IMG/VR virus record: IMGVR_UViG_3300036766_000686
Location: 27,711 to 91,710 of that record
DNA: 64,000 nt
Direction: 5' to 3' (one strand)
Source: a virus
Positions 1 to 64,000 of the stretch are shown one piece after another (positions within the stretch are counted from its first letter, which is position 1; each line of letters starts with the position of its first letter). Below the pieces are notes generated by a model. It was not told where the DNA came from and searched no databases. It saw nothing but the letters and a program-made list of their open reading frames with translations. Both the position numbers and the translations under genes were made by a program.

Positions 1-1113
1 AAGTCCTACTTCTCTTAACTTTACTTTGTCTAGCTCCTCGACGATTGAAGCGTCCAAATACTTTCCCAACGCCTCCTCGTGTTGTGATGGCTCTTGAATC
101 TCCAGCCGTTGCTCGTGTTGAAACACAGGAACGTGGCGGGTAAACACGTTGACCCCGCGTTCCTTCAACGCATCGACCTCGCGTTGTAAGTTCGCAAGCG
201 TCACCTTCGCCTCGGCATGGGTCGCAGGGTAATCAATGCGAACATAGTCTCCTTCTCCCACTACCAGTTGCGATTGAAAGCCCCCGCGCTCCCATACCGC
301 AGAAAAGAATCGAGGGGCGACAATGGCAACGCGTTTATGCTCGATACTCGTTCCAGTGAACGTATAAACCGATACCGCTGTTCCGTTGTTACATTCGCCA
401 AAGTCGAGTTGCATTGGAGCGCCAACGTATTCGAAAGTCCGAACCCCCGATACTTCACTATAATTCCTGCGTTGATAAGTATGGAAATGCCCGCTCAGCA
501 CCAGGTCGAAACCTTCGATCAATTCCGAAAGTTCCATCCCTTCATCGCACTCCCACGCCCCATCTCGCATCCCCTTGACGCTTGCGTGAGTTAATAGAAC
601 GTTGCGCGCCGTGACAAAGGAGTTAGATTTTTTGATACCGTCAAGCTCGGCACGCATTTCCGAGAGCGGTGCCCACGATAGCGCATGGAAAGCAACGCCG
701 TCCGCTTTAGAAAACGTGTATCCCTCTCCGCTCTCCATGACGGTTACGGAAGCGCCGTTGACGTGAGGAGCGATCGCGGAGAATACGTCCACGAGCGATC
801 GCCCCCCGTACTTAGTGTGGGCATCGTGATTGCCCGGCAACAGGTAGACCTCGTGTTGTGCCGATAGTTCAAGTATGGCGCTAACCCCCGCGCGTAACGT
901 CACGGCATCAAGGAGACGTTTATCGAATATATCTCCCAAGACCATGATGGCATCGGCATCGAAATCGCGCGCCACTTTCCCGATCTGCTTTACGACCTCT
1001 ATCTGGTCCTTGAGTCTGTCCGTAAGCCCTCGTCCGTCGTCAAGCGGGCGAGCGTAGGGTAGAGCGTTCGAAAAATGAAGGTCAGCGGTGACAACGAGCG
1101 TTAGGTTTTTCAT
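1..1113 (-). CDS. Mre11/SbcD/gp47-like metallophosphoesterase nuclease, C-terminus cut by window
   Basis: The reading frame opens at the ATG at 1113 and stays open to base 1, so the 3' end lies outside the window. The translation shows the full set of calcineurin-like phosphoesterase motifs in order: D-L-H near residue 11, G-D-x-F-D near residue 61, G-N-H-D near residue 92, an L-T-H segment, and G-H-F-H near residue 195. These bind two metal ions in the Mre11, SbcD and T4 gp47 nucleases, which act with an SMC-like ATPase (SbcC/gp46) in end resection and recombination. The start overlaps the upstream recA-like stop as ATGA, so the two are translationally coupled. A gp46-like partner would be expected just beyond the left edge; that is inference. 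Family assignment is strong; the exact subfamily is not resolved. Confidence 0.88.
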   Translation of the reverse strand, partial: MKNLTLVVTADLHFSNALPYARPLDDGRGLTDRLKDQIEVVKQIGKVARDFDADAIMVLGDIFDKRLLDAVTLRAGVSAILELSAQHEVYLLPGNHDAHTKYGGRSLVDVFSAIAPHVNGASVTVMESGEGYTFSKADGVAFHALSWAPLSEMRAELDGIKKSNSFVTARNVLLTHASVKGMRDGAWECDEGMELSELIEGFDLVLSGHFHTYQRRNYSEVSGVRTFEYVGAPMQLDFGECNNGTAVSVYTFTGTSIEHKRVAIVAPRFFSAVWERGGFQSQLVVGEGDYVRIDYPATHAEAKVTLANLQREVDALKERGVNVFTRHVPVFQHEQRLEIQEPSQHEEALGKYLDASIVEELDKVKLREVGL

Positions 1114-2168
1114 CCCACCACCCCCGTCTCCAGTGCGCTCAGCAGTTTCGCCTTTAGCTCGGGGTTGTCTTTCAGCACCCGCACCATTCCCTCTTCCCCG
1201 TGATAGCTCTCTCCAGCGAACGCGAGCCAGCCTCCGTGGGCGCGTTCGACGATCCCGACCTTCAACGCTTCCTTGAGAATTGAATCCACGTAATCAATGC
1301 CCTTCCCATAAATCACGGTGAACTCCGCACGACGAAACGGAGGGGCGATCTGGTTCTTTGCGATATAAACCTCAACGCGGTTCCCTATCGCTTCCTCGCC
1401 CTCCCCCTTGATCGTGTCCTTGCGGGATACCTGCATCAATAGCGAGGCGTAAAAGCGCGGGGCGTTCCCGCCCGCCGTACGCTCCTTCGACCCGTACATC
1501 ACCCCGATCTTGTCCCGCACCTGAGACACGAGCAACAACGCGATATCCTCGCGGCTCAACATGGGAACGAGTTTCGGCAAGCAACGGCTCCAAACGATCT
1601 GCTCCGGTGTTACCAGTTGTTGATCCCATTCTCCCTCTACCGTTGCCTTCGCTTTGGTGGCGTCGATGGAATCAAGGACAACAAGAATCGGAACCCGCTG
1701 TCCCGAGCTTCGAAACTCCTGAGCAACGTTTACCATGACCTCGATTTTTTCGAACGCTGCCTCAAGGTATCGGGGCTGTAGTATGACCAAGTGATCTGTG
1801 TCCACGCCCAACACCTTCGCATAGTCGGGGTCCAACTTGTGTTCGCTGTCAATGTAGATCGCCATGCCCCCGCGCGCTTGCGCTTCCGCTACACAGTGTA
1901 AAGCCAGTGTCGATTTACCCGCGCCCTCCTTGCCCCACAACATAGTCACCCGACCGAGCGGGATGCCTCCGCGCCCAATCGCTTTGTCGAGCGTTGCGCA
2001 CTGAGTAGAAATTACCCCGCGAATTTTGATCGCCATTCCATCGCTACCGAGGAGCTGCGCGGGGGAGAATTCTTCTCCTCGATTCAACTCCTCGAGTAGC
2101 CGCTCCGCGAAGCCCCCCGGCTTGTGCGCCGGGGAGACCTCGCGTTGTTCCTTCTTGCGGCTTGCCAT
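1110..2168 (-). CDS. RecA/UvsX-like recombinase
   Basis: 352 residues, the size of RecA and T4 UvsX. A Walker A loop, GKEGAGKS, sits at residues 79-86, and a Walker B strand ending in LDSID lies near residue 160. The following L-L-V-S-Q-V-R-D-K segment matches the RecA core after the L1 loop, and T-A-G-G-N-A resembles the conserved L2-adjacent glycine patch. The role is ATP-dependent strand exchange and recombination-dependent replication. It sits between a gp32-like SSB and an Mre11/gp47-like nuclease, which reproduces a T4-style recombination module. The first 45 residues are charged and may be a partner-binding tail. RecA and UvsX labels cannot be separated by eye. Confidence 0.92.
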   Translation of the reverse strand: MASRKKEQREVSPAHKPGGFAERLLEELNRGEEFSPAQLLGSDGMAIKIRGVISTQCATLDKAIGRGGIPLGRVTMLWGKEGAGKSTLALHCVAEAQARGGMAIYIDSEHKLDPDYAKVLGVDTDHLVILQPRYLEAAFEKIEVMVNVAQEFRSSGQRVPILVVLDSIDATKAKATVEGEWDQQLVTPEQIVWSRCLPKLVPMLSREDIALLLVSQVRDKIGVMYGSKERTAGGNAPRFYASLLMQVSRKDTIKGEGEEAIGNRVEVYIAKNQIAPPFRRAEFTVIYGKGIDYVDSILKEALKVGIVERAHGGWLAFAGESYHGEEGMVRVLKDNPELKAKLLSALETGVVG

Positions 2169-2176
2169 TGTCTTTC

Positions 2177-3502
2177 CTACTTCCTCTTTTGTTTGGCGAT
2201 ACGGTCAACCTCGGCCTGTATCGCATCAAGTTCGGTGTCCTCGCTGCCGACAGGTTCCGCGGGCGCGTCCTCAACCGCTTCGGGTTCTGCTACAATGTCC
2301 TCAGCCTTCGCTCCTCTTGTCTCGACACGACAGACCTTGGCAAGGTCGCATTTCCCGCAAGCATCGTCGTCCTCAAGGAAATCGCCATAACATTCAGGTC
2401 GCGCCTCGTCTCCCTGTGACTTGCTCGCGGACGTTGTTGCGCGTTCCTTCTCGGCGGACTTAGATCGCAGATCGATCTCCTCGAAACAAGAATCCCCGTC
2501 CTTGCAAGTGCGGCAGATTTTATTTCGAGGCGCTTCCAATCCCACGCCCCAACACTTGCGCCGCTCTTGTGTCGGCGCCTGAGCGAGCGCGGGTGCGGGA
2601 CGTTCGCGTTCGCTCGTGTTGTTTCGCCGCGTCTCGCGCGGCTCTTGTTGTGTCTGCCTGCGACGGTCACGAGGAGGGAACTCGGTAGCTTCCTCTTCCT
2701 CGGCATCAATGCCCAATAGAGCGGCTTCCATCTGATCGGGCGTCTTGATCCAGTTCGCAATCACTCGGAACAAGTCACAGTGGCCGCCCACTCGAACCGC
2801 GTCCTCGATCGCGGCGCGTTGCGCCTCGTCGAACTTCGTCGGCTTCCTAAGCGTGTCCTTGTCGATTGACACTTTATAGTCCGTATTGCTGAAATCCTTT
2901 CCCGTCCTCGACACTTGCAACAACACAACAGGGTCAAGAGCGGTCAAGTCAATGTCGCCCGAATCGTCCATCTCCGAACACACCCCATCAAACACTGTGG
3001 TTCCCGAGAGGTAGACCTTCGGTTCGAAAGGCAAGCGCTTCCAGTCCCGCAATCGCGGAGCCCTGTGGTACATCGGGGTCATGCCTAGTAACCAACGCTT
3101 TGTTCGTCTATGCTTCTCCCCGATACCCGCTACCGCCTCGACCATTTCCTCGCTCAACTTCTCCTTCGACGTTGCGAAGGCTTCACAGATCGGGCAACGC
3201 GTCCTGGGAGTAATGTCGAGGTTCTTGCGCCCCTTGACGTGATCCCGAATCAACGGGTGCAGAATCACGGGATTCCGCTCGGGGTCGAGACACACAACTC
3301 CGCCCTTGCCAACGCCGTAGTGCATCACCACCTGAAGGAAGTTAAGCCCCGCTGTAAAAGCAAAGTCGTCCTCAGAGTGAACTAACCCGTGGAGATAGAC
3401 TTTATAATCCCCTTCATCGAGCTTCCAAAGTTTTCCTCCTCGGTCGCTATCGCTCCGCGCCTCGTCTCGCCGTTGTCGTACTTTGTCTAAATCAATTCCC
3501 AT
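2177..3502 (-). CDS. gp32-like single-stranded DNA-binding protein
   Basis: 441 residues, longer than T4 gp32 (301). A basic N-terminus leads into an OB-like core containing a C-P-I-C pair near residue 105, consistent with the gp32 zinc site. The second half is a low-complexity Gln/Arg/Pro-rich linker, then a cysteine-rich segment (C-R-T-C, further C-x2-C pairs), and an acidic Glu/Asp/Ala tail near the C-terminus. An acidic tail is typical of SSBs and recruits replication partners. The SD AAGGAG lies just before the ATG at 3502. Its place next to the recA-like gene supports a recombination and replication role. The extra cysteine cluster after the linker is not part of classical gp32 and could be an additional zinc knuckle. 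Confidence 0.75.
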   Translation of the reverse strand: MGIDLDKVRQRRDEARSDSDRGGKLWKLDEGDYKVYLHGLVHSEDDFAFTAGLNFLQVVMHYGVGKGGVVCLDPERNPVILHPLIRDHVKGRKNLDITPRTRCPICEAFATSKEKLSEEMVEAVAGIGEKHRRTKRWLLGMTPMYHRAPRLRDWKRLPFEPKVYLSGTTVFDGVCSEMDDSGDIDLTALDPVVLLQVSRTGKDFSNTDYKVSIDKDTLRKPTKFDEAQRAAIEDAVRVGGHCDLFRVIANWIKTPDQMEAALLGIDAEEEEATEFPPRDRRRQTQQEPRETRRNNTSERERPAPALAQAPTQERRKCWGVGLEAPRNKICRTCKDGDSCFEEIDLRSKSAEKERATTSASKSQGDEARPECYGDFLEDDDACGKCDLAKVCRVETRGAKAEDIVAEPEAVEDAPAEPVGSEDTELDAIQAEVDRIAKQKRK

Positions 3503-3556
3503 TTTTTGATCTCCTTATTCTGCTTTGTTCGTTATTCATCTTATTCGCCTATTGAG

Positions 3557-3997
3557 CTACCTCCGCGCGGGGGTGCCCATGTTAATCGCGGCCATTTCCT
3601 CGCGCATCCTCGCGCCCTTGGAGCGCAGGTTCTGCGACTTCTCTTTGAGCGCTACAACGAAATTTTCCAATACCGTTTCATTATATCGGCAATGTGCCTC
3701 GGCTTGTTTGTAGGTCATGAACTTGTCGTCCGATTCGATCGCGGACTTGGTTTTCCACTCGCTCAACTTCGAGTCCTCAACCAACGACTTATGCGCAACC
3801 CCCGCCCGCCACTTCCTATAGAGAGAGTCAAGGATCACCGTCTCGCATCGAGCCGTTGCCAGCAGCGTTCCATAGAAGGCAATCTGGGCCGAGACACGAT
3901 CCATCTCCTCGTCTATGTTCTCCCCGATACCCGCAACCTCCTCCACGTTGATTTCGAACTCCTCTTTGCCCAACTTTACTTTAACTATCGCGTCCAT
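3557..3997 (-). CDS. Small helical protein of the recombination module, function unknown
   Basis: 146 residues, mostly helix-forming and charged, with no transmembrane segment or catalytic motif that I recognise. A short beta-like N-terminus (KVKLGKEEFEI) is followed by long helices with heptad-like hydrophobic spacing from about residue 25 to the end, consistent with a coiled coil. It lies directly upstream of the SSB gene in the same operon and overlaps the small zinc-finger gene before it. Position and helical content would fit an SSB partner or recombination mediator, but that is guilt by association only. Confidence 0.6.
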   Translation of the reverse strand: MDAIVKVKLGKEEFEINVEEVAGIGENIDEEMDRVSAQIAFYGTLLATARCETVILDSLYRKWRAGVAHKSLVEDSKLSEWKTKSAIESDDKFMTYKQAEAHCRYNETVLENFVVALKEKSQNLRSKGARMREEMAAINMGTPARR

Positions 3998-4247
3998 ATT
4001 CCTTCTCTTTCCTCAGTTGATTGCTTATCCTGAAATATAGCGTCCTCGATTTCTTCTTCCCCTTTGAATCCGAAAACGAAAACACCCCATTTTTGCGGGA
4101 CTTCACAGCATTCCCCGCGTAAACTTCATCAATAACCCTTCGCAACAACTCGTCCCCAATGTCTTTAGAACTCAGCCGCGCGCCACAGCAATTGCAATAC
4201 ATCCTAACGCTCGCGGAAATACGGGTGAGAGGTTTAACCTTACTCAT
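3981..4247 (-). CDS. Small zinc-finger protein, unknown function
   Basis: About 88 residues from the ATG at 4247, preceded by GAGG; a TTG at 4256 could add three residues. It overlaps the end of the polymerase gene (stop 4240) and the next gene downstream. A C-N-C-C-G-A motif near residue 18 could form half of a zinc site; the C-terminus is basic (K-G-K-K-K-S-R). This suggests a small nucleic-acid-binding protein, but nothing more specific can be said. Confidence 0.55.
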   Translation of the reverse strand: MSKVKPLTRISASVRMYCNCCGARLSSKDIGDELLRRVIDEVYAGNAVKSRKNGVFSFSDSKGKKKSRTLYFRISNQLRKEKEYGRDS

Positions 4248-7200
4248 ACGCCTCAACCTTTTCGTGCTTATCGAGTGACCACGCCCCTCCGTCTATCCCG
4301 TGTAAAATCGTCTTGATCAATGCTCCGTTTTTGATGCTAGGTTTCAACTCTCTCCACGAGGACGCGAAACACAAGACGCGCAAAAACTCGCCATTGCAAG
4401 CGAGCCCAAACCTGCCCATCGCACGCCCTTCTTTGTCAAAAAGTTCCGACACCCTCGCCACAACTCCTATCACCTTTGCCCTCTTGTCGCTCAGTCTTAC
4501 AACCCCCGCTCTCCCCAGTTTCTTATCCGCTCGATTATTCCACTCCCTCAAAGTCGCAGGGTGTTCGAGGAACAACTGCTCCGCATAGGACTTAATAGAC
4601 TTGTCGTCCATCAACTTTCGAATGTCCGCTAGATAGTTGATGTAAACATTATGCCACTCCGCAGACACGTCTCCGCAGACAAGCAACGGGACTCCATAAT
4701 CTATGACTGGGCGAAACTCCTCGTATAAGTTCCAATCGAGCTTCGCCCACAACGTCGTTCCGCTTGCGCCCTCCAGCAAGACCTTCAACCACTTTCGGTC
4801 CCACCCCTTGTGCTCTCTCTCCTTCTCAGTCCCGGGAATGTTTTCTGCCAACGTCGTGTCCCCGACAAGTCTTTCCTGAAAATCTTTCACAGCCCCAGCA
4901 AGGTAAACCGTTCCCGTCTCCGCAAACAACTCCTCCGATACATCGAATAAAGCTACCTTGACCTTTTCGTTGATGAATCCTTCAAGGTCCACGAGCGGGT
5001 GGGGCAACATGGCAATAGGATTTATTTCAGCGGCAACCGTCAAGCGTTCCCTCTCGGAATACTGAGGCGCGGAGTGAAGGCGCGCACCAAAAGCTTTAAC
5101 AAACTCCTCCTCTTTCCCTTTTGCCACGTAGGTCCAGAAGGCTTCGAAGTTCTCCACGACCCACTTGGGATTCACGAGCAGCGAATCCAGGGCTCCCGAC
5201 TTCGCCAACACGAGCACCGTTCTCTTTGTAACAGCCCTTCCCCTCCGTCGCAAAAAATCAACAAGGTCAGCGTAAGCGCCCCCCTTACCGCGCTCCTCAA
5301 CGATTGATTGCGCTCCAGCTTCTCCAACCCCTTTGATATGCAACAACGACCCGACAATGCACTCCCCATCTTTGTCGAGGGCAAAGCGGGCGCTGGACTT
5401 GTTGATATCGGGAAAGCGAACTGTGACTCCGTGCCTCTCCGCGTCCTTAGCGTATCGTCTAACCTGATCAAGGTCGGGTTCGTTCGCCAACAACGCCCAA
5501 TAGAACTCCAGCGCCCAATGACATTTCAAATACATGGTCCAATACGAGTGCAACGAATAGGAGACGGCATGGGAGTTATGAGAAACAAGCCCGTTAGCTA
5601 AGGTGAATAAATGATCTCCCCCAACTTCGATATCAACCACCGGTCGCACACCCGCGTCCTCCCAGCGTACAAGTCTCCGATAAGAGTAAGTCCGAAAGGC
5701 GGGTCCTTCAGTATTCGAAGCACAGGAAGTTCCCAAACTTTGCGCAAATTTCCGGATGTGGAAAAGCAGTCTATCGACAAACGAACCAAAGATTTTTTTT
5801 GTTTTATTTTGATCCAACGGTCTAAAGCATCGTCCCTCTCTGCTGTTATCTGAAAACGATCTTCTCCCCATAAAGGTTGGAAATGGTGAAGCCCATCTAC
5901 CTCGATTAAAAAAGGGCCAACGAAATCTACTTGCCGAACCATTGTTCCTATCCGTATTTGGACATTTCTCTTGAAGGTTGATTGATCCAACAAGCTCCAA
6001 ATTTTTTCTTCCATATGAGAAACCGTCTTCCGTCTTATTTCTCCCGTCGCCATTCGTGCCGACAGCCGTCTCCCTATCTCTTGAATTTTTTCCGGGTTTC
6101 TCGTCCGCCACTCTTTTAGGCGCCGCGACCGAGCTTCCAAAATGTCTTGTCGAGAAGAGGTTTTTTTCGCCGTTAGTCTCGCCCACTCGATTATCTTGGC
6201 CCTCTCGGCAGGATCGGCCCACCTCTTGCGACAGTTCTCCGCTCGAATATTCAACTTCACTTGTTGGCATACCGTACAGTGTTTTAAGTGCTCGGTCTTT
6301 TGCGACCTCACTTGAAAACTCTGGCCGCAAAGTGTCTTCCATCCTCCGAACTTTCGTTTCATCGACAAGCAATCCGGACACGTCCGCTGATGGTCGATAA
6401 CTTTTTTCATTCCTCGAAGTTCCTGCCCACACCTCGTCTTGTAGAACACACAAGCCTTCCTCAATAATTTCTCTGGTGCTGCATATCCCTCGTTCGGTTT
6501 GCCATCTGTGCCCGAGAGTGCATACCGTTGTTGAACCATCATCAAACTCCAACCTAACCGTTGGCCTGTATTCAATCGGCCAAATATGAATTACTTTTTG
6601 AGTTGTAGGTTTGCCGTTTAAGAACCCAAATATCTTGTCGCCAGCACGTAACTGCCCGATCTCCTTCTCTCCTTCAACCGTAGCGACTTTTTCGGATATG
6701 TCAATACACTTGTTGAAACCGTATCGTCCGAATTTCACAATGGCATCCCACAACTCGTTTCCCACATGCGCGCTCATATCGGGGGTTCGCTTCGCGCAAC
6801 CATCAAGAAACATCTTGCGAAAATCCTCGATTGCGGCGGCGCCTTCGGACTTGCCGATCTTCTTCCTCAATCTATCAGCTTCCTCAGCAGAGAACCCCGC
6901 TACGTCCGTTGCAATCTTGATCACCTGCTCTTGGAATATCAGCAGCCCGAAAGTTTCCTTCGTAATTGCTCCAACTTTGGGGTGGAATAGTTGCTCCTCT
7001 GTGCGCTCAGGCCTCTCTTGTCGAAGTTTGTACTCCGTAGCGAAATCTTTGGCGCCGGGGCGATTTACTGCGTTTAAGTTCACCACATCGTTAAAGCCCT
7101 TGAACGTAAGCCCCAAGGAACAACGGTGAGCGGACGAACTATCAAACTGAAATACTCCTACGAAATCGTGTCCCGTGAACGCTTCTAGCGTCTTGGGATC

Positions 7201-9111
7201 GTCAAGAGGAATACCGTATAACGCGAACGCGGGGGAGACTTGTTTGATGGCTTGCTCGGCTTCGCTCAGTACCGTCACCGTACGGGAGGATAAGACGTCT
7301 ATCTTAATGAGCCCCAACCCTTCAATGCCTTCCATGTCAAACGCCGTTACCACTCCCTTGTTACGGACCTCGATCGGACAGGTATTAACGATAGGCTCTG
7401 GCGCAACAACAACCCCCGCCGCATGAACGCCAAAGGATTTCGTAAGTCCCTCCAGCGCCACAGCGTGTGCAACCACAGAAGGATTTTCCGCGGCGAACTT
7501 CTTAAAAATGTCCTTGTCTTTTAGCGCCTTCTCGATTGCTCCTCGATCGTCTTGCGGCTCGATAGCGGAGGCGGCAATCGAGACGGACTGGTAAGGAACG
7601 TCAAAAACGCGCGCAACGTCTCGCAATACCGCCTTGCCGTTCATCCTGCCGAGGGTCCCGATCAACGCAACTTTTTCCTCTCCGTACTTCTCCTTCAAAT
7701 ATTCAACGATCTCTCCGCGCCTGTCCGCACTAAAATCAATGTCACAGTCAGGCATGTTGATACGCCCCGGGGAGATAAATCGTTCAAACATCAAGTCAAA
7801 TACGATCGGGTCAACGTCGGTTATCCCGAGTAAATACGAAATGAGGGACCCCGCCGCGCTTCCTCGTCCCGGACCTTTTGCTATCCCATGCTCCCGCGCC
7901 CACCTACATACGTCGTATAAGATCAAGAAGTAATCCACGAATCCGTATTTACCCAGCACCTTCAACTCCCGCGCCACTCGCGCGGTATAACTATCGAACT
8001 GAGCAGAGGGCAGCTTGTCGAGCCCGCGCGCCCTTATCCCCTCCCCCGCTAAGTTTATCAAATACTCAGCAGAGGATAAGAAGGGAGGAGGCAAGGATAC
8101 ATGAGGTAATCGAGCTTTCAAAGGATCAATAACTATTCGCGCGCTACACCTTTCGGCAAGTTCCACAGTATTGCGCAACGATTGTTCCACTAAGTGCTCA
8201 GGAATGTGATGGTGATACTCTGAAAACCCATGCCGCATTTCCTCAGCGGACTTGAGGAAATACTGTGTGCCATCGAATGTAAAGCGATCGTCCGTTGCCA
8301 TCGTCGCCTTCGTGCCTATCGCCAACATGACCTCGTGGTGCGCCGCGTCTTGCTCCCGCAAGTAATGAGCGTCTTGAGTTGCTAACAGTTTGCACTTCCC
8401 GCCCGTCAGTGCCAGACAATCCAACGCGAACTGATTTACCCGTTGTTGCCTTGCCTCGCGTAAATCGTGAGGCATGATTTCAAGGTAAAGGTTCTCCCCG
8501 AAGGTATCGTAAAGCATGGAAAACGCTAAGTCCAAATCTTGTGATCTTTTCTCAATCAACGCTCCATTGATCACCGATCCCGCGCACCCCGTTCCCACAG
8601 CAAGCCCTTTGCTCATAGAGCATAGGAACTGTAAATCTATTCTAGGTTTATAATAGAATCCTTCAAGCCACGCCTTGCTCGATAGTGCATACAAGTTCCT
8701 AAGCCCTTCGTCGTCCAGAGCCCACACCGTCAAGTGTTCAACGCGCCTGATGCCCTTCTCCTTTTCTATCTTCTTAATCTCCTCGCGTGTTCTCTTGCGC
8801 TTACCGGAGAAATCAGGATTTACAACGAATAGCTCCCCGCTCGTTTCTTCTTCGTATTTTTCAGCGTCCTCAAGTCCCCGCTGTTTCATGTCCTTGCCAA
8901 CGTAGAACTCGACGCCATAGACAGGCTTGACCCCATGCTTATTGCACTGAGCGGTCAACAGGTACGCCCCACGGATCGTTCCGTGATCAGTCAACGCAAT
9001 CGCGCCATCTCCTCGCTTCGCCGCAGCTTGAACATAGTCCTCGACACGGGCGCACCCGTCCAGCGCACTCATATCCGAATGAACGTGAAGGTGGACGAAC
9101 TCACCGCCCAT
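4240..9111 (-). CDS. dnaE: DNA polymerase III alpha subunit with an intein
   Basis: 1623 residues before splicing; removal of the 378-residue intein leaves about 1245, normal for a bacterial-type C-family polymerase. The N-terminus has a PHP domain (H-L-H-V-H-S-D). The palm carries G-P-G-R-G-S-A-A-G-S and the catalytic P-D-C-D-I-D-F, and the fingers carry Y-G-F-N-K/S-H-A. The C-terminal part contains the helix-hairpin-helix region (I-K-G-V-G-E-A) and an OB-like tail. I chose the ATG at 9111 over 9126 because GGAGGG lies 5 bases upstream and it overlaps the previous gene by only 11 bases. It is the replicative polymerase of the phage; no proofreading subunit is visible here. The intein interrupts the frame between K of FNK and S of SHA. 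Confidence 0.95.
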   Translation of the reverse strand: MGGEFVHLHVHSDMSALDGCARVEDYVQAAAKRGDGAIALTDHGTIRGAYLLTAQCNKHGVKPVYGVEFYVGKDMKQRGLEDAEKYEEETSGELFVVNPDFSGKRKRTREEIKKIEKEKGIRRVEHLTVWALDDEGLRNLYALSSKAWLEGFYYKPRIDLQFLCSMSKGLAVGTGCAGSVINGALIEKRSQDLDLAFSMLYDTFGENLYLEIMPHDLREARQQRVNQFALDCLALTGGKCKLLATQDAHYLREQDAAHHEVMLAIGTKATMATDDRFTFDGTQYFLKSAEEMRHGFSEYHHHIPEHLVEQSLRNTVELAERCSARIVIDPLKARLPHVSLPPPFLSSAEYLINLAGEGIRARGLDKLPSAQFDSYTARVARELKVLGKYGFVDYFLILYDVCRWAREHGIAKGPGRGSAAGSLISYLLGITDVDPIVFDLMFERFISPGRINMPDCDIDFSADRRGEIVEYLKEKYGEEKVALIGTLGRMNGKAVLRDVARVFDVPYQSVSIAASAIEPQDDRGAIEKALKDKDIFKKFAAENPSVVAHAVALEGLTKSFGVHAAGVVVAPEPIVNTCPIEVRNKGVVTAFDMEGIEGLGLIKIDVLSSRTVTVLSEAEQAIKQVSPAFALYGIPLDDPKTLEAFTGHDFVGVFQFDSSSAHRCSLGLTFKGFNDVVNLNAVNRPGAKDFATEYKLRQERPERTEEQLFHPKVGAITKETFGLLIFQEQVIKIATDVAGFSAEEADRLRKKIGKSEGAAAIEDFRKMFLDGCAKRTPDMSAHVGNELWDAIVKFGRYGFNKCIDISEKVATVEGEKEIGQLRAGDKIFGFLNGKPTTQKVIHIWPIEYRPTVRLEFDDGSTTVCTLGHRWQTERGICSTREIIEEGLCVLQDEVWAGTSRNEKSYRPSADVSGLLVDETKVRRMEDTLRPEFSSEVAKDRALKTLYGMPTSEVEYSSGELSQEVGRSCREGQDNRVGETNGEKNLFSTRHFGSSVAAPKRVADEKPGKNSRDRETAVGTNGDGRNKTEDGFSYGRKNLELVGSINLQEKCPNTDRNNGSASRFRWPFFNRGRWASPFPTFMGRRSFSDNSREGRCFRPLDQNKTKKIFGSFVDRLLFHIRKFAQSLGTSCASNTEGPAFRTYSYRRLVRWEDAGVRPVVDIEVGGDHLFTLANGLVSHNSHAVSYSLHSYWTMYLKCHWALEFYWALLANEPDLDQVRRYAKDAERHGVTVRFPDINKSSARFALDKDGECIVGSLLHIKGVGEAGAQSIVEERGKGGAYADLVDFLRRRGRAVTKRTVLVLAKSGALDSLLVNPKWVVENFEAFWTYVAKGKEEEFVKAFGARLHSAPQYSERERLTVAAEINPIAMLPHPLVDLEGFINEKVKVALFDVSEELFAETGTVYLAGAVKDFQERLVGDTTLAENIPGTEKEREHKGWDRKWLKVLLEGASGTTLWAKLDWNLYEEFRPVIDYGVPLLVCGDVSAEWHNVYINYLADIRKLMDDKSIKSYAEQLFLEHPATLREWNNRADKKLGRAGVVRLSDKRAKVIGVVARVSELFDKEGRAMGRFGLACNGEFLRVLCFASSWRELKPSIKNGALIKTILHGIDGGAWSLDKHEKVEAYE
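5575..6708 (-). other. DnaE intein (splicing domains only in frame)
   Basis: In the polymerase frame an intein runs from Cys1 (codon 6708-6706) to a terminal H-N (N codon 5577-5575) followed by Ser of the C-extein, 378 residues. Block A begins C-I-D-I-S-E-K and includes R-A-G-D-K-I; block B is T-V-C-T-L-G-H with the catalytic Thr and His. Block F is V-D-I-E-V-G-G-D-H-L-F and block G ends V-S-H-N. Between B and F the polymerase frame is a hydrophilic, Ser/Arg/Glu-rich stretch of about 260 residues with no LAGLIDADG or HNH motif. The same DNA in another frame encodes a homing endonuclease. The insertion site is three residues downstream of the classical cyanobacterial split DnaE site. Confidence 0.92.
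5598..6449 (-). CDS. Homing endonuclease nested out of frame inside the DnaE intein (zinc fingers + Vsr/DUF559-like nuclease)
   Basis: A same-strand frame shifted from the polymerase frame encodes about 283 residues. The frame is open from 6575, but I prefer the GTG at 6449 because GGAAGG lies 5 bases upstream and the first zinc-binding unit begins right there. The N-terminus has two C-G-x(n)-H-x(2-3)-C-x2-C units, then a basic helical region (K-R-W-A-D, R-R-L-K-E-W) typical of DNA-binding spacers. The C-terminal nuclease reads V-D-F-V-G-P-F-L-I-E-V-D-G-L-H-H, the PD-(D/E)XK/Vsr pattern. The gene lies wholly within intein bases not needed for splicing blocks A, B, F and G, except for its last residues, which overlap block F. 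The role would be cleavage of intein-free polymerase alleles. Dual coding for about 850 bases is unusual. Confidence 0.85.
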   Translation of the reverse strand: MFYKTRCGQELRGMKKVIDHQRTCPDCLSMKRKFGGWKTLCGQSFQVRSQKTEHLKHCTVCQQVKLNIRAENCRKRWADPAERAKIIEWARLTAKKTSSRQDILEARSRRLKEWRTRNPEKIQEIGRRLSARMATGEIRRKTVSHMEEKIWSLLDQSTFKRNVQIRIGTMVRQVDFVGPFLIEVDGLHHFQPLWGEDRFQITAERDDALDRWIKIKQKKSLVRLSIDCFSTSGNLRKVWELPVLRILKDPPFGLTLIGDLYAGRTRVCDRWLISKLGEIIYSP

Positions 9112-9916
9112 AATAACCCTCCGCAATCACGGCAAACGCCTTCCCGCACCTACGCGCCTCGTAAGCTGTAGACATATAAAGTCTAAGCGTTGTAAACCTC
9201 GCCTCCGCAATACGACAACGAAACGGGGGAACACAGTTGTTTAAGCGCTCAGCAATCTCGACACGCCAACGTCTTACCCCGATTATTCTTGTCATCGCCC
9301 CACCCTTCCAATCCTCGAACGTGCAAACAACGCGCGGGGTATGTTCAAGTCTTAGGACTTCACGAGGACGGGTGTCTATGCGATACAGCGACCCTTCGAT
9401 CGCCGCAACATATCTCTCCTCGCCCTTCTCCCCCAACACGTATGCCGCGGGGTGCGCAAGTTCAAGGCCGCTTAGGAAATGCTGGAATAGCTTTTCACCA
9501 CGCCTCTCCATGCGCTCTCGGGCAAAGCGCTCCATCATTTTCGAGCGTCCTCTATCCAATGTCGCCCTCGTCCGCTCCGCGTTTATTCTATCCACCCGCT
9601 CCTCATTCAACGGTCCGACAACGCCTTGCTTCCTCAAGCGCTCGACCCTACGCATCCAACTTTTTATCTGCCCTATCTCCCGCCTTCTGCTTACGAACCT
9701 CTCCGTTTCTATCTCGTTTAGTTTGCAATAAGTTCGGAAGCGTTCACATGCTGTCCGAAACTCACACCTTCCGACGTTGTTTCCTCGCGAAGGCAACCCG
9801 TGTATCGTGTTACGCTTGATGCCTTCGCACCTTTCCGCTCCGATGGCGAACGCGCCGAAGCATCGAGGAACCACGCGTGCGGATATTAACTTGTGTTTAC
9901 TTTTCTTATACTTCAC
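9101..9916 (-). CDS. Conserved-looking basic protein upstream of dnaE, function unknown
   Basis: 271 residues, strongly arginine-rich, with a central helical segment (R-R-R-E-I-G-Q-I-K-S-W) and several scattered cysteines. No motif I recognise. It overlaps the polymerase start by 11 bases and the gene before it by 11 bases, so it is co-translated with replication genes. A basic, helical protein here might be a nucleic-acid-binding replication accessory protein, but the sequence does not prove it. Confidence 0.6.
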   Translation of the reverse strand: MKYKKSKHKLISARVVPRCFGAFAIGAERCEGIKRNTIHGLPSRGNNVGRCEFRTACERFRTYCKLNEIETERFVSRRREIGQIKSWMRRVERLRKQGVVGPLNEERVDRINAERTRATLDRGRSKMMERFARERMERRGEKLFQHFLSGLELAHPAAYVLGEKGEERYVAAIEGSLYRIDTRPREVLRLEHTPRVVCTFEDWKGGAMTRIIGVRRWRVEIAERLNNCVPPFRCRIAEARFTTLRLYMSTAYEARRCGKAFAVIAEGYYGR

Positions 9917-10484
9917 GTTTCCCGTACCCGAGGGGGTCGCGCCACCCGGGCGCCATCACGTCGGACTTGGTTCGCTCTCGAACCCACTCCTCTGTGTTTC
10001 TCTGTAATACTCCAATCAATTCTCGTTTAGTCACTCCCCATTCCTTCTCCAAATAATCGACAAGTCTTTTAATAAATCTATTCTCCTGCTCTCCTACCCC
10101 ACCGCATACTTCAACCGACTTCACAAGCGTCCTTAAGTTCAAAGCGTTTTCCCCCTCTACCCTAAACACTTCCTTCCACCACTCCCTCCACTTAGCTATC
10201 AGCGCCATGTCCGCATTCGTCCGCTTTTTATCTCGCAACATTTTCGCCATCGAATACGGTGTTTCCCCTTCCAACTCTTGAGGGAATAGGGGAGCTTGTT
10301 GAGACCTGAGCCCGCCCCGTTCTATGTCGTCCTCGACGACCCTAAGCCACTTCGTCCTTCCTTCTTCCGTCTGCAAAGTTATCTTCCATAGTTCGCTCAA
10401 GGTCTTTGGCGGTACGCCTACACTCGATAAGGCGCCCTCGCAGTTTGTTGACCCGTTCGCTGCCCTTCCTTCGCTCTCCATCAT
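9906..10484 (-). CDS. Unknown protein of the replication operon
   Basis: 192 residues from the ATG at 10484. That start overlaps the initiator-like gene by 143 bases, which is long, so the true start may lie further in; the region from about residue 75 on (M-A-K-M-L-R-D-K) is the more protein-like part. Helical, Trp- and Glu-rich, no recognised motif. It sits between the initiator-like gene and the polymerase, where helicase loaders or primase-associated proteins often occur, but I see no AAA+ or primase signature. Confidence 0.5.
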   Translation of the reverse strand: MMESEGRAANGSTNCEGALSSVGVPPKTLSELWKITLQTEEGRTKWLRVVEDDIERGGLRSQQAPLFPQELEGETPYSMAKMLRDKKRTNADMALIAKWREWWKEVFRVEGENALNLRTLVKSVEVCGGVGEQENRFIKRLVDYLEKEWGVTKRELIGVLQRNTEEWVRERTKSDVMAPGWRDPLGYGKREV

Positions 10485-11871
10485 CTATTGCCTCCAGTTC
10501 CTTTAGGATTGCTTGTTGCTCTAGGTTTATCTCGCCTATTCTACCTTGAGCCTTCGAACGTTCCTGCATCCGCTTCCCCCTGAGCCACCAGCGGTTCAGG
10601 TTCTTTTCAAACATCTGGATAGGGTGCCCTGCTTTCCTAAGCCATTCATCGTCCCGCGTTGACCAATACCCGAACGCTGCCCACGTTACAACGTCGTAGG
10701 CGCTTATCCCTTCGTCCTTCGCTACCATCGACGCCCACTTGGGAATCGAGGACAAAGTTCGCTCGTGAGAAGGAACCAACGAGTAGCGTCCCGCCTCTGC
10801 TTTTTTCATGCCTTCATCAATCGCGCCTACAACCTCATCAATCGAAATCGTGCCGTTCCTGCGCTTGAAGGCACAAGCAGGCTCAAGGATTCGCGCAGAA
10901 GCTACGGCGTGTATAGACGGGAAAGGTTGGGGGGTGTTGTTGTGGGACTCAGCATACGCAAACACGACCTCGGGGGTAATGCCCGCTTCCAAGCAACTCA
11001 CTCCGATCTTGAAACAAGCATCCCTCCAAGTCCCCGTGCCCTTGAGGAACTTCTCCCCAGTGCGCTTCCCGCGTATCGCAACGTAAAGCCGGAACACTTC
11101 GTCCTCGAGGACTTTCCTCACCCGAGACGTTTCCTCGGCCTCGCTCACCCCGCTCGCCTGCAGTTGCGCAAGCAACGAGGCGCGCCCTGCTGTGTCGAGT
11201 CCGAAAAGTTCGGAGCAGGCGGGAGCGAAGTTTTCGACGACCCTGACCAGCTTGCCTTCCCTGCTGGCGTTGCGCTTTGCTGTGCCCGTTCCTTGGGTTC
11301 GCTTGGTAGCTCGCGGTTGAGGTTTGTCAAACTCGCTTACGCTCGTTTGTATGTTCGCTTTTGAATTTAGATTCTTAACTCTTAAATTCTTAACTCTTAA
11401 ATTCTTAACTCTTAAATTCTCTTTACTTGCTAACGCAAGTAAGGGGGGCGCGTGACGGTCTGTGACGGCATCGTCACACTTCGTCACATGACCCTCCTCG
11501 CCTTGCTCTTTGTGACGGCCTGTGACGGCATCGTCACACTTCGTCACACCGTTCACCACTGGGGTTCGTTTTGTGCGCCATCGTTGCGTTCGTTCCGCTC
11601 CAGACAGGGGCGGCGGTTCAACTTTCAAAGCTCGTGTCCTCGAGGTTAACAATTCGCCCAGTTCGATGCACTCCTTCAACCCTATCTCCACAATTTCTTT
11701 CGGTAAGCTCGTGAAATATTCCACCACTTCGTTCAGGCTTTTATTCTCAATATTCGCGTGATTTTTTGCTGTTTTGATTAACGTGGCTATCAATGCTTGG
11801 GCTTCCCAACTCAGTAAAATATTCCCCGCCGCCTCGTCTTTGAGGCGAACGTGTTGAGGAGCGTCACTCAT
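10342..11871 (-). CDS. Replication initiator-like protein carrying a putative origin in its gene
   Basis: 509 residues. The first 90 residues look like a winged-helix or HTH module ending in a basic S-G-A-E-R-T-Q-R-W-R-T-K-R segment. Residues about 105-185 are a low-complexity linker whose repeated N-L-R-V-K and V-T-K-C-D-D-A-V-T units are the translation of tandem and inverted DNA repeats. A helical C-terminal half follows with long charged helices (E-I-N-L-E-Q-Q-A-I-L-K-E-L-E). Phage initiators such as lambda O have the same plan: DNA-binding N-terminus, an origin encoded in a flexible linker, and a helicase-recruiting C-terminus. The assignment rests on this architecture and on the replication context, not on a clear family motif. 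GAGG lies about 8 bases before the ATG. Confidence 0.55.
   Translation of the reverse strand: MSDAPQHVRLKDEAAGNILLSWEAQALIATLIKTAKNHANIENKSLNEVVEYFTSLPKEIVEIGLKECIELGELLTSRTRALKVEPPPLSGAERTQRWRTKRTPVVNGVTKCDDAVTGRHKEQGEEGHVTKCDDAVTDRHAPPLLALASKENLRVKNLRVKNLRVKNLNSKANIQTSVSEFDKPQPRATKRTQGTGTAKRNASREGKLVRVVENFAPACSELFGLDTAGRASLLAQLQASGVSEAEETSRVRKVLEDEVFRLYVAIRGKRTGEKFLKGTGTWRDACFKIGVSCLEAGITPEVVFAYAESHNNTPQPFPSIHAVASARILEPACAFKRRNGTISIDEVVGAIDEGMKKAEAGRYSLVPSHERTLSSIPKWASMVAKDEGISAYDVVTWAAFGYWSTRDDEWLRKAGHPIQMFEKNLNRWWLRGKRMQERSKAQGRIGEINLEQQAILKELEAIDDGERRKGSERVNKLRGRLIECRRTAKDLERTMEDNFADGRRKDEVA
11371..11548 (-). other. Putative replication origin: AT-rich iterons, hairpin and GTCACA palindromes
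   Basis: Three exact 15-bp copies of ATTCTTAACTCTTAA lie at 11371-11415, followed by an 8-bp inverted repeat TTACTTGC/GCAAGTAA at 11423-11442. Next come two 38-bp near-identical blocks at 11451-11488 and 11511-11548, spaced exactly 60 bp. Each contains the palindrome TGTGACG-GCAT-CGTCACA plus further half-sites, giving about eight TGACG/CGTCA half-sites in 98 bp. Iterons next to an AT-rich unwinding element inside the initiator gene are the known layout of lambda-type origins. Function is inferred. Confidence 0.6.
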
Positions 11872-11895
11872 GGAGCGACCTCACAGAAAAGGGTG

Positions 11896-12014
11896 GCCTC
11901 CCTCTCCGATAGGGTATTTAGTTGCGCGATTAGGGGGGGGCGAAACCACGCAACATGGACGGGGACAAGCAATAAACCCCGACTATATGCGCCCGATCTT
12001 GGGGAGAGGGAGGC
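11896..12014 (-). ncRNA. Candidate structured leader RNA upstream of the initiator gene
   Basis: The 226-base gap between the helicase stop and the initiator start holds nested inverted repeats. A perfect 12-bp outer helix pairs 12003-12014 with 11896-11907 (GCCTCCCTCTCC/GGAGAGGGAGGC). Inside are two hairpins, 11977-11981 with 11960-11964 (CGGGG/CCCCG) and 11949-11954 with 11921-11926 (GTTGCG/CGCAAC), giving a possible three-way junction. The outer helix ends about 24 bases before the initiator ATG. The rest of the gap (12015-12097) is AT-rich, with a tandem GATTTATTC. No known riboswitch class is recognised. Confidence 0.4.
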
Positions 12015-12097
12015 ATAAAAACTTTCGCAAAGTTTCGTCATAGGTGCTTGTGAACGCTAAGAATAAATCGAATAAATCAAAAAGTAAATAAAAATCG

Positions 12098-13537
12098 TTA
12101 CCCGTCCACCACGCTCACCTTGAACGCTCGTTCTTTTCGATACACGCCCATCCTACTCCTCGAGTGCTCCGCGAAATAGGGATGGGTTAAATCAACGAAA
12201 TCCACAATAAAAGCACGCTGCTTCCCTGCGTGAGGAGTCAAGCATCGTAACCTTTGGTAAGTCCTCTTGATATCTGACCCGCCTTCTGCAATCACCACCG
12301 CGTCAATCTCGGGAATGTCCACTCCCTCGTCGAAAATCGTCCCAACTAACACGAGTATATCCCCATTCTTGAATCGTGATACCTCACGTTCCCGGTCCTC
12401 GGTCTTGGTTTCGCCGGTCAAACAAGCGTACCGAACTCCTAACTTGTCGAGACGATCGCACAACTCCACAACTTGTTCCAGCCTGCTCGATATCACAACA
12501 ACGCGCAGCCCTTCCTTTGACATACGGAAAGCCTCTGCGGCTATCTTGTCGTTTCGGTAATCGTTGAGGATGATTGCGTCCTTGTGAAGTTTCTGGGACC
12601 AACGACGGCGCCCAAGGTCGGGCTTCCGAATGACGTGCAAAGATACCTCGGGGCGGACCAAATAGTTTTGATCGATCAAGTCGCTCATAGGAACATCGAT
12701 CAAGATGTCCCCGGTACAAGCGTGAAGCCAGATCACGCCAAGTTCCGTTTCGCGTTCGTTGTCGAAAAACACAGTTGCCGAAAGCCCGAGTTTGTAAGGA
12801 GCGTCGGAATCGAGTAGAGCCTGCCTCCACGTTTCACTTTTCAAGTGGTGAATCTCGTCCGCTATCACGAGGTCGGTTCGTTGCAGGAGTTCAAAGTACT
12901 TTTCAAACGTTCGCCCACGGGCCGAGGACAGGGTTTGAAACGACGCCACGTTAATGTCCCGCTCGTTCCATTCCCCATCTCCCATTACGCCAACGTCAAC
13001 CTTCAACGCTTTTTCCAGCGCTTGTCGAGTTTGATGGAGCAGGAAAGTTGCGGGGACGAGAAATAGAGTCCTCACGCCCAGCCGGGCAATGATTGCGGCA
13101 GCGGTGCGGGTCTTGCCCGCCCGAGGAGGCATCTTGACGATGCCCCTCCCGATCGTTCCCAAAGCCCCCTGCGGTGTCGTGGCGCACGTAAGCGCCTCGC
13201 ACTGATAGGGTCGGAGCCCGTCAACGGGCGCGAGACGAAGGAAGGACGCGGGAAAGCGCCGACAGTCCTCGAAATCAAACTCCGTGCCTTGCTCTCTCAG
13301 CGTTGCCATGACGTCGTTAGCCATGCCAGCGGGGAACCTGAGACTGCCATCAGGTAACGCCTTTGCAAGTCTCACCCTACCGTCCCACGTGTGCGCAACA
13401 AAGCGAGGAGAGAAACGCCGCCCCGCCATCAAGTAGGAAGTCCTTTGGGAGATTGCCTTGAGGACTGCCGTGGGGGCTCCGTACAACCTCCCGTGTCGAT
13501 TATCTAAGGTCAGCCTCACTCCTACATTATCGCACAA
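12098..13537 (-). CDS. SF2 DNA/RNA helicase, UvsW-like
   Basis: 479 residues. A small N-terminal region (about 1-110) precedes the helicase core, as in T4 UvsW. Motif I is K-M-P-P-R-A-G-K-T near residue 145, motif II is a D-E-I-H box (A-D-E-I-H-H), motif III is L-S-A-T, and the second RecA domain carries V-I-S-S-R, L-T-G-E and motif VI Q-R-L-R-C. UvsW-type helicases remodel recombination intermediates and R-loops and help switch between replication modes. The frame opens at a TTG (13537); a GTG at 13519 is an alternative start. The gene precedes the initiator region in transcription order. Confidence 0.88.
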   Translation of the reverse strand: MCDNVGVRLTLDNRHGRLYGAPTAVLKAISQRTSYLMAGRRFSPRFVAHTWDGRVRLAKALPDGSLRFPAGMANDVMATLREQGTEFDFEDCRRFPASFLRLAPVDGLRPYQCEALTCATTPQGALGTIGRGIVKMPPRAGKTRTAAAIIARLGVRTLFLVPATFLLHQTRQALEKALKVDVGVMGDGEWNERDINVASFQTLSSARGRTFEKYFELLQRTDLVIADEIHHLKSETWRQALLDSDAPYKLGLSATVFFDNERETELGVIWLHACTGDILIDVPMSDLIDQNYLVRPEVSLHVIRKPDLGRRRWSQKLHKDAIILNDYRNDKIAAEAFRMSKEGLRVVVISSRLEQVVELCDRLDKLGVRYACLTGETKTEDREREVSRFKNGDILVLVGTIFDEGVDIPEIDAVVIAEGGSDIKRTYQRLRCLTPHAGKQRAFIVDFVDLTHPYFAEHSRSRMGVYRKERAFKVSVVDG

Positions 13538-13666
13538 GGCGGGGGCGGGGTAAATGAGAAAAGCGCCTCACCCCCCCCCCGCCTCCCCAGAGTTTCCAGA
13601 AGGCGTTTTGTTGTCGGGGGCACAGAATCGTAGCTCCCCGGAGGTGAAAGTCGGAAATAGAGGGTG

Positions 13667-14143
13667 CTATGGCGGGGCGTTTAGGGTGCGCGAGCCCAAC
13701 CAAGTCACCGTTACGACCTCGTCCAACTGCTTTGCCGTTTTTCTCAATTCTTCGAGCGCTCGGTCAATACGTTTCGGGTCTGCGGACTCGACCGCGTCTT
13801 GAGCATCCAGCCGGGCCTTGTCGAGTGCCAGCCACGCATCATTGAGCGTTGCACAGTCTGCCCGCAGTTTGCGCAACGTCACGTCCGCGTCCGCGTCCTT
13901 GTCCACTACCCCCCTCGCCTGCAGCTCCCGCTCCCTCACGTCACACGCCGCCCGCGTTGCCTCAATCGACGGGACGAGGACTGTCTGGATTACGTGCAAG
14001 AGGGAATGGATTGTGGAGATAGAGGATGCAAACTGAGAGGGCGAGCAAGCCGCCAAAAGCCCCACGGCAAGGAAAGGTATGGCAAGCCGGGCGATCAAGC
14101 ACTCGAACAGACTGGTCAGGATTTTTCTTGCTTTGTTTTGCAT
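13667..14143 (-). CDS. Small lipoprotein of the lysis region, possible outer spanin
   Basis: 158 residues with a basic N-terminus, a hydrophobic stretch (A-I-P-F-L-A-V-G-L-L) and a lipobox L-A-A-C at about residues 30-33, so export and lipid attachment are predicted. The mature part is helical and charged, with coiled-coil character around residues 65-145. A lipoprotein immediately after holin- and endolysin-like genes is typical of outer-membrane spanins in phages of Gram-negative hosts, although known o-spanins are often shorter. A GAGGAGG site lies just upstream of the ATG. The 129 bases after its stop (13538-13666) hold no gene, only a C-rich homopolymer near 13571-13581. Confidence 0.65.
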   Translation of the reverse strand: MQNKARKILTSLFECLIARLAIPFLAVGLLAACSPSQFASSISTIHSLLHVIQTVLVPSIEATRAACDVRERELQARGVVDKDADADVTLRKLRADCATLNDAWLALDKARLDAQDAVESADPKRIDRALEELRKTAKQLDEVVTVTWLGSRTLNAPP

Positions 14144-14176
14144 CCTCGTCCTCCTCGGTTTTCTTACACGCGGTAG

Positions 14177-14199
14177 CGGGTGCAGGAATCGAACCTGCC
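14177..14199 (-). other. Orphan tRNA-like T-arm and acceptor 3' strand
   Basis: Just downstream of the intact tRNA is GCAGG-TTCGATT-CCTGC followed by ACCCGCT-A, a perfect T-stem and T-loop plus a 3' acceptor strand. No matching anticodon or D-arm precedes it, because the intact tRNA ends 13 bases before. It looks like the remaining 3' part of a second, disrupted tRNA gene. Confidence 0.5.
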
Positions 14200-14203
14200 A
14201 TCC

Positions 14204-14884
14204 TCATGAAGTTGCAGGGAGAGAAATCGAATCTCTAACCTCGTGGGTATGAGCCACGCGCGCTGCCTTTGCGCCACCCTGCACAAGTTTTTCCAACTCA
14301 ATTAATCCATGATCTAGTTCCCAATGATGATTAGGACACAAAGTAACCAGATTTTCAATGGCATTCACAGCCTCAATTTTTGTTGCCCCGGAAAATTTGG
14401 CGATAGCGCGAACATGACAAATTTCTACGTGCCGATCGTACCCACAGACGAAGCACACACGCTGCCGTTTCGATCCTAAATAAATATGTCTTGCGTGGTT
14501 TTGAATGGAGGAACGCGAGGACTGATAACCTTTGCAACGATCACGATGCTCTTCCAACTTATACCCCTTTATTTTTTCACGTTGATGGCAATCTTTGCAG
14601 GCTCGCAGCCTCAACCCTTCTGGAATAATTTTCCCGCAGCGTTTGCATTTACGAGGAGATTTATCGCGCTTGCGTTCTTTATTGGTCGTTATCGCCGCGC
14701 AGGATCTTGAACAGTATTTCCGCTTACGCGTGTCAGCTATTTTACTTTTACCTTTTACCGAAATAGTTTTGCCGCAATTTTGGCATATCCGGGGAGAAGA
14801 ATAATAGCGACTTAAAGCGGCTTGCCGACTTATTATCGCTGTCGCCCGTCCACCAAAACTTTGAGGACTAATTGGATCGTTCAT
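14204..14884 (-). CDS. HNH homing endonuclease with zinc fingers, running into a tRNA gene
   Basis: 226 residues. The N-terminal half has two zinc-finger-like units (C-Q-N-C-G-K with R-S-C, and C-K-R-C-G-K with C-K-D-C-H). The C-terminal half is an HNH nuclease: C-F-V-C-G-Y, then E-I-C-H-V-R-A-I, then N-L-V-T-L-C-P-N-H-H. Such proteins are mobile free-standing homing endonucleases. The last 26 residues are the translation of the tRNA gene in one frame, so the original stop may have been lost or the ORF ends inside the tRNA by chance. It separates the holin-like gene from the lipoprotein gene. In the 74-base gap before it, a 7-bp inverted repeat GCGGGTA/TACCCGC lies at 14947-14953 and 14897-14903. 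Confidence 0.82.
   Translation of the reverse strand: MNDPISPQSFGGRATAIISRQAALSRYYSSPRICQNCGKTISVKGKSKIADTRKRKYCSRSCAAITTNKERKRDKSPRKCKRCGKIIPEGLRLRACKDCHQREKIKGYKLEEHRDRCKGYQSSRSSIQNHARHIYLGSKRQRVCFVCGYDRHVEICHVRAIAKFSGATKIEAVNAIENLVTLCPNHHWELDHGLIELEKLVQGGAKAARVAHTHEVRDSISLPATS
14212..14283 (-). tRNA. tRNA with CAT anticodon (Met or lysidine Ile)
   Basis: A complete cloverleaf can be drawn. The acceptor TGCAGGG pairs with CCCTGCA over 7 bp. The D-arm is GCGC/GCGC with loop AAAGGCA, the anticodon arm CGTGG/CCACG with loop CTCATAC, the variable loop AGGTT, and the T-arm AGAGA/TCTCT with loop TTCGATT; the discriminator is A. The anticodon is CAT. The paired first acceptor position argues against an initiator tRNA. 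CCA is not encoded. The gene overlaps the 3' end of the HNH endonuclease ORF. Confidence 0.93.
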
Positions 14885-14958
14885 CCTCTCAGTTTAGCGG
14901 GTAAGCGTTACGAAATCAACAAACCTATGCGTGCCTCCAGTACACCTACCCGCAACAA

Positions 14959-15444
14959 CTACCCTCCACACGTTCGAGTGAAGCAAGGCTCCATGTTCTG
15001 CCTCAACCTCCACTCGTTTATTCTCAATATGCGATCGTATTCGGATGAGCGAGTCACGGCGTCCCGAATCGGATCCGTCACCCGGTGAGCCTCGCGGCTC
15101 GCTCGATCCTGAATTATGTCCATTCGAATTTGCTGTACCGAATCCTTAATTTCGGTAACGGCTTTTTCGTGAACGTCGAGGCGCTTCTTAATTTCGACGT
15201 GTTCCTGAGTATTCGTGTCCTTCAACGTCTTGACCTCTTGTGGTTCGGCACCTTCGGGGAACTGAAACGCCCCGCCCGCCGCCTGCAGTAACGCCGCTCC
15301 CCACCCGCCACCGCCCACCAATACGATAATCCCCGCAACGACGATCCACTTGATCCTTACGGTCAGCGTTGACGGGCCTATGGAGATTGGCGGATCAGTA
15401 TTTCCCATGTATACCATCTTACCAAGTTTGTAGGTTTCTGTCAC
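14959..15444 (-). CDS. Single-TM membrane protein, holin- or inner-spanin-like
   Basis: The frame is open from 15510, but 15444 (GTG) is the first start that does not overlap the endolysin stop; ATGs at 15417 and 15408 are alternatives. One strong transmembrane segment (W-I-V-V-A-G-I-I-V-L-V-G-G-G) lies about 30 residues in. It is followed by a long charged, coiled-coil-prone region (E-I-K-K-R-L-D-V-H-E-K-A-V-T-E-I) and a Cys-containing C-terminus. It follows the endolysin and precedes a lipoprotein. One TM plus a coiled coil fits an inner spanin or an atypical pinholin; these cannot be told apart by sequence alone. Confidence 0.6.
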   Translation of the reverse strand: MTETYKLGKMVYMGNTDPPISIGPSTLTVRIKWIVVAGIIVLVGGGGWGAALLQAAGGAFQFPEGAEPQEVKTLKDTNTQEHVEIKKRLDVHEKAVTEIKDSVQQIRMDIIQDRASREAHRVTDPIRDAVTRSSEYDRILRINEWRLRQNMEPCFTRTCGG

Positions 15445-15446
15445 CT

Positions 15447-16130
15447 TCAAACCCCCGTCGCCCACTGAAAGTGCATGGGGTCGGGGTTGCTGTGAAACTT
15501 CGCGCCCCACGTAAATCCAGCCGCCTCGAAAATCTGCACCACACCCGGGTGAATCCTGCTCGGGTGCCCCGGAGGATTTTCGCTCCAGTTTACATCACAC
15601 GCGATTGCCCACGAGTGCAGGGAAAGAGGTTTGCTCGGGTCGTTCATCTTGTGCCGCGGCGCCCACACCGCGAACTGTCGGACCTCGCTCGACAGCCCTT
15701 GCCTTTGCACCTGTTCGAACACTTCGAAAAATACGTCCGCGAGTTTCTTGTGGACGATTTCCTTGCCGACAACAGGGAGGAAAATAGCGACCGTGTTGTC
15801 CTCACTCCACCCGTTTGTGATCTTGATCCTCCCACCCTCCGCGTTCACGTATTGAATTTGCCCAAACACGCGCGCCACGTTGTCGAGCCCATGAGGAATC
15901 TCGACCACAGAGGCGATTGGATGCGGGACGGCAACATCTCGCGCAATCGCGCCCAACGTCACCTCGTCCACTGTCCCTGTAACAAACCTTTGCCGCTGGT
16001 ACTCTCGTACCGCGCTCTCCGTGATGCGTCCATACTCTCGATCCATGCGCCCGTGATAGTACCCGAGCTTGCCCAAGTCCTCTTGTAACTTGCCGACCTC
16101 CGGCCCTTTGTCTCCAATGTGAAGTTCCAT
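15447..16130 (-). CDS. Endolysin: peptidoglycan-binding domain plus M15-type peptidase
   Basis: 227 residues. Residues 1-65 match a PG_binding_1 three-helix repeat (G-x-E-V-x-x-L-Q-x-x-L and T-x-x-A-V-R-E-Y-Q). The C-terminal part, about 130-225, carries the VanY/M15 zinc peptidase pattern: S-L-H-S-W-A-I-A-C-D-V-N with His and Asp ligands and D-P-M-H-F-Q-W with the third zinc His. It would cleave D-Ala-containing peptide cross-links during host lysis. It has no signal peptide, so it needs a holin for release. GGAGAG lies before the ATG. The fold assignment is solid. Confidence 0.88.
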   Translation of the reverse strand: MELHIGDKGPEVGKLQEDLGKLGYYHGRMDREYGRITESAVREYQRQRFVTGTVDEVTLGAIARDVAVPHPIASVVEIPHGLDNVARVFGQIQYVNAEGGRIKITNGWSEDNTVAIFLPVVGKEIVHKKLADVFFEVFEQVQRQGLSSEVRQFAVWAPRHKMNDPSKPLSLHSWAIACDVNWSENPPGHPSRIHPGVVQIFEAAGFTWGAKFHSNPDPMHFQWATGV

Positions 16131-16139
16131 TTTGCTCTC

Positions 16140-18065
16140 CTATAGTGGGATGGGAGCCAGGTCGATTCCCGTGAGCCCGTGACGGAGTGTGGTGAACAGC
16201 CCCCCGTGAGGATTGCCAGCGTCCACTTTGACCACACCCCCAAATACCCACGCTCCTTGCGCAAATCCCAACCCGTAGACGGTAAAGGCGGGAAGATAAG
16301 TCGAATCAATTGATGCTAAGGACGCGAGAGGATTCCACGAGGAACCATTGTCGATAGAGACCCACAAACTGTTTAACGATCCCCCGCATATCATCAACCC
16401 CGTATCGTCCGAACAAATTGAGAATCCTTGGATCAGGCCGTCAAATACCGCTCCAACATCGTTCCACGTCGTACCGTCCGCAGAAGTGGCGACCTCGCCT
16501 CCCTCCGTGATAAGACTAAACACGGTTCCGTTCCACGTGATATCGTTGACCGCGTGGGTGATCGAAGCAGGGAGCGTCCGGGCCGTCCAAGTTTCGCCGT
16601 CTGGACTGGTGAGAATTTTCGGCACCCCACCGCCCGATCCACCCGCGACAAATAAGCGCGAACCGTTTGGCGTTCCACAGCATACACAATTTAAATCACA
16701 GTTTGGAACGCCTGTTGTTTTCTGAACCCACGTTTCCGCGTCCACGCTACAAAGGATCACCGCATTGCTCCCATCGTTTTTCCCAACCGCGATAAATAAC
16801 ATAGCTCCATCCGAAATCACGTCATTTAAGATTGCAATTGTTGGAGTTATTTGTTCCACCCACGAACTAAAGTCCGGCCCTTCCCCCTTCGCCACAAAAG
16901 AGTCTCCCCCTGCCTCTCGGGAGCCAACTACCACAAACACCCCGTCTTTGCTAAAGTTAAAAGGATCAAAACATACGCTGGTTAAATAGAGATTTTTGGC
17001 AACCGTATCGTACTTCCAATCCTTGCCCCCGTAACTCCAATAAATATAACAGGGCGCTGGGCCAGGCAGTTGAAAGGCTACGGCGCAATAAACAGGAACA
17101 AGACCAATACCGCTCCCGTTATTTACCGATCCTCCCGCCACTTTCGAAAATACTCGGTAGTCCGTTCCGTTGTTGAACCAGTTGAGTATAGTAGATGCAA
17201 ACGATTTCCTAAGTTCCATCTTGCTCGTATGCGCCTCTGACCAGTCAGAAAGCGAGTAAGGCAAAAACCGTTGCCCCGTCACATCGAACACTGTCGGACT
17301 AGTTCCGATCCCGCTTCCCTTTACTTTGCCAACCCACCAGTACCCCGATACGTCGAATAAATCCCCGCTCTCTAACGTCTTGATAGTCGGCCCGATAAGT
17401 CGAACCTTGTAATGGGAAGCGTCCGTATCTACGCTCCCCACCTGCTGTCCGAGCAAAGCCGCCGTCTCGATATAGTTTTCCGTTTCCCCGCCATCCCACT
17501 GTACCGTGCAAGTCTCGATGGCGACGGACTCGCTCGTTCCGTTTTGCGCTGGGGTAATCAACCAAACCTGCACCTCTCTCCCCGCGTTCGAAACGCCTGC
17601 CTCGGTAATGGTATCGACGACCAAGCGCAACGTGGTCCCTTGATCCGTAACTTCATCGGGGTAATCACATTCCCCAATTGCCTCTTCCCAGTTTATGTAT
17701 TCGGGATATCCGGTGCGAGGATTGACCTGTACTCCGCTCGGTATCTCGCATTTTTTGAGCGCCACTTGGTAATACGTTGCGGAGGTGTTCTCAAAGTAAT
17801 AGTCCTCATCACAGGTGTTAAGCAGGATATTTCCAATCGCATCCGTGCCGTAGAAGGCTCCGGTCAACTTAACTCGATCCGTCTCGCTACTCGACAGGGT
17901 TATCCTTGTGCTGCCGAACGTGCCTTGAAGGGTATAAACCCTTGCGGTCAGAGCCTTTACAGAGTTTATCAAGTAATCAAGGAAATAGTCCTTGAAGGGG
18001 CTAACACCCATCAAACGTTTAAGGGTAATGTTTACGAACTTATCCTGAGTTGTCATGGTACTCAC
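16140..18065 (-). CDS. Tail fibre or receptor-binding protein with Asp-box beta-propeller
   Basis: 641 residues. The N-terminal half resembles baseplate- or fibre-attachment regions. From about residue 270 there are repeated Asp-box-like motifs of sialidase/BNR propellers: S-V-D-A-E-T-W, S-P-D-G-E-T-W, S-A-D-G-T-T-W and S-I-D-N-G-S-S-W. Such propellers bind or cleave glycans. No catalytic Arg triad can be claimed by eye, so binding is the safer reading. It is the last large structural gene, directly after the giant baseplate/fibre protein and before the endolysin, a common site for receptor-binding genes. Confidence 0.72.
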   Translation of the reverse strand: MSTMTTQDKFVNITLKRLMGVSPFKDYFLDYLINSVKALTARVYTLQGTFGSTRITLSSSETDRVKLTGAFYGTDAIGNILLNTCDEDYYFENTSATYYQVALKKCEIPSGVQVNPRTGYPEYINWEEAIGECDYPDEVTDQGTTLRLVVDTITEAGVSNAGREVQVWLITPAQNGTSESVAIETCTVQWDGGETENYIETAALLGQQVGSVDTDASHYKVRLIGPTIKTLESGDLFDVSGYWWVGKVKGSGIGTSPTVFDVTGQRFLPYSLSDWSEAHTSKMELRKSFASTILNWFNNGTDYRVFSKVAGGSVNNGSGIGLVPVYCAVAFQLPGPAPCYIYWSYGGKDWKYDTVAKNLYLTSVCFDPFNFSKDGVFVVVGSREAGGDSFVAKGEGPDFSSWVEQITPTIAILNDVISDGAMLFIAVGKNDGSNAVILCSVDAETWVQKTTGVPNCDLNCVCCGTPNGSRLFVAGGSGGGVPKILTSPDGETWTARTLPASITHAVNDITWNGTVFSLITEGGEVATSADGTTWNDVGAVFDGLIQGFSICSDDTGLMICGGSLNSLWVSIDNGSSWNPLASLASIDSTYLPAFTVYGLGFAQGAWVFGGVVKVDAGNPHGGLFTTLRHGLTGIDLAPIPL

Positions 18066-18068
18066 CTC

Positions 18069-21000
18069 TTACGAGTTAATTTCGATCGTATCAGATTCGA
18101 GAGGCAAAGGCATAACCTCAACCTCGTCTATCGTTACCACACTTTTCTCCGCGCCTAACCCCACGTTCCCGGAAACGAACGCGGTAAGATAGTCGGCGTC
18201 ATCATGCACCAATACATTATCAACATAAAACCTAAGCCAGTTCGAGTAAACTGGATGGTCTGAAATCTCGAACCGATACGCGTACCAAGCTCCCAAGTAA
18301 ATCGGTATTCCTATCTCGTTCCGAGTATAGGTTACAGAGGAAACAACGCTCCCACCAACAACTTTAGAAATCGTGATCGAACTATTCCCGTCCACACCAA
18401 ACACAATCCGAGCCGAATAATAATCGAGCCCGTCCGAGCTCACCATCTGGCGCATTTCAAACACCGGGGAGGATTGCGAGGACTCGACCTTTGCTTTTAC
18501 CGTGTATAGACCATGCCCGAAATCTGCCCAATTGACTGAGGACAGCAACGTTCCCACCCCACTCGCGCTATCCGCGTCAATCTCCATCGTTCCCCCGCTC
18601 ACGCTCACAGTGGCATCGGTCAGCGTAGGATTCCATTGTGTGAAGTCCGCATCCTTTTCGAATAAATCGAGTAAGCCCAAATAAAATACCTCGAAGTTTT
18701 CGCCCGAAGGGCGCATCAACCGCAGCAGGGACAACACGAGGTCGCGGTTAAGCGCTCCGTTGTCCACAATTCTAATCGTGCTCCAGTACTCATCCCCAAG
18801 CCCTTCGCCCGGGTGCGCTATAACCCATGGATCCGAGTGAGCGTGTTCCTCCCAAATGCCCGTCTCCTCCATGATCCAGCGATAGTCGAACCAGTTCAGG
18901 ATTCTATTTCTCGCTCCCGTTGCGAAATACAAGATTTCCCGCGTTGCGCTTTCCGGCCCGCGCCTGCGCCACATGGGAACAGATACGGAAATCAAACGCC
19001 TCAATTCATCATAAGAGAGCCCATCCGTAATGCTCGACAAGTCGGGGGTCCATCCGACTATTCTCTTGAGGTACTGTAAGAGTTCATCAGGACATTTTTC
19101 GACGTCCCACAACTCGGGGACGGTCTTATACAACTCCACAAGACGCTCCCATACGAGTTGCGGGCCAAGGAGCCAACGCCACAATAACTTATTCCCTACA
19201 CGCTGGTCTTCCATGCGCACAGGTTCAATTAAAAACTCGTATAGGGAACGCGGGGTCAGCAGGACGGTGGGAACTGCCTGCCCGTAGACCTCGGACTTGT
19301 CAATGCTCAACGTGTCCGAAAAATCCCTTAGGAAAAAATTTCCGCGATAAATAAAGTCCGAGATTGCGAGACCATCGACAAAGGTTCGGTCGTATTCCGC
19401 AAAGTGGTCACAATCTTCGATAAGGGTCATAGTGTCCGCGATACGGACCTCAAACGTCACCCCGACCGCCAACGTTTCGCTCAAGGATAGAGAGGAAGAA
19501 AAATCTCTCAGGTACCGCGCTTCGAAATTAGTCCGCTCCGTTAGCGTCAACGAATCGAAGGAACCGACAAACCGCTCCGCTTCAATCTCGATCCACTCCC
19601 CCTCCATCCCCACTGTGTCGTTTTCCTTACGCTCGAAAGTTTCTTCCTTCGCAACTTCGTCCAACACCTCCAACGTTTCAGTTTCGGTTTTTTCCGCTTG
19701 CAGTTCCGTACCAATTGTTTCGACCAACGTAGCCGAATCCTGTGTTTTCCTCTCGCCTTCGTACTCCTGCTCCAGCCTATCCTCCGCCCCGATTTCATCC
19801 GCAAGAGCTTGTGCCTGATCAACCTCGCTCCTTACCTCGTCATTCAATACCAACGAATCCGCTCCGGCTGATAACCCCATCTCTTGCCCTAATCGCAACT
19901 CATCCGAAAATTCAAATTCATCGGAGGCGGATCTTCCAAACTCGAACCGTTGAGAAATCTCCTCAGCAACGTCCATGGAATCGCTCGAAAGGCGCTCCAT
20001 CGACAATTCAAAATCCAGATCACCTCCGAATCTATAAATCTTTCGTTGGTTACTGATCCCAACGTAGACGGAGGAGCGATAAGCAACAAGCCCGGAAACA
20101 GGAGTGGAAGCGCCAAAGTTGTAAAGGGTTTCCCCCACGTTTATCCCAGGTATCAAGTATCTTTTGATAGCTCCGTTATGCTCGAAATAGACCCAATCAC
20201 CAGCCACAGACAAATCGAGCGGCCAATAGGAAGGGCTTGGCAAAAAAGCGAATGTTGCTCCATTGTTTTCGACCGCTGTCTTGAGTACCTTTTTGACATG
20301 GACCACAGTTGTGCCGTTAGTGAAAATCACCCAGTCCCCATACAACGTCAAGGTCATCGGTCCATTAGAGGCTTGAGCATTGGTTACATTCGTTACGCTA
20401 CCACCGTCCTTAGCAACTCGGCGCACTCGTAAAGACGGGGTATTGGTGATCCAGTACAAAAACCCATCATCCTTTTCAAGCCCTTGAATCGTTCCTTGTC
20501 CGGTAACGATATCCTCAACGCTACCGCTTCCATCACAATGTATTCGTTGTATCTTCCCGCCGCCAGTAGTCCACCAAACGTATTCGCCATCCGTTACCAC
20601 TTCGCCGGGATTATTCAAACCGGTAGCAAGATCGGTCACAGATCCACCGCCGATAGGAACCTTGCGGATTGCTCCTCCCCACTTATCAGCAAGGTAAACG
20701 TTGATCCCATCAACGGCAATCCCCGCTACCATAGACTGTCCAGACGCCAAAAGCGAAGGAACTCCGCCGCTTATCGGTAAGGAGTATGCCCTCTGTAAAG
20801 TATCATCTGTCCAATACAGATATGGCCCCCACTTGACCATCCGAAAAACATATGAATAGCCATCTTGTAAGAGGTGTGACGGAGTTACGTCAATAGAATC
20901 CGAAACGGACTTAGTTGATTCCCCCGCGATCGATAATAAATCCGAAATCTCAGCAGAGTCCGAAATCGGCTTGTGAAATTCCCTTCCACTTGAGAGTAAA

Positions 21001-23114
21001 TCCGAAGCACCAATAGCATCCGAAACCAACTTGTGAAATTCCCATCCACTTGAGAGTAAATCCAAGACTCCAACAGCGTCCGAAACTGGCTTGTGAAATT
21101 CCCATCCTCTTGAAAGTAAATCCGAGACTCCAACAGCGTCGGTAACGAGCTTCTCAATCCCAAGCGATCGATTGAGGAGGTCGGTCGCATTAATCGTTTC
21201 CGAAATCGCACGGAGAGAATTTACCGAACGCGCAAGCGCATCGGTACTCGACACAGAATCGGAAATAGATTGTTCAAACAGTTGCCCAACCTGTGCGAAC
21301 GTGATCCGAAAATATATCTGCCTCGTAGTATTGTTAACGACCCATTTAATCGTGTCTTTGTCCTGATAAACTCCACGCCGCTCGAAAGTGGGCGACCCTC
21401 CCGGCGTTCCAATATCACCGTTGCTGTCAGCCAATACGGATGCGCCGGTATCTCGGGCTCTCTCGCTCGTGTTTCCTGTGCGGGTAAATAGCCCGCTATA
21501 CTGATTAAGTCCCCCAGAAACTTGAACCGAACCGACGAAAGAAGATCCAAGCGTATCGTTCACTTGGTCAGAGTTGCTGTCAGCTCCAAATAGGAGCATG
21601 GCGGCAATGCTCTCCCCGTTGGCAAAAATCACGTCGTCCTGATTTGTGTCGGCTACCCCGGAAGCGTCACCGTTAGCGACCTCACCTTCCAAATAGTATC
21701 GCTTGCCGTTAAAGTTCAACGCGAGCACCTGAACATCATCGGCATTAGTGAATCCCGTCCACGAAAATCCGTTCGACAGCCACTCCGAAATCCAGTTCCG
21801 CCAAGTCAAAGTGCTTGAATCGGTTTGTTGTGAGAAGGCTCCCGGTGACACCACGTGATTGAAATTAGATGCGGCAGGTCCTGCCGATAAACTCCAACAA
21901 CCACTCGCTCCGCCCTTGCCCGCAAACCCGAGCATCATCGCGGCAGTGGTTCTTATCTGGTCAGTCCATCCGTCGATACACTGAGAAATACCAAATAGAA
22001 AATCCGGTGCCCACGGGTAACCCGTATGGCTCGCCGTGTCGGCTGAACAGGTTATCATGGTCGCGCGCAGATCCGCTCCTCCTAGCGCGATGTATCGCAA
22101 CTCCTTCCCACTTGAAACCGCCGTCCAGTTGAGCCTAAAGCCGTTCGTAATTTTACTGTAGGTAGCCAGCATGTCCGGGGAACCAAGCGTGCTATTTCCC
22201 GCCGTGTAATAGCCGACGATCTCTCCATTGCGAGAGTAGCCGCTATGCGAAGTCCCCCCGCTATCATGCCACATTCCGACGCATCCTTGAGTTACGCCTG
22301 TCACCCCGTCGTCCGCTCCGGCGCCAAACATCAACTCGGCGTCCTCGGTGACGTTACCATCCGATACGCCAATAGAAAAAATCAACAACGCCTTCACGTC
22401 AAAACCGACCGTTGTATCCTGATTCCCTGTACTGCCGGGACAAGTGATCGTCCCGGTCTTAACTTTGATATCCGCTTTGGTAGTACTATCCGAAGGTTGA
22501 ATAATCAGAGTAAAGGAACAAAACTCGTTATTAGTAGAACGATTGATGGTTGGTGCACCAGTGCTTCCAGCCGAAGCAAACGCCTTGGTATACATCCCGT
22601 AAGAGAGGGCGGAACCGACATCCTCTTCGCTACGCTCGGTCCACGTTGCATCCGAGATATAAATATCAACGGTCGCATTATTGTACCAAGTGTAGGCGAT
22701 GACAGCCATCGTACCATCGACCTCGGTGCTCTGTGCCTTCGTGGGAATAAGGTCGTCGTTCCCAATAACCCCTGAATAGCGCCGAATCGGTTTGGCTTGA
22801 TCTACTCCGCGATACACCGTTAAAATCGAGCCGACATACATCGAGGAACCGAAGTTAAAAGTCGGATTCGACTCTGATCCCGAAGTGGCGATTTTCCAAA
22901 AAGAGATAAGTCGAATAGGTGTATAATCAACGCACGGTCCCCAATGCCATCCTGCAGGCGGATAGCAATGCATATTGGTAGTGTCGCCGCCTCCGTATAC
23001 GTGCAAGGTTACGAGCAACAAATCACCCGCCTGATGTGACGGCATCGTGATCGTCAGGCTCGTGCCCGGATTGGCAATAGAGGCCGCGCTTTTGCTGATA
23101 TAACTGACCGCCAC
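18069..23114 (-). CDS. Giant tail protein with tandem repeats, propeller, P2 gpI-like domain and lectin-like C-terminus
   Basis: 1681 residues from a GTG at 23114. Order: a beta-rich N-terminal region (about 1-620); tandem 20-residue repeats with S-D-L-L-S-x-G-x-E-F-H-K (about 640-745); a propeller-like region of Y-W-x-T/I and G-G-S-V-T blades (about 750-1030); a long acidic region of D-S-L-x-L-S-D/E-E repeats (about 1030-1280). A P2 gpI-type baseplate wedge domain follows (about 1290-1500, L-Y-E-F-L and R-R-G-P-E-S-A-T-R-E-I-L), then a ConA/LamG-like C-terminus. gpI normally is a separate small protein joining baseplate and fibre, so this gene fuses wedge and fibre functions. Boundaries are approximate. 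Confidence 0.72.
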   Translation of the reverse strand: MAVSYISKSAASIANPGTSLTITMPSHQAGDLLLVTLHVYGGGDTTNMHCYPPAGWHWGPCVDYTPIRLISFWKIATSGSESNPTFNFGSSMYVGSILTVYRGVDQAKPIRRYSGVIGNDDLIPTKAQSTEVDGTMAVIAYTWYNNATVDIYISDATWTERSEEDVGSALSYGMYTKAFASAGSTGAPTINRSTNNEFCSFTLIIQPSDSTTKADIKVKTGTITCPGSTGNQDTTVGFDVKALLIFSIGVSDGNVTEDAELMFGAGADDGVTGVTQGCVGMWHDSGGTSHSGYSRNGEIVGYYTAGNSTLGSPDMLATYSKITNGFRLNWTAVSSGKELRYIALGGADLRATMITCSADTASHTGYPWAPDFLFGISQCIDGWTDQIRTTAAMMLGFAGKGGASGCWSLSAGPAASNFNHVVSPGAFSQQTDSSTLTWRNWISEWLSNGFSWTGFTNADDVQVLALNFNGKRYYLEGEVANGDASGVADTNQDDVIFANGESIAAMLLFGADSNSDQVNDTLGSSFVGSVQVSGGLNQYSGLFTRTGNTSERARDTGASVLADSNGDIGTPGGSPTFERRGVYQDKDTIKWVVNNTTRQIYFRITFAQVGQLFEQSISDSVSSTDALARSVNSLRAISETINATDLLNRSLGIEKLVTDAVGVSDLLSRGWEFHKPVSDAVGVLDLLSSGWEFHKLVSDAIGASDLLSSGREFHKPISDSAEISDLLSIAGESTKSVSDSIDVTPSHLLQDGYSYVFRMVKWGPYLYWTDDTLQRAYSLPISGGVPSLLASGQSMVAGIAVDGINVYLADKWGGAIRKVPIGGGSVTDLATGLNNPGEVVTDGEYVWWTTGGGKIQRIHCDGSGSVEDIVTGQGTIQGLEKDDGFLYWITNTPSLRVRRVAKDGGSVTNVTNAQASNGPMTLTLYGDWVIFTNGTTVVHVKKVLKTAVENNGATFAFLPSPSYWPLDLSVAGDWVYFEHNGAIKRYLIPGINVGETLYNFGASTPVSGLVAYRSSVYVGISNQRKIYRFGGDLDFELSMERLSSDSMDVAEEISQRFEFGRSASDEFEFSDELRLGQEMGLSAGADSLVLNDEVRSEVDQAQALADEIGAEDRLEQEYEGERKTQDSATLVETIGTELQAEKTETETLEVLDEVAKEETFERKENDTVGMEGEWIEIEAERFVGSFDSLTLTERTNFEARYLRDFSSSLSLSETLAVGVTFEVRIADTMTLIEDCDHFAEYDRTFVDGLAISDFIYRGNFFLRDFSDTLSIDKSEVYGQAVPTVLLTPRSLYEFLIEPVRMEDQRVGNKLLWRWLLGPQLVWERLVELYKTVPELWDVEKCPDELLQYLKRIVGWTPDLSSITDGLSYDELRRLISVSVPMWRRRGPESATREILYFATGARNRILNWFDYRWIMEETGIWEEHAHSDPWVIAHPGEGLGDEYWSTIRIVDNGALNRDLVLSLLRLMRPSGENFEVFYLGLLDLFEKDADFTQWNPTLTDATVSVSGGTMEIDADSASGVGTLLSSVNWADFGHGLYTVKAKVESSQSSPVFEMRQMVSSDGLDYYSARIVFGVDGNSSITISKVVGGSVVSSVTYTRNEIGIPIYLGAWYAYRFEISDHPVYSNWLRFYVDNVLVHDDADYLTAFVSGNVGLGAEKSVVTIDEVEVMPLPLESDTIEINS
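20920..21170 (-). repeat. Tandem 60-bp repeats in the giant tail gene
   Basis: Four consecutive 60-bp units, visible as near-identical text with TCCGAA and CTTGTGAAATTCCCATCC spaced exactly 60 bases, encode 20-residue S-D-A-V/I-G-x-S-D-L-L-S repeats. Units differ by a few substitutions, and the outer ones are degenerate. Repeat-number change by recombination could lengthen or shorten the fibre. Confidence 0.8.
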
Positions 23115-23115
23115 T

Positions 23116-23193
23116 TCAAGTTCCTATCGTGATAGTAATGGTTCCCGCAATCGGAAGTTCCGTTGAGCCAAGCGATAAATCCGCCGCCGCCAT
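23116..23193 (-). pseudogene. Remnant duplicate of the J-like baseplate gene 3' end
   Basis: In the 135-base gap before the giant tail gene, a 25-codon frame (ATG 23193, TGA 23118-23116) encodes D-L-S-L-G-S-T-E-L-P-I-A-G-T-I-T-I. The baseplate J-like protein just upstream ends in D-L-T-L-S-A-Y-E-L-P-V-A-G-S-I-A-I. A stop lies two codons upstream of the ATG, so only the tail end is left. It looks like debris of a former duplicated J-like gene. The match is short, so chance is not excluded. Confidence 0.5.
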
Positions 23194-23249
23194 CGTTCAT
23201 ATAAGGCGAAGGAATCAGAAATTTTACGGGTTATCAGGGTCACGGCTTA

Positions 23250-25412
23250 TTAACCTTCAACGATAGCGATTGACCCCGCCACAGGCAACTCGTAAGCGCT
23301 CAAAGTTAAGTCGGAAGCGCTACCGTTAATTTTTAGCCCTGTTACTCGGTATATACTGGGGTCGGCGGCAAAAATCTCGTGGTAAATGCGTGATAAATAA
23401 ACGTCACCACCAAAACTCCATTCAAAGTTAATGCCATCTGCTTTTTTTGCATCGGGTTGAAGAAGAGCCGCGATAACCGCCTCGATTGCCGAGATACTGA
23501 CCGCTCCATAGACCGTTGCTTCAATGTCCACGATCTTTCGTTGATAGTTCAACGCGAGAACCTCTTGGTTCGCTACGAGGCGTTTTCGCACAGGTGGGAG
23601 CGCGGTATCGTCTCCGTTAAAATAAGTCTGTATCTCCTCGAGTTGTTCCGCACTCGCAACCCCAGCTCCCGACACAGCAAGAATAAGAATAATGGTCTTG
23701 GGTAACGCCAGCCCTCCCTCGATTGCACAAGCGCGAATAAACGGACGCGCTCCTGCTTCATTTTCATACTCCAGCGTCAATAACTCCACATCGTCCGGAC
23801 CTAACGCAACCTCACTGATACGCAACGAGGCCGGGCCCCTGACCTTCGCTATTTCTAAGCTCTCCTCGCTCGCCACGTCCGATTCCTGCCAACCTATTGC
23901 GGGTCGAGGGTTCCAGAGAGTATTTACCACGGCCAACCCCGACTTATCCGCAACGATTGTCCCCGCGCCTACGTTCCCGTTATCGTTCGCGCCTTTACGA
24001 TACGTTACCGAAACTACCCCGCTGGGAATCGCTCCCGTTACCCCGTCTCCGAATTTTATACTCGCCTTATCATTCTCCCCGAGCACCACGCGATAATGAC
24101 GATCGGTGGAAACGCTCTGGAGGAAGTTCGTCACGCGTGCCCATGTCGTGCCCGCTACCGTTACCGTATCGCTCCCGTCAATGAATCCCTCCTGAGACGT
24201 TGCGAAGGTAAGCCCCGCGGTCACTCCATCTCCAGTGCCGATATTCGAATCAATCTGGCGCTGTCCTTGCACCGCGACCGCCTTCACGTATTGCCCCCCT
24301 TGATCAATCCTTAGCCGATAGATTTCGGGAGAGGCAGGGCCGGAGACGGAAATCAAGCGATAGCGCAACCAGTACGCCTCGATTCCATTGACCTCGCACT
24401 TGTTCCACTGTTGCGTCAAGGACTCGGGGAGAGTGTAAGAGACCGAGCCTCCCGCGTTCCAGTTCGAAGTGCTATCGGTCGTGGTCAACTCTTTCCACTC
24501 CGTTCCTACCGTGTAATCGTTGACGTCACTTGCGTTCGCCTCGCTTACCGTCTGCCCAAGGAGCGTTGTCGTGTGAATCTTATTTTCCCCCGACTCCCAA
24601 ACCGAAACGCACTCCTCGTAGGCTCCGGAACTGTCGAGTTGAACCCGAACGATTGTGCCTACACGTTTCGCTGTGCCGAGGATGCTATTGACGCCGAATA
24701 CCAACGTTCCACCGTCAACAACCTTCGTGCCCGGCTTCCCCGTCAAGACGTCGCCATCATAGTATTCCCAGATACCTGTGAGCCCGCTCCCACCCGTTTT
24801 CAATGTTACCCCGAGCTTGTCCCACATGACTCCAGAATGGCCGACGTAAAGCATGTCCCCAGCGGCAGGCGTAGCCCACGGAACAAAAGAAGCGGACGGA
24901 CCCGTGTTCGCCTCAAGCGTATAGTCCGTATAAACACTACTTTCCAAAGCGAACACCGCGGTCAAAAACCCGTTGGCGCTCGCGGCGACACCCAACGCCT
25001 CAAGGAACTCGAAAGGTACGGACTTCTCGGTAAGGGTAGCGCGGGTAGCGACTTGGGCAAACGCCGATAAGACCTGTGTGCTTGCGGCTAGAGCGGCAGT
25101 CAGTTTACATACAATATCAGCAGAGGCGGGATTGGCGGGAGATAACTCGTACCCGATAAGACGAAGCATGTTCCGCACGACCTCAGGGAGCTTAGCGGTG
25201 GGGAGCGTGGATTCGTTTGCCACCATGTCTATATCACACGAGTTAAGATGCCCCACCAGCGCCATCGCGCGAAGCGTTTGGATCAAGGGGTCTTGCGGGG
25301 ATTCGTCCGTGTGCTCGGGGCAATTAATGCGTTTATCTGCAATCAACGCCTCAAGAATTTGAGGGTAATAAAATGCCGTCCACTTGAAATTCGGAACGCT
25401 TATTGTTGTCAT
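23250..25412 (-). CDS. Baseplate J/gp6-like wedge protein
   Basis: 720 residues with the layout of Baseplate_J family members: an N-terminal helical segment with D-P-L-I-Q-T-L-R-A-M-A, repeated beta domains with I-K-F-G-D-G-V-T-G-A-I-P-S-G-V near residue 450, and a C-terminal V-S-I-S-A-I-E-A-V-I-A-A-L-L segment. The G-D-G-x-x-G-x-x-P motif is the family hallmark. J proteins form the baseplate wedge ring in contractile tails. It overlaps the gp25-like gene by one base and precedes the gpI-domain protein, the usual W-J-I order of P2 and Mu-type baseplates. Confidence 0.85.
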   Translation of the reverse strand: MTTISVPNFKWTAFYYPQILEALIADKRINCPEHTDESPQDPLIQTLRAMALVGHLNSCDIDMVANESTLPTAKLPEVVRNMLRLIGYELSPANPASADIVCKLTAALAASTQVLSAFAQVATRATLTEKSVPFEFLEALGVAASANGFLTAVFALESSVYTDYTLEANTGPSASFVPWATPAAGDMLYVGHSGVMWDKLGVTLKTGGSGLTGIWEYYDGDVLTGKPGTKVVDGGTLVFGVNSILGTAKRVGTIVRVQLDSSGAYEECVSVWESGENKIHTTTLLGQTVSEANASDVNDYTVGTEWKELTTTDSTSNWNAGGSVSYTLPESLTQQWNKCEVNGIEAYWLRYRLISVSGPASPEIYRLRIDQGGQYVKAVAVQGQRQIDSNIGTGDGVTAGLTFATSQEGFIDGSDTVTVAGTTWARVTNFLQSVSTDRHYRVVLGENDKASIKFGDGVTGAIPSGVVSVTYRKGANDNGNVGAGTIVADKSGLAVVNTLWNPRPAIGWQESDVASEESLEIAKVRGPASLRISEVALGPDDVELLTLEYENEAGARPFIRACAIEGGLALPKTIILILAVSGAGVASAEQLEEIQTYFNGDDTALPPVRKRLVANQEVLALNYQRKIVDIEATVYGAVSISAIEAVIAALLQPDAKKADGINFEWSFGGDVYLSRIYHEIFAADPSIYRVTGLKINGSASDLTLSAYELPVAGSIAIVEG

Positions 25413-25792
25413 TATTCGGGCCTCGTTGAATAACTCTTGGCGAACTCCTCGACCTTGTCACTCTCAAGGTTAACATATTTGAAGGTAACTTTTAATTCTC
25501 CTTCCGCCTCAATCGTGAATTCTACCGTTTCTCGCATCAATCTAAAAAGCTTCCTTTGCTCGAAATCAACAAAGATCGCGGACAGGCGGCTCAGTATGTC
25601 CGACCTTAGTTCCGTCGTGTCTCCTTTGAATATCGGGGCGTCCCCAAGGTTTATGTCCTGTTGGAAAGCGTGGGCGCTCTCCCCGCTCGACAACGCGATG
25701 GAGATTAATTGAAAGGCTTGCTCGTCCCCTTCGACCATTTGGGTTCGACCTGCCTTGTCTACGCTTACAGGTATTTTAATTCCTCGTGACAT
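25412..25792 (-). CDS. gp25/GPW-like baseplate wedge protein
   Basis: 126 residues, the usual size for gp25. It starts M-S-R-G-I-K-I-P-V, has N-L-G-D-A-P-I-F-K-G-D, and carries the helical R-S-D-I-L-S-R-L-S-A-I-F-V-D-F-E-Q-R region and a final beta pair. gp25 forms the first ring around the tail tube and primes sheath polymerisation. The classical E-P-R motif is not obvious, so the call depends partly on its position between hub/spike genes and the J-like gene. Confidence 0.65.
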   Translation of the reverse strand: MSRGIKIPVSVDKAGRTQMVEGDEQAFQLISIALSSGESAHAFQQDINLGDAPIFKGDTTELRSDILSRLSAIFVDFEQRKLFRLMRETVEFTIEAEGELKVTFKYVNLESDKVEEFAKSYSTRPE

Positions 25793-25798
25793 AACACC

Positions 25799-26047
25799 TC
25801 AAGATAACCCGCCGGTGCTTTTATCGGGGTCTCCCGTAAGACTAACTGGCGCGGCGTTGGGAACCCCAGCTTGTGCAGCTACAAGAAAAGTTCCTGTTGG
25901 AACAGTGACTTCCGCTACCGCTGTTTTAACGTAAGTGTCTATCGCGTTCGCTAAGGCCTGCGCCGCTTGCGCCGCGGTCTTTGACGTTCCAAGGTCTTCG
26001 AATACGGATTGTATAGCCGTTTTCAACGTGGTCTTGTTAAGGGACAT
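25799..26047 (-). CDS. Small baseplate-region protein, unknown
   Basis: 82 residues with an alanine-rich helix (T-A-A-Q-A-A-Q-A-L-A-N-A-I-D-T-Y-V) and a beta-like C-terminus. Proteins of this pattern are frequent beside phage baseplate spike genes, but no defined function is known to me. It is compact, has no cysteine and probably is virion-associated. Confidence 0.6.
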   Translation of the reverse strand: MSLNKTTLKTAIQSVFEDLGTSKTAAQAAQALANAIDTYVKTAVAEVTVPTGTFLVAAQAGVPNAAPVSLTGDPDKSTGGLS

Positions 26048-26063
26048 TTTTTTCTACCTTTAG

Positions 26064-26393
26064 CTAATCGAGCGGACAAGGTGGGAGTTGTGGAAGGGAA
26101 GGTAAAGCAGGGAAAGGGGGGATAAGAGGGGGGACAGGCGGGAAGGGGATACCTGGAATCGGAGGTAGGGGGATAGCAACTTCAAACGAAGGCAATTGTG
26201 GAAGGGAAGGTAAAGCAGGGAACGCAGGAAGGGGGATAGGCGGGAAGGGGATATCTGGAATCGGCGGTAGGGGGATAGCAACTTCAAACGAAGGCAATTG
26301 TGGAAGGGAAGGTAAAGCAGGGAAAGGGGGGATAAGAGGGGGGACAGGCGGGAAAGGGATACCTGGAATCGGCGGTAGGATACATTTCGACAC
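26064..26393 (-). CDS. Proline-rich repeat protein next to the spike
   Basis: 109 residues made almost entirely of I-P-P-F/L-P-x-x-P units. Two long copies and one shorter copy of a block ending P-A-L-P-S-L-P-Q-L-P-S-F-E-V-A-I-P can be seen, followed by P-P-C-P-L-D. The composition is extreme: mostly Pro, Ile, Leu, Phe and Ala. It sits between the baseplate spike gene and the gp25-like gene. A rigid polyproline rod attached to the spike or baseplate is a reasonable guess. The alternative frame over the same bases gives Arg/Ser/Leu repeats and is rejected. Confidence 0.65.
   Translation of the reverse strand: MSKCILPPIPGIPFPPVPPLIPPFPALPSLPQLPSFEVAIPLPPIPDIPFPPIPLPAFPALPSLPQLPSFEVAIPLPPIPGIPFPPVPPLIPPFPALPSLPQLPPCPLD
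26090..26383 (-). repeat. Tandem DNA repeats encoding the proline-rich protein
   Basis: Nearly three copies of a block of about 102-111 bp, each beginning GAAGGGAAGGTAAAGCAGGG on the plus strand; the middle copy lacks a 9-base segment. The block boundaries recur near 26091, 26201 and 26303. High identity between copies suggests recent expansion or gene conversion. Confidence 0.85.
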
Positions 26394-26396
26394 ATA

Positions 26397-27221
26397 CTAC
26401 CTCACCATAAGCACTTTTGCCTTTACGACGTCAAAGGCCAGAGGCGGTACTTCAAGAGGAGGACCACTTGGGCCGGTGCCGGTCGGGTGCGTGTGCGCTC
26501 GGAAGATTGTCAAAAACTGATTGGCAAGGACGGCGGGTTCGAGCAACGCCAGCGGGCTCCCGTCGCCTCCTACGTTCACCGTGGGCGCCTGTATCTGAAT
26601 GTACCCACCCTTTGCGCTAAGTTCGATAAACCCACCTTTCTTGTCCACGAGCTTGATCCCATCCGTGTTTGTCGCAAGCAGGTTCCCAAATTCGTCAATC
26701 ACCGCAAGTTCCCCGCTTGCCGCGTTGAGATAAATCAACGATCCGTTTTTGTTGGCGACAACGACCGACCCGTCCTCGTCAATTGAAAATATCGCATAGT
26801 GCCCCGCTCCATCGTGCCACGCGAGATTGATCTTTCGCGCTCCCTCCGTATCGTCAAAGCACAACACATGCCCGCCCGGAGTGCAAAACCCACGCCTCTT
26901 GCCGTAGTTCGTCTGGAACATTTCATTGGGCGTGACGGTGGGAGAAAAGAACCTGTCCCCGCACCAGCGAACGTTGGGAGTGGAGAGAAACGATTGTCCC
27001 CGAACCTCGTCCGTCGAGCTTCCCGCATCCACTTCGATTTCTACTTGCTCTCCTACGTCCGGCACCAACACAAAACCCCACGTCAACTTGGGCTCGACCC
27101 ACTGATTATAAACGACCTTCTCGCTTCCCAACAAAGCCCCACACTTGACCTTAATGCGGAATCGGTTTTCGGGGTCGCTCGTATCTGCGACAACGGCAAT
27201 ATGGCGCTCGGTTCTTATCAT
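26397..27221 (-). CDS. Baseplate spike protein (gp5/gpV/VgrG-like OB and beta-helix)
   Basis: 274 residues. The N-terminal OB-like domain starts with R-F-R-I-K-V-K-C-G and has W-G-F-V-L-V-P-D-V-G-E-Q-V, the usual phage_base_V pattern. A repetitive D-E-D-G-S / N-K-N-G-S / D-E-F-G-N / D-K-K-G-G region forms a triple-stranded beta-helix candidate, ending with T-H-P-T-G-T-G-P-S-G-P-P, as in many spike proteins. It forms the tail tip that pierces the outer membrane. It overlaps the hub gene by four bases (ATGA). Confidence 0.85.
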   Translation of the reverse strand: MIRTERHIAVVADTSDPENRFRIKVKCGALLGSEKVVYNQWVEPKLTWGFVLVPDVGEQVEIEVDAGSSTDEVRGQSFLSTPNVRWCGDRFFSPTVTPNEMFQTNYGKRRGFCTPGGHVLCFDDTEGARKINLAWHDGAGHYAIFSIDEDGSVVVANKNGSLIYLNAASGELAVIDEFGNLLATNTDGIKLVDKKGGFIELSAKGGYIQIQAPTVNVGGDGSPLALLEPAVLANQFLTIFRAHTHPTGTGPSGPPLEVPPLAFDVVKAKVLMVR

Positions 27222-28366
27222 GCGAGAATCTTCCTTGCTGTAAAATCACAAGTGTACCCGCTATCCCTGTCGAACTTGTGAGCCACACGAGAGAAATAAT
27301 AGTCCCCAGTTAAAGACATACTCGGCAAGGTGAGAGAGTGGGTTTGCCTTGCGCGTAAGTCCTCGATTCCGATCACCGACCCACGCCCCATCACAAAATT
27401 TTCCCGCTTGCGCTTGAACCATTCCTGCGCCCACACCTTCATGTCCACGGCGCTCGAAAACTTTTTATCCGTGATAACGTCCACAGCGTAATCCCCAAAC
27501 ATCAACCTTACCACCGCCCCTGCCGTCGTGTGTGTTTCGTCAACGACTTTGGAAGGGTCGCCTTGGTACTTGACGTCTGGAGCGTTCGCTAGATCGTCGA
27601 ACTCCTCCACGTAAAGTTCATCGGTTAGAGGGTTGCGGGACTGGACTTGCAACCGAGTGACCGCGCCGGTTAGCGCAAGCTCGGGCCGGAACTCTAACAA
27701 CGAACACGATCCCACCGCGTGTTCGAAAGTATATTTTTTGTCCTGTATCATCCCGCTTCGGTTGTCGGGATTTACAAAGTATAGACACCATCCAAGCACC
27801 TCGTTGTAATCGACCCAGAATAAATACCCCACCAAGTTCGCCAACCCTTTTACGAATTCGAAATCGGACATGTCCGACTTTTGAGGAGAGGTATTGCGGT
27901 TGGGCGTTGGGTCCACAAACGCCTTGAAGTTATAAGGAGCGCAAGCCGCAATCCGTTCAATGGCTTGGTCGATCTGGAATACCTCGAACTGAGTTATTGA
28001 TTCCTCTTGAGGACGAGCGTCCTTCGGCTTGTTTTGGGTCATTAGAATATCCTTTGTATACCCCTTGATGGTGATTGTCGGCATCCCATCTTGGACAAAG
28101 GATAGTTCGGGTTTGCAGATTATTACCCGCCCGATAAAAGACAACTGTGTGCCGTAACCGCACCAAATATCTAGTTCGTTTCCCGGCTGCCATAGCGGGG
28201 AATCGCATAGGATATAATCTGGGTTGGCAAGCGTCACGCGAGCCTCGTCCACTACCCCGTCCGCACTCTCGTACTCGACGGACTGAACCAAGTCGGAAAT
28301 CCCCGTTCCGAGTTTGTTGCCCGCAACTGCTACTTCGAAATTCGGGGCGAGGTCATCGTTGCTCAT
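27218..28366 (-). CDS. Baseplate hub protein, late control D/gp27-like
   Basis: 382 residues with the GPD pattern: I-S-D-L-V-Q-S-V-E-Y-E near the N-terminus, then N-P-D/D-I-W-C-G-Y-G, I-T-I-K-G-Y-T-K-D-I-L, M-S-D-F-E-F-V-K-G-L-A-N-L-V-G-Y in the middle, and W-A-Q-E-W-F-K-R-K near the end. Hub proteins of this type form a trimer that links tube and spike. It overlaps both neighbours by four bases, so hub, spike and LysM-type protein are co-translated. Confidence 0.85.
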   Translation of the reverse strand: MSNDDLAPNFEVAVAGNKLGTGISDLVQSVEYESADGVVDEARVTLANPDYILCDSPLWQPGNELDIWCGYGTQLSFIGRVIICKPELSFVQDGMPTITIKGYTKDILMTQNKPKDARPQEESITQFEVFQIDQAIERIAACAPYNFKAFVDPTPNRNTSPQKSDMSDFEFVKGLANLVGYLFWVDYNEVLGWCLYFVNPDNRSGMIQDKKYTFEHAVGSCSLLEFRPELALTGAVTRLQVQSRNPLTDELYVEEFDDLANAPDVKYQGDPSKVVDETHTTAGAVVRLMFGDYAVDVITDKKFSSAVDMKVWAQEWFKRKRENFVMGRGSVIGIEDLRARQTHSLTLPSMSLTGDYYFSRVAHKFDRDSGYTCDFTARKILA

Positions 28367-29208
28367 CCGTACCTCACGATCGAGGACGAATAGGACAAGC
28401 TGTTACGGTCAACGACGTCTTGCCTCAAAGTTTTTTGGTCAGAGGTTTTCGTTGAGGTGACTCCCTGAAAAATCAACGAACGAGGCTTGACCGCAGTAGT
28501 GCGCAAGGATTCCACGGAGTGTAACGTCACCACCTCTCCCTCGCTCAATAGCAACTTGTCGGGGTGTTGCTTGCGAACGAGGTCGCCAAGCATCGGGTTC
28601 CCATATTCGAAATAGGCTAAATACTCGAAATAGTCTCCTTGCTTTGCGCGATGGTAACGAGTCTGAGGCAAGGGCTCGGATTTCAGTTCGAACTTGGTAT
28701 AAGCGCGAAGGGTGATCGTAGAGTTCCACCCGCGGATCCCACCCGCTCTTTCCTTCGGCGGATCGTAATACTGAACATCCCCGAGGGACATTACCGCCGA
28801 TCGCATTGACACCTCTCCGTCACCGAGCGTAAAAGCGACAAGAGGCGGGCGTAAAAGTTTAGGATCGCGCTTCGACCAGTTTTTCAAAACCTTTAGAATT
28901 TTAGCAGGCGTTTCGTCCTTGTCGTCCGTAGCGAAAAAATAGGCATTGAAAGTAAGTTGGTCCCCGCTCCCGTGAACGTATTGCAGAATAGGCTCCCCGC
29001 GATTAAGCGAAGTATGCTCCGCGTAGACCGACACGCCGGGCTGTTCCTTGAGGTCCGAAGGACCAAACTGCCCCTTGACCTTTTCTTTCGTGTCGAGATT
29101 AGATAGTTCCCAGCGGTGAATACGCTTTGTAAAAAGCGAGGAGAGCAAAGGACCGAAAGCGCCAGCCGCAACCCTTGCAACGTTTCCCGCTATACCTTCG
29201 CCTGCCAT
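28363..29208 (-). CDS. Baseplate/tail-tube initiator-like protein (gp53/XkdP-like)
   Basis: 281 residues. A small alanine/glycine-rich N-terminus is followed by a beta-rich domain (W-E-L-S-N-L-D) and a C-terminal region with L-A-Y-F-E-Y-G-N-P-M-L-G-D-L-V-R, which resembles a LysM-type end domain of XkdP and T4 gp53 proteins. These proteins link tube, hub and wedge. Located between tape measure and hub as in PBSX and P2-like tails. Confidence 0.7.
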   Translation of the reverse strand: MAGEGIAGNVARVAAGAFGPLLSSLFTKRIHRWELSNLDTKEKVKGQFGPSDLKEQPGVSVYAEHTSLNRGEPILQYVHGSGDQLTFNAYFFATDDKDETPAKILKVLKNWSKRDPKLLRPPLVAFTLGDGEVSMRSAVMSLGDVQYYDPPKERAGGIRGWNSTITLRAYTKFELKSEPLPQTRYHRAKQGDYFEYLAYFEYGNPMLGDLVRKQHPDKLLLSEGEVVTLHSVESLRTTAVKPRSLIFQGVTSTKTSDQKTLRQDVVDRNSLSYSSSIVRYG

Positions 29209-29216
29209 CGTGTCAC

Positions 29217-31535
29217 CTATGAGAAATTAACCCACGCCGTTACCCCATGCTCGACCGCGAGCCGACGTTGCCACGGGGTCGTCTCAAATCCGGATCTGAC
29301 CTTGATTTCTTCCTGATGCTTGGCATTGGCTCGCGCTACTTCACGCCCGTCCACGTTGACGTTGGTGGGTTTACCTGCGGCTTTATTCGCCGCATTTGCC
29401 GCCGCTTCCGCTGATTTCGCCGCAGCCGCAGAGGACCGAGAGCTATCCGCTGTAAGCGCGCCTAACTCTTTCAACGTTTCCAAGAAATTTTCCCCGGCCT
29501 TGGTCTCCTTTTCTGAAACAACCGCTCCGCGTGCCGCAACCTGCTCTGCGAGCCCGCGAGCCCCCGGAGCCTTGGCTATCGGCGCTTTGTTTTCAAGCAT
29601 CCCCGGGAGAAACCCCTTGGACATTGAACGGACAAGAGCGGGAACCATTGCTCCTTTGCCCGCCATATCGAATAGCGCGATTACCCCTGCCATGAATAAT
29701 CGAATAGGGGCTGTAATAACGTCCGAGATCGTTGCGAATATCCACTTCAAACCAGTAGCGAGCATACCGAACGCGTCAAGGATAGACTTTGCTGCCATGA
29801 TCCCATAGGTGCCTAACTCAATAACCCCAGTGACCAAAGTTGAAATCATCGCCCCAATGAACATTCCAACATTTTTCCAAGTCTCTGTGGACTCTTCCGC
29901 CGATCCCCCGAACGCGGCAGACAACGCGGCTCCGCAAGCGACAATGGTATTAAGGATATCATCGAACACGTACCCCACAACCGCCCCGAGCCCTTCGAAT
30001 ACCGCCCACAGTTGATCCTTGAAAATGAGCACCACAGCAACCAGCGCCCACATAGGCCAGGTCATTCCCGCAATCACTGCGCCTATCCCTGAGATTATTG
30101 TCCAGAGCCCGGTGAATAGACCGAATAAACCCGATACCAAAAATCCCACCACTCCGAGTGACACGATCACAGGAAGAAGTGCGGCAGCGGCAAGCCCGAT
30201 TACCACCCCGAACTTCACTATATTTCCAATCGCGTCGGAGCCGAAAGTTTCCACAATCCAAGACTTCGCGCGGGACATAGATTCTATAAACCCGAGAACC
30301 ATGCCACGCACCGTTTCGAAAGCCCCAGAAATTCCTATCGCCACAGCCTGTGAGGTCTCGTTTAGCTCACCGAAATCCCCCGACTTGACGGCCATCATTA
30401 TCTTTACCATTTCCGCGGCTACGCCCCCCAGCGGTTCGGCAATTTTCATTAAGTTTTCCCCCAACACCTGTCCAAATAAAATTTCAATGCCCTCCTTCTG
30501 CGCCACAAGCTGTCTCATCTTAAAAGCCATCGTCCCCGCCATTTTCATAAACGCTTCCTCAGCCGCTCCAGACCGTTCCTTCATCCCCTCCAACATGTAA
30601 TTGAACATCTCACCACTATTTGTAGTAATTGCCATGATTGCTCGCAAGGCGCGAGTGGAGCCGAATAATGCCGCAGAGGCCGCCTCGTTCCCGTACACCT
30701 TCGGGATTATCTCGCCCAAAAAACCCGCGAGCCCTTTCGACTTCAAAGCGGTCACAGAAAAATCCACCCCTAGTTTCTTCGCCGTATCGCTGGCTTCCTT
30801 TGTCGGGTTAAGCACGTTGGACAAGGCGGCGTTAAGTCCCGTTGTTGCCATCGTGGTGTCAACGCCTTGCATAGTGCAAGTGGCCAAACCCGCCGCCAGT
30901 TGCTCGAACGGGACCCTTAGTTGCGAAGCTACCGGGATGACCTTGCCCAGATTCGAGGCCAATTCGGGCATCGTGGTCTTGCCTAGTTTAACCGCTGTAA
31001 ACATTACGTCATTGGCGTCGGCAGCGGTAAGGTTCATCCCTTTATAGGCGTTGAGCGCAGTGGTCAACACGTCAACCGCCGAAAAGGTATCCGTGAGCCC
31101 TGCGACCGCCAGTTTATTCGCGTTAATCAAAAGCCCAACCGCCGAGCTTGCCGTAATGTTTCCCGCCGATATCGCTTGGTATAACCCCTTGGCCTGCTCA
31201 GCGGCAGTGGTTCCGAAAGCCTCTGAGAGCTTTAACGCGGACGTCTCTATGGTCTTAATTGAAAACGCGGTGGGATCTGCGATGGTGCGTACCTCCGTTA
31301 CTGCGGTCTCGAACCCTCGCGCCGCTTCCATCGAGCGATACATGCCGTAAGTGAGCGGAGCGGCAGCTACGGACAATTTCATCAATGATCCGCCCACCGT
31401 GCCGATCCCTCGCGAAATCCTTTCTGCCCCGCCCCGCATTGACTCCATAGCCGCTTGCGTCCGAGCCATTGATTCCAACGCTTGTCGAGAATCGAATTGG
31501 AAAATAGCTTTAAGAAAAAATGATTCCGTCGCCAT
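29217..31535 (-). CDS. Tape measure protein (TP901 family)
   Basis: 772 residues. The N-terminal 330 residues match the TP901 core with helical repeats such as S-A-V-G-L-L-I-N-A-N-K-L-A, A-L-N-A-Y-K-G-M, and V-I-P-V-A-S-Q-L-R-V-P-F-E-Q-L-A-A. The middle (about 435-530) has several hydrophobic membrane-like segments (A-A-A-L-L-P-V-I-V-S-L, P-M-W-A-L-V-A-V-V-L-I-F), and the C-terminus is alanine-rich and coiled. It sets tail length and may help DNA pass the inner membrane. It follows the frameshifted chaperone genes as expected. Confidence 0.92.
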   Translation of the reverse strand: MATESFFLKAIFQFDSRQALESMARTQAAMESMRGGAERISRGIGTVGGSLMKLSVAAAPLTYGMYRSMEAARGFETAVTEVRTIADPTAFSIKTIETSALKLSEAFGTTAAEQAKGLYQAISAGNITASSAVGLLINANKLAVAGLTDTFSAVDVLTTALNAYKGMNLTAADANDVMFTAVKLGKTTMPELASNLGKVIPVASQLRVPFEQLAAGLATCTMQGVDTTMATTGLNAALSNVLNPTKEASDTAKKLGVDFSVTALKSKGLAGFLGEIIPKVYGNEAASAALFGSTRALRAIMAITTNSGEMFNYMLEGMKERSGAAEEAFMKMAGTMAFKMRQLVAQKEGIEILFGQVLGENLMKIAEPLGGVAAEMVKIMMAVKSGDFGELNETSQAVAIGISGAFETVRGMVLGFIESMSRAKSWIVETFGSDAIGNIVKFGVVIGLAAAALLPVIVSLGVVGFLVSGLFGLFTGLWTIISGIGAVIAGMTWPMWALVAVVLIFKDQLWAVFEGLGAVVGYVFDDILNTIVACGAALSAAFGGSAEESTETWKNVGMFIGAMISTLVTGVIELGTYGIMAAKSILDAFGMLATGLKWIFATISDVITAPIRLFMAGVIALFDMAGKGAMVPALVRSMSKGFLPGMLENKAPIAKAPGARGLAEQVAARGAVVSEKETKAGENFLETLKELGALTADSSRSSAAAAKSAEAAANAANKAAGKPTNVNVDGREVARANAKHQEEIKVRSGFETTPWQRRLAVEHGVTAWVNFS

Positions 31536-31768
31536 CAGCGGAGCCTTCCTCGATTAGATTTTTTAAGAAGCGGCGCCCACTTACCTTCTTCCTTTTGCAA
31601 AGTTTGGTTGAGTCTCGACAAATACTCCTGACGCTCCTCTCGTGTCATTTCCAAAGCGTCTCCCCATGTCACTCCGTTCCCGTAATAGGTGATTGAAAAT
31701 AATTCATCATAAATTGCCTTTACGTCCGAGACGGGGAAGAAACTGCGAAAAAACTTTGATAGTTCCAA
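31535..31768 (-). CDS. Tail assembly chaperone, frameshifted second part
   Basis: A 77-codon frame in the -1 register of the preceding gene, overlapping its end by 49 bases and ending at the tape measure start. Its sequence is charged and helical (D-A-L-E-M-T-R-E-E-R-Q-E-Y). In the overlap, T-TTT-TTC lies in exactly the phase that lets ribosomes move from the upstream frame to this one, giving a fusion of about 349 residues. Known tail chaperones (lambda G/GT type) use the same device. It could also be translated alone from the TTG at 31768. Confidence 0.7.
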   Translation of the reverse strand: MELSKFFRSFFPVSDVKAIYDELFSITYYGNGVTWGDALEMTREERQEYLSRLNQTLQKEEGKWAPLLKKSNRGRLR

Positions 31769-32583
31769 TCAACTGTTCGCAGTACCAACGCCCTACACTG
31801 AGGTGTAGGACACTTGGCTTCAATGCGCATATCGGGACCGATCAAGTGTTGATCAAATTGTCCTACTATGCCCTCAAGGTCCCGCTTGGAAAGTTCGTCA
31901 ATTTCGTTATCCGCAAGAGGTATCTCCCCGAGTTCCGCCGCGCCCCGTATCGCTCCGCATATCACCGCAAGCTTCCCCGATTCGAAATCCCAACGGCTCT
32001 CAGGGCGAGAAGTCTCCGCACGATGCCACGCCGGTTGACACAGCCACAACGTTTCCACCCGCTTTCCTCGAATCTCCATAGGGTTGATCAACTTATACTC
32101 CCAGTAGGAGTCCTCAAGTTTGTCCACTACTGAAATCGTGAGCGACCCCAAGTCCCCAACCCAATCAAAACTTCTTCCGCAGACTGGGCAATCCAAGGTC
32201 ATCGGAAGTTCCGCTCCGATAGCCGAATAGCGAAGCCAGCAGTAGGCATGGAACACGTCACCCGCCGCCATTTGACTTACCACGAGCCTCCGCTCCTTGT
32301 CGGACATGCGGGTAAAGTCATGCGGGCCGATACGGGTACACATTGTAGCGAGGACATGGCCCACATATTCTGCCATGTTCGCCGTTTTCAAGTTCTCCCT
32401 CAGCCTGCCCAACTCCCGCTCTTGTTTCGCTTTCCACTCTCGAACCTCAAGCGACTTGTTGAGCGCTCCCCCCGGCTCCACGATTCCTAACGCAAGCAAC
32501 GGTCCCCGCTCAGCAAGGGAGACAACTGTTTTATTTCTGAGCCCTTCCGAAGGCTCTTTTTTCTTAGCTACGAACTCCTTCAC
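31720..32583 (-). CDS. Tail assembly chaperone-like protein with zinc ribbon, upstream frame
   Basis: 287 residues from a GTG at 32583 with GGAGGTG 4 bases upstream. The middle has a C-P-V-C-G pair and the end a C-P-T-P-Q-C pair, a split zinc ribbon; the rest is helical. Proteins with this ribbon occur between tube and tape measure in many contractile tails and have been linked to gp26-like hub assembly. Position plus the in-phase slippery site near its 3' end support a G/GT-type tail chaperone. The exact family remains open. Confidence 0.65.
   Translation of the reverse strand: MKEFVAKKKEPSEGLRNKTVVSLAERGPLLALGIVEPGGALNKSLEVREWKAKQERELGRLRENLKTANMAEYVGHVLATMCTRIGPHDFTRMSDKERRLVVSQMAAGDVFHAYCWLRYSAIGAELPMTLDCPVCGRSFDWVGDLGSLTISVVDKLEDSYWEYKLINPMEIRGKRVETLWLCQPAWHRAETSRPESRWDFESGKLAVICGAIRGAAELGEIPLADNEIDELSKRDLEGIVGQFDQHLIGPDMRIEAKCPTPQCRALVLRTVDWNYQSFFAVSSPSRT
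31747..31753 (-). promoter_or_regulatory. Programmed -1 frameshift heptamer TTTTTTC
   Basis: Minus-strand bases read AGT-TTT-TTC in the upstream frame, an X-XXY-YYZ heptamer (T-TTT-TTC). A one-base slip back gives TTT-TTT-CGC, the register of the downstream chaperone frame. No strong downstream hairpin was found by eye. Confidence 0.68.
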
Positions 32584-32622
32584 AGCGCACCTCCAATCGG
32601 CTCACACGTCGAGCCTTGAGAA

Positions 32623-32639
32623 GCCCCGCTGGTTGGGGC
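32623..32639 (-). terminator. Hairpin between tail tube and chaperone genes
   Basis: GCCCC-AACCAGC-GGGGC forms a 5-bp GC-only stem with a 7-base loop in the 71-base gap after the tail tube stop. It is followed by TTCTC rather than a clear U-run, so it may be a weak terminator or attenuator that keeps tube expression above that of the chaperone. Confidence 0.4.
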
Positions 32640-32654
32640 AATTAGTTACTCGGT

Positions 32655-33095
32655 TTAGACGGGAGTGACCTCGTCCGCTTGAAACTTGTAGGTCAACTCG
32701 GCCATTTCGCCTTCGTTTTTCATGTCCCCTCCGGGGATAGTGCGACCCGAAATCCAGAGATTGAGCAACGAAAATGTCCTGACCCCGCCGTCCCCTCGGT
32801 AGAAAATCATCGTTGCCGCTTTTTTGTACCCCGGTTGCACAGGGTCCTGACCTTGCTTGTACCAGAGTTCCATTGCGGCAATTTCAACGTCGTGGTGCAT
32901 CGGGAGTTTTCCCGAGAAGTTGACCGGCTTGGTCTGTCCCCCGCTCCTCACGGTGCGGTCGGGAAGGGTAACGGCTTCTAGTTCTTCTTCGATATCGTCG
33001 AAGGAGATCAGGGTGATCTTGGGCATTCCCAAAACCAAGAGGTCGAACTTGTTAAGCGGAATGTGATTTTCTTTTATGAGCCCTTTAATGGTCAT
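32655..33095 (-). CDS. Tail tube protein
   Basis: 146 residues, a usual size for contractile-tail tube subunits. Beta-rich, starting M-T-I-K-G-L-I-K-E-N and ending with an antiparallel pattern (A-E-L-T-Y-K-F-Q-A-D-E-V). It lies a short distance downstream of the sheath gene and upstream of the chaperones and tape measure, the standard order sheath-tube-chaperone-tape. Tube identity is inferred from size, fold pattern and position. Confidence 0.7.
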   Translation of the reverse strand: MTIKGLIKENHIPLNKFDLLVLGMPKITLISFDDIEEELEAVTLPDRTVRSGGQTKPVNFSGKLPMHHDVEIAAMELWYKQGQDPVQPGYKKAATMIFYRGDGGVRTFSLLNLWISGRTIPGGDMKNEGEMAELTYKFQADEVTPV

Positions 33096-33148
33096 TGAGA
33101 TTCCTCCTTACGGCCAGTGCTTCCTAAAAGCCTGTTGCCTTACTCGAT

Positions 33149-33601
33149 TTATCGCACCGCAAGCGTGGCGGTCTGCCTGGTCCGCGCCGACACTGTAACG
33201 TTGGCCGCACCTGTCGCCACCGCCGAAAGCGCAATAGTCACCACATCGTTTTCGGCCAGTGCGTCCGTCAATGCCGTTTCCGCCACCGTGCCGTCGGCAT
33301 CGTCGTGGGCAACGCTGACCGAGCCCTTTTCCACGCCATTGACGTAAACCTTCGCCGTCGTTGTACCAGCCGTTCCGCAGATGCCGACGGCCATGCGCAG
33401 GTCGGTCAACACGCCCGCCTGCTCAACAACGGCGCCCACGAGCGTTACTGCAGTAGGCGAAGCCACGAAAGCGGTAATCAACTCGCGTACCGCGTTGATT
33501 GCATTTACGATCGCCACGAGGACGTCGTAAAGCGTGTCCTTGCCCGCCATCTTGTCGAGCCCGCCGCCCGCCTCGCCCATATACTGTTCCAAATATTTCA
33601 T
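33149..33601 (-). CDS. Virion-region protein of unknown function between sheath and tube
   Basis: 150 residues. A helical N-terminus (L-Y-D-V-L-V-A-I-V-N-A-I-N) is followed by an Ala/Val/Thr-rich beta domain (A-K-V-Y-V-N-G-V-E-K-G-S-V-S-V) like an immunoglobulin-type decoration domain. No motif is diagnostic. Its place between sheath and tube suggests a tail or decoration protein. Confidence 0.55.
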   Translation of the reverse strand: MKYLEQYMGEAGGGLDKMAGKDTLYDVLVAIVNAINAVRELITAFVASPTAVTLVGAVVEQAGVLTDLRMAVGICGTAGTTTAKVYVNGVEKGSVSVAHDDADGTVAETALTDALAENDVVTIALSAVATGAANVTVSARTRQTATLAVR

Positions 33602-33634
33602 TTCCTTTTCCTCCTATACGAGTGACCCGCGCGA

Positions 33635-35959
33635 TTACGGTGCCACGGATTCGAAAATTCCTGCCTTTGAGATATTGAATACCATTCGCTCCACGACTCC
33701 CACGAGCCGCAAAGTTATTTTCATTATCATGTCCCCCGCGTCTTTCGTTTCTGGGGTGTTGATTTCAAGGTCACACTTCAAGACGCAAGCGTCCTCGAAT
33801 TTATAGTCCCTATCTAGCGCACCCTTGCGGTACTCGGCTTTGAAAAACTGCCGCACGGCTTGAAGCGTCATTTCCCGCGCCGAGGCGTCGTTGAGCGAGA
33901 AAATGATCCAATCAAAACTCTCCGCGAGGACCTGTTCGTAGTAGCTCATGGTTTCGCGTTGGTGCTTCCACTTCCACGTCGTGTCGGCGGCGGGGATGCG
34001 ATCCCCCCAGATAACAAAGTTGCCTTGTTTGACCCGAATCACGGGGATGCCGCGCGGGTTCAAAAGCTCCTCGTTGAGTATTCGATTGCCCGTGGTCAAC
34101 TTGATCACGGAGGGCAGAATCGCATCAATGCCCGCTTCCGCTCGATGGTATCCTTCGTTGTCCTCGGCCATCCGCGCCTCGCGCCCATGAATTTCACCCG
34201 TTCGCGTGGTCAGCTTTAACTTGTTTTCTCCCACGCTCTCGGGGTCGGTCACGTAAGCGTAGGAAGGAAAGGTCACGGCCATATAGTTCGACCGCCCGAT
34301 CGTGTCGTTGACGTATGCGTCCGCGCCTTCATCCGAAGTTGTCCCCGAAGGAATCTCGATTCGGTACTGGTGGTTTTTCGCGTAGGAGTAAGCCACGCCC
34401 GCCTTCTGTACCGCGGTCGAAGTAACCCCGGGGGTTGCAAACTTTACGAGCCCCAAATTCTTGCCCGCTATGCGATTAAACAACGAGGTGCTGGGCTCCC
34501 ACGCCTTGAGGTAATCTGCGTCCGCAACGTCCGCGTTCCCGTCTCGTCCCCCCTCAAACTCCTGAGCCACAGTCACCATGAACTGGTCCCCGTCCCCGCC
34601 GCTTGTCGTGAGGTCGGAGCCGTCTGCCACGGTGATCGTCTTGTGGTCGTTGTCGGTAATGCGGTAGCACTCGCGCTTGGCGTTAACTTTGTCGGGGTAC
34701 AAGTACCCGCCGATCAACGCATCCGCAACAAACGGCTTAAAGTTAATCACAAGGGTATCCGCTGCGGAAAGCGCCGATACCCCCGCTGTAATGGTGAACG
34801 TCGGAGCCCACTTGTTTTTCAACGCGCCGCCCGTTGCTGCCGTGGGGTTGAAGGCTGACCCAAGTGTAACCGTGCCTAAAGCTCCATACCTGTCCGAGAC
34901 CACCGCGCCAGAGGTCGGGCTGGACATCGTGATCGTGATTTTCTGCGCCAACATTGTATCACTCGTTGACCCGAGGGCGCAGGTCGGATTGCCTCCTCCC
35001 GCCGAATTAATCGTGAAGTCGTGAATCAGGGAGGTCAGGACAGTTTTCGTCGGCGCTTCACTCGTGATCCCGTAAATGTTCGCGGGGCGAACGTTCGCAA
35101 CGATCTCCCCCGCGAACGACATGGTGGCGGTCACTTCATAATTCGATTCGTCGTTGTTAATGAGATTGACCCAGTAACGGGATGACGTGGAATCAAGCGA
35201 CAGGTTCGGATAAGGGTTCACCAATGCGCCATCCACGTAAATGAACAGCCCGAATTCGGTATCAGGGTTTTCCTCGCCATCGCGTATCTCGACACTTAGC
35301 GCCTTCCCACTATTTTCGCGTACCAGATAGTAGCGAAGGTCAGCAGGAGTGCCCGCTTGCAAGTCGGCTTTCAACGTGGCGTCCGATGACACGGTGATCA
35401 CCCCCGCTGCCGTGTTGCCTACGATCAGGTATTGCTTGGTGGGAGTAGCGGTGCCCGAGAGTTGAACGTACCCACCCGCCCACTCGTCCTTTTTGAAAGA
35501 GGTCGTGTCCTCGGTGTCGAGTGTGGTCGCCGTGAGCTTGCCAATAGCCGACAGGTCTTTGGAATACCTTTTGAGCTTACCGCCCCACCTTCCGCCGTTT
35601 TTCGCGGACAGCGTGCCCACGAGCGTCAACAACGATCCCCTCCGCGCGTACAAGTTGAAACTTGCCTTGACCTCGTTGCCATCGGTCAAGCGCAACGCAA
35701 CGACCCCTCCTGCGCCTCCCGCGACCTTCAAGGAGTCGTAGATAGCGTCCGGGCACAGGGAATCCGAAATGTAACTGCCGATCCTTCTGAGCGCTTGATC
35801 TTTCGAAGCGATAAAAATTAATTCGTCGGTGGGTCCCTTTTCCAAGAGCCCCGCATAACCGCGCCATCCGAGAGCCCCCGGAACGATAGGATTTCCTCCT
35901 GTCTGTTCAACGATTCGAGTGCCTGCCGCACGGGTGGGTCCGAAAACTCGTTGTGCCAT
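33635..35959 (-). CDS. Tail sheath protein
   Basis: 774 residues, large for a sheath. The N-terminus has R-A-A-G-T-R-I-V-E-Q and W-R-G-Y-A-G-L-L-E-K-G-P-T-D, a common sheath start. Protease-resistant beta inserts fill the middle, and the conserved C-terminal domain shows W-K-W-K-H-Q-R-E-T-M, F-I-I/W-I-I-F-S-L-N-D and a final C-D-L-E-I-N-T-P segment. It contracts to drive the tube into the host. The AAGGAG site lies 7 bases before the ATG. This gene is the main evidence that the virus is a myovirus. Confidence 0.88.
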   Translation of the reverse strand: MAQRVFGPTRAAGTRIVEQTGGNPIVPGALGWRGYAGLLEKGPTDELIFIASKDQALRRIGSYISDSLCPDAIYDSLKVAGGAGGVVALRLTDGNEVKASFNLYARRGSLLTLVGTLSAKNGGRWGGKLKRYSKDLSAIGKLTATTLDTEDTTSFKKDEWAGGYVQLSGTATPTKQYLIVGNTAAGVITVSSDATLKADLQAGTPADLRYYLVRENSGKALSVEIRDGEENPDTEFGLFIYVDGALVNPYPNLSLDSTSSRYWVNLINNDESNYEVTATMSFAGEIVANVRPANIYGITSEAPTKTVLTSLIHDFTINSAGGGNPTCALGSTSDTMLAQKITITMSSPTSGAVVSDRYGALGTVTLGSAFNPTAATGGALKNKWAPTFTITAGVSALSAADTLVINFKPFVADALIGGYLYPDKVNAKRECYRITDNDHKTITVADGSDLTTSGGDGDQFMVTVAQEFEGGRDGNADVADADYLKAWEPSTSLFNRIAGKNLGLVKFATPGVTSTAVQKAGVAYSYAKNHQYRIEIPSGTTSDEGADAYVNDTIGRSNYMAVTFPSYAYVTDPESVGENKLKLTTRTGEIHGREARMAEDNEGYHRAEAGIDAILPSVIKLTTGNRILNEELLNPRGIPVIRVKQGNFVIWGDRIPAADTTWKWKHQRETMSYYEQVLAESFDWIIFSLNDASAREMTLQAVRQFFKAEYRKGALDRDYKFEDACVLKCDLEINTPETKDAGDMIMKITLRLVGVVERMVFNISKAGIFESVAP

Positions 35960-35985
35960 GTTTGATCTCCTTATCAGTGCCCGGG

Positions 35986-37356
35986 TCAGGTTGCCAAGGC
36001 GTATGTTACCGCGACCCGTTTAACCAACTTATCGTTCGATACATCACCGCCCCAAACCCTGAAATGTTCGACACGGACGGTCCTTGTCCAGTTGTGCAGG
36101 TCTTCGGCGTTCGGAGTGGGCCTGTAATCATAATCCGCTACCAGCCTCAGTGTATACCGTTCATCCAGTCCTGTCGATATTAGCTCAGGATTGCGGGCGA
36201 GAAAACGGTTGAACGCGTCGGATAAACGGAAGTGATCTGTGAGCTTATCCGCTATCCCGCGAAGTGACAAATCCAGCGGGCCTTGCTGGGGGCGCGAGAC
36301 AACAAAAGCATCCCCCGAACTTCGATTGCCGACCGATTCTTCACCAGCCAGCCCCAGCCCCCGAAAATTAACACGCTCGATTACCACGGACGGCACGTGC
36401 TCCAACTCGTAATAATCCCTCCCCGTGAGCACTATCACCTCAGGCTCTATCAAGAGACGAAGCCACAACACCTTCCCCGCTGCCATAGCCTCACTCAACA
36501 CGACAGAATCCACCGTACCGTCGAGACGGGGATTGGTGCTGGTGCGGGTCGTGTGCGAGTAGTAAAGGGAGCGCAAGTGATCAGGATCGTCCGTGTGATT
36601 GAACACCCCGTCCACGTCAATAACCCGGTACTCCGTCTCCAATCGAAAATCGTTGTCGCTTGTCGCGTTGCCAAGCACGAGGTTCAACGAGGAAGCGGGT
36701 GAAGCCAAGAGGACGGGAAACTCCGCTACGCTTTGTAACCCTTCACGCAACGCGGGAAGAAATGAGCGAACAACCATGTCCTCAATTTCCGAGTCCATCA
36801 CCGCCCCGTACACAACTCGCACTTCCTCAAGCTCAGGGGTAACAGAGTCCTCGTTGGTAACGAGATTAACCACGACCTGCAACGCCTTACCCTCAACAGG
36901 GAAGCGGGAAATGCCAACATTGACCTCGCTCTCCGTGTTCCACTGTCCAGTTCCGGCGACTTCCCACGCCACGCCGTTCCAGAAATAGTCGGTTGTGCCA
37001 TCCGAAAGCCTGAACCCGGCTGAGGTAACTGTGGCTCCGTTCACGACCTTGTGATCAATCACAGCCTCAAACGCTACCCACTCCCGCACAGCTTGAGGAC
37101 GCGCAACATGGCTCCGCACAAAGTACCCCGCCCCCGTGGGGTAAGTCGGGGAGTTCCACGTTCCCAACTGCGCCTTATTTGTCGCGGGGTTGATGCGTGT
37201 ATTCTCTCCCAACGTCACCCGAGAGCGATCCCCCTCTTGCCAAGTAAAGTGCTTAACGAAATGCCGAAGCGAAAAACCCACCCTTCCCACCAGCGAACGT
37301 GTTACCGAATCGCTTGAGGTCAACGCATCGGATTGGCTTTTCTCGTATAGCGACAC
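35986..37356 (-). CDS. Tail-associated structural protein of unknown family
   Basis: 456 residues, beta-rich with no transmembrane segment. Segments such as F-W-N-G-V-A-W-E-V-A-G and R-L-S-D-G-T-T-D-Y-F-W-N resemble discoidin/fibre-like modules, and the end (L-R-L-V-A-D-Y-D-Y-R-P-T) is compact. It lies directly upstream of the sheath gene. A collar, neck or fibre-associated role is plausible but not proven. Confidence 0.5.
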   Translation of the reverse strand: MSLYEKSQSDALTSSDSVTRSLVGRVGFSLRHFVKHFTWQEGDRSRVTLGENTRINPATNKAQLGTWNSPTYPTGAGYFVRSHVARPQAVREWVAFEAVIDHKVVNGATVTSAGFRLSDGTTDYFWNGVAWEVAGTGQWNTESEVNVGISRFPVEGKALQVVVNLVTNEDSVTPELEEVRVVYGAVMDSEIEDMVVRSFLPALREGLQSVAEFPVLLASPASSLNLVLGNATSDNDFRLETEYRVIDVDGVFNHTDDPDHLRSLYYSHTTRTSTNPRLDGTVDSVVLSEAMAAGKVLWLRLLIEPEVIVLTGRDYYELEHVPSVVIERVNFRGLGLAGEESVGNRSSGDAFVVSRPQQGPLDLSLRGIADKLTDHFRLSDAFNRFLARNPELISTGLDERYTLRLVADYDYRPTPNAEDLHNWTRTVRVEHFRVWGGDVSNDKLVKRVAVTYALAT

Positions 37357-37369
37357 ACCGCCTTACCCT

Positions 37370-38101
37370 TTACTCGATATATTCATCAAAAGTTGACGCG
37401 GAGCCGGACGTCCTGCGCCATGTGGGTATAGTTCGTAAGCGTGACCGACCCGCTCCCGAAGTATCGACCTCAGCGGTCGTCACCTTCGTCCCGCCCATGT
37501 AGTAGACCCCAGCGGTTATTTTTAACTTAAGCCCAGAAGGCTCACTCAACGCGGAACCCGTCGCCCACTCAAACCCGCGATAGGTCAGCCGGTCAACTTC
37601 GGAGCGAATAAAGTTGGGAAGCGTCTCCCCTGCGGTCAGTACCTCGACGCTTGACCCCGACTTGAAAATTTGTCCGAGAACAAACTGGTCGGTGAGGCGA
37701 ACGGACTCGGGGTTCGTTGTCGATAGGTAGCGAGGCGTCCCGCTGTTATAGTCAACGTAAATCCAGTTGGTGGAGTTGTCGGTCAAACTAGCCGAGGCGA
37801 TATTGCCCGCCCCAAGGTCGAAAAACTTACTCGCCGCAAGTACCGAGTTAGATACTTTAATCAACCCCTTGAGGGCGCTAATATTAACGCCTCCCGATCC
37901 ATCGCTTGATAGCTGCCCTCCATCAACTCGACCGCTCGACCAGAGATTGAGCATGTCCACGATCGTCTTGTAGGTCGGGGTGCCTACTTGGCTCGCGGAC
38001 AACTCTATGTCCGAAAACTTAGGTGTTCCCCCCGTTACGCTTTGAGGCGGCGATTGATTGAGCTTGAGGCAATCGCCTCGCGTGATTTCAACGACTATCA
38101 A
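37370..38101 (-). CDS. Fibre-like tail protein with apparent -1 frameshift near its end
   Basis: About 243 residues from the TTG at 38101 (TTGA overlap with the zinc-ribbon gene). It is beta-rich with an N-terminal E-L-S-A-S-Q-V-G-T motif and an A-G-V-Y-Y-M-G-G-T-K-V segment typical of fibre proteins. After residue about 215 the frame becomes Arg/Ser/Thr-rich. In the -1 frame the same bases read G-S-G-S-V-T-L-T-N-Y-T, then M-A-Q-D-V-R-L-R-V-N-F, and stop at 37386, which looks much more natural. Either a real -1 shift occurs near 37460 or the assembly has a one-base error. No standard slippery heptamer is seen there. Confidence 0.55.
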   Translation of the reverse strand: MIVVEITRGDCLKLNQSPPQSVTGGTPKFSDIELSASQVGTPTYKTIVDMLNLWSSGRVDGGQLSSDGSGGVNISALKGLIKVSNSVLAASKFFDLGAGNIASASLTDNSTNWIYVDYNSGTPRYLSTTNPESVRLTDQFVLGQIFKSGSSVEVLTAGETLPNFIRSEVDRLTYRGFEWATGSALSEPSGLKLKITAGVYYMGGTKVTTAEVDTSGAGRSRLRTIPTWRRTSGSASTFDEYIE

Positions 38102-38271
38102 CGATTAACCCTCGGGAAAATGTTGCGACACTGGGGGTTGGAACACTCCAACGCCTCGCCCGTTTCTACGGGAAAGGCGTCGCTTCCGCATTTCGGGCAC
38201 TTGTCGCGTGGAACGCTTCGGATCAATTCGACCTTGACGTGTTCCCCGACTTTCAAATTGTCCGAAATCAT
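38098..38271 (-). CDS. 57-residue zinc-ribbon protein
   Basis: A short gene between the HNH endonuclease and the fibre-like protein. It starts at the ATG at 38271 with AAGGAGG 6 bases upstream and ends at TGA 38100-38098. C-P-K-C-G and C-S-N-P-Q-C form a four-cysteine zinc ribbon about 15 residues apart. It overlaps the HNH gene by ATGA and the next gene by TTGA, so all three are coupled. The role is unknown; the ribbon could bind DNA or protein. Confidence 0.7.
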   Translation of the reverse strand: MISDNLKVGEHVKVELIRSVPRDKCPKCGSDAFPVETGEALECSNPQCRNIFPRVNR

Positions 38272-39002
38272 CGCGTTCCTCCTTGGTTTTTGACTTGAAA
38301 GATACGTTGCCGAGCTAACTCGTATAAATCACGCCATTTCACCCCAAGTTTTTCGTTTGCTATTTTGAAGAGAATATCGCTCTCGATTTTATGCTGTAAT
38401 GAGTGACATTGACGGCAAAGACGCTCAAGGTTATCTGGTTCGTTATTGCGGATATCGTGATCTTTATGCCCGACGTCTTGCCCAAACGCGCCACAAATAA
38501 CGCAAGGCCCATGTTTGACACTTCGTCTGGCACGAGCGCGTAGAGCGACCTCGGATAAAATCGCTGGGTCCTTCCTGCGTGCGAAACAAGGCCTTGTTAA
38601 TTTTGCTTCGCTTATTCCCCGAGGCGCTAAACCCAGTCTTAGTATTGCCTGATAAACGCTCTGGGGGGTAGCACCCACGATCCTAGCTATCTCGGAATAG
38701 TTCAACCCTTCGACTTCGTATTTTCGTACCATCCATTCTTTATTATTTATTGTGGCAAGGAACTTCTTGCGCGGACGGGGAACCCTTGACCCATGAAGCA
38801 CCCCCCGTCTCCACATAAGTTGGATTACTTCTGTTTGTCCCTTTACTTGGAAACCATGTTTTCGAAGTTGCCTTAATACCGCACTGTTATCGCAACCAAT
38901 CAGTCTTGCAATATCAGAAGCGGTATTATCAGCTTCGGCATACATGCGCTGTAACCATTCTTTACTGTAAATAGTCTCTTCAAATTTCTTGCTGTAAGGC
39001 AT
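38268..39002 (-). CDS. Free-standing HNH homing endonuclease
   Basis: 244 residues. Two helix-turn-helix-like repeats (Y-A-E-A-D-N-T-A-S-D-I-A-R-L-I-G and Y-S-E-I-A-R-I-V-G-A-T-P-Q-S) lead into an HNH domain: C-V-I-C-G-A, G-H-K-D-H-D and C-R-Q-C-H-S. HTH-plus-HNH proteins are mobile endonucleases that home between phages. It sits inside the tail operon, so it is an insertion rather than a structural gene. It starts after a 42-base gap; the gene before it is intact. Confidence 0.85.
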   Translation of the reverse strand: MPYSKKFEETIYSKEWLQRMYAEADNTASDIARLIGCDNSAVLRQLRKHGFQVKGQTEVIQLMWRRGVLHGSRVPRPRKKFLATINNKEWMVRKYEVEGLNYSEIARIVGATPQSVYQAILRLGLAPRGISEAKLTRPCFARRKDPAILSEVALRARARRSVKHGPCVICGAFGQDVGHKDHDIRNNEPDNLERLCRQCHSLQHKIESDILFKIANEKLGVKWRDLYELARQRIFQVKNQGGTR

Positions 39003-39044
39003 GCTTACAGCATAAAATCGAATCGAGAAAAAGTAAAGTTTATG

Positions 39045-39539
39045 TTACGAAATGCGCAACGAATATGTAATTTTTATCTTGTCGGATTTCGTCTTGTTGA
39101 CGCTGGTGCCGAAGATCGCCCGCATCAACGCCGTGCCGCCGGGGGTCGTGATCTGGTTCAGGATGCAGACTTCCTTGATCCCCGCAACCGACAACGAGCC
39201 CGCGCTAGAGGCGTAGCAGGCGACGATCTGGAGGGTGCGCGGACCACCCGCCGTTGCGGACATGGTCTTGGCGGAAAACGTCTTGCGGGTCGAAGCGATC
39301 GGGCTGAGCAGGTTGGTCTGGACGCTAGACACCGCGGCGCCCGAAGTGCCGATCCGCATGCACTTCATTAACGAGGTCTGGAGCCCCACGAGCGTTCGAA
39401 GCACCTGCCTCTTGCCCACGTTGACCACGGTGTTGTGGGTTTCTTGACGATGGATGACCTCTGGCCCGTGCTTGCCATCTCGGATCACTTCCATCGTGAC
39501 CACACCGACCATTTTCTTGATTGAATCAAACTGTTCCAT
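39045..39539 (-). CDS. Virion-like protein, function unknown
   Basis: 164 residues, beta-rich, beginning M-E-Q-F-D-S-I-K-K with internal V-I-H-R-Q-E-T-H-N-T-V-V-N-V-G-K, a pattern seen in phage head-tail or fibre-adaptor proteins. It overlaps the methyltransferase-glycosyltransferase fusion gene by 14 bases. No motif assigns a role. Confidence 0.5.
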   Translation of the reverse strand: MEQFDSIKKMVGVVTMEVIRDGKHGPEVIHRQETHNTVVNVGKRQVLRTLVGLQTSLMKCMRIGTSGAAVSSVQTNLLSPIASTRKTFSAKTMSATAGGPRTLQIVACYASSAGSLSVAGIKEVCILNQITTPGGTALMRAIFGTSVNKTKSDKIKITYSLRIS

Positions 39540-41397
39540 TTTTATTACTCTCCTTGTCTTGTGGCAAACGATTAACCGTTAACCGCTCCAGTTCTTTTAT
39601 AATTTGCCGAGATTCCTTCACGACCTCATACGGAGCGTCATCAGGAAGCAATTCGAGAGCGCTCCTTGCCCACCTAAGGGCTTCCTCTCCGTTTCCCAAT
39701 TCTGCGCATACCATGGCAAGCCGCTGGGCAGGCAGGTAAGAGTATGCCGCCTCGTCAATCCACCAGACGGTAAAAGGAGCTTCATTGATCCCGGTTGCCG
39801 CATACCTATAGAATTTATATGCCTGTTCGTAGGCTTCGTCAATGTTTGCAAGATCCCCAAGCCAAAGCCAGTGCTCCGTCCTCGACCAATCGTCCGCTGT
39901 AGCTGCAAACAAAGCCCTCCTCGCCCTCTCTATGCACTGTCTTTTTTCCCCCTTATCTTTTGATAATAAATATCGCCCCATCGACTCCTTGGCGATCACG
40001 AGTTGGACTTGGTAACGCTGAGGCCCGTTGTGGCTACGGGCAAGAAATTCCTCATAGCGGGTCAGCGCCTTATCTGTGTTGAATTGTCGCCACTCTTGCG
40101 CCAGATAAAACAAAGAATTTTCATTTTGGTTCATGCGCCAATCATCGAGGAGTGTATTGCGGTTTTGCGCGTTGCGTTGTTGAGCACGGGCGTGGGCGTT
40201 GTCTTGCGAACGCTCGTGGTAGGTATGAATCTGCGGAAGCCTAACGCAATAGGTTCCATCGGGATAAGACAACGCATTATGGACGGCACGAGAGAATTTG
40301 ATATCGGGGGCGCGTTGGAAGAGCCAAGGAAAAGCCCAACGTTGCCCGCCCCCGTTCCTGAACACAAAGCCCACGCGAGCTTGTTTCGGCATCACTTTGT
40401 CAAGGTGCCTCAGCACCATGTCCCCTTGGATCAACCGCTCGTGCCCCTCGGTCATAAAAATCCAATCACCCGTGCATTGATCTAGGCACTGATTTCGACA
40501 ATGCGAAAAATGCGCCTTGCCTTCCCCTTGAAATTCCTCGCCAACTCCCGCGGGGGAGTCGATAAGAAATACCTTGTCCGCGTACCGCTCCGCGATTTCA
40601 AACGTGTTGTCCTTGGTGCGCGGGTCGATCCCAATTACCATTTCGTCCGCGACCCCTCGAAACGACGCCAGCACCTTTTCGATATCTCGCGCCTCGTCAC
40701 GGACGGGCATCGTCACGGACAAGCGGTAGGGCTTGTGAGCGATCGGCCCGCAGACCCCGAGTAGAAAAGGGCCAAGCGCTTCCACGAACACGTCCTCGAA
40801 AAACTGCCCGAGATAATGCTTGAACTGGATCGCGGTAAATTTGATCGTGTGTTGAGGCTCCTCCTCGGGACCGAGCCGATTATTTGGAACACTGAAAAAA
40901 CACCCCGCATACTTTTGAGCGCTTGCGATATTGAGAATTTGCCCACGCGTTGTTTCGGACAAGTGTTCGAGGACTTCCGTTGCCACGAGGAAATTGTTTT
41001 TACCTTCGTGCGAAATTTCGTGCCCCCGAAATACGTTCCTCCACTGTAAATCATCCTCAAGGTCAGTGTGGTAGATCTTGTGACCTTTTGCGCCTGCCAA
41101 CGCCAACGCCTCCTCGCTGATATCGCACACGCAAACACACGCCTGCTTGGCTTCTTTCAACTGGTCCGCGAGTATTCCCACGCCCCCGCCCAAGTCCACC
41201 ACTCCGCAACTCTCGGGCAGCTCTCGCTCGATATGTCGGTATACTCTATTTAGCGCTTCCTTGCGCCATGATTCATCCCCTTCCGCAACCCACAGCTTAT
41301 CCCACAAGTCCGCGGAGTTCATCTGGCGAGCGTGCCTCTCGATACGTTCCTTGCCTTCATCGAAAGGTTCCTCGACGTTTTTTGCCATATCAGTCAT
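39526..41397 (-). CDS. Methyltransferase - GT2 glycosyltransferase - TPR fusion
   Basis: 623 residues; the ATG at 41397 is preferred over the TTG at 41400 because AGGAGG lies 6 bases upstream. Residues about 60-200 form a class I methyltransferase with V-V-D-L-G-G-G-V-G and the following C-D-I-S-E-E-A. Residues about 220-400 form a GT-A/GT2 glycosyltransferase with L-S-V-T-M-P-V-R-D-E-A-R-D-I and I-G-I-D-P-R-T-K-D. The C-terminal 200 residues are TPR-like helical repeats. Such fusions usually modify surface glycans or proteins; placed within the tail operon, it could glycosylate virion proteins. The substrate cannot be read from sequence. Long, but each domain is clear. Confidence 0.78.
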   Translation of the reverse strand: MTDMAKNVEEPFDEGKERIERHARQMNSADLWDKLWVAEGDESWRKEALNRVYRHIERELPESCGVVDLGGGVGILADQLKEAKQACVCVCDISEEALALAGAKGHKIYHTDLEDDLQWRNVFRGHEISHEGKNNFLVATEVLEHLSETTRGQILNIASAQKYAGCFFSVPNNRLGPEEEPQHTIKFTAIQFKHYLGQFFEDVFVEALGPFLLGVCGPIAHKPYRLSVTMPVRDEARDIEKVLASFRGVADEMVIGIDPRTKDNTFEIAERYADKVFLIDSPAGVGEEFQGEGKAHFSHCRNQCLDQCTGDWIFMTEGHERLIQGDMVLRHLDKVMPKQARVGFVFRNGGGQRWAFPWLFQRAPDIKFSRAVHNALSYPDGTYCVRLPQIHTYHERSQDNAHARAQQRNAQNRNTLLDDWRMNQNENSLFYLAQEWRQFNTDKALTRYEEFLARSHNGPQRYQVQLVIAKESMGRYLLSKDKGEKRQCIERARRALFAATADDWSRTEHWLWLGDLANIDEAYEQAYKFYRYAATGINEAPFTVWWIDEAAYSYLPAQRLAMVCAELGNGEEALRWARSALELLPDDAPYEVVKESRQIIKELERLTVNRLPQDKESNKNGTV

Positions 41398-41411
41398 CAA
41401 AAGCCTCCTTG

Positions 41412-42035
41412 TTATTTTTTCATTTTCTTAATGGTAAGTCCGACCGCTTGTTGCCATTGCTCCTCTGCGAATTCTCGTACCCCGGGGTCTGCCATCGTAG
41501 CAGAAAAAAAAGGGCGGGGAGGGATTACTAAAGCGTTCGTTGAAAGTTTCAAAGGCAGGAACCGTTTTCGGCGGGAGGGTTTCGTAGCGTCCCATATCTC
41601 CTTCGCCCTCCCAGTCAATTTACTCACAGGGAGCCTTCCCTGCCCTGCAAGCCACAGCGCCCAAAAGAGTCCGTGCATTTTCGCGGTCACGGGAACCGTG
41701 GCACCCTCGTGAACTATTCGCGCCACATCCCACTTCCCGTTCGTTCGCTGTACCCCGACAACAACTCCATACCACCCAATCTTGTCGAACGTCACGGAGT
41801 TAAACAAGTTCGCCCCTTTGGTGCCTACAAGCGCCTTGCTCCCCCCTTTTATTACCGCGGTCAAAGGGGCATTTTTTTCAAAGTCCCCAGATCGAATTAC
41901 ATCACGTACCTTCCCGCGCGTTTCCAACCCGATCCGCAAATTAGCCGACTCCACATTTTTTTGCAGTTCGGGGCCGAATAAGGTTATCGCCCGAGCGAAG
42001 TCCGAGAACCCAATCAACTTGACCGAAAACGTCAC
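41412..42035 (-). CDS. Tail completion/neck protein (HK97 gp10-like)
   Basis: 207 residues. It opens with V-K-L-I-G-F-S-D-F-A-R-A-I and has an F-G-P-E-L-Q-K-N-V helix and R-I-V-H-E-G-A, the usual pattern of gp10/Gp17-type tail completion proteins, which contain a K/R-x(n)-V-x-x-x-G-x-L signature and E-x-G-T/A. The C-terminus is basic. It lies after the head closure gene and before the tail block, in the expected connector order. Confidence 0.65.
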   Translation of the reverse strand: MTFSVKLIGFSDFARAITLFGPELQKNVESANLRIGLETRGKVRDVIRSGDFEKNAPLTAVIKGGSKALVGTKGANLFNSVTFDKIGWYGVVVGVQRTNGKWDVARIVHEGATVPVTAKMHGLFWALWLAGQGRLPVSKLTGRAKEIWDATKPSRRKRFLPLKLSTNALVIPPRPFFSATMADPGVREFAEEQWQQAVGLTIKKMKK

Positions 42036-42448
42036 GACAAGCGCCTCGGTTGCTTTCCCGGCTGGCGATCTTCGAAATACGCCTTAATCAAAGTCGCGCC
42101 CCCGAGGTCGCCATAGTGTCCTTTAGGTTCTAAGCGAATAATGTAGGCATCGTGTTCGACCGCTCCGATTTTCGTAATACGATCGCCAATAGACAAAGTA
42201 ACCTCAACCGCTTCCAAGTCCCTCGTGCGAAACAACACGTACCCGCTTTCCGATTCTCTCGTCCCTGCCGTCTCGTAGGTGATTTCCTTCGACGTTCCAT
42301 ACTTGACTTGCCCTTGTAACTCGATAACGGGCTTCCTTGTCGCTTGTTGCACGGGGGCTCGGGTTGATTCGTCATAAACAGTCCGCGACTTATCAATCCG
42401 TTCCAAGCGAACGCGCACAGGGTGGATCAACGTGGGATAGGAACGCAT
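42032..42448 (-). CDS. Head-tail closure/stopper-like protein
   Basis: About 138 residues starting at the ATG at 42448, one base into the preceding stop (TGATG) with GGAG 7 bases upstream. Beta-rich (V-R-V-R-L-E-R-I, Y-V-L-F-R-T-R-D) and basic at the end. It overlaps the tail completion gene by four bases. Its size and position match head closure proteins; family motifs are weak. Confidence 0.55.
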   Translation of the reverse strand: MRSYPTLIHPVRVRLERIDKSRTVYDESTRAPVQQATRKPVIELQGQVKYGTSKEITYETAGTRESESGYVLFRTRDLEAVEVTLSIGDRITKIGAVEHDAYIIRLEPKGHYGDLGGATLIKAYFEDRQPGKQPRRLS

Positions 42449-43221
42449 CAATAACTCCATGCGGCGGGCGTGGCTACTCCGATCGGAGCACGATATAGAG
42501 CGAATATATCCAAGATTTCCATGTCCGACGTGATACCAAGAAGTCCTGAGCGGCGCGAGTTTGTCGATTGAACTCCATAGGAGATGCTGTGTCCGTCTGT
42601 GGTTTCCGACACTACCGTTCCCGCAATCACAGTGGACGTTCCCCCGCTTGCCCCTGCTCCATATTGAGCTACCAACTTTTCCGTGACTAGTTTCGTCAAC
42701 GCTCGACGGATCGGGCGAGGGGCTTTGTTCCCCGTGATAACGTGCCCGAACACGCCCACGATCCTTTGATTCTGATAGCCTTTATAAAATCTCGCATCCC
42801 CTCCTCGCAACGCTGCGGTATAGAGGTCAGCTATTTGTTGGGCGTGGGTCAGGCAAATTTTGGGGTCTCGATAGTCGAGATAAACCTTGTAGGCAGAGGA
42901 GTCGAGCGCTTCCACGCCCCCATTAATGTAAACTTCGCTTACCGAGATAATAGGAACGCCAAAGTGAAGCACGTCCGAATCGTTCCCATTGACTTCAAGG
43001 GTAAGCGACTTCGGGTAAAACCATTGACGGCAAATCCGCTCTATGACCTCCTGCCATAATTGTATCGCGGCAAACACGCCTTCGTCCGATACTTGTGAAG
43101 GGGTCAACCCCGAAAACTCACGAATGTCCTCGATGGAAGCGTAGATTGTTGCACCCCCCTCCTCTGCCACTGAGTCCGAAACTCCCAACGAATCCGATAT
43201 AGATTGTATAAACTCAGCCAT
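42448..43221 (-). CDS. Head-tail adaptor-like protein
   Basis: About 257 residues from the ATG at 43221 (GGAG upstream); an earlier start would overlap the preceding gene much more. The pattern I-E-D-I-R-E-F-S-G-L-T, then W-Q-E-V-I-E-R-I-C-R-Q-W, then I-R-R-A-L-T-K-L-V-T-E-K-L is that of helical gp6/gp15-type adaptors, which bind the portal from below. It comes right after the small head genes, as adaptors normally do. Confidence 0.6.
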   Translation of the reverse strand: MAEFIQSISDSLGVSDSVAEEGGATIYASIEDIREFSGLTPSQVSDEGVFAAIQLWQEVIERICRQWFYPKSLTLEVNGNDSDVLHFGVPIISVSEVYINGGVEALDSSAYKVYLDYRDPKICLTHAQQIADLYTAALRGGDARFYKGYQNQRIVGVFGHVITGNKAPRPIRRALTKLVTEKLVAQYGAGASGGTSTVIAGTVVSETTDGHSISYGVQSTNSRRSGLLGITSDMEILDIFALYRAPIGVATPAAWSY

Positions 43222-43579
43222 GTTTTTGCTCCATGCGAGGATTATACGCCAGTTTACCAGTTTTCGACAAACTGATCCTTGCGGCTCGTTGCTCTTGATG
43301 CACAAGCACCACAGCCCTCAGTTCCCCCGCTTGACAGATCAACCTTTCCCCACCTTTGAACCTTCGTTGCGGATCGGCCAACAAGTGTTCGCAATCGACA
43401 AAAACTCCTTCGAAGCCAAGCGGGCGAGTGAATGAATACGATACCCCACCGCTTTGCAACGTGACCGCGCTTATTCGTTGCTGGAAAGCAAAGTCCTTAA
43501 CAAGCTCTTTCCACCCTGCGCCGTCCGAAACAAGGTCGAACTTGAGCGTTGTCCCGTCCGTTAGATGAACACACAACAC
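43214..43579 (-). CDS. Small head-region protein, unknown
   Basis: 121 residues, beta-rich and without a recognised motif (L-T-D-G-T-T-L-K-F-D-L-V-S-D-G, F-V-D-C-E-H-L-L-A-D). It overlaps the adaptor gene by 8 bases. Located between capsid and adaptor genes, it could be a decoration or head-completion protein. Confidence 0.5.
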   Translation of the reverse strand: MLCVHLTDGTTLKFDLVSDGAGWKELVKDFAFQQRISAVTLQSGGVSYSFTRPLGFEGVFVDCEHLLADPQRRFKGGERLICQAGELRAVVLVHQEQRAARISLSKTGKLAYNPRMEQKHG

Positions 43580-43597
43580 ACGCCCGCTCCTACGCTC

Positions 43598-43969
43598 CTA
43601 TTGCAGCCGCGTTCCTCGTCGGCGTCGTATCGGGGGAATCTTGTCTGGGTCGGAGGCTGGAGCAGGGACGGGCGCGGAGGCTATCGAACGCTCGACGACC
43701 TCAACGCCCGGCCCAACCACAATCTTCGCAATCGTCAAGCGCAGGGAAAGGGGGTTAGGCGGGACAACGATCGAAGGATCAAAGTAAGCGCCACGCCCCC
43801 GCAACTCTGGGCAACTCGACAAGACGCCAAGCCACTCATCCTCTGTCACAACATAAGATGCCCCCGGGCGTAAATAGAGCGCTCCCTTGACGGTGCGCTC
43901 CTTGCCTGCAGGCACTTCCACTTGCTGGAGCCGCGAATCCCGCGGGTAGATGAAGGCGACGCGAATCAT
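43598..43969 (-). CDS. Small head-region protein, unknown
   Basis: 123 residues. The N-terminus M-I-R-V-A-F-I-Y-P-R-D-S-R and a middle P-G-A-S-Y-V-V-T-E-D-E-W resemble fitting or head-completion proteins, and the tail is Pro/Ala-rich then basic (I-R-R-R-R-G-T-R-L-Q). It overlaps the preceding gene by ATGA. No confident family. Confidence 0.5.
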   Translation of the reverse strand: MIRVAFIYPRDSRLQQVEVPAGKERTVKGALYLRPGASYVVTEDEWLGVLSSCPELRGRGAYFDPSIVVPPNPLSLRLTIAKIVVGPGVEVVERSIASAPVPAPASDPDKIPPIRRRRGTRLQ

Positions 43970-44232
43970 TCCGAGCGCTTCGCCGGGACGCGCCCTCGCG
44001 CCTCGCCGGGGAACGCGGGCTTGTGTTCGTTCATTTCGGGGTCGATGGGCGGGAGGACTTCGTCTCGCTTTGTCACCTCGACGGAAAACTGGGTACGGGT
44101 TTTGCAGTATTCAATTAACCGCTCGTCCGTCGTGATAAATGCCCGATCGTTTTGCAACACGACCTCCGTTTGCATGTGCGGCAAGCGTAGCGTGTGCGAT
44201 CTGCCTTCCAACAATCCGATTCTTGCTTCCAT
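43966..44232 (-). CDS. Small protein downstream of major capsid gene, unknown
   Basis: 88 residues, acidic/basic mixed, no motif. It starts at the ATG at 44232 and is coupled to the next gene by ATGA. Its place directly after the major capsid gene would suit a decoration or minor head protein. Confidence 0.45.
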   Translation of the reverse strand: MEARIGLLEGRSHTLRLPHMQTEVVLQNDRAFITTDERLIEYCKTRTQFSVEVTKRDEVLPPIDPEMNEHKPAFPGEARGRVPAKRSE

Positions 44233-44275
44233 CTTGAGACTCCTTTTCCAAACGATGGTTATTTACTTTCAATAT

Positions 44276-44311
44276 CTCACAGCCCCAGAGACAACTCCCC
44301 GAGGCCGTGAG
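44276..44311 (-). other. Hairpin after major capsid gene
   Basis: In the 105-base gap between capsid and downstream gene, CTCACGGCC pairs with GGCTGTGAG over 9 bp with one G-T wobble and an 18-base loop. No U-run follows, so it is more likely an mRNA-stabilising or processing hairpin than an intrinsic terminator. Confidence 0.4.
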
Positions 44312-44337
44312 CTATTAGGATAGTAGGTTTACGCGAG

Positions 44338-45528
44338 CTATACGCCCACGCCGATGTTGTACGCCTTGACCAGAGCGTCGGTTTCCTCGATGTTGACCGA
44401 GACCTTCGCGGTCACGACGTATTCGTTGGCGCGCTTGTGGATGTTGCGCTGTTTCTCCATGCGAATGTCCCGACCAATGCCGAGGATGAAATTCTGCATG
44501 TGGGTCAGCAGAATTTGCGGGTACGCTTTGTAGGTGACCTTCACCGTCGCGCCGTCACCGATCGCCCCGCCGCCCTTCCGATTGATCTGGCCGGTGGCAT
44601 AGTCGATTTCGTAATCGGTGTCCTTGATGTACTTCGTGGTCGGAGCGCCCGCGAGGGTGCTCGGCAAGACGACCTCTTCGGTCATGGGGGAATAGCGCAA
44701 GGTGACTTTGGTCGTACCGCTGAGGACGACGTGTTGCACGATGGACTGGTACATCGAAAGCAACGGCACCTCGACGATCGGAATACCGAACGGGGTCTGG
44801 GTCTGTCCTTCGCTCGCCGCGTCGCCTTTCGGAGTGGCGCGAGTGGCGACCTTTTCGATGTAAATCTGCGCAAGGTCGCTGGACATGAAGAACCGCAGGT
44901 TGGCTTTGTTGCGCCGGAACTTCTGGGGCATCGCTCGAATCATCGATCCGAACACGCTCAGACCGATGTTGGATCCTCCCGCGTTGACGAGGTGCGAGCT
45001 ATCGCCCGTCCTCATCCAGCCATCGAACATGGCGAGCAACGGGTCCTTGATGTATTTCGCGGTGTCGCCGTTGTCGTGGACGTCGCCTTGGATCGACGCC
45101 TGACCAACGATATCGCCGCAGAGAGCCAAGGTCTCGGCGTCGTTACGCCAGCCCGTAGCAAACATCTTGACGATATGATCCTCGACCGATTCGCCTTCCA
45201 AGGACAGTTCCTTGAACGCGTCCGAAATATCGAACGCGGCAATCACCTCTTTCGGGGTCAAGGTGATCTGTGAAGTCGAGACGCCGCTCCGCTGGTCGGG
45301 AGCGACGTACTCGGCGGCGGGCTGCATGACCCGCTTGCCGATTCCGATCTTGTCGATGTTCAATTGTTCGTTCCGAAAGCGAACCACACGGACGTTGTCC
45401 TGCAGCACCGATTCGTCCACGACGTAATCAATGAACTTGTCGGACTGGGCAGGGTTCAGTTTGCCTGAGGAGGCAAGCGCATCCGCCGCCGTGATTGCCT
45501 TTTCCCTCAACAGTTGCTCGTTATCCAT
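44338..45528 (-). CDS. Major capsid protein
   Basis: 396 residues. It has the XkdG/HK97-fold profile: an N-terminal helical segment (A-I-T-A-A-D-A-L-A-S-S-G), then T-L-T-P-K-E-V-I-A-A-F-D-I-S-D, A-T-G-W-R-N-D-A-E-T-L-A-L for the spine helix, and a beta C-terminus with K-V-S-V-N-I-E-E-T. It follows a scaffold-like gene and the protease-containing fusion gene, the standard head order. It forms the icosahedral shell. Confidence 0.82.
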   Translation of the reverse strand: MDNEQLLREKAITAADALASSGKLNPAQSDKFIDYVVDESVLQDNVRVVRFRNEQLNIDKIGIGKRVMQPAAEYVAPDQRSGVSTSQITLTPKEVIAAFDISDAFKELSLEGESVEDHIVKMFATGWRNDAETLALCGDIVGQASIQGDVHDNGDTAKYIKDPLLAMFDGWMRTGDSSHLVNAGGSNIGLSVFGSMIRAMPQKFRRNKANLRFFMSSDLAQIYIEKVATRATPKGDAASEGQTQTPFGIPIVEVPLLSMYQSIVQHVVLSGTTKVTLRYSPMTEEVVLPSTLAGAPTTKYIKDTDYEIDYATGQINRKGGGAIGDGATVKVTYKAYPQILLTHMQNFILGIGRDIRMEKQRNIHKRANEYVVTAKVSVNIEETDALVKAYNIGVGV

Positions 45529-45568
45529 TTCCGTTTTTCTCCTTCTGAGTTTGAATCCCTGAGCCCAA

Positions 45569-46522
45569 CTAGATCAGGCCCTTCCAAATGTTGTCGCTCT
45601 TTGTGACGATGCCTTTGTCCGTACCGTCGCCCTCACCCTTCGGCGCGGGGCGTGTGTTCTCGATGGTCGCGAGACGCTTCTCCGTTTCCTCGAGTTTGGA
45701 TTGGAGCGGAGAGGTCGCCGCTTTGACGGCTTCCTCAATCTCGCTCTTGCTCACGGACTTGGCGGGAGTGGCAGTCGTTGCCGAGGTCCACTTGATAGAA
45801 CCGGGAAGTTCCTTGCCCACCAAGGCTTCCATGACGCCCTTGGCCGCTTCCGAGTCCACGCCAGCCAACAGTTCGAGCATTTTACGTGCCGTATCTGCAA
45901 GGCTCGCGGTGCGTTCGCTGGTGAACTGCTTCCCGCCCTTCGCCACGTCCGCGTTGATCGTGACCCGACCGTCCTCGTCAATCTCCACGAGGTTCTTCTT
46001 GGCGGGGATGGACTTCGCTTCATACCCGCATTTCTCGCACACGCCGTCCTTCATGGCACCTTTGCACTTGGGGCAAAGCTCGGGAGCGGCTTTCGTTTCG
46101 CCTTTGTTGTCGGCGGCGGCTTTCGTTGTCGCGTCCTCTTTGCAGGCGCCCGCGCTTCCCGGCGCTTTTTTGTCGGGGGTCGCTTTGGACTCGGGCGAAG
46201 GGTAGGGGTAACTCCCGCCCGCGACCTTGCCGAGAAACGACACAACCCGGGCAATCGAGTCCATGGGGACCCCATCGCCTTTTTGTTGACCCAGCCAAGC
46301 AACGCAATCCTTAATTGCCGTTGCAAGGTCGGCGGGGAGAGCCTTGTTGATTTCTTCGGACGAGCCCCCGTCCTCCCGATCTTTTTCAAACGCGCCCATA
46401 TTTTCCTCCTGTCTTTTGATGACCAGAAACTCCCGCAGAATGGCGGGGCGGTCCACGAGTGATACTTCCTTTACCATCAGGTCAAGTATTTCTCGTGGGT
46501 CCTTTGTATTCGATTCTGCCAT
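45569..46522 (-). CDS. Scaffold-like head protein with zinc ribbon
   Basis: 317 residues. The first 40 residues contain V-S-L-V-D-R-P-A-I-L-R-E-F-L-V-I-K-R, a segment common at the start of proteins next to XkdF-type prohead proteases. A Lys/Ala/Pro-rich linker follows, then a zinc ribbon C-P-K-C-K and C-E-K-C-G near residue 160, and an alanine-rich coiled C-terminal half. Size, charge and position directly before the major capsid gene fit a scaffold or capsid-assembly protein. The zinc ribbon is unusual for a scaffold. Confidence 0.6.
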   Translation of the reverse strand: MAESNTKDPREILDLMVKEVSLVDRPAILREFLVIKRQEENMGAFEKDREDGGSSEEINKALPADLATAIKDCVAWLGQQKGDGVPMDSIARVVSFLGKVAGGSYPYPSPESKATPDKKAPGSAGACKEDATTKAAADNKGETKAAPELCPKCKGAMKDGVCEKCGYEAKSIPAKKNLVEIDEDGRVTINADVAKGGKQFTSERTASLADTARKMLELLAGVDSEAAKGVMEALVGKELPGSIKWTSATTATPAKSVSKSEIEEAVKAATSPLQSKLEETEKRLATIENTRPAPKGEGDGTDKGIVTKSDNIWKGLI

Positions 46523-46530
46523 GTATTTTT

Positions 46531-49500
46531 TTAGCTGGCGATCGTTGCCACTCCTCCAATTGAGAAGCCTGTTAACTTTCCAGCCTTGACGTCACTCCAA
46601 ACCTTATCACTGGTAACATGGACTGTCATTATCCACGAACCTTTTTTGACCTTCTCGTTTCCCAACGCAAACTCAGCGGGGGCAACATAGGACTCCACAA
46701 GCTCGATTCCCAGATCGCCAAAGGCGCGGTGCATCAATCCTAATTGTGTGCCGTTTTGCCCCACCGGTTTATTATAATTCATTAAGAATTTGTGGGCGGC
46801 GCGTTCGATGGTCTCGGGCTCCTCGTAATCGTGTTGGGCATCAATGACATTCGGCTCCAGTACCACCCCAGTGACTAACCTCTTTTCTTGCCCGTCCGCT
46901 CCCTTCCGCAACTCGACACGATAGACAGGAACAAAAATTTCGAAATCATAACGTTTCTCCGCGCTTTGCACTTCGGGAGCCTCCTGAGACGGAGCCCACA
47001 ACCATTGGTTACTTTGCGCGTTGCGCGTCAAAGTATAAACGCCTTTAAGCTTCTTCCCGTGGAATCGCGCTTTGATGAATGTATCGGATTGGGAAAGTAT
47101 TTCCGCGCGTCCCCTGTCCACCGCGTCAACGAAAGAAGGCGTTTCTTTGGTCGGATTTAGATAGTGCCCCGGCTTGACCACGCCCTCTATGCCCATCGAA
47201 TCCCTATGTCCGTCATGGGAAACCATCGTTGAAATTTGCTCGTTGCTCAAAGGGTCTTGAGGCATTTCGAATACCAGCAGATCGCCTACGCCCAAGTCCA
47301 CCCTGATAAACCAACGCCTGCGCGAAGGACCGAGGCGTATCTGGATTGGCCCCCGCCAAGTTTGATCTTGCAATACGAACTCCGCGTCCAGCAAGGATTT
47401 CTGCGCCCGCTTGTAAGGAGCCTCGAAATCGAGCTTGACCTCGCCCTTCGCAATCGCGTCCACGAGTGCGTCACGCATTGCCAACGCTTCCTGCCCCCGC
47501 TTGTCCCAGTATTGAAAACCTTTAGGCACTTGAACGCGAACGGCTTTAGGAAGCGCCGAGTACCCGTCCGGGGGCATCCATTTTTTGTCCACCGCTTCTT
47601 TTCCCAACACGTAAGGGGTCGGGTCGTCGGGGTAGATTGCGAGCCACGCCGCTTCATCCCCCATACCTTGATCCTCGGACGGAGGCAAAACCACGTCGGC
47701 CTTTTTCAGCAACTCTTTGGCGCAATCTAAACAGAGTAAAGCCTTGTCACCTTCCGCCCACCCTATCGCTACCGTCGCTTCGGACTCGGGGTGGGTCTCA
47801 CAACACTCGCCTTTGTTCGCAGAGTTGAAGGCAAGCTCTCGGAAAAACATACGATAGTTAAGCGCTTTGCCGTGGAAGAAATACTCATGGAACCAAGACT
47901 TTTGCGCTCCATATTCTACCGTTCCTTGATCAAGAATCAAAAATACCCCGGGGTACTGTCGAGTGCCCCCGACAGGCGGGGGTTGGCCGGGCTGAGGGTC
48001 TTTCGTCTTCCCCTCGACGTCGATCCATGCGTAAGGTTCCGGGGCCTTACGTTCGCTTTGAATTTCAGCCCGTACCAATTTATCCGTGCCTCCTTTAGGT
48101 CGCGTCGCCCACTCGCCCGTCTTCCAGTTGATCTTTTGCTTTCCATCCTCAGCAATCCATCGCCTTGCGTCCGCAAGCGACAGAATAGGGCGATCAGGAT
48201 TGCCGGGAATCTGTGTGTTAAGTGTCCATCCGGCCAGCAAGTCCTTGGGGCGCATTTCGATCCTAAGGTCATTATGAACACTCGCGCCTCGAAAATGGTT
48301 TTGCACCACATAGCGATAAGCGCCGTCCTCGGGCGGAACCTCTAGGTACGGGTCTTGTTGCTTCGCCAAGCCCTTAGCAAGGTCGGGGTAGGAATGTTCA
48401 AGCTCCATAGCCACATCGTCCGATTCCCAACGTTGCTCAAAAGCCTCCTTGACCTTTCGTTTGTCTCGCTCAGATAGCGCTTCCCATAGCGTCTTAACCT
48501 TCTTGCGCCCTTCCGACCCTAAAAATGCCGCTACTGCGCCTGACCATTCATTGGGCGGGCCAGCTTCGACCAGAAGTTCCGCGACGGTACGAGACTTACG
48601 AACGCCTTGCCCCGTGGGGCGATACGATACGTTGCCCTTTACGTCCACGTCCTTTTCTTGCAACACAAGGTCGCGCCGAGCTTGTGTCACCACCTCGTCC
48701 ACAGTGTTCGCGCCCCCATGCCCTTCCGATAGAACGCGAGGGACCCACGCTGAAATGTCAATGCCTTGAGGTGAACGCGTGAGGTTAATCGTCTCGCCCT
48801 CTATTCTCAACAGATCTCCCATTTCCAAGTCGAGGGACGTGGTAAACGTGTCGCCCATCGGCACCACGTCTTGCTCTTTTACTTGAACTATCGTTGCAGG
48901 CTTCTCGCGCCCCGGAAGCACCCCGTATTGATAGGCCCACGCGCCTCCCGCTGTTTTTTTCTTGCCGAGAATAACCGCAGTAAATACCGTGGCGTTGTGG
49001 TACTTGATCTGATAGTCAGGGTGGGTAAGGGCGAGCAAGTACGGCGCGTCCACTTGTTTGCATACAACGCCCTCCGAGCCCGGGAGCGTTCGATACTCGC
49101 GGACAACACGTTCGAGGTCGCGCGTATTGTCTACAACAACGAACGGGGCGACGTTGAGGCAATAACGTAAATCAGGCGCTCCTTTGGTCCCTTGCTTGAC
49201 TCCGAGTTTCGACAGTAAGCCAAGGCGATAGGCCGCTTCCTTGACGTGAATGTCACCCTCCTTGCCGTACCACAGGACATCGTAGATATTGCACACGAGG
49301 TTGGAATCGTCTGGAGCGCCCGTTGAGTGAATGTACCCGCTGGCGACCTCGCGGGGCATGTGTTGCGATCCCTCCCACGCCTCGATCTCCATCGGTACAA
49401 CGAGCGGGTCAACAGGAAGAGCCAGCAACTCCTTCACAACGTTGGGAAGCCGATCGGTATTATCTGTTCCGTCCTCGGAGAAAATACGCACCTTCCCATC

Positions 49501-51738
49501 CCACTTGTGCGCTTGATGGTTGGAGTTGGAAACAAGTATCTCCCCAACAAAATAGTTGTGGTTGCCTTCGACCTCTATATCAAAGCGCCCTTTAGAACGA
49601 GAAAATGAAACTCGCCTCGACCATTTGACCTTACGAGGGATTATTCCTTCGTAAGGTTCTTCGGCATGTCTCCACCCTTGACCAATGACATTAAGTCCGG
49701 TTCCGCCTAACTTATACGCCATATCTTCGCAAAACCAAGGGGCGCATTTTTGCAGAATAAGTTTTGTACCCTTACTACTAAACGCCAAATATTCGTAACC
49801 GCGAGATAGATAGATTTTAACTTCAAATCCGAAACTACAAAAATAGTTTTTGATTAGCTTATTCTCTTTCGAAGAAAACCCTTCTGTATGAAGTAACAAC
49901 CTTGGAGACTTATTCCAAGCAATAGACCCGTCGTCCATAATCCAAGCAGCCCAAGAAACCGGGGACAATTTATACAGAAAATCTTTGGTGATCGTTTTTT
50001 TGAGTGCCCCGTCCGGATGTAGTTCTTCCCAGATTTCCAGTAATCCAACGTCGGAGCGCGAGTCCCACCTTACTCCGGGGTGCCCAAACTGAGATATCCT
50101 CGGCTTAATCTCGCCTCCTAAAACGCCAAGCAATCTCGATTTCCATTCCAAATACGCCTGTTGCTTTATCGAGTGAGAAATAGAGACATACGGAGACTGA
50201 GATTCTTTTTGACGAGGTAAAGACGTATCCCCCATTAAAGAACCACGCAAAAAATCCTCCCTTTCCTTTCCAAGAACACTTCCGCGAACACAAACAAGAT
50301 CGTTGGCTTTAATGTCGGATGCGTTTTGTTTTGTGCCTGATGCGGTGTAAATACCGTGATTGCCCGTACAGGTAAGCATCCGCCTTCTTCCGTTTTCGCC
50401 AGAGCATCCAAATGAGGTGTACTCATGGCACGAACCGTTAGTAAACCAATTTGTTACCGGCTTCCACTCAACTCTCTTTGTTTCCCAGTTATACGATTTA
50501 ACTTTTACTTTCAACCGAGCATTTACAATCTCCCCTATCGGCAACGAACCTCTGTTCGTTTCGATCTTTGTTCGATACGGAAAACACCCGTCATACTTTT
50601 TTTGAACTAAAGTCGGTAACCACTCGTCCTCGTTCTCCTCGAATAGCGTTATGAAGTTTTCGACGGTCTGAGGCTGATCGGGGTATTCGGGACGGTAGGG
50701 TTTCATCATTGGGAAAAACTTGCCCAGCGTGATCCCCTCGACCTTTCCTACGCTGAAATAACGAGACGCGAACGCCCCGTCCTCCTCGTCCAATTTTGCA
50801 ATCGCCATCTGTGTCAAGAATTCGTACCCCTTGCGGGAGTTCGCTTTGTAATACTCCCACAAGGATTGCAGGTACTTTTCCATCTCTCGAAAATTGAAGC
50901 GACGCCGATCCACTTCATTATCAAGATCAAGCTTCCATTGCTTCGCCAACTTTGAGACGGCTTCAGGAGCCTCACGACCACGCCCCACCGCGTACCCCGA
51001 GCAACGCGGAGGCATTCCTTCTGCTTTCGGCTCGCGGCTCAACATCACGCGCCCGTACCCGCCCGCGATAAAAATGGACGCGGCGTCGAAGGACTTGATC
51101 ACATCGAAATAGGGTAGAAACTTGCGCAGTCTCGAACCTACGCCTAAAAGGTGAATGTCGTTTAGAGGAGGAACCTTGGCCAACTTGTACCGCTCACTCA
51201 CGCGGTTCGCAATCGCGGTCCACTGCGCGGGGGTCATAAATTGAATCGTGTACCCCGCGGGCATTTTCTTTTCCAAATGCCAATCGCCCATCGGGGTTTT
51301 CTCCCCCGCGAGAAACCCCGCCCAACACAAGCGCCCCCCGTCCTTGTACCAAGACTGAGCGTGGGTATGTACCTTGAACCACATATGGTCAACGACGATC
51401 GGAGACAGACCTGATTCCTTCATCTTGAGGTAGTGGTTGACCGTGACCTTCGTCTCCAGAGGGTCGTCGAGGACGATATATTCATCAAACAATTCCTTAT
51501 GCTCGTTGAGCCATCGCACGTACCCGTCCAATGTCACCGAGCCCGGGTGGGCGATATTCGAGTGGGCGCCTGAATCGAGAATAAACTTGACCCCGTTCTT
51601 AACGCCTTTCTCGATTCCCTCCAGATACCCCGCGCCTCTGCGCGCGTAGGCGTAGGAAACGAGGATGTGCTTTGCACCTTCTTCCATCAAGAAGTGGATT
51701 CGGTCAGGGTTGTTGGCGACGTAATAACAGTTAAACAT
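46531..51738 (-). CDS. DpdA-like transglycosylase - ATP ligase (intein) - LigD phosphoesterase - XkdF protease fusion
   Basis: 1735 residues in one open frame (about 1381 after splicing). Residues 1-270 resemble the TGT/DpdA barrel: F-I-L-D-S-G-A-H-S, Y-I-V-L-D-D-P, H-L-L-G-V-G and a distal F-D-A-A-S segment. Residues about 340-384 plus 739-1050 are an ATP-dependent ligase: motif I K-K-Y-D-G, motif III P-M-E-I-E-A-W, motif IV E-G-V-V-C-K, motif V Y-Q-I-K-Y. Residues about 1130-1580 resemble the LigD 3'-phosphoesterase, with N-H-F-R-G-A-S-V-H-N-D-L-R-I-E and H-G-K-K-L-K-G-V-Y-T-L, interrupted by a Cys-rich insert (C-C-E-T-H, C-L-D-C). Residues about 1595-1735 match XkdF prohead protease (V-V-L-E-P-N-V-I-D-A-Q-H-D and G-F-S-I-G-G). 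Adjacent folE/queE/queD support DpdA. One polypeptide thus joins base exchange, nick sealing and head maturation. Confidence 0.8.
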   Translation of the reverse strand: MFNCYYVANNPDRIHFLMEEGAKHILVSYAYARRGAGYLEGIEKGVKNGVKFILDSGAHSNIAHPGSVTLDGYVRWLNEHKELFDEYIVLDDPLETKVTVNHYLKMKESGLSPIVVDHMWFKVHTHAQSWYKDGGRLCWAGFLAGEKTPMGDWHLEKKMPAGYTIQFMTPAQWTAIANRVSERYKLAKVPPLNDIHLLGVGSRLRKFLPYFDVIKSFDAASIFIAGGYGRVMLSREPKAEGMPPRCSGYAVGRGREAPEAVSKLAKQWKLDLDNEVDRRRFNFREMEKYLQSLWEYYKANSRKGYEFLTQMAIAKLDEEDGAFASRYFSVGKVEGITLGKFFPMMKPYRPEYPDQPQTVENFITLFEENEDEWLPTLVQKKYDGCFPYRTKIETNRGSLPIGEIVNARLKVKVKSYNWETKRVEWKPVTNWFTNGSCHEYTSFGCSGENGRRRMLTCTGNHGIYTASGTKQNASDIKANDLVCVRGSVLGKEREDFLRGSLMGDTSLPRQKESQSPYVSISHSIKQQAYLEWKSRLLGVLGGEIKPRISQFGHPGVRWDSRSDVGLLEIWEELHPDGALKKTITKDFLYKLSPVSWAAWIMDDGSIAWNKSPRLLLHTEGFSSKENKLIKNYFCSFGFEVKIYLSRGYEYLAFSSKGTKLILQKCAPWFCEDMAYKLGGTGLNVIGQGWRHAEEPYEGIIPRKVKWSRRVSFSRSKGRFDIEVEGNHNYFVGEILVSNSNHQAHKWDGKVRIFSEDGTDNTDRLPNVVKELLALPVDPLVVPMEIEAWEGSQHMPREVASGYIHSTGAPDDSNLVCNIYDVLWYGKEGDIHVKEAAYRLGLLSKLGVKQGTKGAPDLRYCLNVAPFVVVDNTRDLERVVREYRTLPGSEGVVCKQVDAPYLLALTHPDYQIKYHNATVFTAVILGKKKTAGGAWAYQYGVLPGREKPATIVQVKEQDVVPMGDTFTTSLDLEMGDLLRIEGETINLTRSPQGIDISAWVPRVLSEGHGGANTVDEVVTQARRDLVLQEKDVDVKGNVSYRPTGQGVRKSRTVAELLVEAGPPNEWSGAVAAFLGSEGRKKVKTLWEALSERDKRKVKEAFEQRWESDDVAMELEHSYPDLAKGLAKQQDPYLEVPPEDGAYRYVVQNHFRGASVHNDLRIEMRPKDLLAGWTLNTQIPGNPDRPILSLADARRWIAEDGKQKINWKTGEWATRPKGGTDKLVRAEIQSERKAPEPYAWIDVEGKTKDPQPGQPPPVGGTRQYPGVFLILDQGTVEYGAQKSWFHEYFFHGKALNYRMFFRELAFNSANKGECCETHPESEATVAIGWAEGDKALLCLDCAKELLKKADVVLPPSEDQGMGDEAAWLAIYPDDPTPYVLGKEAVDKKWMPPDGYSALPKAVRVQVPKGFQYWDKRGQEALAMRDALVDAIAKGEVKLDFEAPYKRAQKSLLDAEFVLQDQTWRGPIQIRLGPSRRRWFIRVDLGVGDLLVFEMPQDPLSNEQISTMVSHDGHRDSMGIEGVVKPGHYLNPTKETPSFVDAVDRGRAEILSQSDTFIKARFHGKKLKGVYTLTRNAQSNQWLWAPSQEAPEVQSAEKRYDFEIFVPVYRVELRKGADGQEKRLVTGVVLEPNVIDAQHDYEEPETIERAAHKFLMNYNKPVGQNGTQLGLMHRAFGDLGIELVESYVAPAEFALGNEKVKKGSWIMTVHVTSDKVWSDVKAGKLTGFSIGGVATIAS
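49525..50586 (-). other. Ligase intein with in-frame LAGLIDADG endonuclease
   Basis: 354 residues from Cys1 (codon 50586-50584), directly after K-K-Y-D-G of the ligase active site, to Asn (49527-49525) before Ser. Block A is C-F-P-Y-R-T-K-I-E-T; block B includes L-T-C-T-G-N-H-G-I-Y. The two LAGLIDADG helices are L-R-G-S-L-M-G-D-T and A-A-W-I-M-D-D-G-S. Block F/G is F-D-I-E-V-E-G-N-H-N-Y-F-V-G-E-I-L-V-S-N. The penultimate residue is Ser instead of the usual His, which some inteins tolerate. The ligase cannot form its active site until splicing occurs. Confidence 0.9.
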
Positions 51739-52816
51739 TTTGTAACTCCATGCACCACCGAACTATCTCGGCAAGGCTCTTTTCATATTTCAACGCGTGT
51801 CCTCTCACGGAGAACGGGAACGCGATGGCGTCCTCTATCAATCGCACTTGTTCCTCCAAGTCATGCGCCTCAAACATACAACGCCTTTCTCCATCCAAAA
51901 GCTGAGGGTGGGAAAAACCAAAGGGAACAATTGGTATTGTATCCAATGCCATCGCTTCCAGCACACAATAACCAAAGTTTTCCTCGATCGTATTGCTGAC
52001 CATGACCTTCGCTCGTGAAAGAAGGCAAAGGTACTCGCGCTTCGAAATGCCTTCCCGTATCTCGATTACCCCCCGCCTTTGAAGTTCCAACGCTCTCTCT
52101 CTCAGTTCCCCCGCCCCCCACTGCCTCCTACTTGTCGTGACAAGGAAACGCCAATCAGGGTGCCGAAGTTTCAAGGACTCGAAAACTGTTAGCGACACCC
52201 CGGGGCGTTTCTCGAAATCAGGACGATTGGTTAATATTATTAGGTTCTCCTTCGCTCCATTCTGCGCTCCTACAAGCTCCCCAAGCTCCCCGAGCTTGTA
52301 TGGGTTGCCGGAAACGACGATCTTGGAATCTGGGACGCCCCTGCGCTCCGCAAGCTGCCCCTTGTGATACTCAGAGCCAACGAATAGCAGGTCAAACACC
52401 GCTCCCCACCCTCGCTCATAGTGTCGAGCGAACGGAGCACACTTTTCCATGAAGTCCTCACGCGTATAGGAACCGGCGTGAACGAACCCCGCCATCTTGA
52501 CGTCCACTCCGTTCAACGTCGCCAAGTACCTGATCGATTCAATGCCCCAGAACTCCACGTCCGCAACAAAAAACAAGTCCTTGTTTTTGATCGTTCCTTC
52601 GTGAAACAACCTCGCAACTTTCCTCAACTGTGTTGCCTTGTAGTGGAGCGTGGAGTTGACGTCGAGGAACGTTCCTACTTGAATCTCGTTGCTAAGCGCC
52701 TCTCCGTCAATCGTCCTGCACTCGGCTCTCTGTCGAGCAAACTCCTCGGGGAACCAGCGGTACCACTGCTCCGTGTATCGTTCGTCAAGAGGTTCAATAG
52801 GTAGGTACCAGATCAC
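51731..52816 (-). CDS. GT-B glycosyltransferase
   Basis: About 361 residues from a GTG at 52816, which overlaps the upstream stop as GTGA with GAGG 6 bases upstream; an earlier TTG (52846) is less likely. The fold is GT4-like: an N-terminal Rossmann half with F-V-G-S-E-Y-H-K-G-Q-L-A, then K-I-V-V-S-G-N-P-Y linking the halves, and a C-terminal half with V-M-V-S-N-T-I-E-E-N-F-G-Y-C-V-L-E-A-M-A. This E-x7-E pattern binds the nucleotide-sugar donor. It sits between DNA-modification genes, so a base- or nucleotide-linked sugar is a reasonable target; that is inference. Confidence 0.8.
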   Translation of the reverse strand: MIWYLPIEPLDERYTEQWYRWFPEEFARQRAECRTIDGEALSNEIQVGTFLDVNSTLHYKATQLRKVARLFHEGTIKNKDLFFVADVEFWGIESIRYLATLNGVDVKMAGFVHAGSYTREDFMEKCAPFARHYERGWGAVFDLLFVGSEYHKGQLAERRGVPDSKIVVSGNPYKLGELGELVGAQNGAKENLIILTNRPDFEKRPGVSLTVFESLKLRHPDWRFLVTTSRRQWGAGELRERALELQRRGVIEIREGISKREYLCLLSRAKVMVSNTIEENFGYCVLEAMALDTIPIVPFGFSHPQLLDGERRCMFEAHDLEEQVRLIEDAIAFPFSVRGHALKYEKSLAEIVRWCMELQNV

Positions 52817-53334
52817 CTTCCACCTCGCTTGCAAACCCAAATCCAACTTCCCCCTCTTATTCTACCTCGAACCTCAACCGCTCGTGACAAGTAAAACCTC
52901 GATTCCGAAAGAAATCTGAGGACGTTTATTTTACAGTCCCTATTCGCCGTGATCACCAACACCCCGCCGCGTCTCGTTATTTCGTAAGCTCGATAGATCG
53001 CCTGCGCCACTTCGTGTTCGCTATTCAACCCATACCCTATCAACCCAACCATTAGAACGTTATCGAAGGGAACGACGGGGTAGAAATCTTGCAGCTTTAC
53101 CACCCTGTGTTGTTTCATCCCGTAGACCGATCGCTCGGGTTCGCAGTCAATCGACTCCGCGCCCTCGGGGAAGTGCTCGGGACGGGTATGCCAGTCCACG
53201 CCTACGACCAACGTCGCCCCGCGCAACTGGGCGTAGATTGCTCGCAGGACACGACGTTCCGAGGGCTCCCAGATTCCTGCCCGCCACAACTGCACCCAAA
53301 ACCATTCGCTCAGTCTATTCCACATCACAACCAT
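52813..53334 (-). CDS. Rossmann, methyltransferase-like protein
   Basis: About 173 residues; starts at 53334 or 53325 are both possible, overlapping the deacetylase gene. The order is L-V-V-G-V-D-W-H-T, then F-D-N-V-L-M-V-G-L-I-G-Y-G with a helix, then G-G-V-L-V-I-T-A-N-R-D, the layout of a class I SAM methyltransferase core. The glycine-rich motif I loop is not typical, so cofactor use is uncertain; it could be a non-methylating Rossmann enzyme. It is small and lies within the 7-deazaguanine gene block. Confidence 0.55.
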   Translation of the reverse strand: MVVMWNRLSEWFWVQLWRAGIWEPSERRVLRAIYAQLRGATLVVGVDWHTRPEHFPEGAESIDCEPERSVYGMKQHRVVKLQDFYPVVPFDNVLMVGLIGYGLNSEHEVAQAIYRAYEITRRGGVLVITANRDCKINVLRFLSESRFYLSRAVEVRGRIRGGSWIWVCKRGGR

Positions 53335-54073
53335 TCTCCCCGTCCTCGTACAAGGACACACGGACGAGACGATCGGGAAAAGTAATTTCGAGTTGTCGCT
53401 TGATATGTCGCGCCGCCGCCTCGCAGGACATGCCGCGGGGTCGCTCCCATTTCGTCTCCAACATATCGTTCACGATATCCCGGACCTTCGCGCGTAAAAT
53501 AAAATACTCCAGTTCTCTATCTCCCTCGAACTGCTGGACGCGGGCGCGGACGTGAAAAATATGCCGATGCGGAAAACGCAAAAACCCGACCTCGTCCGGC
53601 GCCTGCTCCCATGCGTGAAACTCCTCGAACTTCCAACCCACACTCGCCCAAGTGATTTCGTCAAAAGGTTGGACACTTCGAAAAAGCCAATACTTGTGAT
53701 CCACCAGCCTCTCGCGCTCACGCGGGTAAAGCTCGCGGAACAACGCTTCCTTTTCACGAGGGCGCAATTCTTCCTCAAGCCACGGCGTGTTCATTTCCAC
53801 CGAGTAGTACATCAATCGAGCGGGGAGCAGGAGTCCGATCCTGCGCACCAAATGGTGAAGCGGGTGCAGGTCGAAGCGCGAAGGAACGAACACTGTATCC
53901 CCCGCCACGATGCGCCCCACGCTATCCGCTTCCCACTTAGAGTAACGCGGATCCGCCTTTATCGCGTCCACTCTATAATCGTCCGTGAAATAGAAAATAC
54001 GATCGATCGTGTCCAAGACGTGAAAACAACCGATCACTTCGTCGTCCAGATGTGGTGCGAGAATATAACGCAT
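53315..54073 (-). CDS. PIG-L-like deacetylase fused to a second conserved domain
   Basis: 252 residues. The N-terminus carries A-P-H-L-D-D-E-V-I-G and L-H-P-L-H-H, the zinc-binding pattern of PIG-L/LmbE N-acetyl sugar deacetylases. The C-terminal 100 residues have F-P-H-R-H-I-F-H-V, then S-C-E-A-A-A-R-H-I-K and Y-E-D-G-E-N-G, a pattern that recalls small pterin-synthase-like (T-fold) proteins by its His cluster and Glu-Asp-Gly end, but the match is weak. It overlaps the methyltransferase-like gene by about 20 bases and follows folE. It could trim an N-acetyl sugar on a modified base. Confidence 0.65.
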   Translation of the reverse strand: MRYILAPHLDDEVIGCFHVLDTIDRIFYFTDDYRVDAIKADPRYSKWEADSVGRIVAGDTVFVPSRFDLHPLHHLVRRIGLLLPARLMYYSVEMNTPWLEEELRPREKEALFRELYPRERERLVDHKYWLFRSVQPFDEITWASVGWKFEEFHAWEQAPDEVGFLRFPHRHIFHVRARVQQFEGDRELEYFILRAKVRDIVNDMLETKWERPRGMSCEAAARHIKRQLEITFPDRLVRVSLYEDGENGCDVE

Positions 54074-54075
54074 AA

Positions 54076-54678
54076 CTACAACCCCAACAGGCGCAACGCC
54101 TCGTCCCGCCCCCGATGGTCCTCAAGCCAGTCGCCAAGTATTGCGCTTGTCCTCATAACGGAGTGCGGTTGTTGTACCCCTCGCGCAACCATGCACATGT
54201 GGGTTCCTTCGACGATCACCGCAACCGCACGGGGAGAGATCGCCTGATCGATCGTCTCCGCAATCTGTCGGGTCATGCGCTCTTGTATCTGCAATCTTCG
54301 CGCCACATGATTCGTTATCCGTGCGAGCTTCGAAGCACCCAAGACGTGTCCAACGCCATCTTGCGACACGGCGGGCAGGTAGGCGATATGGCATTGCCCA
54401 AAAAAGGGCATCATGTGGTGCTCACAAAAGGAGAAATAGTCGATCCCTTTGATTGCCACAACCTCGTCGTAGGTTTCATCGAACACGCGAATTTGCCCGC
54501 CGATATCCTCAGTATACCCCGCGAACAACGTCTCCCACGCTTTAACCACGCGCTTCGGAGTATCACGAAGCCCTTGCCTGTCGGGGTCGTCTCCGATGAG
54601 CGTGATCAACTCGCGGATAAGACGCTCCGCGCGTTCCCTCTTGCCTACATCAACTGCTCCCACGTATTCTGCCTCCAT
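54076..54678 (-). CDS. folE: GTP cyclohydrolase I
   Basis: About 200 residues from the ATG at 54678 (AAGGAG 6 bases upstream). It has the FolE1 signature: D-D-P-D-R-Q-G-L-R-D-T-P-K-R-V, S-F-C-E-H-H-M-M-P-F-F-G with Cys and His zinc ligands, H-V-L-G-A-S-K-L-A-R, Q-E-R-M-T-R-Q-I, and H-M-C-M-V-A-R-G-V with the third zinc ligand. It converts GTP to dihydroneopterin triphosphate, the entry to 7-deazaguanine or folate synthesis; in this phage context it feeds QueD. Confidence 0.95.
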   Translation of the reverse strand: MEAEYVGAVDVGKRERAERLIRELITLIGDDPDRQGLRDTPKRVVKAWETLFAGYTEDIGGQIRVFDETYDEVVAIKGIDYFSFCEHHMMPFFGQCHIAYLPAVSQDGVGHVLGASKLARITNHVARRLQIQERMTRQIAETIDQAISPRAVAVIVEGTHMCMVARGVQQPHSVMRTSAILGDWLEDHRGRDEALRLLGL

Positions 54679-54702
54679 TGTCAACTCCTTGCCTCCTTCA
54701 GT

Positions 54703-55350
54703 TCATTTAATTTTCCAAACCTTGTGTTGTTGCACCGATAGACGAAGCCTCGGGTTATCTTTTACTTTTTCTATGCACCACGCCAGCGCTGCCTCGTCAA
54801 TCTCATTGCCTCGCGTTGCTGGAGAAACGTAAACGAGGGCGGCGGGGGAAATTGGCAACATAGGCTCAAGGACTTTTTGTCCCGTGGTGATTACGAACCT
54901 GACCTCGTCTGCCCTCTTGATCACTTCGTCCCTCAGCGGGTGACGAGTGGGGAACTTGGGAGAGACCGAAACCCAATCTAGTTCGGCGGGAGGAAGTTTG
55001 ACTGTGCCGTTCGTCTCGATTGCGATATACTCGAAATACTCTCTAAGCGTCTCCAGCAATTTGCCATCGACTTGCAACGTAGGTTCGCCCCCCGTCAACA
55101 ACAGGGCGCGATTATCGTACCCTCCCGACACACGAATCCCATCCGTAATGATTTCAGAGGCGGTAAGGCTGTCGCATTTACTGTGGTCGGTATCGCAATC
55201 GAAGCCCCCGGGCGATAGCGGGCCGGGTTGCATACGGCAACGAAGGTTACACCCCGCAAAGCGAACGAATACAAAAGGTCGCCCCGCGTTCGCTCCCTCG
55301 CCCTGCAAGGAATAGAATATTTCGGATATGCCGTAGCGCTTCGCCTTCAC
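54703..55350 (-). CDS. queE: 7-carboxy-7-deazaguanine synthase, radical SAM
   Basis: About 215 residues from the GTG at 55350, which overlaps the queD stop as GTGA; GGAGGTGA lies 5 bases upstream, so longer starts are rejected. The protein has I-F-Y-S-L-Q-G-E-G near the start, then F-A-G-C-N-L-R-C, a loop, and C-D-T-D, L-L-T-G-G-E-P-T, I-E-T-N-G-T and V-S-P-K. It forms CDG from carboxytetrahydropterin by ring contraction. The cysteines are spaced C-x3-C-x13-C rather than C-x3-C-x2-C; variant spacings occur in the family. Confidence 0.9.
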   Translation of the reverse strand: MKAKRYGISEIFYSLQGEGANAGRPFVFVRFAGCNLRCRMQPGPLSPGGFDCDTDHSKCDSLTASEIITDGIRVSGGYDNRALLLTGGEPTLQVDGKLLETLREYFEYIAIETNGTVKLPPAELDWVSVSPKFPTRHPLRDEVIKRADEVRFVITTGQKVLEPMLPISPAALVYVSPATRGNEIDEAALAWCIEKVKDNPRLRLSVQQHKVWKIK

Positions 55351-55793
55351 CCCGTCACCTCCGCTTTGCTGTCCTCTGTTTCCCACACCGTTACTTTCGA
55401 TACGCTGATCCACGGCATGTCCGCAAACAACTTCCGAGACACGTCAAGCAATAACGCTGCCATCTCCTCTGCGGTTGGGTTCGACAACATTGGGTACTCC
55501 TTAGTGTCCAGAGGCACGTTCCCCGAAATCGTGGGCAACGTGAGCCCCAACGGCGAGTCCTCTTGGTGGCGTAGATACGCATGGTCCCAAAACGAATCGA
55601 GCCACGCGCCTATTCGCGCTTTGATCTGGGAGAAATCAACAACCATTCCCGTTGTCTCATTCACGCCCCCGTCTATTCTACGCAACGAGACCTCAATCTT
55701 GTATTCGTGCCCGTGAACGTTAAAGCATTTTCCTTCATGAAATCTCAGCCTGTGCGCCGCACTTATTCGAAATATCTTGGTAACGGTTATCAT
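55347..55793 (-). CDS. queD: 6-carboxytetrahydropterin synthase
   Basis: 148 residues. It has the QueD/PTPS motifs: F-R-I-S-A-A-H-R-L with a zinc His, C-F-N-V-H-G-H-E-Y with catalytic Cys and zinc His pair, M-V-V-D-F-S-Q-I-K, W-D-H-A-Y-L, P-T-A-E-E-M-A and V-W-E-T at the end. It converts dihydroneopterin triphosphate to carboxytetrahydropterin, the substrate of the adjacent QueE. A linked start-stop overlap with queE indicates translational coupling. Confidence 0.94.
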   Translation of the reverse strand: MITVTKIFRISAAHRLRFHEGKCFNVHGHEYKIEVSLRRIDGGVNETTGMVVDFSQIKARIGAWLDSFWDHAYLRHQEDSPLGLTLPTISGNVPLDTKEYPMLSNPTAEEMAALLLDVSRKLFADMPWISVSKVTVWETEDSKAEVTG

Positions 55794-55819
55794 CCTTTCT
55801 CCTCCTGTTTTTACTTGCC

Positions 55820-57268
55820 TTAGTCGTCCTCAAAGGATTTTTGCATCGCCAAAAAGTACCCTTCTTCGCGTTCGTCCAACGGTTCATCCTCCGCGGACTT
55901 CTCAATCGCAAGACGCATTTCCTTGACCTCGTTGTTTGTCGAACGTTCCAAAACTAGATCGAATAACTCCATGTGGTTCGTGAACGGCCCGCGCTTTCGG
56001 TCATAGTGAATGGACAAGCGCTTCGCCACGTCTCCCGATAACGCTCGTCCCAAACGAAACGCCAACACTTCCTTGAGCCAATCGGGAACGTTCGTCTCCT
56101 CGTCGTTGACAAGGATATCAATGTCACCTTCCGTCTCTCCGTGATTGGCCAACCCCCCAACCAACATCACGTAAGGCGTCCTAACCTTGAACGTCTTGAA
56201 GTTGTCCACCACGTCGTTGATCTTGATCAAGGGACCAAGCTTGTTCCCGGAGTGACGGATATCCATGTACTCGCCCTTTTCCGTTGCCTTCGCTTCAAAG
56301 TCTGCGGACATTTCGTCCAGCCCCGTATCGGGCGGAGGCGGGTGTTTTTCGCCTCTCGCTCTCAACTCGTCCACGACCCTCGCGTGCATATTCACCACGT
56401 CCTCGACGCTCCAGCCGTCCCGCTCTTCCAAATACATGCGGTGCAGTTCATCGTGGGCTTGGCAAAGCCAATCGAGTGACTGCGCGGTAGGGTCGGAATC
56501 GACGTCGAAAACAAATTGGGATTTATACATCGTAGCGGGTACGTTTGCCTCGTTTGCCGTTTCCATAAAAAACCTCCTCACGCTTGTTTTCATCCCCTTC
56601 GGATCGAAGCTCACCACACCTGGCCCCCGTTTCACAAGTTCTTTTAATACCACCACCAACAAGCGCTTGATAGTTGCTAGATCGTAACGGAACCCGCTCG
56701 GGTTTTTGCGCCATGTTGAGTACCACGCCAGCAGTATGCGCATATCGTCCCGCAACTGCGCGTCCGTCATTTCGGCGGGGTTATAGGAGTTTACATCATG
56801 TATCTTGGACAGCCCCTCCACCTGAACGTCTCGCACCGTTACCTGAGGTCCGCTTCCCACGTTCGTCCTCAAGGGGCTATCGAACTTGTCCAGCACTTTA
56901 ACGTTCCAGCAATACAGCGTTCCTTGTTTCCAAGAAGGCTGAGCCTCTGCCCATTGCGCTCTAAGCTCAGAGGTTATTAAGTGTTGCGGCTCAGTTGCGG
57001 CAAACTCCTCATTGCCCATTTCCTTCATCGGGCCAAGATGCACCACGCCAAGCGCCTGACGTTGACTAACAAGAATAAAGTCCTTGTTTGAAATCTCAAA
57101 AGGCTTGGTCTTAACGATCAACGTTTTCCTGCCGTCGATAACCGCGCGAGCCATAAACGAAGGCGACAAGATCAATCCATCGTGAACGTTCAAAGCGGAA
57201 CTCCCGATGGTTGCAGGAGACAGTTTCCCGCCCGTTGCCAACGCGTCACTTGTGATCGCCTTATTCAT
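55820..57268 (-). CDS. ASCH-like plus nucleotidyltransferase-like protein
   Basis: 482 residues. The N-terminal 100 residues resemble an ASCH/PUA-like RNA-binding fold: M-A-R-A-V-I-D-G-R-K-T-L and I-L-V-S-Q-R-Q-A-L-G-V-V. A helical middle region follows. Residues about 370-450 look like a nucleotidyltransferase core, with M-L-V-G-G-L-A-N-H-G and E-G-D-I-D-I-L-V, the G-G...D-x-D pattern of pol-beta-type enzymes; the third catalytic Asp is probably in F-D-L-V-L. It lies between the MuF operon and queD. The substrate is unknown: tRNA, DNA ends or a nucleotide are all possible. Confidence 0.6.
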   Translation of the reverse strand: MNKAITSDALATGGKLSPATIGSSALNVHDGLILSPSFMARAVIDGRKTLIVKTKPFEISNKDFILVSQRQALGVVHLGPMKEMGNEEFAATEPQHLITSELRAQWAEAQPSWKQGTLYCWNVKVLDKFDSPLRTNVGSGPQVTVRDVQVEGLSKIHDVNSYNPAEMTDAQLRDDMRILLAWYSTWRKNPSGFRYDLATIKRLLVVVLKELVKRGPGVVSFDPKGMKTSVRRFFMETANEANVPATMYKSQFVFDVDSDPTAQSLDWLCQAHDELHRMYLEERDGWSVEDVVNMHARVVDELRARGEKHPPPPDTGLDEMSADFEAKATEKGEYMDIRHSGNKLGPLIKINDVVDNFKTFKVRTPYVMLVGGLANHGETEGDIDILVNDEETNVPDWLKEVLAFRLGRALSGDVAKRLSIHYDRKRGPFTNHMELFDLVLERSTNNEVKEMRLAIEKSAEDEPLDEREEGYFLAMQKSFEDD

Positions 57269-57530
57269 TGATCGGTTCCTCCGTTGTTGAAGTCTTGCCG
57301 TGTTGCTCCATAAAAGCGTCTTGTTGCGTCTCCAATTTTAGGTCCAACTCCTCGAATCTGTTGGCATCAAATAGCAAGCTAAGGCACTTAACGTATTGGG
57401 TATCCGTCATATCGCCTCGTTCCTTCAACACCTCTGCCGATAGTTCAAGTATACGCTCCACCGTCCACGACGGGTCGCGGGTGGATTCCTCAAGGCGATA
57501 CGCCGCCGTACCTTTTTTGGGATCGCTCAT
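57261..57530 (-). CDS. Small acidic protein between MuF and NTase-like genes
   Basis: 89 residues, acidic and helical (S-W-T-V-E-R-I-L-E-L-S-A-E-V-L-K-E-R). It overlaps both neighbours by a few bases (ATGA with the MuF gene), so translation is coupled. No recognised motif. Confidence 0.55.
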   Translation of the reverse strand: MSDPKKGTAAYRLEESTRDPSWTVERILELSAEVLKERGDMTDTQYVKCLSLLFDANRFEELDLKLETQQDAFMEQHGKTSTTEEPINE

Positions 57531-60500
57531 AGCACCCTCAATTTCGACAGTGCGTCCTGTAACGCTACCTTTTGCTCCCTCGTAAGCTCAGCATTTCCCG
57601 GCAACAACTCGATAAACATTCTAGGCGCATTGTAGTGGGACGCGATGGTTGAGGCAGCGCTGGTACTCATCAGGTGGGAGGCTCGCTCGATTTCGGTCCA
57701 CGCTCGTTCCTTGGCCCACCCCGTCGCCTTCGTGACCGAATTAACTAGATCGTCGATTACCTGACCGTAGGAACGTGACATTGTAAAAATAGATTCCCCG
57801 GCAGGGAACTTGTGCCCAGTAATATCGACAAGAATTTTCCGAGCCGTGATCTCCGTGGATGCCTCACACAACGCCTTTCCTTCGAAATTGTAAGCGCTGG
57901 AAAGGAGACGATTGGAACCGTGGACGGACTCGTGAATGAAGGTAAAAAAGCCCCCATCCCTCATTGTCCCGTTACTTGTTGCTCCTATGCTCGCGGACAT
58001 ATCATCAAAGCGCTTGCCCCTGAGCGTGATCCCCTCGAACCCGTCTCGCCATCCGTTATATTTTCGCGTCCGAGCGTTCCTCTCTATCAAGTCCCTCCGC
58101 GCACCTCCAGTGCGGCTAGGCTCTAAAGACAAACCCCACTGTTTCTCAAAAAAGTCCTCCGTGTTTCGACGAAACTGCGGGAAATCAAACTTGCTAATTT
58201 TTTTCTTCTTATTGCTCGCAAGCGTTTGGTCCCACAGCGTCTTAAACTTCTTGACCTCTTGTTGCAAAACTTCAGGAGCAGCAGGAGTAGGCAAAAGGGG
58301 AATCGGACGCGGAGGAATATAGTTCGACAAGGGTGCGGCGGGGATTACAGCAACAGGCGCCTCAACAGGGACGGCGGCGGGTGCTTCAATAGGTAAAGCC
58401 ACAGGAGGTTCGATTGGGATGGAAACGGGGGGAGCGATCGGGGGTGCTGGAGGGGGGGCAACCGGAGGACGAGGGGCGACAACTGGAGTGCCGGGGATCC
58501 TCGATACCACATCAATGCTACAACGACAGTTATGTACCGCAAATAGTTGTTCACCAACTAAGAAACTCTCATCCTCTTCGACGGTAAGATTCCAGACCAC
58601 TCTATGACTGGAAAATCTTTGAATAAACCCAATAGGAACAAACCCAATTTCTGAAAATGAGAAGGGGTCACATAGATTAAGTGTTCTGGAAATAGCTCTT
58701 GTATAAGATGATCCCTCGGTTTGAACCATCCTTTGACCTCTATCCAAATTTTCCGTCTCGGCAAAAAGAAATCCGGAAGGTATGTTAAGTCCGGGGTCAA
58801 ATAGAAACGTTGGCACTCGTAAAGAAAAGGTTCCTGCAAGGTTAATAATTCTTTGGCTAACTTGTCTTCCCAAGTGCTTCGCAATCTTAACGTACCTTGC
58901 CAAGGTGTCTCCAACGTAGACCAACGCCCGTGCCCAGGCTTTTTGCCAAACATGGGATTTTTTGCACCGGAAAATTGTCCCTTCCTCGCCCCACCTCTGG
59001 GACCACAACCCAATCTCTTCCATCGTTTCGTTCGACAGCCCAGCGAACACGTAAAAATATTTTCTGAATGACACGGAGTCCGCCAAAACTTTTTTCCACA
59101 TTCGGAACAAGCAACGTATTCCCCTTTTATATGGGATATTCTCTTGCACTCGCTGGAACAATAGTGAAACCGATCCTTCTGAAAAGAAGGAATCAAAACT
59201 ATTTTCCCACATTGAGCGCAACGCGCTTGAACCTTCGCGGAGGCAGGCCCCCTCATGGAGCCAGCGCGCGCCCGATTCGCCAACATATATTCGCGAGAAC
59301 AAGACTTCTTCGTTCCGATTCGCGACGGCATTACCATAATGATCTTGCCGCAATTCGCGCAATGGGATGTTACACGGGTTAACTTTTCCAACGAGATCGT
59401 CCTCGATGACTGCACTAAAGATATTACACCCGTCACGGCGAATCAAATAAGGATGGTCCGCTGTCGAAATTATCCCCTCGATGTTTATGAAATCCCCAAG
59501 AAAATCCCTGGACATCACGTTAGAAACTTTTTTCCAACGCAACTTGTGAGTTAAAACCTCGTCTCCAACGCGGATGCTACTTATAGGAATCAAACCTCGA
59601 CGGGACAAGACAGGGGTAGACCCGATAAAACAGTTTAGGTGGAAGGGGGGCAACGCGTTCCCATTCTCTTCCAACTTGCTTGTCAAAGAAGGACCCATCG
59701 GTCCTCGCGCTCCCCCGACAAGCGACAGCGTATCGGATATTGATAGGAAGGGTTGTATTGTCCGTATGCTGGTAGGGTTTTTCGCGCCCAGTATTCGGTT
59801 CGCCAAAGCGCTTCCATCTGCGACCTTGAACCGCTTCCCGTCCAATATCTCGCACCTATCACAGGTCCGTTGGTCTTTCGGATTGACGATTCGATACTCC
59901 GTATACCCTGCGCGCCGCATGACGTTCACACTCGAAATCGCCCGAGACGTCGTTGCGGCGTTGCTCACAAGCCCTTCGAAGTATCGAGCTTGTGTCCCGT
60001 TAAATCCCTTCGGTACGGTGACTTGTGATAGCGTTCGCCCCACCAAGCGCTCCAGCGCCCGCCCCGCCACTTCGTTTGACCTACCTTGCTCCATCACAAA
60101 CTTTTTCGTGGTGGAGGCGATAGCGTTGCCCACGTTTGCCGAGTAATGCTCTCCGATCCAATAAGTTTGATGCTTACCCAAGACGTTCATCGCCGCCTTG
60201 TCTTGCAACCCAAAACCCACACGCAAATTAGGAGGGGGCTCGGCTTTCGTGACCGTCCCCGTGTCCCACTCGCCTATCGGGTACTCAATGGGAGCCTTCA
60301 TCTTGCCCGATATGCGAGCCTGCATTACCTCGAAGGACAGTTTGTAGATCGCCCGCATATCCCTAGTAAATCGTTCCTCGACGATTCCCGCCCACTGTTC
60401 CATCGTCTTTCCTATGCCATTGGAAATCGTCTCCGCGTCCTTATCCGTAAGATCGCCCTTCATCGCCATGAAGCGTTCCCGCGCTTCCCTCGCTGCCTTT

Positions 60501-60658
60501 TTCGCAAGCTGTTCCCACTGAGCCAGCAGGTACTCGCGGAGTTTCGTCTCAATACGAGCGGACTGGGCTAACGCATCCACGCCAATCGACTTAGCGACAA
60601 GATCGTCCAGCAGCCTTACCCCATCGTAGAGGGCATCAATTGTGAGCGTGTCCCGCAT
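57527..60658 (-). CDS. MuF-type minor head protein with intein and HExxH metallopeptidase-like domain
   Basis: 1043 residues, 675 after splicing. The MuF domain (about 100-345) has T-S-R-A-I-S-S-V-N-V-M-R-R-A-G, D-Q-R-T-C-D-R-C-E-I-L-D-G-K and the P-P-F-H-L-N/C-R-C-S-I motif that the intein splits. After the intein comes a Pro/Val/Ala-rich linker, then a domain with H-E-S-V-H-G near residue 912 and a downstream A-L-C-E-A-S-T-E, the HExxH plus Glu pattern of gluzincin-type zinc peptidases. Phage MuF proteins with enzyme or toxin-like C-termini are known and may be delivered with the DNA; here the target is unknown. The start overlaps the portal end by 23 bases. Confidence 0.8.
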   Translation of the reverse strand: MRDTLTIDALYDGVRLLDDLVAKSIGVDALAQSARIETKLREYLLAQWEQLAKKAAREARERFMAMKGDLTDKDAETISNGIGKTMEQWAGIVEERFTRDMRAIYKLSFEVMQARISGKMKAPIEYPIGEWDTGTVTKAEPPPNLRVGFGLQDKAAMNVLGKHQTYWIGEHYSANVGNAIASTTKKFVMEQGRSNEVAGRALERLVGRTLSQVTVPKGFNGTQARYFEGLVSNAATTSRAISSVNVMRRAGYTEYRIVNPKDQRTCDRCEILDGKRFKVADGSALANRILGAKNPTSIRTIQPFLSISDTLSLVGGARGPMGPSLTSKLEENGNALPPFHLNCFIGSTPVLSRRGLIPISSIRVGDEVLTHKLRWKKVSNVMSRDFLGDFINIEGIISTADHPYLIRRDGCNIFSAVIEDDLVGKVNPCNIPLRELRQDHYGNAVANRNEEVLFSRIYVGESGARWLHEGACLREGSSALRSMWENSFDSFFSEGSVSLLFQRVQENIPYKRGIRCLFRMWKKVLADSVSFRKYFYVFAGLSNETMEEIGLWSQRWGEEGTIFRCKKSHVWQKAWARALVYVGDTLARYVKIAKHLGRQVSQRIINLAGTFSLRVPTFLFDPGLNIPSGFLFAETENLDRGQRMVQTEGSSYTRAISRTLNLCDPFSFSEIGFVPIGFIQRFSSHRVVWNLTVEEDESFLVGEQLFAVHNCRCSIDVVSRIPGTPVVAPRPPVAPPPAPPIAPPVSIPIEPPVALPIEAPAAVPVEAPVAVIPAAPLSNYIPPRPIPLLPTPAAPEVLQQEVKKFKTLWDQTLASNKKKKISKFDFPQFRRNTEDFFEKQWGLSLEPSRTGGARRDLIERNARTRKYNGWRDGFEGITLRGKRFDDMSASIGATSNGTMRDGGFFTFIHESVHGSNRLLSSAYNFEGKALCEASTEITARKILVDITGHKFPAGESIFTMSRSYGQVIDDLVNSVTKATGWAKERAWTEIERASHLMSTSAASTIASHYNAPRMFIELLPGNAELTREQKVALQDALSKLRVL
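58529..59632 (-). other. MuF intein (splicing domains only in frame)
   Basis: 368 residues from Cys1 (59632-59630) to H-N (N codon 58531-58529), before Cys of the C-extein. Block A is C-F-I-G-S-T-P-V-L with R-V-G-D-E-V-L; block B is S-T-A-D-H-P-Y-L; block F is V-W-N-L-T-V-E-E-D-E-S-F-L-V and block G ends F-A-V-H-N. Between B and F the MuF frame shows no endonuclease motif, whereas an overlapping frame encodes a zinc-finger nuclease. The insertion interrupts the conserved H-x-N-C-R-C motif of MuF. Confidence 0.92.
58558..59436 (-). CDS. Homing endonuclease nested out of frame inside the MuF intein (zinc fingers, NUMOD3-like, PD-(D/E)XK)
   Basis: Up to 292 residues; the frame opens at the GTG at 59436, but the TTG at 59391 (AGGACG upstream) is a plausible true start. 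It contains three C-x2-C zinc units (C-A-N-C-G-K, C-A-Q-C-G-K, C-S-E-C-G-K), a NUMOD3-like G-A-K-N-P-M-F-G-K-K segment, and a nuclease core with S-T-W-E-D-K-L-A-K-E, Y-L-P-D-F-F-L-P-R-R-K-I-W-I-E-V-K-G, the E...PD...ExK pattern. It sits within the intein in the same relative frame (+1) as the DnaE-intein endonuclease. It probably cleaves intein-free MuF genes. Confidence 0.86.
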   Translation of the reverse strand: MTGVISLVQSSRTISLEKLTRVTSHCANCGKIIMVMPSRIGTKKSCSREYMLANRARAGSMRGPASAKVQARCAQCGKIVLIPSFQKDRFHYCSSECKRISHIKGEYVACSECGKKFWRTPCHSENIFTCSLGCRTKRWKRLGCGPRGGARKGQFSGAKNPMFGKKPGHGRWSTLETPWQGTLRLRSTWEDKLAKELLTLQEPFLYECQRFYLTPDLTYLPDFFLPRRKIWIEVKGWFKPRDHLIQELFPEHLIYVTPSHFQKLGLFLLGLFKDFPVIEWSGILPSKRMRVS

Positions 60659-62384
60659 CGTTGTCGGCGCCCTCAGTGTGCTCCCCGTCTACCTCTCGAT
60701 TCCAATCTTCCTCAAGTTGCAATCGCAACGCCTGCAACCCTTTGACGATCTGCGCCGCCGCACTGTCGCCCCCGAGTATCATCCCCGCCGCCTTCAACGC
60801 GGTCACGGTCTGTCCGGGCTGTGTTGTGTCGCCTAGATTTTTAACCGCCTCTGCCATCGTGAGACTGAATGGAATGTCTGGGTCGAACCCCTCCTTGAAC
60901 GGGGGCAATTCGTCCCCGAGAATTTGCTCCAGCACTTGTCGAGCAATACGCGGGGTCATTCCACCTGTGCGCTCCGACCCACTTAGTATGCTTACCAGTT
61001 CCGCGTTGTCTGTCGTGTTCGGGCTGTTGGACTTGAATTGATGGTACAAGGCTTGCAGGTGCGGAAAGAGAATACGATTAATAAAATCGTCGAACTCATC
61101 CCGCGCGGGGGCAAATACCTGCTCATCCGCGAGCCTTCTTGCCGTGTCCGCAACGTTACGCGAATAGTCGCTGGAGCGTCCAAGAAAAATGGGCGGGATA
61201 CGAAACGCCACGCGCACCTTCACTTGGTTCGCCTCACTGTACTTCTGGAAAAGGGCGTCGCTTTGTTGCGCGGCGGAAAGAGGTTGCGCTTGAATCTTCG
61301 CCGTCCCCATCTCCTCGCCTTCCATTCCCAACGGCTCGGCTTCGATTACTAGGACTTTACTTCGGTTATCGTCTCCCTGTAATCGTTCGAACATTTCCTT
61401 AATCCGATCGATTGAATCGGGGGTCAAGGAACCATTGCTGACCATCACCAACAAGGAAGGAACGTTGTTATTGTTGAAGGTGACGTAATTGACCTCGCTC
61501 GCCTTGCGATCCCCGAACATATCCACGAGGCACCCCACGTAACGAGGCATCCCGTAAGGCGACCTCGACGAATAGAGCTTCCAGTGGATCACTTCGTTGG
61601 CTTGTTTCGCAGGAGAGCAGGTAACGATCTGTCCCGCGGGAACTTCTTGCCCCGTCTCGTTGTCATAAACGCGCGGATCCCCGAACTCCTTAAACCAACG
61701 TTTTTTGTAACCTCCCGATACCGCTCCCGACCTGATCGCAAGATTGCGCTGGACGAACTTGCGGAAACGAATCATGCACGGTTTCGCCACGATCGTGAGC
61801 GACCCGTCCGGCTGTATCACGTATTGAGGAACGTTGACACGGTAAGGGTCGGATTCGGTCGGGGTAATACGAACTTGGTAAGACTTCATGTGGGAGAAAT
61901 AAACGATCTCCCCCTTCCCGTTGCGCACCACTTCCCAATACGCGTTCCCCGTCGCCTCCAGGTCGTGTCGAGTTTTTACCCTAAGCGTTCGAAACGAATC
62001 CGAGGGGCCGCCCCCGTAGAGGAAAAAGTTTGTAAGGCGTATCTTCTCCGCTTTTACTTTTGCTATCAGGTCTTGACCCACTTCGGGTAGATGGAGATTG
62101 ATGCGATTAACTAAACGATGCCCGAACCCGTCAATATTCTGTGCCATCGTGTCGATACAAGGTTCAAGCTCGGTGGAGTTCTCGGGCATCGTTGCGAGGG
62201 CGAATTGATCAAAGGGCGGTTCGATCAACAACCCCTCTCGAATCATCGCGGTAAAGGGGTCGTCCTCTGCGACCTGCTTTGAGGTTCCGGGATCAAGTTC
62301 GGGAGCAGGAGGCACGGAAGGGTCAATCGGAAAGAGCTTTGCCACTATTCGTTGTGATCTTTTTCTGTCGCTATTGAGTCCCAT
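60636..62384 (-). CDS. Portal protein
   Basis: 582 residues. It has the PBSX/HK97-type portal layout: E-P-C-I-D-T-M-A-Q-N-I-D-G-F-G near residue 75, a central Y-W-E-V-V-R-N-G-K-G-E-I wing, the E-V-I-H-W-K-L-Y-S-S-R-S-P-Y-G-M-P-R clip/stem segment, and I-P-P-I-F-L-G near residue 395. The C-terminal quarter is variable and acidic. It forms the dodecameric DNA channel at the vertex. It follows the terminase by 8 bases and leads into MuF, the usual order. Confidence 0.88.
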   Translation of the reverse strand: MGLNSDRKRSQRIVAKLFPIDPSVPPAPELDPGTSKQVAEDDPFTAMIREGLLIEPPFDQFALATMPENSTELEPCIDTMAQNIDGFGHRLVNRINLHLPEVGQDLIAKVKAEKIRLTNFFLYGGGPSDSFRTLRVKTRHDLEATGNAYWEVVRNGKGEIVYFSHMKSYQVRITPTESDPYRVNVPQYVIQPDGSLTIVAKPCMIRFRKFVQRNLAIRSGAVSGGYKKRWFKEFGDPRVYDNETGQEVPAGQIVTCSPAKQANEVIHWKLYSSRSPYGMPRYVGCLVDMFGDRKASEVNYVTFNNNNVPSLLVMVSNGSLTPDSIDRIKEMFERLQGDDNRSKVLVIEAEPLGMEGEEMGTAKIQAQPLSAAQQSDALFQKYSEANQVKVRVAFRIPPIFLGRSSDYSRNVADTARRLADEQVFAPARDEFDDFINRILFPHLQALYHQFKSNSPNTTDNAELVSILSGSERTGGMTPRIARQVLEQILGDELPPFKEGFDPDIPFSLTMAEAVKNLGDTTQPGQTVTALKAAGMILGGDSAAAQIVKGLQALRLQLEEDWNREVDGEHTEGADNDAGHAHN

Positions 62385-62392
62385 TTTTCCTC

Positions 62393-64000
62393 CTACAACA
62401 ACCCGAAGCTCGGACGTTCTCTACGCGGACGACGGATCCCGCGCTTCGCCGCTCGCAACGCGTGGTCAAGGCTATCGAACATATCCCCAGTAAACCGACC
62501 GTCTGGGAAGCGCACTAGGTGGTCAATTGCTCGCATCTGGACGGCACGCTTGAAAAATACCCGCTTGTTTTCAAACAACGGAGCGATCTTCCATGCCCTC
62601 AAGAGTTTGTCCTGAGAGGTCGGGATTTTTTCTACGACCATGCCCGGGCGCAACTCTCGAACTAAGTCTGCCAACAACTCTTGGTACTGGACTGTTTCAA
62701 TGCCCACGCGCAACGGAGTCCAGCGGTCGTAAAACTCTAGGACTTTTTCGGGCTGCTTGGTCGCCTTCAAGTGGTCAAGGTAAAAGTCCACAAGATAAAC
62801 TCTATAATCATCCTTCAAGATCGACCCGAGCAACCCGATCACGGAAATCGAAAACATCGAATGGCGCTCCTCGGCTTGCGCCGCTAAGTCCACGCCCATG
62901 TATAAGCGCAACTCTGCGTCCTTCGGGAAATCCGCTTCCCCTATCTGCTGGCAATCGTCGTAGGCAAATACCTCGCCCTTCATCGCCTCGGTATCACACT
63001 GGTATTGGGAGTTTCCAGAAATAAGCACGCGCCCATTACGTCGCGTTATCAAGGTTTCATTAGGAACGGAAAAACAAACAATTTTGCCGTCGTAATCTAC
63101 CTCTTGGGTTCGTTCAGGAAGATAGGTCAGCACCTCAGCATAATGCCCATAGGAGTCATAACTAGGGTTCCACATTGGGTTAGAAAAAGTATCGCATCGG
63201 CTGGACAAAACGATACCAACCCTCAAACATAAATCATGTAAATCGTCATTAAGTTGTTTTGATATTGTCGAATACCAAAACGAGCCCTCACTTCCCGCCG
63301 GGTTACGACTGCCATCCCCTGATACCAGCGTATCCAAAAATTCTTCAATCTCAATCGAAGGTAAACAAAAAACTATTCTAGGAACTTTCTTTTCTTTGCT
63401 ACACGTTCCACAGTTCCGACGCAACCACGACCAAAATCCCATGTGAGCAAACCCAAAATGGACATACGGAGAATGATTCCTGTTAACCCACGGCTCGATT
63501 CCTAGTTGCCGAATCGTTTCGATCATATCATCGGCAATAGCGCCCTCCTTCTGAGAGAAAGTCACCGTCCCTCGCACAGGGAAAGTGGTATGTCCTTCCG
63601 AAACAAAGTACCCCAAGAATCTTACGAAAGGTCGAATCTTCAACTTAAGGTCCCCTACGTGCACTGTCTTAGGTAGCTTGCGATTCGAATAGCACCGAGG
63701 GGAATCTTTTATACAAAGGTATTCACGACGTTTTCCTCGCCAAATCGTGGTCGCGGGAAACTGAACCCTTCCGGTACGTGTGCTCTTTGCCTTATCGAGT
63801 TTATTCGCAGTCACGAATTTCCAAGTATCTTGACGCTCATCACCGCCACGTAACGCTCGGGTAAGAAAGCGATGATCCACGGTGACTAAAGCATCAACGC
63901 TCCTGCTCTTAAGGTGAAGCATAGACCCACGGTAGCGTTTTATTAATCGACATAAAGGACGCTGAAATTCCAACACCCATTTTTTTTGATTGAAGGTCGC
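62393..64000 (-). CDS. terL: Large terminase subunit, nuclease half with intein; N-terminus beyond window
   Basis: The frame is open through base 64000, so the ATPase half and the intein start lie outside the window; the GTG at 63976 is not a true start. The C-extein has an RNase H-like nuclease: L-Y-M-G-V-D-L-A-A-Q with the first Asp, V-G-I-E-T-V-Q-Y-Q-E with the second acidic site, and F-D-S-L-D-H-A-L-R near the end with the third. It cuts concatemers and drives packaging with the portal. Q-Y-Q-C-D-T-E-A-M after the intein is the linker between ATPase and nuclease. Confidence 0.85.
   Translation of the reverse strand, partial: ATFNQKKWVLEFQRPLCRLIKRYRGSMLHLKSRSVDALVTVDHRFLTRALRGGDERQDTWKFVTANKLDKAKSTRTGRVQFPATTIWRGKRREYLCIKDSPRCYSNRKLPKTVHVGDLKLKIRPFVRFLGYFVSEGHTTFPVRGTVTFSQKEGAIADDMIETIRQLGIEPWVNRNHSPYVHFGFAHMGFWSWLRRNCGTCSKEKKVPRIVFCLPSIEIEEFLDTLVSGDGSRNPAGSEGSFWYSTISKQLNDDLHDLCLRVGIVLSSRCDTFSNPMWNPSYDSYGHYAEVLTYLPERTQEVDYDGKIVCFSVPNETLITRRNGRVLISGNSQYQCDTEAMKGEVFAYDDCQQIGEADFPKDAELRLYMGVDLAAQAEERHSMFSISVIGLLGSILKDDYRVYLVDFYLDHLKATKQPEKVLEFYDRWTPLRVGIETVQYQELLADLVRELRPGMVVEKIPTSQDKLLRAWKIAPLFENKRVFFKRAVQMRAIDHLVRFPDGRFTGDMFDSLDHALRAAKRGIRRPRRERPSFGLL
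63011..64000 (-). other. Terminase intein with in-frame LAGLIDADG endonuclease, 5' end outside window
   Basis: The intein ends at Asn 63013-63011 (S-G-N) before Ser. Visible blocks: a B-type V-T-V-D-H-R-F, LAGLIDADG helices F-L-G-Y-F-V-S-E-G and F-L-D-T-L-V-S-G-D-G, and a G block V-L-I-S-G-N. The penultimate residue is Gly instead of His, which may slow or alter Asn cyclisation. Block A lies beyond base 64000. Confidence 0.85.

Follow-up and report, generated by a model that had tools for sequence, protein, structure and literature searches.

A phage DnaE intein that appears to house its endonuclease as a separate gene in the +1 frame

Fractured genes, reportedly described by Dassa et al. in 2009, are said to contain a split intein whose two halves flank a free-standing Vsr/EDxHD homing endonuclease. 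In phage lambda, Rz1 is nested in Rz as a +1-frame gene within a gene, with its own start. Published descriptions of inteins place the endonuclease domain at a conserved position within the Hint fold (PMC6801210, PMC8966425). The endonuclease family of interest here has been termed EDxHD/Vsr, and group II intron members with CapR-like zinc domains, which lie outside inteins, have the same motif type as the enzyme reported below (PMC12350094). Free-standing phage members, such as Bacillus phage BpSp gp188 and Staphylococcus phage PALS_2 gp156, likewise carry ExDGxxHF, a downstream Asp, and Cys/His repeats before the motif.

Here, we analyzed a stretch of 64,000 nucleotides (the window), part of a 91.7 kb phage record. 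It is highly probable, in our judgment, that an apparently cis-splicing DnaE intein in this window encodes its mobility enzyme in a separate, +1-frame gene. Like fractured genes, the locus combines a phage DNA-replication gene, a Vsr-like nuclease with its own start between the Hint halves, and a gp41-1-related splicing domain. Unlike in fractured genes, the polymerase frame is unbroken, with IntN and IntC in one ORF that runs across the out-of-frame endonuclease gene and is purged of stops. The large in-frame LAGLIDADG and HNH inteins (bacterial same-site loci L024, L036, and others) share the DnaE site and hold their endonuclease information between blocks B and F, whereas the window endonuclease is a separate +1 gene of the EDxHD/Vsr type and the in-frame residues form an unconserved linker. 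The free-standing phage enzymes differ in lying outside inteins and are only 22–23% identical to the window nuclease. In contrast to Rz1/Rz, the outer frame is an insert that would be spliced out, and hence it only needs to stay open. No unbroken intein with an out-of-frame endonuclease gene was found in the searchable literature, which covered few subscription papers and did not include the 2009 fractured-gene paper. See Table 1 for the coordinates of all features.

Table 1. Positions of the dnaE-like gene, its intein, and the nested nuclease gene in the window
Feature	Position	Strand	Remarks
dnaE-like DNA polymerase III alpha ORF	4240..9126	minus	1628 aa, unbroken across intein; phrog_405 E 2.9e-267
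Intein in DnaE	5575..6708	minus	378 aa, inserted GFNK^ / ^SHAVSYS; frame open end to end
Hint splicing domain, N-terminal part	6445..6708	minus	Blocks A and B; Cys1, His67
Intein-frame linker over nuclease gene	5695..6444	minus	No stops; 70% polar plus Gly/Pro; predicted disordered
Hint splicing domain, C-terminal part	5575..5694	minus	Blocks F and G; Asp359, His366, terminal HN^S
Nuclease gene, +1 frame	5598..6449	minus	Best start GTG 6449, stop at 5598; 283 aa; zinc-finger plus EDxHD/Vsr-like nuclease
Shine-Dalgarno-like gaggaagg	6455..6462	minus	5 nt upstream of GTG; from sequence
First finger-like repeat, CGQELRGMKKVIDHQRTCPDC	6369..6431	minus	pLDDT 77–81
Second finger-like repeat, CGQSFQVRSQKTEHLKHCTVC	6267..6329	minus	Cys41, His54, Cys58 shared with L021 and L155
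EDxHD/Vsr-like catalytic domain	5763..6020	minus	Asp175, Glu183, Asp185, His189, Asp206, Arg223 invariant in nine relatives

The minus strand of the window (1110–63976) carries genes of a contractile-tailed phage, including those for a RecA-like protein, a helicase, tRNA-Met, tail sheath, tape measure, portal, and large terminase. The dnaE-like ORF has matches to the DNA_pol3_alpha, PHP, DNA_pol3_finger, and HHH_6 domains. It is continuous across the intein, and other homologs have no insertion at this site. Uninterrupted versions are common, as the rejoined flanks match 948 phage records, 834 of them over at least 80%. An earlier note on this DNA, made without database searches, had read intein blocks A, B, F, and G in an open polymerase frame, and the searches agree. 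The intein begins at FGRYGFNK^C and ends at SHN^SHAVSYS, its C-terminus is recognized by TIGR01443 (intein_Cterm) above the cut-off (18.1 vs 15.6 bits), and its splicing blocks, when joined, match the gp41-1 intein (PDB 6riz) with an E value of 5.9e-12. The residues that mark an intein (C1, His67, Asp359, His366, and HN^S) are all in place. A Pfam domain search of the intein frame found no endonuclease. We rejected a group I or group II intron, as an Rfam search of the window gives only a tRNA. From its residues and context, we infer that the window intein is a cis-splicing Hint element, although splicing itself is inferred. Elsewhere in the window (46531–51738, minus strand) is an odd fusion, a 1735-aa ORF with an ATP-dependent DNA ligase domain (742–901) and an XkdF-like head maturation protease at its C-terminus (1617–1732). 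Just before the ligase domain, this ORF has an ordinary in-frame LAGLIDADG intein-like region (396–738), a conventional intein in the same phage.

The second reading frame encodes the zinc-finger and Vsr-like nuclease of about 283 residues, with a GTG start and Shine-Dalgarno sequence, that the earlier note had proposed. The nuclease contains two C-G-x(n)-H-xxx-C finger-like repeats and the motif DFVGPFLIEVDGLHHF, which has the form E-x-D-G-x-x-H-F. Six related nested loci, including this one, are described below; their nucleases have one to three CG..H..C repeats each, as expected of a separate DNA-binding module. The E-x-D ... H ... D catalytic pattern is present, and the nuclease aligns with free-standing EDxHD/Vsr-type proteins of jumbo phages, in which Glu183, Asp185, His189, Asp206, and Arg223 are also found. 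Matches to family libraries are weak: DUF559 at E 0.077, below the Pfam cut-off, and phrog_559, an HNH endonuclease family, at 3.5e-5. The best PDB profile match, to AbaSI, is also weak (E 0.087), and an AlphaFold model built from two sequences is poor (pLDDT 51). With the catalytic domain below the Pfam cut-off and poor models, support for the fold is limited to weak matches, which is a weak point of the mechanism we propose for the window. Over its last ~30 codons, the nuclease gene runs into functional intein blocks, apparently as passive read-on; the conserved part of the nuclease seems to finish near G-x-L-Y, because fractured relatives stop just beyond it. On motif evidence, we infer an EDxHD/Vsr-type homing endonuclease; cleavage and homing are likewise inferred, and there are no cleavage data. 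The nested enzyme probably spreads the intein insert.

The arrangement is not confined to the window. A DNA pattern for the C-terminal junction of the DnaE intein returned 19 viral and more than 100 bacterial loci at the same site; most of those read were ordinary inteins with in-frame inserts, or mini-inteins, and the search yielded L021. A DNA motif scan for EDxHD added L155, and an alignment search added L200, L202, and L203. All six phage contigs, counting the window, have the same DnaE insertion site, the same nuclease family, the same +1 offset, and an intein frame without a stop. His67, Asp359, His366, and Asn378 are invariant across the six inteins. The DnaE exteins are 26–63% identical pairwise, mostly 26–39%, with only L202 and L203 close (63%). 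The nested arrangement is thus conserved and recurrent in phages, in at least six very different viruses of bacteria. The inteins of L200, L202, and L203 have unusual junction residues, starting with Thr (Thr1 of L200) or Ser and ending in SN rather than HN, which makes their splicing competence less sure. In L004 (1–1413), an IntC-dnaE fusion at this DnaE site shares its frame with a Vsr-like nuclease (ETHGDYWHANP); because the N-terminal half lies beyond the contig, an in-frame intein cannot be distinguished from a fused fractured gene.

The same contigs bear on whether the locus could be an assembly or sequencing artefact, or a chance ORF. All sources are IMG/VR metagenome contigs and no isolate was found. 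However, the same anatomy appears in six contigs from separate samples, which already refutes an artefact, and the window nuclease matches the L021 nuclease, on an independent contig, at 43% identity over 243 aa (E 9e-50). Each contig would have to contain two compensating errors, and we find this explanation scarcely credible. A relative with the endonuclease in frame, from which a single indel would give the present arrangement, had been named beforehand as a refuting observation; no such relative was found, and the nuclease is in the +1 frame, not the intein frame, in all six nested loci. A single indel or sequencing error is excluded because the six copies share both the +1 offset and a continuous intein frame.

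Searches beyond these loci returned little. Searching viral contigs with the nuclease or DnaE as a single query gave no relatives, tblastn against named phages found just weak free-standing nuclease relatives, and no nuclease relatives were found in plasmids or in 399 genomes from the phylum of a betaproteobacterial genome, the latter searched without a positive control. An alternative frame stays open across more than 70% of the length in just one of 110 further inteins from this site, L081, which has no nuclease motif. We rejected L042 as a nested case, as its nuclease motif occurs by chance in a 97-codon frame. The counts of nested and fractured loci are lower bounds, because the scans depend on motifs and covered only viral-contig, genome, and named-phage collections.

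The intein frame acquires a stop wherever T at the end of a nuclease codon is followed by a codon beginning with AA, AG, or GA. To estimate how many such stops to expect, we generated 20,000 synonymous recodings of each nuclease from the codon usage of the corresponding DnaE. The recoded window nuclease gave 13.0 intein-frame stops on average and never zero, where none is observed; the third frame over the gene holds 21 stops. For the five other nested loci, the expected numbers are 5.7, 11.1, 19.4, 28.3, and 19.7, again with none observed. Recoding gave a stop-free intein frame for L021 in 47 of 20,000 trials and for none of the other five loci. Across the six loci, T occupies the nuclease third position before AA, AG, or GA in 0 of 486 cases, compared with 348 of 1192 elsewhere. 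Together with the absence of stops, this is a footprint of selection for an open intein frame. It also bears on the reading of the locus as a fractured gene with a split intein, its halves made separately and the frame between them open by accident. We judge this very improbable, given zero stops against 5.7–28.3 expected in each of six lineages and not one stop-making T; the fractured relatives described below hold 17, 23, and 56 stops in the same region, and DnaE and intein form a single ORF in six of six nested loci.

Conservation shifts between the frames along the locus. Between the window and L021, conservation lies in the intein frame for the first 86 residues of the intein. In the nuclease core, the nuclease frame leads with 50% amino acid identity (intein frame, 18%; third frame, 15%), and nucleotide identity by nuclease codon position is 0.57/0.64/0.21. 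At block F, the intein frame leads again (53% vs 42%). Constraint thus passes from the intein frame in the N-terminal part to the nuclease frame in the core and back to the intein frame at block F. As judged from these comparisons, the +1 nuclease frame is under purifying selection, the absence of which would have counted against the nested gene. Intein-frame identity across the nuclease is 0.18, compared with 0.19 ± 0.02 in simulation, and all nested pairs lie near the level imposed by the nuclease, with L021/L202 somewhat above it (0.27 vs 0.21 ± 0.02). The linker is ~70% polar plus Gly/Pro, and a low-confidence model of the intein has strands at its two ends only. For these reasons, we regard the intein frame here as an open tether and not a second conserved protein: probably a disordered linker without conservation beyond the absence of stops. 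The suggestion that ~850 bases are dual coding holds in that both frames are open, but mostly not in the sense of two constrained proteins, as the intein frame is merely stop-free.

The same conservation argues about function. It is possible that the nuclease is not, or is no longer, the homing enzyme of this intein, having decayed or having other DNA as its target, such as that of rival phages. Phages commonly carry free-standing EDxHD relatives, and phage homing enzymes can hit rivals at other sites, as has been established for group I intron enzymes, e.g., in SPO1-like phages. We nevertheless consider this unlikely, as the catalytic residues are invariant in nine relatives, the nuclease frame is under purifying selection, and six of the nine members lie inside inteins at one DnaE site, with the other three in fractured dnaE genes at that site. 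A homing enzyme remains our preferred reading.

We also asked how the nuclease would be expressed. A promoter search found nothing convincing as an internal promoter on the minus strand. In L200, L202, and L203, a nuclease-frame stop lies 6–9 nt upstream of an ATG, from which internal translation starts are likely. Clear Shine-Dalgarno sequences are present in L202 (aggag) and L203 (aaggag), while L155 and L200 lack one, and the start sites of L021 and L155 are uncertain. The nuclease could instead be produced by +1 ribosomal frameshifting off dnaE, which would fuse it to the N-extein and IntN; in favor of this, every nested locus has the +1 offset, and two loci have no clear Shine-Dalgarno. 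This is quite improbable, as the nuclease frame is closed until just before a good ATG in those three relatives, the Shine-Dalgarno sequences of L202 and L203 are at the right distance, and gaggaagg precedes the GTG in the window. Internal initiation is thus the likely route, favored over a long fusion, and the GTG and gaggaagg of the window fit it, although initiation is inferred and there are no translation data. It is also reasonable, without expression data, that nesting decouples endonuclease expression from DnaE translation.

Three further loci, L204, L205, and L206, have a nuclease of the nested family at the same position in DnaE, but as a free gene with a dnaE-IntN ORF on one side and an IntC-dnaE ORF on the other. 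Here, dnaE is broken into two ORFs, and these are fractured genes. The halves are still in register, with 23, 56, and 17 intein-frame stops inside the nuclease, respectively, and the nuclease offset is +1 in L205 and +2 in L204 and L206. In a tree of the Hint domain, nested and fractured loci form one group apart from the in-frame same-site inteins (support 98/92). The nuclease tree groups the fractured three (99/98), while monophyly of the nested loci is weak (58/57). In L204 (6700–6860), several stops follow the IntC junction in the dnaE C-extein frame before the same frame resumes at 6860, reflecting a second insertion or decay in the fractured gene. The dnaE-IntN ORF of L205 (1362–5348) has a second, in-frame intein (GEGRG^C...HN^SVGGS), so that a conventional intein and a fractured one coexist in this polymerase gene. 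L020 and L142 also have dnaE fractured at this site, with a +1-frame Vsr-like enzyme (VECHGIYWHWHP) that is more distantly related.

Because L204–L206 share both nuclease family and insertion site with the nested loci, the nested form can be seen as the cis-splicing counterpart of the fractured genes, and it is plausible that it is an intermediate towards split inteins. We think that the nested form came before the fractured one, as passage from nested to fractured needs only new stops and a start for the C-terminal half, while the reverse removes a dozen or more stops; this is our view and is unproven by the tree. With only modest conviction, we lean towards a stable, undescribed class of phage inteins, with a +1-frame homing endonuclease gene in an intact cis-splicing intein from which stops have long been purged, that gave rise to the same-site fractured genes by stop gain. 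The main interpretation of the earlier note is supported, and recurrence, measurable stop avoidance, an otherwise free intein frame, and the fractured sister loci are added to it.

We propose the following mechanism. Ribosomes in the dnaE frame would read the nuclease DNA as a stop-free, disordered linker of ~250 residues, located where the Hint fold usually accommodates an endonuclease, between blocks B and F. The Hint halves would then fold and remove the intein, linker included. Other ribosomes would initiate internally, at the GTG in the window and at ATG in relatives, to make the zinc-finger EDxHD/Vsr-type endonuclease. This enzyme may cut intein-less dnaE at the conserved GFNK/SHA site, and repair would copy the intein and endonuclease together (homing). 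Three features would be under selection: the intein-frame Hint blocks, the +1-frame nuclease, and the lack of stops in the intein frame. Once the intein frame is no longer stop-free, the gene would have to become a fractured, split-intein gene.

These results touch on two open questions, namely how free-standing endonucleases enter inteins and how split inteins originate. The arrangement would show that an endonuclease gene can reside inside an intein while being neither in frame nor breaking the host gene. The fractured versions, with the same enzyme at the same site, make the passage between nested and fractured forms testable by adding or removing stops. Such inteins may also serve protein engineering, as phage inteins that tolerate linkers. 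As overlapping genes they would be unusual, with an outer frame that is discarded by splicing and so need only stay open.
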